In this document: positions 1 to 34,004 of the stretch, one piece after another
How the letters are laid out: each line of letters opens with the position of its first letter
Position numbering within the stretch: position 1 is the stretch's first letter
Source of the DNA: Bacteroidota bacterium
GTDB lineage: Bacteria; Bacteroidota; Ignavibacteria; Ignavibacteriales; Melioribacteraceae
NCBI GenBank assembly: GCA_018818165.1
Contig: JAHISP010000065.1
Location: 1 to 34,004 of the forward strand
DNA length: 34,004 nt
Reading direction: 5' to 3'
The notes under the pieces: generated by a model
Told to the model about the DNA's origin: nothing
What the model saw: only the letters and a program-made list of their open reading frames with translations
Databases searched by the model: none
Made by a program: the position numbers and the translations under genes

Positions 1-810
1 TATCGTAGGCTTAAAGATAAATCTCTTGAACAACACCTTCTTTTTCGGTTCATTAATAACTATGGATACGACAAAGGTTGTGTTACTGCAACTGCTATCA
101 TTAAAGATATTCTCCAAGTTGTTGAACAATATTATCTCGTTAATAACTCAGAAAATCAATCTAATCAGATTACTGATGGTCAACTTGTTTGGATGGCTGT
201 GCCAGTTGATGAATTTCCTAAACGTGGAAAATCAATTGCTAACACAAGACTTAAACCTATCGTCCTTTCTTTTATCACTGATAGCGATATTACCCACATT
301 GCTCATGGCTTTGATTCTAAATCGCTTAGAATCAAAAGACTCGAACGCTTTGTCGATGAAGCTTTTGACCAAGGGGCATTACTTACACAACTTGACCTTG
401 CAGCTCTTCTTGGGGTTTGTGATGCGGTTGTTAGTAAGTATGTTCAAGAAATTCAGAAAAACGGAAAGTTGCTGCCGACTAGAGGTAACATACATGATCT
501 TTCCGGTGCTATTACTCACAAAAGAGAAATTATTACGCTTTATCTCGAAGGATTTTTTACACCAGAGATTGCTCTGAAAACCAATCACAGCAAAGAAGCC
601 GTTGACAGATATATTAAAGACTATCATAAAGTTAATACCCTTTGGAAACACGGTATATATAATTTAGACCAAATATTTCAACTTACTAGATTATCAAAGA
701 AAGTCGCTCAACAATATGTGTATCTTTTACCATCTAAAGTTTTGAATAACAACATGTCAAAGAACATTGAAAACAAGACTGAGCTTTTTTCTCAGCCTCA
801 TTTTCCTTAG
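1..810 (+). CDS. DUF1670-family protein, 5' end outside window
   Basis: The reading frame is open from the first base of the window to a TAG at 808-810, so this is the C-terminal 269 residues of a longer protein; the first internal ATG (193) is unlikely to be the true start because coding sequence continues upstream of it. The protein resembles the DUF1670 family, which I recognise from its overall pattern: a conserved segment around VPVDEFPKRGKSIANTRLKP, then two helix-turn-helix-like stretches (around TQLDLAALLGVCDAVVSKYV and the following SKEAVDRYIKDY). The family's function is not established; members are often scattered and associated with mobile DNA, so a DNA-binding or transposition-related role is inference. 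It is followed by a small hairpin and a GTGTCAAATGACCCC-type sequence (minus strand) that could be an element end. The frame is intact as far as visible. Confidence 0.7.
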   Translation, partial: YRRLKDKSLEQHLLFRFINNYGYDKGCVTATAIIKDILQVVEQYYLVNNSENQSNQITDGQLVWMAVPVDEFPKRGKSIANTRLKPIVLSFITDSDITHIAHGFDSKSLRIKRLERFVDEAFDQGALLTQLDLAALLGVCDAVVSKYVQEIQKNGKLLPTRGNIHDLSGAITHKREIITLYLEGFFTPEIALKTNHSKEAVDRYIKDYHKVNTLWKHGIYNLDQIFQLTRLSKKVAQQYVYLLPSKVLNNNMSKNIENKTELFSQPHFP

Positions 811-818
811 TTTTGTTC

Positions 819-836
819 TTTCGTCTTGAGACGAAA
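819..836 (+). terminator. Possible weak hairpin terminator after DUF1670 gene
   Basis: TTTCGTC and GACGAAA form a 7-bp stem around a TTGA loop, 8 bases after the stop codon, followed by the moderately T-rich AGTTTATTTCTTGTT. Termination is inferred from position and shape only. Confidence 0.4.
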
Positions 837-894
837 AGTTTATTTCTTGTTATCATGAAAATTATAATTGTGATAACTTATTGTTTTTATTTGT

Positions 895-922
895 TTTAAA
901 CCCTCATGGGGTCATTTGACAC
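895..922. repeat. Possible right end of the DUF1670-associated element
   Basis: The stretch has CCCTCATGGGG followed by GTCATTTGACAC and sits exactly between the DUF1670 gene and the stop codon of the S41-like peptidase gene on the other strand. On the minus strand it reads GTGTCAAATGACCCC, which looks like a transposable-element terminus. The partner end would lie upstream of the window, so this cannot be confirmed here. Confidence 0.3.
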
Positions 923-2793
923 TATTTCAACAAAATCATTTTCTTTAATTTTACAAAATTTCCCGCCTTCATTTGATAAAAATAAATTCCGCTCGAAAGA
1001 TTTTCTGCATTAAACTTAATACTGTGATTGCCAGCTGATTTAATTTCATCTTCTAAAGTAGCAACTTCACTTCCAAAAATATCATATATTTTAATTACTA
1101 TCTTACTTTTTGATGGAAGGTAGTATGAAATTATTGTTGAAGGATTAAAAGGATTGGGATAATTGTTGAATAAATGAAAATCCAAATTTTGTACTTCATC
1201 AAAACTTTTGATGCTTGTCGAGGTTTTATTTATCCAGGCAATTGCAGATTTTACAACTGTGTCATCACCATTTGCAACATCTTCTTGGGTTAACCAAACA
1301 TTTTCGTCAATTTCAGTGCCGGTATGCGCAAGATATTTATGGTCATCAATTAAATATCCACAACCATCTGTTAACATAAAAAAGAAATCTGGATCGCCTA
1401 AATTGATATTTGACTGACTGTTTGCTGTAAATGCACCGCTGGATGGTTTTCCAAAAGTACGAACATGAGGATGGAATTTTAATCGTAAAGATTCCCAATC
1501 ACCGTTACTAACAGCGCCAGGTCCTGTTAGAACGGCAATTGGCTTATCGTAAAAGGAATCAGGATTACCAACAATTGTAAAAAGTCGAGGAGTAAAAAAT
1601 TTATGAGGCCTCATATCAAAATGATCGTTTACATCGTTCCGAATGTCGTAGGCAACTTTTGTTACTGTTTCATTGAATAACAGAGAGTAACCATAGTGAG
1701 CAATTGGCATGTATCCGCCGTAGTTTAGGCGAAAATCAATTATCATTCCTGTTGTTTCATAATCATACATTAGTGAGTGAATAGCCGCGTAAAATTTATT
1801 ACTAATTTTTAATAGCGGATTTGGATCCCACGATGCAACATAGATATATCCAATTTCTGTTCCTTCAACAATTCCATAAGTAACGTAGTTCTCGTAAAAG
1901 AAATCAGGCATTGGTACACCAGGAATTTCCAATTGTTCATTGCCCCAAATATATCCAGATTGTTTTGTTAGCAAACTTGTTGAAAGATGAAGCGTATCAC
2001 CGCTTGAGAATTGAATTATATCAATAGTATCAAATAGATGCCAATTTAGACCAGCACTTTTCAAAATACAGTGAGTCATTGATTCATTTGTGCTTCCCCA
2101 AGCCCAATTGTTTTTAACTGGCAATTCAGCATCTAGAAGTTCTTTATATACATATTTCCACTCAATTCCATCGTAGCCAAGAATGATATCACCAGGTTCT
2201 AGATTAAGAGCATTGCGCGGAAGAGCTTTATAAACAAGCAGCGAACTATCTGGAAGTGGCGTTAATGATGCACCAAAACGACTATTATTAACAAATCCAC
2301 CAATAACAAAAATTGGAACACCAGGCAGAATTTTTGTAAAATCACTTACGTATGAATCTTTAATAAGCGTGTGAGCCTCCATCATTGAAAGAGCAATTTT
2401 TGAAAGTATTCCAGCAAATCTTCCCCTTGAAACGCCATTTTTTATTTCGAGTCGATAATAAGAATTTAGAGAGTCGAGATTTATTTCAAGATTAAAAAAT
2501 GCGGCATACTTTTGGTCAATATTCTTAATTATGGTGTCAAAAATTTCAACCTTTCTTGAAGTTGGCAAACCATCACCCCAAGTTTCATCAATTACTTTTG
2601 CCCAATCTTCTTTTGTGTAATGTCCAATGGTTTTTACAATATTTGAAGGGATATATTTTTCATCGCTTGTCTGTTCTTGGTTAAGCTGTATTTGACTATT
2701 ATTTATCGTTTGCGCGTCTATTTGTCCACCAAACAGAATTGTTATTCCACAAACGAAATACCTAAATTGCTTTATTAACCTATTTGATAACAT
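922..2793 (-). CDS. Secreted S41-like peptidase with T9SS C-terminal sorting domain
   Basis: This is a secreted protein of about 623 residues. I chose the ATG at 2793 because an AGAAG motif lies about 8 bases upstream; a TTG two codons earlier is possible. It begins with a signal peptide (hydrophobic FVCGITILFGG, then QIDAQ). A PDZ-like segment (LEPGDIILGYDG) falls near residues 200-210. The C-terminal processing-protease (S41) core follows, with GMIIDFRLNYGG at about 349-360 and a likely nucleophile serine at about 429 in GPGAVSNGD. The last 80 residues are a type A T9SS sorting domain starting at NYPNPFNPST (about 544-553) and ending KKMILLK, so the mature protein is expected to be exported by T9SS and attached to the cell surface or released. 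Assignment to S41 rests on motif shape; the catalytic Lys is not obvious to me. Substrate unknown. Its stop codon abuts the putative end of the DUF1670-associated element. Confidence 0.75.
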   Translation of the reverse strand: MLSNRLIKQFRYFVCGITILFGGQIDAQTINNSQIQLNQEQTSDEKYIPSNIVKTIGHYTKEDWAKVIDETWGDGLPTSRKVEIFDTIIKNIDQKYAAFFNLEINLDSLNSYYRLEIKNGVSRGRFAGILSKIALSMMEAHTLIKDSYVSDFTKILPGVPIFVIGGFVNNSRFGASLTPLPDSSLLVYKALPRNALNLEPGDIILGYDGIEWKYVYKELLDAELPVKNNWAWGSTNESMTHCILKSAGLNWHLFDTIDIIQFSSGDTLHLSTSLLTKQSGYIWGNEQLEIPGVPMPDFFYENYVTYGIVEGTEIGYIYVASWDPNPLLKISNKFYAAIHSLMYDYETTGMIIDFRLNYGGYMPIAHYGYSLLFNETVTKVAYDIRNDVNDHFDMRPHKFFTPRLFTIVGNPDSFYDKPIAVLTGPGAVSNGDWESLRLKFHPHVRTFGKPSSGAFTANSQSNINLGDPDFFFMLTDGCGYLIDDHKYLAHTGTEIDENVWLTQEDVANGDDTVVKSAIAWINKTSTSIKSFDEVQNLDFHLFNNYPNPFNPSTIISYYLPSKSKIVIKIYDIFGSEVATLEDEIKSAGNHSIKFNAENLSSGIYFYQMKAGNFVKLKKMILLK

Positions 2794-2912
2794 AGACAAA
2801 CTTCTTTTGAATTCTTAATTTGTAACTTAATTAAAACTGTTTCAAAATTCAAAAATGGATGTTTTATTAGTAATTGATAATCACACGCTAAATAGTTGCA
2901 ATGAAGATAATT

Positions 2913-4427
2913 TTAGGTGTAATCTTTTTGCTTAAGAAATGATTTATGCATTTGATTATATTGAAACATTAATGCTGAAAAAAATATTGCTAAATCCAGC
3001 TTAGATAATTTGCTCTTAAAAATAGTCCAGATAATTAATCGCCAAAAATAGAATCTATTTTCATCTCGGAAGCCCAACATACTTATAGTTTTAATAGCCA
3101 TAATAATTCCATTATATGTTATCTTTCTTCTTATTCCATTTTTAACTTTTGTAGATCGTTCTATCAATAAAAATGATTTTGCTCTTTTATAAATACTACG
3201 AGGCGAATATAATTCTTCAAGAACCATAGCATATCCAGCATCGAGTGTCACTTTATCCATTTTGTGAATTAGATTTGATTTGTTTTCATCAAAATCCAAA
3301 TCTTTAATTATTCTATTATCTGCCAACATTTTATCATATAGTTCAGTTCCAACCGGAGCTTTAAGCATATTTACAATTACTAAAACGATACTAGTTTCCG
3401 ATACAAAATTAATAATATTTTGAAATACCGAAGGTTTATCATTATCGAGTCCAACAATAAACGCCCCATTTATCATAAACCCACGTTTATGAAGCTTATT
3501 TATAGTATCTACTAAATCTCTTTTAGCATTTTGATTTTTCCTAATTTGTAAAAGAATTTCTTCGTCAAGACTTTCAATGCCTACAAATATTTTTCTAAAC
3601 CCAGCTTCAAGCATTTCTTGCATTAACTCTTCATCGTCTGCAAGATTAATAGTTGCTTGAGTATCAAATCCTGGAGCATATTTATTTTTGTCACGCCATT
3701 TTATTAACTCGGGCAATAACTCTTTTTTGAGCTGACCTTTGTTTCCAATTAAATTATCATCTGCAAACAATATCATATCTGGATTGCCATTTTTTAGTAT
3801 TGCATCCAATTCATTAATTATTTGTTTTGGGGTTTTTACTCTTGGTTTTCGACCGAACAATGTAGTTACATCGCAAAAATCACAAAAATAAGGACATCCC
3901 CTTGTGTATTGAATAGTTGAATAAGCGTAATCATTCATGTTAATTAGTTCCCATTTGGGAATAGGAGTTTCATGAACATTTGCAAACTCTTTTGTAGAAT
4001 ATATTCGTTTTAGAGATTTTTCGTTAAGATCTTTTAGAAACACAGGTAAAGTTAATTCGGCTTCGTTTAGAACAAAGTAATCAACATCTGGAAAGCGTTC
4101 ATATTCGTGTGTGAACAAGGGTCCACCGGCGACTATTATTGCACCAAGCTTTTTGCATTCTTTTATGCATTCAAAAGTACTTTGCGCTTGTGTGTTCATT
4201 GCGCTAATAAAAACTAAATCCGCCCACAATATTTCATTATCGCTAAGTTTTGTTACGTTTATATCAACAACTTTCAACTCCCAGTGTTTAGGTAGCATTG
4301 CTGCAACGGTCAATAATCCAACAGGAGGGAAAGCTGCTTTTTTACCAATTACTTTTGTCAAATGTTTAAATGCATAAAATGTGTCAGGCATTTCGGGGTA
4401 AAGCAAAAGAATTTTCATATTAGCCAT
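2913..4427 (-). CDS. B12-binding radical SAM protein (DUF4070-type)
   Basis: A 504-residue class B radical SAM enzyme. Residues 4-130 form a cobalamin-binding Rossmann-like domain (MKILLLYPEMP; FPPVGLLTVAAMLP; VAGGP at about 99-103; VLNEAE) without the DxHxxG motif of base-on B12 proteins. The radical SAM core begins at RGCPYFCDFC, with the cluster cysteines at 178, 182 and 185 (CxxxCxxC), followed by an FADDNLIGN segment and an ExFVGIES-like strand. The C-terminal 130 residues are basic and hydrophobic, matching the DUF4070 extension found in this subfamily. Relatives include HpnP, the hopanoid C-2 methylase, and several uncharacterised methylases, so methyl transfer to an unactivated carbon of a lipid or other small molecule is plausible. 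No hopanoid gene is visible here, so the substrate is unknown. ATG start; no clear Shine-Dalgarno. It lies downstream of the YceH gene on the same strand with a 224-bp gap, so co-transcription is uncertain. Confidence 0.85.
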   Translation of the reverse strand: MANMKILLLYPEMPDTFYAFKHLTKVIGKKAAFPPVGLLTVAAMLPKHWELKVVDINVTKLSDNEILWADLVFISAMNTQAQSTFECIKECKKLGAIIVAGGPLFTHEYERFPDVDYFVLNEAELTLPVFLKDLNEKSLKRIYSTKEFANVHETPIPKWELINMNDYAYSTIQYTRGCPYFCDFCDVTTLFGRKPRVKTPKQIINELDAILKNGNPDMILFADDNLIGNKGQLKKELLPELIKWRDKNKYAPGFDTQATINLADDEELMQEMLEAGFRKIFVGIESLDEEILLQIRKNQNAKRDLVDTINKLHKRGFMINGAFIVGLDNDKPSVFQNIINFVSETSIVLVIVNMLKAPVGTELYDKMLADNRIIKDLDFDENKSNLIHKMDKVTLDAGYAMVLEELYSPRSIYKRAKSFLLIERSTKVKNGIRRKITYNGIIMAIKTISMLGFRDENRFYFWRLIIWTIFKSKLSKLDLAIFFSALMFQYNQMHKSFLKQKDYT

Positions 4428-4651
4428 GTCGTGAAATTAAATTGTTGGAAATAAATTTAATTCAAATGGCGATGAAAATCAATTTTACTAAAATACTATT
4501 TTCATTTTCCATTATAGTTGTTAAGTACTTCTTGAAAATTATCAGAATAAAAGTTAATGTTAGTAAAATTATGGAGCTAATGCAATATTTAATACTTTCA
4601 AATTTGCTCCAAAGCATTTTTGCAATGTTCAAGATTTATATTCTGGCAATT

Positions 4652-5290
4652 TCATTCAAATTCTTTTTTGAATTTACTAAATTCATTTTGTAGTGCAGCT
4701 ATTTCTTCTTTTAAATTATGAACTTCATCTTCCAATTGAACAACTCTTGTTTCATGACTTTCGCTTTTTTCTTTTTCAACTTCAAATGTAATTTCTGGTA
4801 CACCACAAAACAAATGAGTATATCTATGCTCGCGCCCACTTTCTTTTGGAAGTTTTATAACAAATGGACCCTCTTCCCTGTTTGATAATTTTTCTATTGT
4901 TTCTTGAACTTCTGTTAGTTGTTTGAAATCATAAATTCTGCTTGAGCGTGTTCTTATTTCGCCAACCGTTTGTGCGCCTCGCAAAAACAATATGCAAAGC
5001 ACTGCAACTTCTTGAATAGTCAGCTTATAATACTTCCCAAATGCTTGAGTGTACTTTGGTACACGGTAATCGCTGCTAGTAACCACGCCGGAAAAATGCT
5101 TGTCACGAAGCGAACCAATAGTTTCTTCAACAAGTGATTCGTCATATGATACAACAGGATTGCGACTGGATTTTTGATTACACGCATTCGTAATCGAGTT
5201 TATTGTCATTGGATAATAAGCTGGCGTAGTGTATTGTTTCTCTAAAATTGAACCCAATACCCTTACTTCTTCTTGTGTTAGTAATTTCAT
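4652..5290 (-). CDS. yceH: YceH family protein (DUF480)
   Basis: The protein of 212 residues matches the YceH/DUF480 family nearly end to end: the N-terminal LTxEEVRVLGSILEKQYTTP signature, the YPMTINSITNACNQKSSRNPV motif, then a second winged-helix half with ALCILFLRGAQTVGEIRTRS. Known structures of the family are two winged-helix domains; its biological role is poorly defined, so a DNA-binding role is inference. The last 35 residues (from about 175) have a heptad-like Glu/Leu-rich pattern consistent with a short coiled coil, typical for the family. ATG start with no strong ribosome-binding site. The gene stands alone on the minus strand between the MITE-like element and the radical SAM gene. 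Confidence 0.88.
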   Translation of the reverse strand: MKLLTQEEVRVLGSILEKQYTTPAYYPMTINSITNACNQKSSRNPVVSYDESLVEETIGSLRDKHFSGVVTSSDYRVPKYTQAFGKYYKLTIQEVAVLCILFLRGAQTVGEIRTRSSRIYDFKQLTEVQETIEKLSNREEGPFVIKLPKESGREHRYTHLFCGVPEITFEVEKEKSESHETRVVQLEDEVHNLKEEIAALQNEFSKFKKEFE

Positions 5291-5400
5291 TTTGAACCAT
5301 TTAAATGTTTAAAAATCCAACTCGAAAATAAGATTGCTTTTAAACAATTCCAATAAAATCATTTTTGTAAATTATCAAAAAAACTAAAATTGGGTAGATA

Positions 5401-5603
5401 GGTTTATAAAGCAATGCTGTCAACTTAAGACTATTCGTCATTTCAAATGTGGCTAAAGCCATTTCTTCTCTATTTATTTTTATCCAGTCGCTTAAAAGCG
5501 ACAGCAATTGCCGTTTACTTTAGTAAACTGATTTTAGAAAAACAAAAACTATAATGGCTTTAGCCACATTTGGATCATTAATTTGACAGCATTGGTTTAT
5601 AAA
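5401..5603. mobile_element. MITE-like element, 183 bp, with 10-bp target duplication
   Basis: The decamer GGTTTATAAA occurs at 5401-5410 and again at 5594-5603, in direct orientation. Between the copies lie 183 bp that begin GCAATGCTGTCAACTT and end TTTGACAGCATT; the ends are inverted repeats (AATGCTGTCAA exact). Inside is a perfect 19-bp inverted repeat (5445-5463 with 5553-5571, core GTGGCTAAAGCCA). There are two further hairpins: GTCGCT/AGCGAC at 5487-5502 and GTTTAC/GTAAAC at 5513-5528, separated by CAGCAATTG. No gene fits inside. This is the architecture of a non-autonomous miniature element mobilised in trans. It sits directly downstream of the terminator of the secreted beta-helix protein gene. 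The 344-bp gap 5291-5634 holds nothing else. Confidence 0.8.
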
Positions 5604-5628
5604 GAACCCACCATTTTTGGTGGGCTCT
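5603..5628 (-). terminator. Rho-independent terminator of the beta-helix/FN3 protein gene
   Basis: On the minus strand AGAGCCCACC pairs with GGTGGGTTCT (10 bp with one G-U) around a 6-base A-rich loop, starting 6 bases beyond the stop codon, with a T-rich tail (TTCTTTAT). The distal stem overlaps the last base of the MITE target duplication. Confidence 0.8.
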
Positions 5629-5634
5629 AATATA

Positions 5635-8600
5635 CTATTTAAGTAGAAGGGCTTTTCTAACTTGTGTAAAGTTCTTGTTGTAACTTAATCCATCTGCTCT
5701 AAGACTAATTAAATAAATTCCACTTGGTAAGTTTGAGGCATTCCAAGTAGTCTCATAATAGCCAGCAGATTTTTCCTGATTAACTAAAATACCAACGCTC
5801 TGACCAAGCATATTGAATATTTCTATTTTCACATTACTTGGTTCAGGCAATCCATATTTTACCATTGTACTTGGGTTAAATGGATTTGGATAATTCTGTT
5901 CCACAATAAATTCTGATGGAATTATTGATTCATTTTTCAATCCAGTAATATTGTTATCAATATTAAATGTACCAAGATCAGAATATTGTGAATACAAACC
6001 GTCATCATTTATTGACCGAGCTCTCCAGTAATATTTTGCTCCACCAGAAAGTCCGCTTAAAGTATAATATGGATTTTTCAAATTGGTATAAACTTCCGAA
6101 TTACTCATATCCTTATTTAATGATATCTCAACTTCATAATTTAGTTCAGTTTCAGAAGTTATTGGTAAAATCCACGATAAGGTTGGAGAATCGGTCTGCA
6201 ATGTGACATCACAATTTGGACTGCCAGGAATTAAAATTATTGGTGTTGAACAACATGCATTTAGAACAAAAGATTCAACAGAAGAATAGTTTGAAACAAG
6301 TGCATGATTAGATGCCAACCTTGAACGAACTTGCCAATAATAAATTCCTCCAGGAACTAACGCAGGCATGGTAAAGAAAGCATCAGTTGACCACGCGGAA
6401 GTTGAAGTTGCATTTTGCAGCACACCACCAACTGTAACAGCAGATGGGGAATAAAGAACTTCATATTCCAGACCAGTACTTCCGCTATTTAAATACCAAT
6501 AAAGCTTAGGTGTTTCAGTATAAACAGTTGTCCCTCCAATTGGCCATGATGGAATTGGTATTGCAGCCCCAGCTGTTGAAACATTAACTACGAAAGATTC
6601 TTGAACAGACCAATCTGAAGCAATTAATCCATCCCTTGAGCGGACTTGCCAATTGTATGTTTCTCCATTTATCAATCCACTAAGAGTTGTATAAAGTGAA
6701 GTAATATTAGTAACATTTGGAGTTCCACTAAAAGCTCCAGTAGAATATTCAACTTCATAAGTTAACCCATTTCCAACAGCACCTAAATACCAGTACAAAA
6801 TTGGAGAATCTGTATAAACCGCAGCACCGCCAATAGGCCAAGAAGGAATAGGGATTATTGGTGCGTTATTTGTTCCAAGCGTAGTAAAACTCTCTTGTAC
6901 TGACCAGTCTGAAGTAATTGCCCCATCTCTTGAGCGAACTTGCCAATTATAAGTTGCTCCACTTTCTAAACCACTAAGTGCATAAAAGGAAGTAGTAATA
7001 TTTGAGACAGTGGCAGTTCCAGTTAATACACCTGTACTATATTCAATATCATACTTTAATCCGGTTCCGACGGTTCCTAAATACCAGTATAAAATTGGTG
7101 AATTTGTGTAAACAGTAGAATTACCAATTGGCCAAGATGGAATAGGAATTGTTAGTTCACCAATTGTTCCAGCAATAGTAAAACTGGCTTGAACGGACCA
7201 ATCTGAAGTAATTGCCCCATCTCTTGAGCGAACCTGCCAATTATAAGTTGTTCCACTTGCTAAACCACTAAGTTCATAAAAAGTAGTGGCAATACTTGAG
7301 ACAGTTGCATTTCCAGTTAATACTCCCGTGCTATATTCAATATCATATGTCAAGCCAGTTCCATCAGCACCCAAATACCAGTAAAGAAAAGGAGAATTGG
7401 TATAAACAATAGGGTTTCCAATGGGCCAAGATGGAGTAGGAATTACAGTTGTAACAGCAACTGGTAAGGTTTTGAAATTCTGAATAACTGAATAGGCAGA
7501 TATTGCACCGGTTGAAGTTCGAGAACGTACTTGCCAAAAATAGGTAGTTCCATCAGCAAGTCCAGTAATTGTTTTATTTATTGCATTAATGTTATTGATA
7601 ACAATTGCACCAGACATATCTGCATTTACTGAGTATAGTAAGTCGTATGTTGTACACGATCCGTACCAATAAAGATTAGGAGAGTGTGTATAAACAAAGG
7701 CTCCGTTAATAGGGTGCGTTAAATTAGGAATAGCAGCCGAAGTTGTAATAAAATTGTACGCTGCCGAATAATTACTTGTACCTAATAAATTTGTAGCACT
7801 AACATGCCAAAAATATTGCGTGCTATTGGATAATCCTGTTACAATATAGTTGGTTGCAGTAATTCCACTAAATGTTTGAACATCTGTTGTAAATGAAGCA
7901 TCTGATGCCACTTGAAGCGTGTATGAGGCTGCACCCGATACAGCATTCCAAGAAAAGTTTGGTTCAATAGATTCACCAATAGCAAAATTTGAAGGAGAAA
8001 CTAGAACTGGAATTGTTGGAGCAGTTAAAGAAAATTCATAAGCTCCAATATCAACTGTTCCATTAAAAATACGAGCATTTCCATCTAAGTCAAATGCACT
8101 ACCCATCCAAGGTTGATTAAGTCCAGCATCAATACATGCTGAGCCATATGGTAGGTCAAATGGATTAAGAGTTAAATCAGTACCTGTATATGGATTATCG
8201 GTAATGTTGCCTGTTCCAATAAGAGCATTAGAAGTACAGTTATTATTGAAAACACTACCCGCATTGGCTACTTGTACATCTAAACCAGTGTTATAATATG
8301 AAATTGTATTTTCCATCAAAGAAGAGTCTTTGGTTCGCACTCCTGCGCCATTTGGAGCTGTATTATTTGTTATGGTACAGTTTTGTATTGTTCCGGAACT
8401 CCAAATGTTAATTCCCCCACCATAATTAACAGAGGTGTTGGAATGAATTAAACAGCCACGTGTCGTTCCACCATTTAGCATTCTAACTCCACCACCATAA
8501 CCGCTGGAGCCATTATCACTTGCTAAATTATTTGCGATTACACAGTTCAGAACAAGTCCACTATTATCAATTGCAACACCACCACCATCACGCGCTTGGT

Positions 8601-9024
8601 TATTTCCAATAATACAATTTTGAACTGTGCCACCATTTACAATATTAACCCCACCGCCAAAACTGCTTGGGTTGTAGCCATTAGTAATTGTAATATCATC
8701 AATTACAGCATCAACATGGTTAACATAAAAACATCGTGTAACATGATTGCCATCAACAGATACAAGAGATTTACCATTAATGCTTTTAATTGTTATACCC
8801 TTTGTAACGGTAATGTTCGTAGTTAAAACGTAAGTTCCGTCGTTAACCAGAATTAAATCTCCGTTGCTTGCCGCATTTACGGCAGTTTGAATACTATTTG
8901 CACCAGATGCCAACGTTGAATATGGTGGGCTATTACTTCCTGTTAATGAAACATAAAGTGTAGCCTGTGCAAAAATAGTTTGGAATAATAGGAATGTAAG
9001 AAATATGAAAATGGTTTTTTTCAT
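5635..9024 (-). CDS. Large secreted beta-helix / fibronectin-like protein with T9SS sorting domain
   Basis: An 1129-residue surface or extracellular protein. Residues 1-20 are a signal peptide (MKKTIFIFLTFLLFQTIFAQA). Residues 23-300 form a right-handed parallel beta-helix, with repeated GGGV.I..GGT..NC.I.NN turns, closed by a choice-of-anchor-Q-like segment (GSACIDAG ... GTVDIGAYEF, about 296-332). Seven fibronectin-III-like modules follow (about 335-1021). Four of these share PSWPIG ... LYWYL ... YNWQVRSRDG and recur with an exact 98-residue period (Trp at 533, 631, 729 and 827). The final 85 residues are a T9SS type A sorting domain (NYPNPFNPST, ending KALLLK). The start is firm: AAGGAGG lies 5-8 bases before the ATG. 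Beta-helix proteins of this kind often bind or cleave polysaccharides, but no catalytic residues can be named, so adhesion or glycan binding is inference. The gene is monocistronic with its own terminator. Confidence 0.88.
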   Translation of the reverse strand: MKKTIFIFLTFLLFQTIFAQATLYVSLTGSNSPPYSTLASGANSIQTAVNAASNGDLILVNDGTYVLTTNITVTKGITIKSINGKSLVSVDGNHVTRCFYVNHVDAVIDDITITNGYNPSSFGGGVNIVNGGTVQNCIIGNNQARDGGGVAIDNSGLVLNCVIANNLASDNGSSGYGGGVRMLNGGTTRGCLIHSNTSVNYGGGINIWSSGTIQNCTITNNTAPNGAGVRTKDSSLMENTISYYNTGLDVQVANAGSVFNNNCTSNALIGTGNITDNPYTGTDLTLNPFDLPYGSACIDAGLNQPWMGSAFDLDGNARIFNGTVDIGAYEFSLTAPTIPVLVSPSNFAIGESIEPNFSWNAVSGAASYTLQVASDASFTTDVQTFSGITATNYIVTGLSNSTQYFWHVSATNLLGTSNYSAAYNFITTSAAIPNLTHPINGAFVYTHSPNLYWYGSCTTYDLLYSVNADMSGAIVINNINAINKTITGLADGTTYFWQVRSRTSTGAISAYSVIQNFKTLPVAVTTVIPTPSWPIGNPIVYTNSPFLYWYLGADGTGLTYDIEYSTGVLTGNATVSSIATTFYELSGLASGTTYNWQVRSRDGAITSDWSVQASFTIAGTIGELTIPIPSWPIGNSTVYTNSPILYWYLGTVGTGLKYDIEYSTGVLTGTATVSNITTSFYALSGLESGATYNWQVRSRDGAITSDWSVQESFTTLGTNNAPIIPIPSWPIGGAAVYTDSPILYWYLGAVGNGLTYEVEYSTGAFSGTPNVTNITSLYTTLSGLINGETYNWQVRSRDGLIASDWSVQESFVVNVSTAGAAIPIPSWPIGGTTVYTETPKLYWYLNSGSTGLEYEVLYSPSAVTVGGVLQNATSTSAWSTDAFFTMPALVPGGIYYWQVRSRLASNHALVSNYSSVESFVLNACCSTPIILIPGSPNCDVTLQTDSPTLSWILPITSETELNYEVEISLNKDMSNSEVYTNLKNPYYTLSGLSGGAKYYWRARSINDDGLYSQYSDLGTFNIDNNITGLKNESIIPSEFIVEQNYPNPFNPSTMVKYGLPEPSNVKIEIFNMLGQSVGILVNQEKSAGYYETTWNASNLPSGIYLISLRADGLSYNKNFTQVRKALLLK
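6535..7440 (-). repeat. Array of 294-bp tandem repeats inside the secreted protein gene
   Basis: Four coding modules spaced exactly 98 codons apart share long near-identical DNA, for example the CCATCTCTTGAGCG block near 6920 and again near 7215, and a CCAAGATGGA block near 7130 and 7425. The two central modules are the most alike, pointing to recent duplication or gene conversion. Boundaries are approximate. Confidence 0.75.
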
Positions 9025-9795
9025 ATTTTCCTCCTTGATTAGTTAGTAATATGTTATTTGCAACATTTATCAGTAAAAAACGAATAATTACTTTAAAACA
9101 ATATTCTAACTCTTTAGAAATAGATTCTATTCCAAATAAGAATTACAAAAAATAAGATTCACTTAGAAAAAAGTTAGTAACGATATTTAATACAGAAAGA
9201 ATTACGGACAACATTAGTGCCACTTTATGTGATTTGATTTTCAATTGGAATGTTAGTTTGCATGAATGTGGATAAGTGGGTAATGTCTTGTTTTGAGAAA
9301 ATGTCTTTTTTAAATACAATTCTTAGATGAGCAAAATAGTATAATCAAACTTGAAATAGAAAAAGCAAAACTAATTTTATTAAAAAAGAGGATTTATAAG
9401 TTCTATCCATGAGTAAATAAAAAAATTGTTGAGATGTCATTTCTATTTGAGACGATATACTATCAAATATATAATTGTGAAAAGACAAATATTTTGTGGT
9501 ATATAATTATGTTTGTGCTTGGGATTTAGCCAAATTCATCGATTGACTTGGTAAAGCAGTGTAAAGAAAATATTATGATAATTACAGAAATAGAATAATA
9601 GCAAAGGTTTAAAAAATAATAATTGTCAGAACAAAGAAGATTTAGGAAAAATATAACCTTTATAACAGGTTCTACTAATTACTAAATGTTTTCTTGTTTA
9701 ACAGAAGAGTTCTGAGGTGGCTTTTATTTTCCCTTTAATTTAAGTTCTAATGTTCCTATTTTTATTCTTTATTTTTTATCTTTTAGTGGGGTTTT
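9025..9795. other. 771-bp intergenic stretch with no recognisable gene
   Basis: This very AT-rich region separates two divergently transcribed genes and so must hold promoters in both directions. I found no convincing open reading frame, RNA gene or long inverted repeat. A TATGTTTG sequence at 9509-9516 fits the Bacteroidota -7 pattern TAnnTTTG, but no TTTG box at the right distance supports it. Confidence 0.5.
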
Positions 9796-11187
9796 ATGAA
9801 TTACAAAGAATTATTATTACAAAAAGTTAACAACAAAACGTTTAAGGTAGGTATTGTTGGTTTGGGATACGTTGGTTTACCATTAGGGCTTGAATTTGCC
9901 GAAAAGGAATTTAATGTGCTTGGTTTTGATATGGATCAAAGGAAGATAGATTCACTTGAAAAAGGCGAGACTTACATTAAACATATTCCAACATCAAGAA
10001 TTAGCAAATCTGTAAATTCTGGATTTCTAAAATCAACAACAGATTTTAGCAGAATGCCTGAAGTAGATGCATTAATTATCTGCGTACCAACACCCCTTGA
10101 TGAACACCGCGAACCTGATATGAGTTATGTTGAAGGAACAGCAAAAACAATCCAAAAATATTTGCGTAAAGGACAGTTGGTTACACTTGAATCAACCACT
10201 TATCCAGGAACAACTGAAGAAATGTTATTGCCACTTTTTGAAAATGCCCCAATATTTCAAAGTAAAATGAAGGCAGAGATTTCTCAGTCGTCTGAAAAAA
10301 TAGACTCCTTCGAAATGACAAATGTGAAATTTGTTGTTGGTGAGGATTTCTTCCTGGCTTATTCTCCAGAACGTGAAGACCCAAATAATCCAGATTATAA
10401 TACATCAACAATTCCAAAAGTAGTTGGTGGAATGACTGAAAATTGTTCCGAAGTAGCAAAAGCCATTTACGAAAAAGTAATAGTATCAATAGTGCCAGTG
10501 TCTTCACCAGCAGTTGCGGAAGCTACTAAAATTGTTGAAAATGTTTATCGTTCAATAAATATTGCTCTTGTAAACGAGCTTAAAATGGTGTTTGATAAAA
10601 TGGGAATAGATGTTTGGGAAGTAATTAATGCAGCTAAAACTAAACCTTTTGGATTTAATGCGTTCTATCCAGGTCCTGGATTAGGCGGACATTGTATTCC
10701 AATTGACCCATTTTACTTAACTTGGAAAGCTCGCGAATTTGAAGTAAATACAAAATTTATTGAACTAGCTGGAGAGATAAACACTTATCAGCCATATTAT
10801 GTTGTAGAAAAAGCAATGGCAGCGTTGAACGAAACTAAAAAATCACTAAACGGTAGCAAAGTACTATTAATGGGAGCTGCATACAAAAAGAATGTAGATG
10901 ATATGCGCGAATCACCATCTCTAAAATTGATAGAAATATTAAGAGAAAAAGGCGCCGAAGTTGATTATAATGACCCATATATTCCAGTTCTTCCAAAGAC
11001 AAGAAAATATAACTACAAAATGGAATCAGTTGAATTAACTGCAGAAAATATTGCAAAGTATGATTTAATTCTATTAAGCACAGATCACGATGATTATAAA
11101 GAGCATCTCAATTTAATTCACAAAAACGCTAAAGCTATTCTTGATACAAGAAATATGTTTCAGGGATATAAAGTATTTAAAGGATAA
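9796..11187 (+). CDS. wbpA: UDP-N-acetylglucosamine 6-dehydrogenase family (WbpA-like)
   Basis: This 463-residue UDP-sugar dehydrogenase oxidises C6 of a UDP-hexose(amine) to the uronic acid with two NAD+. Visible features are the N-terminal NAD fold with GLGYVG (22-27), CVPTPLDEHREPDMSYV, STTYPGTTEE, the AYSPERED motif (about 188-195), and the catalytic Cys300 in PGLGGHCIPIDP. The C-terminal UDP-binding domain has AYKKNVDDMRESP. AYSPEREDPNNP and the overall pattern favour the WbpA/UDP-GlcNAc branch over UDP-glucose dehydrogenase, but substrate is an inference. Residues about 151-179 are an extra segment not usual in the family; its DNA resembles a dispersed repeat (see separate entry). It is the first of four nucleotide-sugar genes on this strand; the ATG follows AGTGGGG at a short distance. 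Confidence 0.9.
   Translation: MNYKELLLQKVNNKTFKVGIVGLGYVGLPLGLEFAEKEFNVLGFDMDQRKIDSLEKGETYIKHIPTSRISKSVNSGFLKSTTDFSRMPEVDALIICVPTPLDEHREPDMSYVEGTAKTIQKYLRKGQLVTLESTTYPGTTEEMLLPLFENAPIFQSKMKAEISQSSEKIDSFEMTNVKFVVGEDFFLAYSPEREDPNNPDYNTSTIPKVVGGMTENCSEVAKAIYEKVIVSIVPVSSPAVAEATKIVENVYRSINIALVNELKMVFDKMGIDVWEVINAAKTKPFGFNAFYPGPGLGGHCIPIDPFYLTWKAREFEVNTKFIELAGEINTYQPYYVVEKAMAALNETKKSLNGSKVLLMGAAYKKNVDDMRESPSLKLIEILREKGAEVDYNDPYIPVLPKTRKYNYKMESVELTAENIAKYDLILLSTDHDDYKEHLNLIHKNAKAILDTRNMFQGYKVFKG
10272..10322 (+). repeat. Repeat-like segment inserted in frame in the dehydrogenase gene
   Basis: The stretch runs from GGCAGAGATTTCTCAGTCG through GTCT/AGAC (a short hairpin around GAAAAAAT) to CTCCTTCGAAATGACA. 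This form (GAGATT..CTC..TTCGAAATGACA) matches the style of dispersed intergenic repeats in this lineage, and TTCGAAATGACAAA also occurs, on the other strand, in the intergenic repeat near 11411-11424. It encodes about 17 of the extra residues (roughly 159-175) in the dehydrogenase without breaking the frame. Exact boundaries are uncertain. Confidence 0.55.
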
Positions 11188-11552
11188 AAGAAGAAAGAAA
11201 AAAATTAAATATGAATGGAATACTTCAAGTATGCTAGAATGCTGGTTTTTCTGTCATGTCTTCGAAGAATTTCCTTGTGCCAAAGGCATCTTTGGGGGGA
11301 GAGAAAAGCCTCTTTGTGTTAAGCAATGCTGTCAACTTAAGTTCTTGTCATTCCGTGAAGTTTTTACACGGAATCCAGTTTGGGGAGGAGATTCTTGCTT
11401 CTTGTTTGTCATTTCGAACGAAGAGAGAATTCTTGTTCTTTTGCTGTGATTGGCGGGGATATTTCACACAAAGAATGAGTTCAATATGACAAAAATTAAT
11501 ATGGAAAATAATACGTTTATTCGCAGATGATTTTTATAAAGGAAAAATAAAT
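11188..11552. repeat. Cluster of dispersed repeats between wbpA-like gene and wecB
   Basis: No gene is supported in these 365 bp. A TGTCATGTCTTCGAAG block begins near 11251, and AAAGGCATCTTTGG follows near 11282. A sequence identical over 21 bp to the left end of the MITE-like element (5409-5429) lies at 11321-11341. After it come GTCATTCCGTGAAG with a CCGTG/CACGG hairpin, and TGTCATTTCGAACGAAGAGAG near 11408, closing with GAGTTCAATATGACA near 11475-11492. The frames that are open here only reflect the repeats. This looks like nested insertion of several small elements, the last of them bounded by TGTCAT and ATGACA ends. Confidence 0.65.
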
Positions 11553-12689
11553 TTGAAAAAAATAATCTCAGTTGTTGGTGCAAGACCAAACTTTATGAAA
11601 GTTGCACCAATTCATAAAGCATTTAGGAATTACGAAGATAAAATAACTCATTTAATTTGTCACACGGGACAGCATTATGACGAAAAAATGAGCAAAGTGT
11701 TTTTTGAGGATTTAGAACTTCCGCAACCAGATTTTTATCTCGGTGTTGGAAGTGGCTCGCATGCAGAGCAAACAGCAAATGTTATGATTGAGTTTGAAAA
11801 AATTCTCATAAACGAAAAGCCAGATTTAGTCCTCGTTGTTGGTGATGTAAATTCAACAATTGCATGCAGTTTAACGGCAAAGAAACTCCACATAAAAGTT
11901 GTTCACGTAGAAGCTGGTTTGCGTAGTTTTGATATGGAAATGCCAGAAGAAATAAATAGAATTTTAACAGATAGAATTTCAGATTTTCTTTTTGTAACAG
12001 AAAAAAGTGGTTTGGAAAATCTCAAAAATGAAGGCGTTGATGATTCAAAAGTTTTCTTTGTTGGAAATGTAATGATTGACTCGCTTGTTCATTATCAACC
12101 CAAAATTGATAAATCAAACATTTTGGAACACTTTAAGTTGGCATCTGTCATCTCCAAAGAAAATTCTCACGTTTCACGTCTCACATCTCGCGGTTACGTT
12201 TTAGTTACCCTTCACCGTCCAAGTAATGTTGATACAAAAGAATCCTTAGAAAAATTAGTAAAATTTCTGAATATTATTGCCAAGGAAAGAATGGTGGTTT
12301 TTCCAATTCATCCAAGAACCAAAAGCAATTTGGAAAAATATGCTCTCATCCAAACATTGAGCGATACAATAATTCTTTCGGAGCCAATTGGGTACATCGA
12401 TTTTCAAGCGTTAATTAAAAATGCAGAACTAATTGTAACTGATAGCGGTGGAATACAAGAGGAAACAACATATTTGGGAGTTCAGTGTATTACACTTAGA
12501 ACTTCTACCGAGCGCCCAAGCACCGTTGATATTGGAACAAATCAATTAATAGGTGTCGATTTGGAAAAAGCAGAAGTAGCTTGCTTAAATGTGCTTGCTG
12601 GAAACAAAAAAGCTGGAACAATTCCAGAACTTTGGGACGGCAAAGCGGCGGAGAGAATTGCGGAAATATTGTGTAAAGAAGAGGTTTGA
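11553..12689 (+). CDS. wecB: UDP-N-acetylglucosamine 2-epimerase (non-hydrolysing)
   Basis: The 378-residue protein interconverts UDP-GlcNAc and UDP-ManNAc (or the corresponding uronic acids) in the cytoplasm. It shows the WecB hallmarks: GARPNFMKVAPI (9-20), CHTGQHYD, GDVNST with Asp98, HVEAGLRS with Glu120, MPEEINR with Glu132/133, TLHRPSNVD with His221, and the TDSGGIQEE segment near 297-304. The start is a TTG preceded by AAAGGAAA about 9 bases upstream; no better start is available. Residues about 197-212 (ASVISKENSHVSRLTS) are an unusual insertion just before the beta-strand that carries His221; the DNA there is repeat-like. Next to a UDP-sugar 6-dehydrogenase, the pair would make UDP-ManNAcA or an epimerised uronic acid for a surface polysaccharide; this pathway link is inference. 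Confidence 0.92.
   Translation: MKKIISVVGARPNFMKVAPIHKAFRNYEDKITHLICHTGQHYDEKMSKVFFEDLELPQPDFYLGVGSGSHAEQTANVMIEFEKILINEKPDLVLVVGDVNSTIACSLTAKKLHIKVVHVEAGLRSFDMEMPEEINRILTDRISDFLFVTEKSGLENLKNEGVDDSKVFFVGNVMIDSLVHYQPKIDKSNILEHFKLASVISKENSHVSRLTSRGYVLVTLHRPSNVDTKESLEKLVKFLNIIAKERMVVFPIHPRTKSNLEKYALIQTLSDTIILSEPIGYIDFQALIKNAELIVTDSGGIQEETTYLGVQCITLRTSTERPSTVDIGTNQLIGVDLEKAEVACLNVLAGNKKAGTIPELWDGKAAERIAEILCKEEV
12141..12188 (+). repeat. Low-complexity repeat-like insertion inside wecB
   Basis: The segment begins GCATCTGTCATCTCC and continues as a degenerate tandem of TTCTCACG, TTTCACG, TCTCACA and TCTCGCG. It codes for about 16 residues absent from typical WecB proteins, which run directly from the preceding helix to GYVLVTLHRP. 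Both the TGTCAT start and the TCAC-tandem resemble non-coding repeats rather than protein-coding sequence. Confidence 0.5.
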
Positions 12690-12697
12690 AAAACAAA

Positions 12698-12768
12698 ATG
12701 GGATGATGGAAAAATGGAATGGTGGAAAAATGGAATGGTTGAATTGCTGAATTGTGGAATGGTTGGAA
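12698..12768. repeat. Imperfect short tandem repeats (ATGGAATGGT-like)
   Basis: Units of about 16 bases, such as GGAAAAATGGAATGGT, repeat imperfectly and then decay into TTGAATTGCTGAATTGTGGAATGGTTGG. The remainder of the 233-bp gap to the next gene holds a second low-complexity run (TATCTTTTATC, TAGTATCTTGTGTC, TTTTGTCTTG, near 12845-12882). No gene is visible. Confidence 0.65.
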
Positions 12769-12922
12769 TAATGAGAGTCGGATATTGAGCAATTATTCTA
12801 AATCACTTAGCTTTGTTTTTGTCAGAGAAAGTCTTTTTGCTCTTTATCTTTTATCTAGTATCTTGTGTCTTTTGTCTTGCTGCTAAACTATTAACTAAAT
12901 TATTTATATAGGAAATAATATC

Positions 12923-13975
12923 ATGAAAATACTTATCACTGGCGGAGCTGGTTTTATTGGCTCTCACGTTGTGCGATTGTTTGTGAACAAATATCCAAAC
13001 TATGAAATATATAATTTGGATAAATTAACTTATGCTGGAAATCTCGAAAACTTAAAAGATATTGAAGAAAAGCCAAATTACACATTTATTCACGGTGATA
13101 TTGTTGACGGCGATTTTATACAAAATCTTTTTAATGAACATAAATTTAATGGCGTTATTCATCTCGCGGCAGAATCGCATGTTGATAGATCAATTTCAAA
13201 TCCGATGGAATTTATTCAAACAAACATTGTTGGAACAGTAAATTTACTAAATGCCGCAAAGGCAATCTGGAAGGATAATTTTGAAAATAAACTCTTCTAT
13301 CATATTTCCACCGATGAAGTATATGGCTCGCTAAATGACGAAGGATTTTTTACCGAAGAAACGCCATATTCGCCACACAGTCCTTATTCAGCTTCAAAAG
13401 CTAGTTCCGACCATTTGGTTCGTGCTTATAACGACACATTCGATTTGCCAACGGTAATTTCAAATTGTTCAAATAATTACGGACAAAATCAATTTCCAGA
13501 AAAACTAATTCCATTATTTATAAATAACATAATCAATAAAAAATCGCTTCCAGTTTATGGAAAAGGAATAAACGTCCGCGATTGGCTTTATGTTGTTGAC
13601 CATGCAACCGCAATAGATGTTATTTTCCACAAAGGAAAGGTTGGTGAAACATATAATATTGGTGGAAATAATGAATGGAAAAACATTGATTTAATAAAAG
13701 TTCTTTGCAAAGTAATGGATAAAAAACTCGGTCGTGAAGTTGGCGAATCGGAAAAATTAATAACCTACATTGTAGATAGAGCTGGTCACGATTTACGATA
13801 CGCAATAGATTCAACCAAACTACAAAAAGAACTAGGCTGGAAACCATCACTACAATTTGAAGAAGGCTTAGAAAAAACAGTCGATTGGTATTTGGCAAAT
13901 ACCGAATGGCTAAACAACGTAACTAGTGGTGCTTATAAAGAGTACTATTTAAAGCAATATTCGCAAAAGGAATAG
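12923..13975 (+). CDS. rfbB: dTDP-glucose 4,6-dehydratase
   Basis: A 350-residue extended short-chain dehydrogenase that converts dTDP-glucose to dTDP-4-keto-6-deoxyglucose, the branch point for rhamnose and many other deoxysugars. The NAD-binding GGAGFIG is at 7-13, the catalytic STDEVYG at 129-135 (Thr130, Asp131, Glu132), and the YSASK pair at Tyr155/Lys159. LAAESHVDRSI and NCSNNYGQNQFPEKLIPL are the diagnostic RmlB segments. Length is normal for the family and no insertion is seen. The ATG is preceded by AGGAAAT. The stop codon TAG (13973-13975) lies inside the beginning of the downstream inverted-repeat element. Pairs functionally with rfbA 131 bp downstream; rfbC and rfbD are not in the window. 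Confidence 0.96.
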   Translation: MKILITGGAGFIGSHVVRLFVNKYPNYEIYNLDKLTYAGNLENLKDIEEKPNYTFIHGDIVDGDFIQNLFNEHKFNGVIHLAAESHVDRSISNPMEFIQTNIVGTVNLLNAAKAIWKDNFENKLFYHISTDEVYGSLNDEGFFTEETPYSPHSPYSASKASSDHLVRAYNDTFDLPTVISNCSNNYGQNQFPEKLIPLFINNIINKKSLPVYGKGINVRDWLYVVDHATAIDVIFHKGKVGETYNIGGNNEWKNIDLIKVLCKVMDKKLGREVGESEKLITYIVDRAGHDLRYAIDSTKLQKELGWKPSLQFEEGLEKTVDWYLANTEWLNNVTSGAYKEYYLKQYSQKE

Positions 13976-14070
13976 CAACACGGATTTGACAAATAAAACG
14001 GATAAGAACGGATATTGAGATTCTTAAAATCAGCGAAAATCTGCTTAATCCGTTAAATCAGCGTGCTATT
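13971..14070. repeat. Imperfect inverted-repeat element overlapping the rfbB stop codon
   Basis: The left end AATAGCAACACGGATTTGAC and the right end (reverse complement AATAGCACGCTGATTTAAC) are imperfect inverted copies. Between them CGGAT recurs and AAATCAGCGAAAATCTGC appears. This 100-bp unit resembles dispersed intergenic repeats seen in Bacteroidota-related genomes. It starts within the rfbB stop codon, so the element may have supplied that stop. Confidence 0.6.
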
Positions 14071-14106
14071 TTTGTTTAACTTTATACTTGCAAACCGGAG
14101 GTTTGA

Positions 14107-14979
14107 ATGAAAGGTATTATTCTCGCTGGAGGTTCCGGCACACGGCTTTATCCGCTTACAAAAACTGTTAGTAAGCAATTGCTTCCAATTTTTGATAAGC
14201 CACTTATCTATTATCCATTGTCGGTTCTGATGCTTTCGGGAATTAGAGAAATATTAATAATTTCCACACCGCAAGATTTACCACGATTTAAGGAGCTGTT
14301 TGGTGATGGAAGTCAAATTGGTTTAAAATTGGAATACGCCGAGCAACCAAGTCCAGATGGATTGGCACAAGCATTTATTATTGGAGAAGAGTTTATTGGC
14401 AATGATGATGTTGCCTTAGTTCTTGGTGATAATATTTTTTATGGTCATGGACTTACTGGAATGTTAACTCGTAGCGTTGAAACAGTTAAAAATGAACGCA
14501 ATGCAGTCGTTTTTGGATATTATGTTAACGACCCAGAAAGATATGGCGTTGTTGAGTTTGATGAAACGGGAAAGGTTTTATCCATTGAAGAAAAGCCAGA
14601 GAGCCCTAAAAGTCACCATGCTGTTGTTGGACTTTATTACTACACAAACGAAGTAATTGAAATAGCCAAAAACGTAAAACCTTCGGCACGCGGTGAGTTA
14701 GAAATTACTTCGGTAAATAATGAGTTCCTAAATCTGAACAGATTAAAAGTAGAGCTTTTCGGTCGTGGACAGGCTTGGTTTGATACTGGCACGTTTGAGT
14801 CAATGCAAGAAGCATCAAGCTTTATTGAAACTATTCAAAAACGACAAGGTTTGCAAATAGCTTGTATTGAGGAAATTTCATTCCAAAAAGGTTGGATTTC
14901 AAAAGAAGAGTTGCAAAAACAAGCTGAAATTTATAAAAAAAACAGTTATGGGTCATATTTGCTTAGTCTTATTAAGTAA
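14107..14979 (+). CDS. rfbA: Glucose-1-phosphate thymidylyltransferase
   Basis: A 290-residue nucleotidyltransferase that makes dTDP-glucose from dTTP and glucose 1-phosphate, the substrate for RfbB encoded just upstream. It carries the signature [19 protein letters not shown] (6-24), the [19 protein letters not shown] segment, [14 protein letters not shown], the metal-site [10 protein letters not shown], and EEKPESPKS. It ends with the [11 protein letters not shown] and [13 protein letters not shown] segments typical of RmlA. Length is normal. A GGAGG ribosome-binding site sits 6 bases before the ATG, the best in this cluster. Cytoplasmic; expected to be feedback-regulated in the manner of other RmlA enzymes. 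Confidence 0.97.
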
Positions 14980-15768
14980 CTCACGTAATACAAAATTTTG
15001 AAAGCGGTTTTTCATTCCGTTAAAAGTCAACAATTGAACAGCAGTAATGTTCAAGAAAATGCTTAATAAATTATAAGTTCTTTAACACATTGAATAAGTT
15101 TCCGTAAGTTAAAATGCATTAATCAAGAAAGAGAATGAGCTTGAGCCAGTAATAAGTGTGAAGCCATTTTGGGAGGAGTTCGTTCTTTTTTCTCATTTTA
15201 TTTGTTCTTCTCAAAATAGATGCTTTGTTATCAAAAAAAAAGAAGTTATTTTTTTAGACGATGAAAATCTTTCAACAGAAACAATTTCTATCATCTAGCA
15301 AACAGCTGAGTATGTACCAATTATTCCCTAATTTTAGCATGAACGAAGGAAGTAATTGTTCCATGGTCTCGTGGACCAAGTCCGGAACCTTCACTTTCGT
15401 ACTGATTTTTTTTATTCAATATTGCAAAGAGCTTTTTTCTAATTTTAAATATATTCACCAATGTTGATAGCATTGCTTGTCAGGTTAATTTCGCTTCTAT
15501 ATAGATTGTTTTTTCTAAATTGTTAATTTTAATCCTATTACATTCTCCAGATTTAATGTTTTTTAAATCGATTCCTCTGTATTGAGTAATTCTTCTAATC
15601 TTTAATAAGTGTTGTTTGTAAGCTAGTTGAGCTTTTGCCTTTTATAAAACAACCTTTATTTGCAGATTTTTATCCTAATTTATTTAGAACTTGCATTTAT
15701 TATTGAAATTGTGATATAACAAAATAACAGAAGAGTTAAACCAAAAAATATTGCTTAAGGAAAGAATA
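14980..15768. other. 789-bp gene-poor stretch with possible decayed coding fragments
   Basis: No intact gene is convincing. A 68-codon plus-strand frame at 15261-15467 has no ribosome-binding site or recognisable family. On the minus strand, a start-less frame (15480-15641) reads KAKAQLAYKQHLL ... IYIEAKLT with protein-like composition. A further minus frame around 15290-15410 reads KISTKVKVPDLVHETMEQLL in one phase and EGSGLGPRDHGTITSFVHAK in another. A GC-richer nested palindrome (15358-15388) and a MITE-end-like sequence (15463-15478) also lie here. The pattern suggests remnants of genes or an element, but I cannot name the family. Confidence 0.4.
15463..15478 (-). repeat. MITE-end-like sequence
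   Basis: On the minus strand AAGCAATGCTATCAAC matches the left end of the MITE-like element (AAGCAATGCTGTCAAC) at 15 of 16 bases. No partner end was found nearby, so it may be a solo or degraded end. Confidence 0.45.
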
Positions 15769-16734
15769 TTACTCCTTCTCCCAGATAATTCCTCTTCGAG
15801 CATCGCGTCTTTCGCGATAAAGCTGTCCAATTTCTGCACCAACAAGAAAAACGATGGAAGCATAAAAAATCCAAAACATCACAACAGCAAAAAATAGGAA
15901 TGTTCCATAAAGTTCATTTAGAGCTAAAAATTGTGTTACATAGTATTCAAAAAGCCAACGTACTGCTTCCCATAACATTGTTGCCCATAAAGCAGAAGCT
16001 AAAGGAACTTTATATTTTAATTTTACATAAGGAATAAAAGTGTAAAAAAGGTAAAACATAATGAACATCAATAATAATGAAATGTATGGAATTAGAAGAT
16101 TTATTACTGTTCCCTCTGGCGAAGGTGCTAGTATTTGCATTTTTTTAGAAATGGCAATAAAATACGAAAGTGTTGGAAGTATATATGTTGAAAGTAAAAT
16201 GAAAATAAGAATTAAGATAACCATTCCAAAATCACGTAATAATCCTATTATAGCTCCTTTAGTTTCATCTACCTTAAATATTTTATTTAGGATTGTACGC
16301 ATGCTGCTAAATAACCAAGTAGATGTAAAGAAAAGACCTAATAAACCCAACCCTCCAGCAAGGGATTTATATTGAACGACTTCTGGAATTCTTGAAAGGA
16401 TAAAATGCTTCATATAATTAGCGGAAGCGTGGTATGGAATAAGTCCATCTATCACAGTATTAACTTGTCCTTCAATTGTAACTACATCAATTATGTTTCC
16501 AAGAACAGAAAACACAATTAGTACTAGAGGAATAACACTAAGAATTATTGAGTAAGCAATACCTGCGGCAGATAAAAATAAATGATTTTTTTCTAATCTT
16601 GTAAAGGTTCCACCTATATAGTATTTAAAGAAAGAAAGCACTAGTCTTAGCCTTTCTTTGCTAACATACTTGCTGATAGTGCGTATCATCTTAAAGCGTA
16701 GCATAGACTTTATTTTATTTATTTTTTCGGTCAC
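15769..16734 (-). CDS. yihY: YihY/BrkB family inner-membrane protein
   Basis: The 321-residue protein has six or so hydrophobic segments and the family's hallmark residues: LFLSAAGIAYSIILSVIPLVLIVFS (first membrane segment, about 51-75), the LGLLFTSTWLFSSMRTILNKIF region, and YGTFLFFAVVMFWIFYASIVFLVGAEI near the C-terminus. YihY proteins are integral cytoplasmic-membrane proteins whose function is not settled; the old RNase BN label has been withdrawn. The start is a GTG at 16734; an ATG 11 codons further in is the alternative. It follows cydC on the same strand after a 96-bp gap with no terminator visible, so it could be read through from the cyd operon. No functional link is known. Confidence 0.88.
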   Translation of the reverse strand: MTEKINKIKSMLRFKMIRTISKYVSKERLRLVLSFFKYYIGGTFTRLEKNHLFLSAAGIAYSIILSVIPLVLIVFSVLGNIIDVVTIEGQVNTVIDGLIPYHASANYMKHFILSRIPEVVQYKSLAGGLGLLGLFFTSTWLFSSMRTILNKIFKVDETKGAIIGLLRDFGMVILILIFILLSTYILPTLSYFIAISKKMQILAPSPEGTVINLLIPYISLLLMFIMFYLFYTFIPYVKLKYKVPLASALWATMLWEAVRWLFEYYVTQFLALNELYGTFLFFAVVMFWIFYASIVFLVGAEIGQLYRERRDARRGIIWEKE

Positions 16735-16830
16735 TTATTATCTATTTTTTTATAAAACCAACTTAGAATATACAATTTTTGATTTATGACTCCAATCAAT
16801 GATTAAATTAATATTTATGGCAATTAACAA

Positions 16831-18540
16831 TCAATTTTGTAAAAAATACTTTTTGTAAATATCTGAATTAGAAATTAATTCTTCGTGTGACCCTACAGCA
16901 ACAATTTTCCCTTTTTCCATCAAATAAATTAAATCAAATTTATCCATGTCCACCAATCTGTGAGTAATAAATATTAGGGATTTGTCTTTTGCTGCCAAAT
17001 GAACTGTATTTAAAATATTCATCTCGTTTACAGAATCAAGATCGGCGGTAATTTCATCGCAAATAAAAATAGGAGAATCCTTTAATATTGCTCTTGCAAT
17101 TGCAAGTCGTCTTCTTTCACCACCGCTTAATTGTTTACCTTGGTTGCCAATCCAAGTATCCAATTTATTTGGTAGTGATTGAACAAATTCGTTCAATTCT
17201 GCTTTTTCAAGCGAAAACCATATTTCATAATCCGTTGCATCTGGCTTTGCAATTAACAAATTATTTTTAATTGTATCGCTGAATAAAAAAACCTTTTGCG
17301 GAATTATAGAAAACTTTTCACGTATTTTTTCTTCGGATAATTGATTGTATTCATAATTATCAATTGTAAGCGAGCCAGAATTAATATTCCAAAAATTTAA
17401 CAACAAATTAGTAATTGTAGATTTTCCAGCCCCACTGCCTCCAATAATTGCAATTTTCTTATTGTTGGATATTTTGAAGGAAATTTCATCCAATACTTTT
17501 TCATTACCATTATATGAAAAACTGACTTTGTACAGCGAAATACTCTTCCCAATTAATTGATAATCAACCGACTTCTTTTCAACCACAACTTGTTCAGTAA
17601 TTTGGAACAATCTTTCGCCAGCTTTGGTGCTACTATTGAGATATTGCAAGGCTAATGGTATTGGAAATACTGCTTCAAATGCAGCCATTGTTCCAAGAGT
17701 TAAAACAGCAAGGTATATTCCATCAAGTAAACCATTGGAAACCAGTGGCGCGGTTGAGACAAAAACAGAAACGACAGAAATGTTCATAAGCAGCCCTATT
17801 AAGCTTTCATTCATTCCAGTAATTAGTTTCATCCTACGTTGTATTTTAATAAGCTTATTATTTGTTTCATTAAACTCTGCTTTGTAATCAGCAACTTTAC
17901 CAAAGGAAATTAATTCATTTTTACCTTCAATTCCATCCAATGAAAGCTGAGATAAACGTGCGCGTAAAATGATAATTTGCTCACTTATTTTTTTGCTTAG
18001 CATATAAGTAAACCACGGAACTACAATGGCAGCAAAGGAATATGGAATTAAAAAGATAAACGCAATTGCAATGCTAAAGTTTGCGAATAAAATAAAAACA
18101 AGAATTGCCACAAATACCGCAATAAGAGGAGGAGAAACAACACGTATAAAAATATGCTCCAGTGTTTCCACATCGGCAACAACTCGCGATAGCAAATCAC
18201 CGCTTGTTAACTTTCCAGTTTTTGATGGAACAAGTGGCTCAAAAGCTTTGAAAAACCAAACTCTAAATTTGGCAAGCAAATTAAATGTTATATCATGCGA
18301 AATAAGTCTTTCCGCGTAGCGGAATAATCCACGTGAAATTCCAAAAAATCTGACACCAACAATTCCTACTTGCAACTCACCAATATGTGGCTGAAGAGCA
18401 GCTTTGGAAATTATATACGCTGAGGTCATTAGTAAGCCAATACTACTGCCTATTGTAAAAAATCCTATAATAATTGAAAGAAGCATCCACCATTTATAAG
18501 GAGCAAGCAGTTTCACTATTTTTATCAATATCTGCTTCAT
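16831..18540 (-). CDS. cydC: Thiol reductant ABC exporter subunit CydC
   Basis: A 569-residue fused membrane-ATPase half-transporter. Six membrane segments occupy about residues 1-300. The nucleotide-binding domain has Walker A GGSGAGKST (367-375), the ABC signature LSGGE (471-475) and a Walker B ending in CDEITADLD. With CydD it forms the heterodimer that exports glutathione/cysteine to the periplasm (or handles haem), which is needed for assembly of cytochrome bd. Its ATG overlaps the cydD stop in an ATGA arrangement, so translation is coupled. Identification as CydC rather than a generic exporter rests on this position after cydA, cydB and cydD. Confidence 0.93.
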   Translation of the reverse strand: MKQILIKIVKLLAPYKWWMLLSIIIGFFTIGSSIGLLMTSAYIISKAALQPHIGELQVGIVGVRFFGISRGLFRYAERLISHDITFNLLAKFRVWFFKAFEPLVPSKTGKLTSGDLLSRVVADVETLEHIFIRVVSPPLIAVFVAILVFILFANFSIAIAFIFLIPYSFAAIVVPWFTYMLSKKISEQIIILRARLSQLSLDGIEGKNELISFGKVADYKAEFNETNNKLIKIQRRMKLITGMNESLIGLLMNISVVSVFVSTAPLVSNGLLDGIYLAVLTLGTMAAFEAVFPIPLALQYLNSSTKAGERLFQITEQVVVEKKSVDYQLIGKSISLYKVSFSYNGNEKVLDEISFKISNNKKIAIIGGSGAGKSTITNLLLNFWNINSGSLTIDNYEYNQLSEEKIREKFSIIPQKVFLFSDTIKNNLLIAKPDATDYEIWFSLEKAELNEFVQSLPNKLDTWIGNQGKQLSGGERRRLAIARAILKDSPIFICDEITADLDSVNEMNILNTVHLAAKDKSLIFITHRLVDMDKFDLIYLMEKGKIVAVGSHEELISNSDIYKKYFLQN

Positions 18541-20264
18541 ATTTCTCTCTTAAATGTGTTATAGAGATTTTGATAAATTTTATTTTCTGCCAACAAGTTT
18601 GCGTGTGTACCCTCTCCAATTATTTTCCCTTTCTCTAAAACAATTATTTTATCCGCACTTAGTATAGTATTTAACCTATGCGCAACAATAACAACTGTTT
18701 TACCTTTGGCTAATCTTTTAATTGAAGATAATAAATCTGACTCATAGACTGAGTCAATACTTGATGTAGGTTCATCCATTAACCAAATTGGAGATTTTTT
18801 CAAAAATGCTCGAGCTAATGCAATTCTTTGAATTTCGCCACCACTTAATGTAGCACCATTTTCGCCAACAAGTGAATGATAGCCATCTTTTAGTTTAACT
18901 ATTGAGTCGTGAATAAATGCATTTTTAGCTGCATCAATAATTTCATTTTCAGCAGCGTTTTCTTTTGCTATAGAAATATTTTCATAAATTGATTTATGAA
19001 AAATGTGCGGATTTTGCGACACCCAACTAATGTTGCTATACCATTGCTCTTCAGAAATATTTATTAAATTATTTTGGTCAACTAATATTTCACCAGAACT
19101 AGGTTCAAGAAAGCGCATTAGCATATTTATAATAGTGGTTTTCCCAGAACCAGATTCACCAACAATTGCAGTAGTTTTTCCTCTTTCAATTGTAAATGAG
19201 ATTTCATTTAAAGCAATATTATTTCTATTTTCATAACTGAATGAAACTTTGCTAAACTCAATATTTTCATTTTGGAAATCCAAATTTGATTTAACTAAAG
19301 TCTCTTCACTTTGAGCTTTTGCAAATATTTCTTGAATTGATTTAAATGCCGCCAAGCCTTCCAAGCCAGCGTGATATCTGCTTCCGAGTTGACGAAGAGG
19401 AAGATAAAATTCAGGAGCAAGTATCAACACAAATAGCGCACTTTCAAATTGCATATTGCCGTACATTAATCTTAATCCAATTTCTACAGCAATAATTGCA
19501 ATGCTTAATGTTGAAAGCAGCTCGAGAACAAGCGCTGAGAGAAATGCAATTTTTAATACTTTCATTGTTGATGATTTAAAGGAATTGCTTATTTCTTCAA
19601 TCCTTTTTATTTCATCCTTTGCTCTGTTAAACATTTTTAGAGTTGTAATTCCTTGAAGGACATCTAGAAAATGTCCACTCATTCTGCTTAATGATTTCCA
19701 ATGTTTTCTATTTATTTCTTCGGCTGATGAACCTATCAAATACATTAATAGTGGAATTAGTGGAGCCGTTGCAAGAAATACAACTCCAGAAAGAATATCA
19801 ATTGGAAAGACAAATAGTAAAATCAAAAATGGAGTTAAGGCGGACAGAAATAATTGTGGTAGGTATTCACTGAAATATGAATCTAATGCTTCAACTCCTT
19901 TAATAACTGTATTAGAAAGCTCACCACTTGTTTGGTTTAGAAGAATTTCTCCCTTATCTTCAAATAATATTTTGTTAATTGCCTCTCTCAAATTCTTTTT
20001 AATGTTGCCAACAACTATTTCAATTTTGTTCTTTTCATACCAAATAAAAAAAGCTTTTAATATTGCTGCTACTATAAAGTAGATTAAGTAATTAGATACA
20101 TCTGAGAGATTTTTATTTTCCAGAAATATTAGATTTATTGATTTAGCTAAATAATAAGCAAGAAGTATTGTAAATATTGATGCAATAAAACCACTTATAA
20201 TGGAAGTGATAAATGATGATTTTGTTTTGGAAGTTAGTCTTAATAGATCTTTATCTATGTTCAT
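18537..20264 (-). CDS. cydD: Thiol reductant ABC exporter subunit CydD
   Basis: A 575-residue ABC half-transporter partnered with CydC. The membrane domain spans about residues 1-310 and includes the family-typical LAPEFYLPLRQLGSRYHAGLEG loop (about 283-304). The ATPase domain has Walker A GESGSGKTT (369-377), LSGGEIQRIALARAF and the Walker B segment IWLMDEPTSSID. The APEFYLPLRxLGxxYHA motif is diagnostic for CydD. An 82-bp gap with a strong hairpin separates it from cydB, so its expression may be lower than that of cydAB. ATG start; no obvious Shine-Dalgarno. Confidence 0.95.
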   Translation of the reverse strand: MNIDKDLLRLTSKTKSSFITSIISGFIASIFTILLAYYLAKSINLIFLENKNLSDVSNYLIYFIVAAILKAFFIWYEKNKIEIVVGNIKKNLREAINKILFEDKGEILLNQTSGELSNTVIKGVEALDSYFSEYLPQLFLSALTPFLILLFVFPIDILSGVVFLATAPLIPLLMYLIGSSAEEINRKHWKSLSRMSGHFLDVLQGITTLKMFNRAKDEIKRIEEISNSFKSSTMKVLKIAFLSALVLELLSTLSIAIIAVEIGLRLMYGNMQFESALFVLILAPEFYLPLRQLGSRYHAGLEGLAAFKSIQEIFAKAQSEETLVKSNLDFQNENIEFSKVSFSYENRNNIALNEISFTIERGKTTAIVGESGSGKTTIINMLMRFLEPSSGEILVDQNNLINISEEQWYSNISWVSQNPHIFHKSIYENISIAKENAAENEIIDAAKNAFIHDSIVKLKDGYHSLVGENGATLSGGEIQRIALARAFLKKSPIWLMDEPTSSIDSVYESDLLSSIKRLAKGKTVVIVAHRLNTILSADKIIVLEKGKIIGEGTHANLLAENKIYQNLYNTFKREI

Positions 20265-20307
20265 TTAGGAGATTTTCTTTCTTTTCTTTTGAAGCACGAA
20301 GATACAA

Positions 20308-20340
20308 AACATTGAGACATTATTAAAATGTCTCAATGTT
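20308..20340 (-). terminator. 14-bp-stem hairpin between cydB and cydD
   Basis: AACATTGAGACATT and AATGTCTCAATGTT form a perfect 14-bp stem around a 5-base loop, beginning 6 bases after the cydB stop. On the minus strand it is followed by TTGTATCTTCG, only weakly T-rich. It could be a partial terminator, an mRNA-stabilising element for cydAB, or a processing site. Confidence 0.6.
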
Positions 20341-20346
20341 GAAATA

Positions 20347-21360
20347 TTAATATTCTAATTCTGATTTTCTTGAAATCCTTTTTCTAAATACCCAATACGT
20401 CCATGACTGATAAATAAGCACGATTGGGACAAATATTAAAGCCACAATGCTCATTACCCCAAGTGTGTAATCAGAAGAAGATGCATTATAAATTGTTAAA
20501 CTCCAATCTGGGTTTGTGCTTGAAACCATTACTCTTGGAAATAATCCAGAGAAGATAGAAATAGTAGAAAATGCAATTGTTATACCCATCATAATAAAAG
20601 CCCAACCTTCGCGCTTTACTTTCAGAAAATATCCAACTGAAAGAATTGCTAAAAGTGCAACAATTGGAACTACACCAGGATTAATTCCAAATCCCGCAAT
20701 AACATCTGTTTCTATGTAACTGTAAACAACAAATAAGAGAAGAACAATAGTTGATGGCAACCATAATTTACGTGCAGTTGCTTTTGCAGATTCAAGAATA
20801 TCATCTGTTGTTTTTAAAGTTAAAAAGATTGCTCCGTGCAATGTGAATAGCAAAAATGACGCAACTCCACCAACAATTGCATATGGATTTAAGAGATTAA
20901 AAAATCCGCCAGTGTATGTCATTGTTTCATCAATGGGAAGACCTCTTATTAAATTAGCAAGTGCAACCCCCCATAACAAAGCTGGAACAGCACTTCCAAA
21001 AAATATTATCCAATCCCAAGTATTTCTCCATTTTGAATTTTCATCTTTGCTTCTAAACTCAAATGAAACAGCTCTAACAATAATAGCAACTAACATTAAA
21101 AATAGCGCAAGATAAAACCCACTAAACATTGTTGCATACCAATGAGGAAAAGCTGCAAAAATTGCACCGCCGGCTGTTAATAGCCAAACTTCGTTTCCAT
21201 CCCAATGAGGCCCAATTGTGTTGATAATAACTCTGCGAGCTTTATCGTCCTTCCCTAAAAATGGGAGTAAAATTCCAACTCCATAATCAAATCCTTCCAA
21301 AAAGAAAAATCCAATAAAGAGTACTGTAACTAAAATAAACCATATTATATTTAAGTCCAT
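20347..21360 (-). CDS. cydB: Cytochrome bd ubiquinol oxidase subunit II
   Basis: A 337-residue multi-pass membrane protein, the second core subunit of cytochrome bd, a high-affinity quinol:O2 oxidoreductase. The N-terminus has the conserved FFLEGFDYGVGILLPFLG and then INTIGPHWDGNEVWLLTAGGAIFAAFP, both hallmarks of CydB; about eight membrane helices follow. AAGGAG lies about 8 bases upstream of the ATG, and the gene starts 12 bases after the cydA stop, so the two are translated from one message. In Bacteroidota-type organisms the quinone would be a menaquinone (inference). No small CydX-like subunit is visible. Confidence 0.97.
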   Translation of the reverse strand: MDLNIIWFILVTVLFIGFFFLEGFDYGVGILLPFLGKDDKARRVIINTIGPHWDGNEVWLLTAGGAIFAAFPHWYATMFSGFYLALFLMLVAIIVRAVSFEFRSKDENSKWRNTWDWIIFFGSAVPALLWGVALANLIRGLPIDETMTYTGGFFNLLNPYAIVGGVASFLLFTLHGAIFLTLKTTDDILESAKATARKLWLPSTIVLLLFVVYSYIETDVIAGFGINPGVVPIVALLAILSVGYFLKVKREGWAFIMMGITIAFSTISIFSGLFPRVMVSSTNPDWSLTIYNASSSDYTLGVMSIVALIFVPIVLIYQSWTYWVFRKRISRKSELEY

Positions 21361-21372
21361 TATATTCTCCTT

Positions 21373-22740
21373 TTAATTTTCTGAATGATTTGATTCGTGA
21401 ATGTTCATTGCATCTACACCTTTTATCGCAAATTTTCGCCATAAATAAACAGTTGGAATTAGTAATATTCCATAAAGTACTGTATAGCCAATAGTGGTAA
21501 AAAGAACTTCACCAGCTGTTGTTGCTTTTGAAACTGAATCTTCAATTCTGAAAAGTCCAAAAACTGTCCATGGTTGTCTACCCATTTCTGTAAAAATCCA
21601 ACCTGTTGCATTTGCAATAAAAGGTAAACTTACACCAAAAAGTAGAATTTTATAAAAAATTGGAGAAAAGTCGAAATTCTTTTTATAAGCAACCCACCAA
21701 CCTATTAATAAAACAAAAAACATTGCAGCTCCAGCACCAACCATCATCCTAAAAGTCCAATAAGAAATTGCAACTGGTGGAACATAATTACCAGGACCAT
21801 ATTTAACTTCGTACTCTGCCTGCAAATTTTTAATTCCTTTAACTTCACCATCAAATTTATTGTATGCTAAAAAGCTAAGTGCGCCTGGAATTTTAAGAGC
21901 AAATACATCTTCCCTTTTTGTTTCATCTCCAATTGTAAACAAAGACATAGACGCAGGATTTTCAGATTCCCAAAGTGCTTCCGCTGCAGCCATTTTCATT
22001 GGTTGAACTTTAACCATGTATTGTGCTTGGCTGTGTCCAATAATAGCAACAAATATAGTTCCAATTATTCCATAAACAATTGCAAACTTGAAAGAACTTT
22101 TAAATACTTCTTGATTTTTGTTTTTGTTTAGCTGATAAATGCTAACTGTAAGAATAAAAAATGCTGTAGTTGAAATACCAGCAAAGAAAACGTGTGGAAA
22201 TTGTACCCAAACATGTCCGCTTGTAAGCAAGGCAAAAAAATCTGTCATTTCCGCTCTTCCATTTACAAGATGATAACCTACAGGTTGCTGCATAAATGAG
22301 TTTGCTATTAAAATCCAAATAGCTGAAAGATTAGAACCAATTGCCACTAACCATATTGCTGCTAAATGCATTTTCTTTGAAAGCTTTTCCCATCCAAAAA
22401 TCCAGATTCCTAAAAATGTTGATTCTAAAAAGAAAGCCAAAAGAGCTTCAATTGCAAGTGGAACACCAAAAATATCACCCACAAATCTTGAATACTCTGA
22501 CCAGTTCATTCCAAATTGGAACTCTTGAACTATTCCAGTAGCAACTCCAATTGCAAAATTAACCAAGAACATCTTTCCCCAAAAAAGCACCATTTTTTTA
22601 TACTTTTCATCGCCGGTTCTAACATATTGAGTTTCCATTAAAGCTAATGCAAGCGTAAAACCCAATGTTAGAGGAACAAAAAGAAAATGATAAACAGTTG
22701 TTATGGCAAATTGCCATCTTGCAAGCGCAAGAACATCCAT
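21373..22740 (-). CDS. cydA: Cytochrome bd ubiquinol oxidase subunit I
   Basis: The 455-residue haem-bearing subunit of cytochrome bd. Expected ligands are visible: His18 in VYHFLFVPLTLG (high-spin haem side), His183 in FPHVFFAG and Met386 in WIFTEMGRQPW (the low-spin haem b558 pair), plus the ESTFLGIWIFGWEKL helix with its conserved acidic residue. The Q-loop between about residues 247 and 320 is of the short type. A GGAGGT ribosome-binding site is 5 bases before the ATG. It directly follows the rrf2-family regulator gene (25-bp gap) and leads cydB, cydD and cydC. Use at low oxygen is consistent with the family. Confidence 0.97.
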   Translation of the reverse strand: MDVLALARWQFAITTVYHFLFVPLTLGFTLALALMETQYVRTGDEKYKKMVLFWGKMFLVNFAIGVATGIVQEFQFGMNWSEYSRFVGDIFGVPLAIEALLAFFLESTFLGIWIFGWEKLSKKMHLAAIWLVAIGSNLSAIWILIANSFMQQPVGYHLVNGRAEMTDFFALLTSGHVWVQFPHVFFAGISTTAFFILTVSIYQLNKNKNQEVFKSSFKFAIVYGIIGTIFVAIIGHSQAQYMVKVQPMKMAAAEALWESENPASMSLFTIGDETKREDVFALKIPGALSFLAYNKFDGEVKGIKNLQAEYEVKYGPGNYVPPVAISYWTFRMMVGAGAAMFFVLLIGWWVAYKKNFDFSPIFYKILLFGVSLPFIANATGWIFTEMGRQPWTVFGLFRIEDSVSKATTAGEVLFTTIGYTVLYGILLIPTVYLWRKFAIKGVDAMNIHESNHSEN

Positions 22741-22765
22741 AATACCTCCAAATAATTAGTTTTTG

Positions 22766-23188
22766 TTATTTAAGATCTGCGTCTGTAAACGCGAATTCAT
22801 TTATTGTTTTTATTTTTAATTTTTCAATTATTTGATTTTCTTGCTCAATAAAGAAGCTGTGAAGATTGCAAGGTGCTGGCAAGGGACAAAAGCCATCAAC
22901 ATTAATACAATCACTAACGCTCATAGCTAATCCCATTGCTTCACATATTTGAAATAGCGAGAGTTCTTCTGGTTTTATTGCTAACAATACACCACCATTT
23001 TTGCCACGTATGGTTTTTAATATGTTATTCTTCTTTAATTGATATACAATTTTTGTAGCAAAGGGTTTTGTTATTAGTAATTTTGAAGAAAGTTGTTGAA
23101 TTGAAAAGTGAGATTTTCCACAAGAACCTGCAAGATATGCGCAAATTCTTATTGCATAATCGTAATCTCTTTTGGTTAAATAATACAT
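22766..23188 (-). CDS. Rrf2-family transcriptional regulator with Fe-S cysteines
   Basis: A 140-residue winged-helix regulator of the Rrf2 family (relatives IscR, NsrR, RsrR). The N-terminus MYYLTKRDYDYAIRICAYLA is the standard Rrf2 opening. The recognition helix region (IQQLSSKLLITKPFATKIVYQL) and the wing with GKNGGVLLA follow. Three cysteines at 94, 101 and 107 (C-x6-C-x5-C) match the Fe-S-binding loop of redox or NO sensors. It is the first gene of the cydABDC operon, so it likely adjusts terminal-oxidase expression to oxygen, NO or iron-sulphur status, and an 8-bp dyad at its own promoter suggests autoregulation. The signal sensed is inference. Compared with IscR the first spacer is one residue longer. 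Confidence 0.92.
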   Translation of the reverse strand: MYYLTKRDYDYAIRICAYLAGSCGKSHFSIQQLSSKLLITKPFATKIVYQLKKNNILKTIRGKNGGVLLAIKPEELSLFQICEAMGLAMSVSDCINVDGFCPLPAPCNLHSFFIEQENQIIEKLKIKTINEFAFTDADLK

Positions 23189-23197
23189 AAAATTCTC

Positions 23198-23249
23198 AAC
23201 TATACTAAAATGGTATAGTTAAGTTATAAAATTTATTTAATAGACACAA
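23198..23249 (-). promoter_or_regulatory. Promoter and dyad operator of the rrf2-cydABDC operon
   Basis: A perfect 8-bp inverted repeat, AACTATAC and GTATAGTT with a 7-base spacer (23198-23220), lies just upstream of the rrf2 ATG. On the minus strand it is directly preceded by a TATAAC box (23223-23228), and 15 bases further upstream is TTGTGT (23244-23249). The dyad would cover the transcription start, as expected for a repressor site. Site and promoter are read from sequence; binding by the Rrf2 protein is inferred from adjacency. Confidence 0.6.
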
Positions 23250-23257
23250 GGTCTTTT

Positions 23258-24211
23258 TTAATCGGATATTTTTATTGCTTTATGAGAACTTGCAAATGCG
23301 CTAAAATAGCCAAGTGCATTATTTGTCCAATTAGAAATTGGATTTGTTGGCGCAACAGATGTACTGCTTGGTCTTCCACCCGATGAACTTCCTGAAGCAT
23401 TCACACTATTTGCAGTTTTATAAAAATCGTACGTTGCTTTATCAATTGATTGCAACTCAACTGTAATTATATCGCCAATATTTAGATTAAGAACTTCAGC
23501 ATCTAATTGAGCTCTGGCATTTATGTCATTTCCATCTGTATATTTGTCATCATACACAATAAACCCCGCTAAATCCTTTTCATTGTGAGATATTTTAAAG
23601 CGACAGTAATTTGCAATGTCTGGTTCATCTTTAAAATAAATATGTAAAATATAACGCCCTTTACCACTGCTACTTCTTGGGCCAAGCTTGGATTTTTCAA
23701 TTGTTAGAGAATCTATTTCAATTCTATTGGGCATTTTGGATTCTGCAAAATAATTTTTCCCCTCAACATTTACTTCAACAGAGTAGTTAGTGTTAGTATT
23801 ACCAATTATCAAATCTGTTCTGTATTCGCCAGGCATTACTTCAATCATTGTTGCACTTTTACCTTTGTCATCTGAAATTATAACAACTGCATCCGAAACT
23901 CTTTCGTATTCGCCAACGGTATAAAAATCAGTAGATTTTGTAATAACCATTGTGCTAACAGAGCTTGTATCAGATATTTTAGCTTCCAAAACAATTGCTG
24001 TATTTGCAGAGTTCAAATCAATTTGAATAACATCTTCACAGCTAAAGAGTAAAAATGTCATTAATACTAATGTTATTGTTAAAATGCCTTTTTTTACTGG
24101 ACTAAGCAGCATTTTATTAGAGGTTGCTGCACTCATTCTTCTTAATATTTTTTTCGAAGATTGGTTTGGTTTGCAATGACTTTCTCTGTTTATATTTTTA
24201 TTTGTGTTCAT
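23258..24211 (-). CDS. DUF4249 lipoprotein, partner of TonB receptor, with extended N-terminus
   Basis: A 317-residue protein of the DUF4249 family: lipobox FLLFSC with Cys58, then the family's opening EDVIQIDLNSANTAIVLEA and a long beta-rich body, ending SNWTNNALGYFSAFASSHKAI, which is typical of the family. DUF4249 proteins are outer-membrane lipoproteins encoded next to TonB receptors and thought to serve in substrate uptake. The gene begins 9 bases after the receptor's stop; AGGAAG overlapping that stop is a good ribosome-binding site for the ATG at 24211, which I chose for that reason. However, this gives a 42-residue basic stretch before the hydrophobic core, far longer than usual; residues about 11-39 coincide with repeat-like DNA. 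Internal starts at Met26 or Met34 would give normal lipoprotein signals but lack good ribosome sites. Confidence 0.8.
   Translation of the reverse strand: MNTNKNINRESHCKPNQSSKKILRRMSAATSNKMLLSPVKKGILTITLVLMTFLLFSCEDVIQIDLNSANTAIVLEAKISDTSSVSTMVITKSTDFYTVGEYERVSDAVVIISDDKGKSATMIEVMPGEYRTDLIIGNTNTNYSVEVNVEGKNYFAESKMPNRIEIDSLTIEKSKLGPRSSSGKGRYILHIYFKDEPDIANYCRFKISHNEKDLAGFIVYDDKYTDGNDINARAQLDAEVLNLNIGDIITVELQSIDKATYDFYKTANSVNASGSSSGGRPSSTSVAPTNPISNWTNNALGYFSAFASSHKAIKISD
24097..24182 (-). repeat. Repeat-like insertion between start codon and signal peptide of the DUF4249 gene
   Basis: On the minus strand this begins GTCATTGCAAACC with AACCAATCTTCG after it, continues GAATGAGTGCAGCAACCTC and ends near a GCAGC/GCTGC pair. 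GTCATTGC...CAATCTTC is a common opening of dispersed intergenic repeats in this lineage. The insertion keeps the frame. Boundaries are approximate. Confidence 0.5.
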
Positions 24212-24220
24212 CTTTTCTTC

Positions 24221-26539
24221 CTAAAAACTAAAATTAAAAGTAATTGATGGAACAATACCGAATAGTGCTAATCTTACCGCTTCTGTGTTTAATGGATTTG
24301 CTTCACTTTCCTGGAAAGTAATTGTGTATGCATTTTTTCTATTGTATGCATTAAATAGTGAAAATGTTAAACTCTTTTCCGAAGTATTACTTTTGCTTAA
24401 AATCCAAGTTGCCCCAACGTCCAAACGATGATAATCTGGCATTCTATAACCATTTCGTTCGGTATATAAATTAAAAGTATTCCCATCAATAATATACTTT
24501 CCGCTTGGGAATGTTACCGCGTCACCAGAGTAGTACATCCAATTTGCTGAGAGAGTCCATGTTTTATTTAGTTTATAAATTGCAGTAAGTGAAAAATCGT
24601 GTGTTCTATCCTGCCTTGCCGAAAAAGGTTTTCCATTATTAATATCTGGAAATTCTCTATCTGTTTTTGAAAGTGTATAACTTAGCCAACCAGTTAGATT
24701 TCCAAAATTCTTCTTCAAATATAACTCAATTCCGTAAGCACGACCTTTGCCAAAAACCAATTGCGATTCAATTTTATCATTAAAATAAATATCAGTACCG
24801 TTCTCATATTCAATTTGGTTTTCCATATTCTTATAGTAAACTTCAATTGAAGACTCAAACTGGTTTTCGGCAAAATTTTTGAAATATCCCAAACTTATTT
24901 GATTTGCTATTTCTGGATTAACCACATCGGTTGTAGGCAACCAAACATCAATTGGCGTTGAAGTTGTTGAGGTTGAAAGTAGATGAATGTATTGATAATT
25001 TCTTGAGTATGCAGTTTTCAGAGAACTGGTTTCGTCCAAAAGAAATGTTGCAGAAAATCGAGGTTCAAAGCCGCCATAACTTCCAATTATTTTTCCACTT
25101 TCGTATTCTTTTGTGTTTATTATAAAATTATCTTCATTATAAGTATAAACCTTACCAGGTCCCATATGTAAATATTCTGAATATCTTAATCCATAATTTA
25201 GTTTTAATCTGCTTGTTAAATCGGTTTCGTGAGAAATGTACGCAGCTAATTCGAGTCCGTATTTGTTATCAACTTTAAACGAATTTACATTACCACCGGC
25301 ACTTTCAATTTCGCCAGGAAGAAATGTGTGATAAAAGCCAATAAATCCAAACTGAAAAAGATTATTGGAACTATGGAAATATTGGAAATCACTTTTAAAG
25401 TTTACATCTCTAATTCCCGATGTAATTTGAAAATCGTTGTCGCCACTCATTATTGATACAACATAATTGTAATCACTAAAAATTAAGGAAGTATTAGAAA
25501 ACAATTTTTCGCTAAACAGATGATTCCATCTAAGTGTTCCTGTAATATTGCCCCAATCAAATCCAAACTGATCGCTAAAGCCAAGTACATCCCGTCCAAA
25601 ATAGCCGGACAAATAAAATTTATCCGTGTTACTTAAGCGATAATTGGCTTTAAGATTTAAATCATAAAAATATAGTTTAGAATCGTTGAGTGCTTCATCT
25701 CCAGCGAGTGGAATAAAAATATCCGCATATGTTCTACGTCCAGAAATTAGAAAAGAAGCCTTGTCAGTTATAATTGGACCTTCAACAGAAAGTCGTGATG
25801 AAATCAATCCAATTCCACCAGTGAAACGCCAATCTTTGTTGCTTCCTTCTTTCATTTTAATATCAAGTACTGAAGAAATTCTTCCACCATATTCCGCAGG
25901 CATAGTTCCCTTTATCATTTTTGCATTTTTAATTGCATCGGAGTTAAAAACGGAGAAAAATCCAAATAGATGAGATGCGTTATAAACTGTGGCTTCATCT
26001 AGTAAAATTAAATTCTGATCAATATTTCCACCGCGGACAAAAAAGCCGCTATTTCCATCACCCGCTTGACTAATGCCAGGCAGCAATTGCATAGTTTTTA
26101 AAATATCCGCTTCGCCAAGAATTACTGGAACTGATTGCAATTCCTGCGGGATAATTTCCGTTGTGCCCATTTCTGTGGATTTAATATTGTAATCGCCTTT
26201 TTTGCCTTCCACAACTACTTCATTTATTTCGAATGAGTTTTGCGTAAGTTCAATATTTGAGTTAACCGAATATTTTAACTCAATTGAAACTGTTTCCTTT
26301 TTAAATCCAGCGTAGCTAAATGTAATTGTATATTTGCCTTTTGGAATTGTTATGGAATAAAATCCATATTCATTGCTGGTTGTTCCACTCTCCAATTCGG
26401 CAATATAAATATTTGCACTAATTAATCCCTCGCCACTTCCAGAATCAGTTATATATCCACTTAATGTTGAGTTTTGCGAAAAGAGAGTTGAAACAATGGT
26501 AACAAAGACCAGAAATAACAATTTGTATTTTGAAAGCAT
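24221..26539 (-). CDS. TonB-dependent outer-membrane receptor with carboxypeptidase-like N-terminal domain
   Basis: A 772-residue outer-membrane transporter. A signal peptide (1-21, ending LFSQ) is followed by a CarboxypepD_reg-like beta-sandwich (about 23-105: SGYITDSGSGEGLISANIYI ... YGFYSITIPKGKYTITFSYAGF). The plug domain comes next, with GFFVRGGNIDQNLILLDEATVYN and MPAEYGGRISSVLDIKMKEGS, and then a 22-strand-type beta-barrel to the C-terminal phenylalanine (ITFNFSF). It lacks the SusC-specific features and is paired instead with a DUF4249 lipoprotein encoded 9 bases downstream, a pairing common in this phylum. The substrate cannot be read from the sequence; neighbours give no clue. ATG start with weak AGGT ribosome site. 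Confidence 0.92.
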   Translation of the reverse strand: MLSKYKLLFLVFVTIVSTLFSQNSTLSGYITDSGSGEGLISANIYIAELESGTTSNEYGFYSITIPKGKYTITFSYAGFKKETVSIELKYSVNSNIELTQNSFEINEVVVEGKKGDYNIKSTEMGTTEIIPQELQSVPVILGEADILKTMQLLPGISQAGDGNSGFFVRGGNIDQNLILLDEATVYNASHLFGFFSVFNSDAIKNAKMIKGTMPAEYGGRISSVLDIKMKEGSNKDWRFTGGIGLISSRLSVEGPIITDKASFLISGRRTYADIFIPLAGDEALNDSKLYFYDLNLKANYRLSNTDKFYLSGYFGRDVLGFSDQFGFDWGNITGTLRWNHLFSEKLFSNTSLIFSDYNYVVSIMSGDNDFQITSGIRDVNFKSDFQYFHSSNNLFQFGFIGFYHTFLPGEIESAGGNVNSFKVDNKYGLELAAYISHETDLTSRLKLNYGLRYSEYLHMGPGKVYTYNEDNFIINTKEYESGKIIGSYGGFEPRFSATFLLDETSSLKTAYSRNYQYIHLLSTSTTSTPIDVWLPTTDVVNPEIANQISLGYFKNFAENQFESSIEVYYKNMENQIEYENGTDIYFNDKIESQLVFGKGRAYGIELYLKKNFGNLTGWLSYTLSKTDREFPDINNGKPFSARQDRTHDFSLTAIYKLNKTWTLSANWMYYSGDAVTFPSGKYIIDGNTFNLYTERNGYRMPDYHRLDVGATWILSKSNTSEKSLTFSLFNAYNRKNAYTITFQESEANPLNTEAVRLALFGIVPSITFNFSF

Positions 26540-26738
26540 TTAATATTTACCTAATTAATTTTAATTCAATTTCACTAAAATACCCAAATGCTGTTTCTAA
26601 TAATAAGAAAATATTTTTACCTAATTTTAAATGTTCAATACTTATTTTAAATTTTTGGATAAAAATAGCTTTTAGAAATGCAGGAAATTAATTTTTATGA
26701 ATAATGATGAGTTTGTCTCAAAAATTACAGGAGAAAAA

Positions 26739-26975
26739 ATGAGTGTTTTAAGTTTGAGAATTCCCGAATCGTTGCATAAAAGAGTGAAAATTCTTGCTAA
26801 TGACGATAATATTTCGATAAATCAATTTATAACATCTGCCTTAGCTGAAAAATTGTCGGCTTTGGATACAGAAAAATATCTTGAAGATAGAGCCTTAAAA
26901 GGTAGCAAAGACAAATTTTTAAAGGTTCTGTCAAAAGTTCCAGATGTTGCCCCTGATGAATATGATAGACTTTAA
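26739..26975 (+). CDS. Ribbon-helix-helix (HicB/Arc-type) antitoxin-like protein, orphan
   Basis: A 78-residue protein if started at the ATG at 26739, which has AGGAG 5 bases upstream; an upstream in-frame ATG at 26697 (92 residues) has no ribosome site. The N-terminal strand SVLSLRIPESLHKRVKILA followed by NISINQFITSALAEKL is the ribbon-helix-helix fold of CopG/HicB-like DNA-binding antitoxins, and the tail KFLKVLSKVPDVAPDEYDRL is a conserved feature of one such family. No HicA, RelE or other toxin gene is detectable on either side, so it is either a solitary regulator or an antitoxin that has lost its partner. It would be expected to bind its own promoter. Confidence 0.8.
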   Translation: MSVLSLRIPESLHKRVKILANDDNISINQFITSALAEKLSALDTEKYLEDRALKGSKDKFLKVLSKVPDVAPDEYDRL

Positions 26976-27318
26976 TTTTTAAACGTTTTATTAGCGCTTA
27001 GAAAATGGTGCTTTAAGTATATAACCGCTAAGCTTCATTTATTTTTTAAGTTTAGGATGTATATTTGAGTAAAATCTTTAGGAGCTATTTGTTTTTTGGG
27101 TTAAGTGCTTTTTAAAAGAAGAAGATAATAGTATTAAAATTATTTAATAAGAGTAAAAGAATATGACTGGGAGTCTCTTAATAGTGATACTAAAGTAAGT
27201 GGTTGGATATCGTCAATTAAAATAAGTAGAAAATATTTCCATTTCAAAACAATCAATTAGCTACTTTTAACCTTAATGGTTAAATTACACACCATTAAAT
27301 TTATAAAACGGAAAAAAT
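26976..27318. other. 343-bp gap with possible decayed small gene
   Basis: No intact gene is seen. A short plus-strand frame beginning TTG near 27065 reads MSKIFRSYLFFGLSAF then stops, like the opening of a signal peptide. About 80 bases on, a frame reads RVKEYDWESLNSDTKVSGW ... YFHFKTIN before a stop near 27260. Together they might be remnants of one secreted-protein gene, but this is weak. No toxin partner for the upstream antitoxin-like gene is recognisable. Confidence 0.3.
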
Positions 27319-28113
27319 TTGTTTGCCACTATAACTTGGAGCATTTCTCCAGAAATATTTTCACTTGGTCCCATTCATATTCGCTGGTATGGATTACTTT
27401 TTGCCTCTTCATTTATTGTTGGATTCAAAATTATGGAGAGGATTTTTATAAAAGAGAATAAACCAATGGATGATTTAAATGATTTAGTTTGGTTTATGAT
27501 TCTTGGAACAGTTCTAGGAGCAAGGCTTGGACACTGCCTTTTCTACAATCCAGAATATTATTTATCAAATCCATTAGAAATTTTAAAAGTATGGAAAGGC
27601 GGTTTGGCTAGCCATGGAGCAGCTATTGGAATTTTAACATCCATTTATTTTTATAGCAAAAAGAAAAAAAATCAATCCTTTTTATGGGTAATGGATAGAG
27701 TAGTTATAACAGTCGCACTTGCTGCCTTTTTTATTAGAATGGGTAATTTATTTAATTCCGAAATTATTGGTTATCCAACCGATTTACCTTGGGGATTTAT
27801 ATTCACTTCTGTTGATAACATTCCTAGACATCCCGCACAGCTTTATGAAGCTCTATTTTATTTGCTTTCTTTTGCCATTATTTATTATCAATATAAAAAA
27901 CATGATGGAAAATTCAAGGATGGATATCTTTTTGGAATATTTTTAATTCTAATTTTTGGTTTTAGAATATTTGTGGAATTTTTTAAGGAGAATCAAACAT
28001 ATTTTGAAGAGGGAATGATTTTAAATATGGGGCAAATTCTTAGCTTTCCACTAGTTATAGCTGGAATTTATTTTCTGTATAATTCAAAAAAAGGCTCTAA
28101 AATTGACAATTGA
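27319..28113 (+). CDS. lgt: Prolipoprotein diacylglyceryl transferase
   Basis: A 264-residue inner-membrane enzyme that transfers diacylglycerol from phosphatidylglycerol to the lipobox cysteine of prolipoproteins, the first step of lipoprotein maturation; the DUF4249 protein in this window would be a client. The HGA motif is at 99-101 (GGLASHGAAIG). The Lgt signature (IRMGNLFNSEIIG) has Arg140 and Glu148 in the places of the essential Arg and Glu, and RHPAQLYEALFY is near 170-181. Seven membrane segments fit the family. The start is a TTG at 27319 giving MFATITWSISPEIF, the usual N-terminus; only a weak purine stretch precedes it. It overlaps the next gene by 11 bases. Confidence 0.95.
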   Translation: MFATITWSISPEIFSLGPIHIRWYGLLFASSFIVGFKIMERIFIKENKPMDDLNDLVWFMILGTVLGARLGHCLFYNPEYYLSNPLEILKVWKGGLASHGAAIGILTSIYFYSKKKKNQSFLWVMDRVVITVALAAFFIRMGNLFNSEIIGYPTDLPWGFIFTSVDNIPRHPAQLYEALFYLLSFAIIYYQYKKHDGKFKDGYLFGIFLILIFGFRIFVEFFKENQTYFEEGMILNMGQILSFPLVIAGIYFLYNSKKGSKIDN

Positions 28114-28714
28114 TTATCAAAAGACTTGGAATGATAGATACGGTGGAAGTGATTTTTTATTTGGTAAAAAGCCAAATGAATATTTTAAAAGTAAATTAGA
28201 AAATTTGCAGATAGGCAAACTTTATTTACCAGGTGACGGCGAAGGTAGAAATGCTGTTTATGCTGCACAAAATGGTTGGGATGTTTTTTCAGTCGATTTT
28301 AGTGATGTTGCTATTAAAAGAGCCCAAAATTTTGCTGAAGAAAAAAATGTTAAAGTAAACATTGGTTTTTCAAATCTGATAACTGCTGAACTTCCACAAA
28401 ATGAATATGATGTTTTGGGAGTTTCATTCCTTCATTTTAATGACGAAAACAAGAAAATTGTTCACAATAAATTGAAAGAATCAATTAAAGTTGGTGGCTA
28501 TGTAATTCTAGAATGTTTTAGTGAAGAGCAAATTAAACTTAACTCTGGCGGCCCACGAAAAAAAGATTCGCTATACACCAAAGAGGAATTAAAAAAATAT
28601 TACACGGATTTTGAATATATCGAATTGGAAGAAACTAAAATTGTTTTGGACGAAAGCGATGGACATCGCGGTGATGCATATGTTGTAAGAATGTTTGCAC
28701 GGAAGTTGAAATAA
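28103..28714 (+). CDS. Class I SAM-dependent methyltransferase (TehB-like)
   Basis: A 203-residue small-molecule methyltransferase. The opening WNDRYGGSDFLFGKKPNEYF is characteristic of the TehB/thiol-methyltransferase-like group. The SAM-binding motif I is LYLPGDGEGRNAVYAAQNGW, followed by VDFSDVAIKRAQ (motif II acidic residue) and GGYVILECF. Substrate unknown; relatives detoxify tellurite or methylate small thiols, but that is not readable here. It starts with TTG at 28103 inside the end of lgt (11-base overlap), which implies translational coupling. The next gene begins one base after its stop. Confidence 0.85.
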   Translation: MTIDYQKTWNDRYGGSDFLFGKKPNEYFKSKLENLQIGKLYLPGDGEGRNAVYAAQNGWDVFSVDFSDVAIKRAQNFAEEKNVKVNIGFSNLITAELPQNEYDVLGVSFLHFNDENKKIVHNKLKESIKVGGYVILECFSEEQIKLNSGGPRKKDSLYTKEELKKYYTDFEYIELEETKIVLDESDGHRGDAYVVRMFARKLK

Positions 28715-28715
28715 A

Positions 28716-29138
28716 ATGAACGATAAAGATTTTGTTAATAAATGGATTGAAAAAATTGAATCAAATTTTCGGAAATTCCCTGATGATTATTTAGCAGATA
28801 TTGAAACTGAAATATTTGAAATGCCTGGAAAGACCATTTCACTTGGTTCTGAACTATTTGGGCAATTTGAAGTTGTTGACTTAAACGGAAATCCAATTCT
28901 CCAAACAGATGATTATAACCATATTAAATTTATACTATACGCCAATAGGCTAAAACCTAAATCAATTTTAAAACCTAAAGACACTTTAGCAATTAAAAAG
29001 GTTGTTAAAGAGTACGAACTTCAACTGGATTCAATAATTAAAGAAATTAAAATTGAATTAAATAAAGTGCTCCCAACAAGTGACTTCCTGCGAGTATCAA
29101 ATCAAATTTTTAACGCACTAAACCTTCAGAGATATTAA
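28716..29138 (+). CDS. Hypothetical protein, 140 residues
   Basis: I do not recognise a family. The protein is acidic to neutral and mostly helical in appearance, with a probable strand-rich centre (GQFEVVDLNGNPILQTDDYNHIKFILYA) and a C-terminal amphipathic helix (KEYELQLDSIIKEIKIELNKVL). There is no signal peptide or membrane segment, so it is likely cytoplasmic. It sits between the methyltransferase and RNA methyltransferase genes with gaps of 1 and 2 bases, and GGAAG about 10 bases before the ATG serves as ribosome site. Its position suggests co-translation with these genes and a possible link to RNA or translation, but this is inference. Confidence 0.75.
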   Translation: MNDKDFVNKWIEKIESNFRKFPDDYLADIETEIFEMPGKTISLGSELFGQFEVVDLNGNPILQTDDYNHIKFILYANRLKPKSILKPKDTLAIKKVVKEYELQLDSIIKEIKIELNKVLPTSDFLRVSNQIFNALNLQRY

Positions 29139-29140
29139 TT

Positions 29141-30574
29141 ATGATAGAATTAAGCGAAAACATTTCCAATTATATTCAAAACGTTTTTGGGGATGAATTT
29201 CTCGCAAAGTATAAAGCCTATGTTGAAAGCGATTATATTCAGTATGTGCGTATTCCTGGAACTGTAAATGAACAAAACAATATTTTAGATAGACTTGTTA
29301 AATATGGTATTGAATTATCAAATGTTGAAAATGTTCCAAATGCATATTCGCTAATATCTGGAAGCGATAAAATTGGAAAAACTTTAGAGCATGCGCTTGG
29401 AAAATATTACATCCAATCACTATCTTCAATGATACCACCGTTTATCCTAAATCCCACAGATGCGGATACCGCAATTGATATGTGCGCAGCTCCGGGTTCT
29501 AAAGCAACACAGCTTTCGGAAATGATGGGAAATGCTGGAACACTATATGTTAACGAACCAAGTATTGGAAGAACAAAATCGCTTGCTCACAATTTAGATA
29601 AGCTAAACGTGCTAAATGCTGGAATGCTCACTAGCAAGGGGGAATTGATAAGTAAGTATTTTGATAATTATTTTGATAAAATATTAATTGATGCTCCTTG
29701 CACTGGACTTGGAATTGTCCAGAAAAAACAAGAAGTAAGCAATTGGTGGAGTGAAGATCATACAGCAATATTGAGTGATTTGCAATTTAAACTTCTAGTT
29801 AGTGGAATTAAATCAGCAAAAATTGGTGCGGAAATTGTTTACTCAACTTGTACATTAACTTTGGAAGAAAACGAATTGGTTGTTGAGCGAATTCTTGATA
29901 AATATCCGGTTGAGCTTATGGATATTGAACTTCCTGTAAAATCACATCCAGGTATTACTAAATATGGTGAAAGAAATCTTAATCCAGAACTTGCAAAAAC
30001 ACGCAGAATAATCCCTTGGGAAATAAATTCGGAAGGATTTTTTATAGCTAAGTTCAAAAAAATTAGCGAAACAGAACCATCAGTAAAAATGGATGTGAGG
30101 CAAGCGGAATTGGAATTCCTAAGTTGGAATCATAAAACTATTAAAGAGTATGTTGAAAATATTGCTGATTGGTATGGAATTGATATCGAAATTCTTAAAG
30201 CATACAAATTTTTATTCAAAAGTAATGAGATGCAATTTATTAAATCTGAGTGGCATTCAGATAATCTTTCAATCTTTGCACGTGCTGGATTAAAACTTGG
30301 CAAGCTGGATAAACATAATAATATTGTTTTACATACACTTGCAGCTCAGGCGTTGCAAAAACATATCACAAAAAATGTAATTGAATTTGCTTCAAAAGAT
30401 GAATTAAAAATCTATTTAAATGGTGGAACAATTAAAACAATGACAGAAGTTGAACCTAAAGGACGAAAAGTTGTTAGTTTTAATGGCGATATGATTGGCG
30501 GTGCAATTGCTACAAAAGATGGATTAAAAAGTCAGTTCCCAAGAGCTTTGAGAACTGCCGAAATTTTATTTTAA
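29141..30574 (+). CDS. RNA (cytosine-5)-methyltransferase, RsmB/RsmF (NOP2/NSUN) family
   Basis: A 477-residue cytoplasmic enzyme that methylates cytosine C5 in RNA, probably 16S rRNA. The SAM-binding motif I is CAAPGSKATQLSE (115-127). DAPCTGLG carries Cys187 (the release cysteine) and YSTCTLTLEENE carries Cys237 (the nucleophile). The C-terminal 170 residues form a PUA-like RNA-binding region of the RsmF/YebU type (KSEWHSDNLSIFARAGLKLGKL ... ALRTAEILF). The architecture favours RsmF over RsmB, which has an N-terminal NusB-like domain that is absent here. It ends 12 bases before the stem of a strong terminator shared with the gene on the opposite strand. Confidence 0.9.
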   Translation: MIELSENISNYIQNVFGDEFLAKYKAYVESDYIQYVRIPGTVNEQNNILDRLVKYGIELSNVENVPNAYSLISGSDKIGKTLEHALGKYYIQSLSSMIPPFILNPTDADTAIDMCAAPGSKATQLSEMMGNAGTLYVNEPSIGRTKSLAHNLDKLNVLNAGMLTSKGELISKYFDNYFDKILIDAPCTGLGIVQKKQEVSNWWSEDHTAILSDLQFKLLVSGIKSAKIGAEIVYSTCTLTLEENELVVERILDKYPVELMDIELPVKSHPGITKYGERNLNPELAKTRRIIPWEINSEGFFIAKFKKISETEPSVKMDVRQAELEFLSWNHKTIKEYVENIADWYGIDIEILKAYKFLFKSNEMQFIKSEWHSDNLSIFARAGLKLGKLDKHNNIVLHTLAAQALQKHITKNVIEFASKDELKIYLNGGTIKTMTEVEPKGRKVVSFNGDMIGGAIATKDGLKSQFPRALRTAEILF

Positions 30575-30585
30575 AATTATCGCTT

Positions 30586-30617
30586 AAACCTTGGAGTTTT
30601 AAAACCCCCAAGGTTTT
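30586..30617. terminator. Bidirectional terminator between converging genes
   Basis: AAACCTTGG (30586-30594) pairs exactly with CCAAGGTTT (30608-30616), enclosing AGTTTT/AAAACC; with A-rich and T-rich flanks it can work on both strands. It separates the converging RNA methyltransferase and PorV-like genes. Confidence 0.8.
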
Positions 30618-30626
30618 ACTGAATAT

Positions 30627-31892
30627 TTACAATTCGATATTCTTCATATGAAGTGAAATTCCTTGCATATCCGTTTTGAAATTATTATAATCTCTGAAAA
30701 TAGAGGCATCATAATATTCTAAAACAAAATGCTTTGCAAAATATTTGAGTAATAAGTTATCTGTTAAATTACCAACTATTTTGAGTATTCCTTCGGATGA
30801 TAAACCATAGCCAGAAGTCCCAACTGTTTGGGGATATCTTTTTCCTAAAAAACTACCAGAAGTAATCGTAAGAGTTTCAAATAAATTAAGAGTATGCCCT
30901 TTGTGTACAACAACTTTGTCAGATGGATTTAACAGTAATAGATTATCCCAAATATCAATATCACCTAATAATGATTGATAGCCATCAAATTTACCTCCAA
31001 ACATACCATCTTCCGTTATTTGTTTAATTAAAATATCTTCTACTTCTGCTGTAAATGAATAAGTGAAAAGATTAATCTCAGTATCAATTATATGAGCATC
31101 AAGCCCAAAATCAAAAGTGTATCCTAAACGGCCGGTTCTTGAAAGAGGATCACTTTGAGCCTCATCAATATAATTGATTTTATCTCCAACATTTGTTATG
31201 GCATAGCCCAATGTAAAATTGACATTTGGTTTTATGTAAGCTGTTTCACAAAACTTATACTTTATATCATCAAAAAATAGTTTTGATATTGGAGTAATAA
31301 TCATTGCCCCATAATCATAAGCAGTACCATTAACTTTACCAGAACTTATTTCATTCTCAGTTGGATTGTTACCATAATCAGACTCGAATGGTTTAATGGA
31401 GATTCCTAAATTAAAAATAAGATAATAATCAAATCCAACGCCAAAACTGTATGCATCGAATGAATCGTAAGGAGTAAATTTTCTAATAATTTCAGGACCA
31501 TTCGAAGCCGTTAAGTATCTACCATAGTCCATTCTATCATGCATATATCCAAATCCAACAGAAATTGGAAGACCAAGTTCTTTGAAATTGTAACCAACAT
31601 TAAAACCAAATGTGTTCTTGGTCAAATCATGACTCCAAGAAGGAATCCAATCAACTTTCTTGGGCATAAAAAAGAGAGAGACATGATTGTTTTGTGAGGA
31701 ATATCCTAAAATTGCAGGATTCAAATAATATCCAATAGGATCATTGTTTGGTTTAGCAGTTCCAATCCAGCCAGCACCAAGTAAAGGCATTGATGTTTGA
31801 AGTGTCAATCCTGGTAATGCACCTTCTCCTTGAGCAAAACTAGATAAATTTAATAAACTAAGTAAAACTAAAGCTAAAATTAATCGTTTCAT
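30627..31892 (-). CDS. PorV/FadL-like outer-membrane barrel protein
   Basis: A 421-residue exported protein with a clean signal peptide (MKRLILALVLLSLLNLSSFAQG). The mature start LQTSMPLLGAGWIGTAKPNNDPIGYYLNPAILG resembles the PorV/PorQ and UPF0164 pattern (GxGxxGxA...DxxxxxxNPAxL) of FadL-superfamily barrels. The rest alternates aromatic beta-strands with glycine turns (FGFNVGYNF, ISVGFGYMHD, YSFGVGFDYYLIF, FTYSFTAEVEDI), consistent with an outer-membrane barrel. PorV itself is the T9SS shuttle protein; whether this one serves the T9SS or is a separate porin cannot be decided. ATG start with AGGGAAGGG 4 bases upstream. Monocistronic. Confidence 0.65.
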   Translation of the reverse strand: MKRLILALVLLSLLNLSSFAQGEGALPGLTLQTSMPLLGAGWIGTAKPNNDPIGYYLNPAILGYSSQNNHVSLFFMPKKVDWIPSWSHDLTKNTFGFNVGYNFKELGLPISVGFGYMHDRMDYGRYLTASNGPEIIRKFTPYDSFDAYSFGVGFDYYLIFNLGISIKPFESDYGNNPTENEISSGKVNGTAYDYGAMIITPISKLFFDDIKYKFCETAYIKPNVNFTLGYAITNVGDKINYIDEAQSDPLSRTGRLGYTFDFGLDAHIIDTEINLFTYSFTAEVEDILIKQITEDGMFGGKFDGYQSLLGDIDIWDNLLLLNPSDKVVVHKGHTLNLFETLTITSGSFLGKRYPQTVGTSGYGLSSEGILKIVGNLTDNLLLKYFAKHFVLEYYDASIFRDYNNFKTDMQGISLHMKNIEL

Positions 31893-32206
31893 TTTCCCTT
31901 CCCTGTTAATTTGAAATATAATAATGTAATTAGTTTAAACGGATAAAATTATTGGATTAAAGTTAGAAATATTAAAATTGGTTTGTTAGTGAAAAATTTA
32001 TCACAAAAAAAACAGGAAAGGATAATTAAATATCAACTTGTATTTGACCATTCTTGCAAACTCTTTGAATTTTTCACTAGAAAGAATATTTTTTTAATTT
32101 GTAATAATTCCTTATTTCGAATAAATTGCAGAATGTGTATAAGATGTAAACTGCTGTTTTCAAGCAAAATTAAATATGTTTTTATTTTTTGAATTAAAGG
32201 TATAAA
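31893..32206. other. 314-bp divergent intergenic region
   Basis: This AT-rich gap separates the divergent PorV-like and flavoprotein genes. A 69-codon plus-strand frame (31983-32192) has no ribosome site, a composition of Lys, Phe, Ile and Cys typical of translated AT-rich non-coding DNA, and no family resemblance. Promoters for both genes should lie here, but I see no clear boxes. Confidence 0.45.
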
Positions 32207-33421
32207 ATGGAAGTTGCTATTGTTGGCGGTGGAGCTGCTGGTTTTTTTTCGGCAATTACGGTAAAAGAAAACTATCCAGACGCAAATGTTATTGTTTTTG
32301 AAAAGTCCAAAAAACTTTTATCAAAAATTAGTATCTCTGGTGGAGGAAGGTGTAATGTTACAAACGCTTGTGCTTCTATTAAAGAACTATCTAAGGCTTA
32401 TCCAAGAGGAGGTAAATCCTTACACAAAGCCTTTCAAACATTTAACAACAAAAATGCTATGGAATGGTTTGAATTAAGAGGTGTTCCTTTAATTATACAA
32501 GAAGATAATTGTGTTTTTCCAAAATCTCAAAATTCGCAAAGTATAGTTGATTGCTTTATAACTAGTGCTAAAACTCTAGGAATTACAGTTAAACTTGAGC
32601 ATGGAATAAAATTAATAAAACAGATAAATGATAAATTGCAGATTGAATTTACTGACCATGAAATTCCAAACAGTATTTTTGATAAAATAATTGTTGCCAC
32701 CGGTGGCTCACCCAAAAGAGAAACTTTGGATTGGTTAGAAAGATTAAATCATAAAATTGAAGACCCAGTGCCCTCATTATTTACTTTTAATATGCCTAAT
32801 GAATCAGTTACTGCACTCATGGGTATAGTAGTAGAAAAAACCTTAGTTAGCATACAAGGAACCAATTTTAAATCGGAGGGACCTTTGCTCATTACACATT
32901 GGGGAATGAGTGGACCTGCAATATTAAAACTATCCTCGTTTGGGGCAAGATTTTTGAGTGAAAAGGATTACAAAATTAACATTCAAGTTAATTGGACTAA
33001 TATACAAAATAGTGATTTTGTATTAAACGAATTAAAAGATATTGCAAATAAGAATTCAAATAAAATTTTGTCAAATATTAAACCATTTACTTTACCGGAA
33101 AGATTATGGTTATATATTCTTGAAAAAAGTAACTTACCAATTAGTAAAAAATGGAAGGACTTAGGTAAAAATGGAATGAATAAATTAGTAAGTATATTAA
33201 CTAATGATATTTATTCCGTGGAAGGCAAAACAACTTTTAAGGAAGAATTTGTAACTTGTGGTGGAGTTAGCCTTGAAAGCATCGATTTTAATACGATGCA
33301 AAGTAAAGTATGCAGAAATCTATACTTTTCGGGAGAAGTATTGGATATTGATGGAATTACTGGTGGATACAATTTTCAGGCTGCTTGGACAACTGCATTT
33401 ATTGCTGGGAAATTAAAATGA
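32207..33421 (+). CDS. HI0933/YhiN-family FAD-dependent oxidoreductase
   Basis: A 404-residue cytoplasmic flavoprotein. It opens with the FAD dinucleotide-binding VGGGAAG (6-12), then EKSKKLLSKISISGGGRCNVTNA, the defining motif of the HI0933-like family. The middle has the ATGGSP strand, and the C-terminus has TCGGVSLESIDFNTMQSKV ... YFSGEVLDIDGITGGYNFQAAW, the second FAD signature. One relative, BaiN, has been linked to bile-acid metabolism, but most members have no assigned reaction. The ATG follows AAAGGT. Single gene between the PorV-like and OmpA-family genes; a shared terminator lies 105 bases downstream. Confidence 0.93.
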   Translation: MEVAIVGGGAAGFFSAITVKENYPDANVIVFEKSKKLLSKISISGGGRCNVTNACASIKELSKAYPRGGKSLHKAFQTFNNKNAMEWFELRGVPLIIQEDNCVFPKSQNSQSIVDCFITSAKTLGITVKLEHGIKLIKQINDKLQIEFTDHEIPNSIFDKIIVATGGSPKRETLDWLERLNHKIEDPVPSLFTFNMPNESVTALMGIVVEKTLVSIQGTNFKSEGPLLITHWGMSGPAILKLSSFGARFLSEKDYKINIQVNWTNIQNSDFVLNELKDIANKNSNKILSNIKPFTLPERLWLYILEKSNLPISKKWKDLGKNGMNKLVSILTNDIYSVEGKTTFKEEFVTCGGVSLESIDFNTMQSKVCRNLYFSGEVLDIDGITGGYNFQAAWTTAFIAGKLK

Positions 33422-33526
33422 TATTGAATTTTTTATCCTAGTAATTGATAGTAGCATAAATATTTAAACTTATTGAGGTAAAGTCTGTCTTACAAATGGG
33501 GAATTTAAAATTGCAAAAAATAATAA

Positions 33527-33558
33527 AAAAAAGCCTCACTAAAATGTGAGGCTTTTTT
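33527..33558. terminator. Bidirectional terminator between flavoprotein and OmpA-family genes
   Basis: AAAAAAGCCTCAC and GTGAGGCTTTTTT form a perfect 13-bp palindrome (7 bp GC-containing core plus A/T arms) around a 6-base loop TAAAAT. It has U-tracts on both strands, so it can terminate both converging genes. This is the strongest terminator in the window. Confidence 0.93.
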
Positions 33559-33577
33559 TATCAGAAGTTAGCAAACA

Positions 33578-34004
33578 TTAATTTTCAATTTTTTCAATTT
33601 CAACTCTTCTATTTTTAGCTCTACCTTCTTTCGTTTTATTAGATGCAACAGGGTTAGTTTCCCCTTTACCGTCACAGATTAATCTATCTGCTGCAATACC
33701 ATTTGCAACTAGATATTTCTTAACTGATTCAGCTCTTCTATTTGATAATTTTAAGTTATAAGCTTCAGGACCAACACTATCTGCATATCCAGTTAATGAT
33801 ACTTTTACAGATGAATATTTATTAAGTTGATTTAATAACTTATCCAACGCATTTTTATCAAGCTTATCTAAATTGTTTTTATCAAATTCGAAGTTGATGT
33901 CATCAATAACAACTTTATCAATTATTTCAGGTTCTACAACTACTGGTTTAACAATATCATCAGAAGCATCAAGTGGGTTTGTTCCTCTGTTAACTTCAAT
34001 AAAA
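33578..34004 (-). CDS. OmpA-family peptidoglycan-associated protein, 5' end outside window
   Basis: The frame is open to the window edge, so only the C-terminal 142 residues are visible. A linker rich in Val, Pro and Asp (around VVVEPEIIDKVVI) leads into an OmpA C-terminal domain: INFEFDKNNLDKLDKNALDKL, then VSLTGYADSVGPEAYNLKLSNRRAESVKKYL, which contains the Asp and Arg that bind diaminopimelate of peptidoglycan. The domain ends with GKGETNPVASNKTKEGRAKNRRVEI. The expected role is anchoring the outer membrane, or an outer-membrane protein, to the cell wall. The N-terminal part, which would show whether there is a barrel or a lipobox, lies beyond the window. An internal ATG at 33847 would cut the domain and is not the true start. 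Confidence 0.92.
   Translation of the reverse strand, partial: FIEVNRGTNPLDASDDIVKPVVVEPEIIDKVVIDDINFEFDKNNLDKLDKNALDKLLNQLNKYSSVKVSLTGYADSVGPEAYNLKLSNRRAESVKKYLVANGIAADRLICDGKGETNPVASNKTKEGRAKNRRVEIEKIEN

Follow-up and report, generated by a model that had tools for sequence, protein, structure and literature searches.

Short repeat DNA in frame within nucleotide-sugar enzymes and secreted proteins of a member of the Ignavibacteria

How does short repeat DNA come to lie both between and inside the reading frames of conserved enzymes? The question is raised by a cluster of nucleotide-sugar genes within the window, i.e., the whole 34,004-nt stretch of DNA that was analyzed. The source genome (4.88 Mb) is that of a Melioribacteraceae-like Ignavibacteria member. 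The first-pass annotation described all spacers of the cluster as recognizable repeats and reported repeat-like, in-frame inserts in two of its genes and in one gene elsewhere. It proposed, if the observation is real, a system making new protein segments from mobile repeats without loss of the host gene. The features are collected in Table 1.

Table 1. Repeat-bearing features of the window
Feature	Position	Strand	Basis
Compound inverted repeat; its end has 21 nt identical (AAGCAATGCTGTCAACTTAAG) to spacer 1	5403..5603		Sequence matches
UDP-glucose/GDP-mannose dehydrogenase family gene (UGDH), with palindromic insert	9796..11187	+	Pfam PF03721, PF00984, PF03720
In-frame insert of UGDH (leader and element), about residues 153-177	10252..10325	+	Alignment with 29 orthologues and a paralogue
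Family A element GTCATTTCGA...GAGAAATCT inside UGDH	10277..10319	-	Genome-wide pattern count
Spacer 1, repeat mosaic; dispersed part 11304-11394 with GTCATTCCGTG...CACGGAATC	11188..11552		Genome matches
UDP-N-acetylglucosamine 2-epimerase gene, with 14-residue insert	11553..12689	+	Pfam PF02350
Epimerase insert LASVISKENSHVSR, residues 196-209	12138..12179	+	Orthologue alignment
Epimerase heptad array TCTCACG TTTCACG TCTCACA TCTCGCG, from insert into native codons	12165..12192	+	Lag-7 analysis
Spacer 2, with arrayed octads at about 12695-12774 and arrayed heptads at about 12831-12884	12690..12922		Likeness to arrays elsewhere
Spacer 3, with internal repeats noticed by eye (ACGGAT / ATCAGCG)	13976..14106		No proven dispersed copy
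Degenerate GTCATTGC...GCAATCT-like stretch, 5' end of DUF4249 frame	24097..24182	-	By-eye likeness

Inserts and spacers of the cluster

UGDH gave matches at E ≤ 0.001 in all 58 genomes searched, the own genome included. In the alignment, its insert varies in content and length among orthologues, some of which have short sites. The pattern of the family A element occurs in 11 copies in the own genome as opposed to 0 for the reversed-pattern control. Two of these copies lie in UGDH paralogues, and the other nine lie only in open frames of 41 to 106 aa (here and below, "outside genes" is judged by open-frame length). A mobile origin had been predicted to show as dispersed copies, both between genes and in frame, and as empty sites in orthologues; for this insert, dispersed copies were found mostly outside genes yet also in frame, and orthologues have short sites. 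Between UGDH and its paralogue C93, 16 of 17 third positions of the insert are identical, whereas toward the 5' end of the gene the identical fraction is 0.54 (n = 93). The predicted structure puts the insert in a loop of low confidence that joins a helix to a strand; low pLDDT is also seen in a conserved stretch (291-309), which counts against the loop argument.

The epimerase insert is missing from 28 of 28 other aligned orthologues (the 30 loci comprise the window itself, the unaligned L120, and these 28). As a whole, it has no other BLAST match in the own-genome sample, which amounts to 853 kb, includes overlapping stretches and the loci of the window, and over-represents loci that match repeats or the secreted-protein domain. 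With a dispersed repeat in UGDH and an insert overlapping a heptad array in the epimerase, the reported inserts in two cluster genes are confirmed. In the remaining two genes, no insert was noticed in passing.

Spacer 1 has at least 61 genome matches at E ≤ 10, itself included (40 of 108 first-look candidates scored). At least 21 are non-self matches at E ≤ 1e-5, every one within the dispersed part, and positions 11405-11421 have 16 of 17 nt in common with the end of the UGDH element. For spacer 3, the best second copy spans 25 nt and is unconvincing, with an E of 0.024 in the own-genome sample and 0.048 in a second search. Hence, the description of the spacers as recognizable repeats holds for the first two and is unproven for the third. 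The DUF4249 stretch resembles the GTCATTGCGA...GCAATCT family by eye only and does not fit the family pattern (seven copies in the own-genome sample, control 0). It is common to the sister species G002 and absent from G001, G003, and G004. Because it precedes the lipoprotein signal, it probably lies upstream of the true start codon, and the in-frame insertion reported for this third gene could not be upheld. Overall, the first-pass annotation is largely right, and the pattern that it describes reaches beyond the window.

The UGDH loop in relatives and heptad arrays

The UGDH of G002 has its insert at the codon also used in G000, and the element there is another family A subtype that runs the opposite way. 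The G002 genome contains 18 further matches to this insert at E ≤ 1, and for 10 of these E is below 1e-3. At least three weak ones (L250, L254, and L255) span the leader alone and look like chance, and another (L252, E 0.23) fits the family A pattern and lies in frame in a second protein. In G058 (L183), the loop is a triple repeat: BLAST detected two copies side by side, and a truncated third was seen in the sequence. The repeat also occurs at one place elsewhere. The loop repeat of G027 likewise has one other place (E 0.0015).

Heptad arrays were counted as segments repeating at lag 7. The UGDH loop contains seven such arrays in 8,862 nt (7 of 92 distinct genes), compared with a single segment for lags 4-6 and 8-13 taken together. 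Some loci share one loop (L155/L090, L161/L104), and each distinct loop or gene therefore entered the count a single time. No loop was obtained from 6 of the 111 loci, of which L082 (Ns) is one. In the rest of the gene, 10 lag-7 arrays occur in 116,868 nt, with 0 to 2 at the other non-3n lags up to 13; lag 7 is thus raised there too, which counts against a loop-specific reading. In the epimerase (29 genes), all five lag-7 arrays with a score of 8 or more fall in two loops and none outside, the loop boundaries having been drawn after the heptad positions were seen. Between genes, lag 7 gave 42 counts and lag 8 gave 13, compared with 1 to 4 for each other lag from 4 to 13, in 80 named loci, some of which carry loops of the earlier locus set. 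Period 7 herein exceeds the other periods, as in a heptameric simple sequence repeat. That heptads are a general feature of coding DNA was considered and rejected: 350 kb of own coding sequence (a 400-kb stretch) shows no excess, with 1 array as opposed to 0 to 3 at non-3n lags.

By eye, some long UGDH loops (such as L109, L186, L192, and L193) show no recognizable repeat. Loops L083, L084, L097, and L191 look repeat-like, likewise by eye, and were left out of the counts.

Secreted-protein paralogues and transposase loci

The secreted-protein domain (the label "secreted" is ours, chosen because a Por secretion-type tail closes several of these proteins) has no Pfam match at E ≤ 1. It gave 23 matches in the own genome, of which 14 paralogues were read by pattern and the remainder dropped. 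Loop 1 contains family K in 7 of the 14. Loop 2 contains family R in eight and GAGCGGAGTCGAAG in two and is short in four; K and R occur together in seven of the eight paralogues with R. The C-terminal tails (n = 28) are heptad in seven cases, family K in another frame in four, another palindrome in one, extended by three residues in one, and short in 15. Across two loops and the tails, these paralogues hold at least four repeat families. The loop and tail palindromes AGCTTGTCGAAGC, TTCTGAAC..GTTCAGAA, and GACATTCC..GGAATGTC have no second copy in the own-genome sample.

The family R pattern was found at 28 places, mostly outside genes (control 0). The seven exact in-gene copies all occupy a single site within one paralogous family, and they may stem from a single event; a single origin may also apply to family K in loop 1, again one paralogous family. 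The in-gene R copy L318 shows paired changes that preserve the palindrome. Family K, the copies of which were counted solely in the biased own-genome sample (33 rows, some listed on both strands), has an intact palindrome in protein segments of two kinds and in two frames.

Nine RAYT loci were inspected; R flanks two of them and K one, and the GTCATTGCGA and GTCATTCC families are found in none of the nine flanks. At one end, family K bears the tag GTAG, which precedes a short palindrome (GTAGCACAGATTAGTAATCTGTG and GTAGCACAGAATAGCATTCTGTG). At L264, the RAYT open frame (1417-2022; PF01797, 34.8 bits, cutoff 23) is surrounded by K in inverted pairs: K elements lie at 1329/1393 to one side, and another four lie at 2103-2430 to the other. 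Family R lies on both sides of the Y1 transposase genes C92:33155 and C22:334662; within its matched pattern, no GTAG or CGTC tag was seen. Since both families flank Y1/RAYT-type transposase genes, their mobility is supported, and RAYT-type Y1 transposases are, judging by this gene neighborhood, the likely mobilizer of K and R. For family A no mobilizer was found; because none of the nine RAYT flanks holds it, A is not classed as a RAYT-linked REP.

At L261, the RAYT gene is bracketed by two TTTCACN arrays. Heptad arrays as RAYT cargo were considered herein, and the arrangement was taken as coincidence: the gene is adjoined by its own AGTTGGGC palindromes, two further open frames separate it from one of the arrays, and the second array is 164 nt past the gene end.

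Origin of the inserts and relation to known systems

We consider it probable that REP/RAYT mobility and heptad expansion supply short DNA and that selection keeps it in tolerant, in-frame loops. The reading builds on dispersed copies, in-frame positions, short sites in relatives, differing repeats at one site, and the RAYT-REP neighborhood of K and R. Short repeat DNA would keep arriving genome-wide by at least two routes: REP-like palindromes moved by RAYT-type Y1 transposases, as the positions of K and R beside such genes suggest, and 7-nt tandem arrays expanding in a slippage-like manner. Arrivals in genes would mostly be lost, and those that are stop-free, keep the frame, and lie in a tolerant loop would survive and become part of the protein. 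The UGDH and epimerase inserts would be two such survivors, and the spacer repeats would come from the same supply. With several unrelated families plus heptad arrays involved, and with most copies of A and R, the two families counted across the genome, lying outside genes, a single dedicated system for new protein segments looks unlikely; insertion with selection for tolerant loops fits better than a device for protein segments.

The loops could instead simply be fast-evolving and disordered, their likeness to repeats arising by chance in AT-rich, low-complexity DNA. The long loops without a recognized repeat and the epimerase insert without another BLAST match agree with this. Given the copy counts (11 and 28 places for A and R, none in controls), A, R, K, and the G002 insert can hardly be put down to chance; the prominence of lag 7 alone among lags 4-13 in loops and the K palindrome kept across segment kinds and frames also argue against it. 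Chance may account for single copyless loops, and as a general explanation it is very improbable. We give no more credit to deliberate targeting, in which the elements themselves, or some host system, would direct insertions to these genes or loops in order to generate diversity. That unrelated repeats share one loop in different genera and that G000 and G002 use the same codon would suit it, but the families are unlike in sequence and probable mechanism, K is found in more than one loop and frame, most copies of A and R fall outside genes, and loop tolerance explains the same facts with less.

Old single insertions, subsequently spread by gene duplication, domain shuffling, and gene conversion with little new insertion, deserve more weight and still seem unlikely. 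The joint occurrence of K and R and the near-identical third positions of the insert shared by two UGDH paralogues are what such a history would leave, but such a history does not account for the other repeats that the site holds in a sister species and in different genera, and the paired changes of L318 speak against it. More speculative in content, and doubtful though conceivable, is that Ignavibacteria have "docking loops" repeatedly rebuilt from any short repeat DNA, and that, besides REP insertion, degenerate 7-nt arrays grow in genes and overwrite native codons of conserved strands at constant length via an undescribed templated process. If this were true, repeat capture would routinely provide the lineage with new loop sequence.

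Several known systems are similar in part. Rickettsia palindromic elements (RPEs) are in-frame palindromic inserts in unrelated genes, the gene being kept (Ogata 2000 and 2002, Claverie and Ogata 2003, cited in PMC10969869, PMC2759123, and PMC3733652); they measure about 150 nt and have conserved peptides (PMC10969869). In-frame insertion into unrelated genes and empty sites in relatives are shared with the present elements, which, compared by length only, differ in being about 20-45 nt and belong to several families mixed with heptad arrays. A 2013 study describes intragenic, GTAG/CGTC-tagged REPs in several bacteria as "REP-decorated" ORFs, with DNA synthesis and repair genes making up many of the targets and with different REPs at about the same site in two Xanthomonas recB genes (PMC3733652). 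As there, small in-frame palindromes lie in known proteins and REPs flank RAYT genes; family K starts with GTAG, and its RAYT locus has inverted REP pairs. Unlike there, the targets seen are nucleotide-sugar enzymes and secreted-protein domains, matched by REP-like and non-REP repeats. Enterobacterial RU/ERIC are likewise small mobile sequences fused to ORFs, but with 103-168 nt they are longer and belong to another lineage (PMC2759123). Heptameric repeats are described as TAACTGA in Beggiatoaceae (PMC4679880) and GGGAATC in Xanthomonas and Nostoc (PMC4692102), with one main unit (with variants) per group and mostly intergenic (PMC4679880, PMC4692102). Tandem 7-nt units are over-represented between genes here too, whereas these units are degenerate, array-specific, and in part in frame in conserved enzymes. 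The first-pass annotation knew in-frame palindromes from Rickettsia and of none in this lineage; a confinement to Rickettsia is contradicted by the intragenic REPs (PMC3733652), and the latter part agrees with the matches listed from open-licence PMC text, among which no literature on in-frame repeats in Ignavibacteria was recognized. Hence, in-frame REPs are already known elsewhere, and the recurrent multi-family loops and in-frame degenerate heptads appear to be new.

REP "decoration" is herein extended to a lineage for which no report was found, with two inserted families tied to probable transposase loci, and heptad arrays are added as a second kind of donor. A caution for annotators is that peptide segments such as KTSEVFKNLGG, VAQISNLC, and VAERSRS apparently stem from repeat DNA and are not necessarily conserved motifs. 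The loops constitute natural, repeated tests of loop tolerance in surface-sugar enzymes and secreted proteins, in which the donor DNA is still recognizable.

Palindromic repeats in the UGDH loop

The window corresponds to contig C16 of a 4.88-Mb genome in 105 contigs, for which the best-matching named records are mostly Ignavibacteria. The features discussed are collected in the table below, in which the dehydrogenase, epimerase, dehydratase, and nucleotidyl transferase form the four-gene cluster. Among the named records, the closest match by identity to the nucleotide-sugar dehydrogenase (UGDH) comes from a Melioribacteraceae bacterium (L190, 84%). Dispersed copies, an in-frame position, and short sites in relatives characterize the UGDH insert. 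Its core follows the pattern GTCATTTCGA-N5..35-GAGAAATCT (family A), which occurs at 11 places in the whole genome and at none when reversed. Two of these are UGDH paralogues (in the window and on contig C93); the remaining nine lie in open frames of 41–106 aa and, classified by open-frame length, are taken as intergenic. Across the 29 orthologues aligned with it, many species have a short stretch at this site and others a long one that differs. The in-frame insert from a dispersed repeat, as proposed in the first-pass annotation, is confirmed, together with short sites among orthologues.

Coordinates of features (window unless a locus is named)
Feature	Coordinates	Strand	Basis or remark
Compound inverted repeat	5403–5603		
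Tandem repeats (294 nt) within a 1129-aa protein	6600–7287		repeats ~80% alike
Nucleotide-sugar dehydrogenase (UGDH)	9796–11187	+	Pfam
UGDH insert	10252–10325		
Spacer 1	11188–11552		
UDP-GlcNAc 2-epimerase	11553–12689	+	Pfam
Epimerase insert	12138–12179		
NAD-dependent dehydratase			best Pfam GDP_Man_Dehyd
Nucleotidyl transferase			Pfam
GDP-mannose dehydratase gene, L161	6503–7630		PF16363
DegT/DnrJ/EryC1 aminotransferase gene, L203	6427–7704		in-frame heptad array
DegT/DnrJ/EryC1 aminotransferase gene, L228	3245–4498		in-frame heptad array
Small gene pair, L261	530–1148		toxin–antitoxin-like by eye; between heptad array and RAYT gene

This one loop has been used repeatedly by different repeats. 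In the sister species G002, the identical codon of UGDH holds GTCATTTCGATCCCGATTCATCGGGAGAGAAATCTTG, oriented the other way, a stretch with 18 further matches in that genome at E ≤ 1, ten of them below 1e-3. At least three of the weak matches (L250, L254, L255) cover nothing beyond the leader and appear to be chance hits; another (L252, E 0.23) matches the family-A pattern and lies in frame within a second protein, FEIER-SSVISIEGRNL-NWEKIGF. A survey of 111 loci yielded 105 loops, 92 of them distinct, with 22–84 residues. Herein, the UGDH of L183 contains three in-frame GTGTCTCGACTACGCTC-like stretches, the last of them truncated, and the repeat has one additional place in that genome; the UGDH of L091 (genome G027) contains a CCCCCCTTACCAAGGGGGG palindrome with one other, weakly matching place (E 0.0015).

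In the predicted UGDH model (30 sequences, mean pLDDT 83.4), residues 156–175 fall below a pLDDT of 50, flanked by helix 139–149 and strand 185–189; a four-residue helix (157–160) is called within this stretch, and residues 161–175 are encoded by the element. The low pLDDT lends weak support, because the conserved stretch 291–309 is likewise low. The HMMER alignment with Cap5O (3ojl) is interrupted at the insert.

The window and C93 paralogues share 80% protein identity. Third positions at conserved residues agree at 16 of 17 sites in the insert, compared with shares of 0.54 (n = 93) for the 5' portion of the gene, 0.63 (n = 51) for the 200 nt following the insert, and 0.67 (n = 358) for the gene as a whole. 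The longest identical run (41 nt) lies outside the insert, and the second (37 nt) overlaps it. The third-position agreement and the 37-nt run therefore point, in small numbers, to an insert that perhaps became common to both paralogues by recent conversion, or else to constrained DNA.

Heptad and octad arrays in enzymes and spacers

The epimerase insert, the second one proposed, consists of 14 residues (LASVISKENSHVSR) and is absent from all 28 other aligned orthologues, one of which is 92% identical; 4neq, the solved structure closest in sequence, shows a gap at this position. A heptad array of the TTTCACN dialect begins within the insert and extends into native codons. The same dialect occurs in intergenic arrays of this genome and within the reading frame of C-terminal secretion tails, with 23 sites in the 853-kb sample of own sequence (overlapping and biased to loci matching repeats or the secreted-protein domain) versus six when reversed.

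Arrays were scored as runs of identity at a fixed lag. At a threshold of 9, intergenic DNA of the 400-kb contig C35 contains eight lag-7 and six lag-8 arrays, compared with 0–3 at other lags of 4–23 not multiples of 3; its coding DNA shows no heptad excess (one array at lag 7). Around the UGDH genes of 80 named loci, which are not a random sample, intergenic DNA holds 42 lag-7 and 13 lag-8 arrays versus 1–4 at each other lag of 4–13, and coding DNA 11 at lag 7 versus 3, 0, 3, 0, 0, and 0 at lags 4, 5, 8, 10, 11, and 13. Among 92 distinct UGDH genes, the loop carries seven lag-7 arrays in 8862 nt (one segment for other lags 4–13 together) and the remainder ten in 116,868 nt, likewise above other lags. 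In 29 epimerase genes, all five lag-7 arrays scoring ≥8 lie in two loops, delimited after a first look. Heptads overrun the conserved strand before VTLHRPSN in the epimerases of L112 (score 7.9, under this cut-off), L133, and L136 with unchanged length; at residues ~197–211, it is as if native codons were rewritten to a 7-nt period. Locus L161 is a repeat of the window's situation, with ACTTAAA-type heptads in UGDH, in the downstream GDP-mannose dehydratase gene, and in intergenic DNA.

All cluster spacers had been described as recognisable repeats. Spacer 1 has at least 61 genome matches including itself at E ≤ 10 and at least 21 others at E ≤ 1e-5, all inside 11304–11394 (based on 40 scored candidates out of 108 from the first look). 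The compound inverted repeat shares the end of this spacer, AAGCAATGCTGTCAACTTAAG, over 21/21 nt and is one of a seven-region group with the remaining six in C35. In spacer 2, a heptad array comes after an octad array, and related arrays exist elsewhere; for spacer 3, no convincing second copy was found in the 853 kb. Two of three spacers are therefore confirmed.

The DUF4249 stretch, put forward as a third in-gene insert, is not counted as a protein insert: it shows only loose likeness to the GTCATTGCGA...GCAATCT family, and a start downstream of it, at MLLSPVKKG, would suit a lipoprotein signal. It is common to this genome and G002 and absent in genomes G001, G003, and G004.

Secreted-protein loops and candidate mobilisers

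A domain without a Pfam match, which occurs in proteins with secretion-type tails, has 23 genome matches; both loops are readable in 14. The predicted model places each loop between strands and adds a short helix in loop 2. Loop 2 contains family R (AACCTCCGAGG...CCTCGGAGGTT) in eight of the 14, a GAGCGGAGTCGAAG repeat in two, and is short in four; loop 1 contains family K (GTAGCACAGA...TCTGTG, some arms changed) in seven. In these proteins, R, K, GAGCGGAGTCGAAG, and the heptads are demonstrably repeated families. For other palindromes, in loop 1 of L311 and L319 and in the tail of L074, the own sample contains no further copy. The loop 1 DNA of L306 and L307, ACGTTGCGTGCAACGT, is a palindrome with arms ACGTTGC/GCAACGT, so an old repeat may sit even in a shorter loop. 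The 28 C-terminal tails of the sample comprise seven with a heptad segment, four with family K read in another frame, one with another palindrome, one with three extra residues, and 15 short ones.

Family R occurs at 28 genome places (control 0): seven in frame in loop 2, 19 in open frames of ≤81 aa, and two ambiguous (L282, L295). Because called frames cover 87% of C35, family R is depleted in genes except for loop 2. An eighth in-gene copy (L318, loop 2) is a variant outside the search pattern; its paired changes CCACC...GGTGG keep the palindrome within coding sequence.

Families K and R have a RAYT neighbourhood. Among nine genome matches to Y1_Tnp (PF01797), two genes have family R on both sides, and one (L264) is flanked on both sides by inverted family-K pairs ~65 nt apart, matching the way GTAG REPs are arranged around RAYT genes. 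GGCTTTAGCC motifs lie beside or within the gene at two of the nine loci, and family A is present at none of them. Families R and K may accordingly be termed candidates for transposition.

Relation to known repeats

Intragenic palindromes, which the first-pass annotation knew from Rickettsia (RPEs, as cited in PMC10969869), are not confined to that genus: PMC3733652 describes in-frame REPs in several species, as well as two recB genes that carry unlike REPs at roughly one site, and intragenic RU/ERIC elements are known (PMC2759123). Heptamer repeats are described as over-represented mainly between genes (PMC4679880, PMC4692102). In the open-licence PMC literature searched, no report was found of conserved enzymes carrying degenerate in-frame heptads or of in-frame repeats in Ignavibacteria, the latter in line with the annotation. 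The repeats would be inserted by transposition and the heptads grow by slippage; the inserted segments would be translated, and the inserts may survive by selection.
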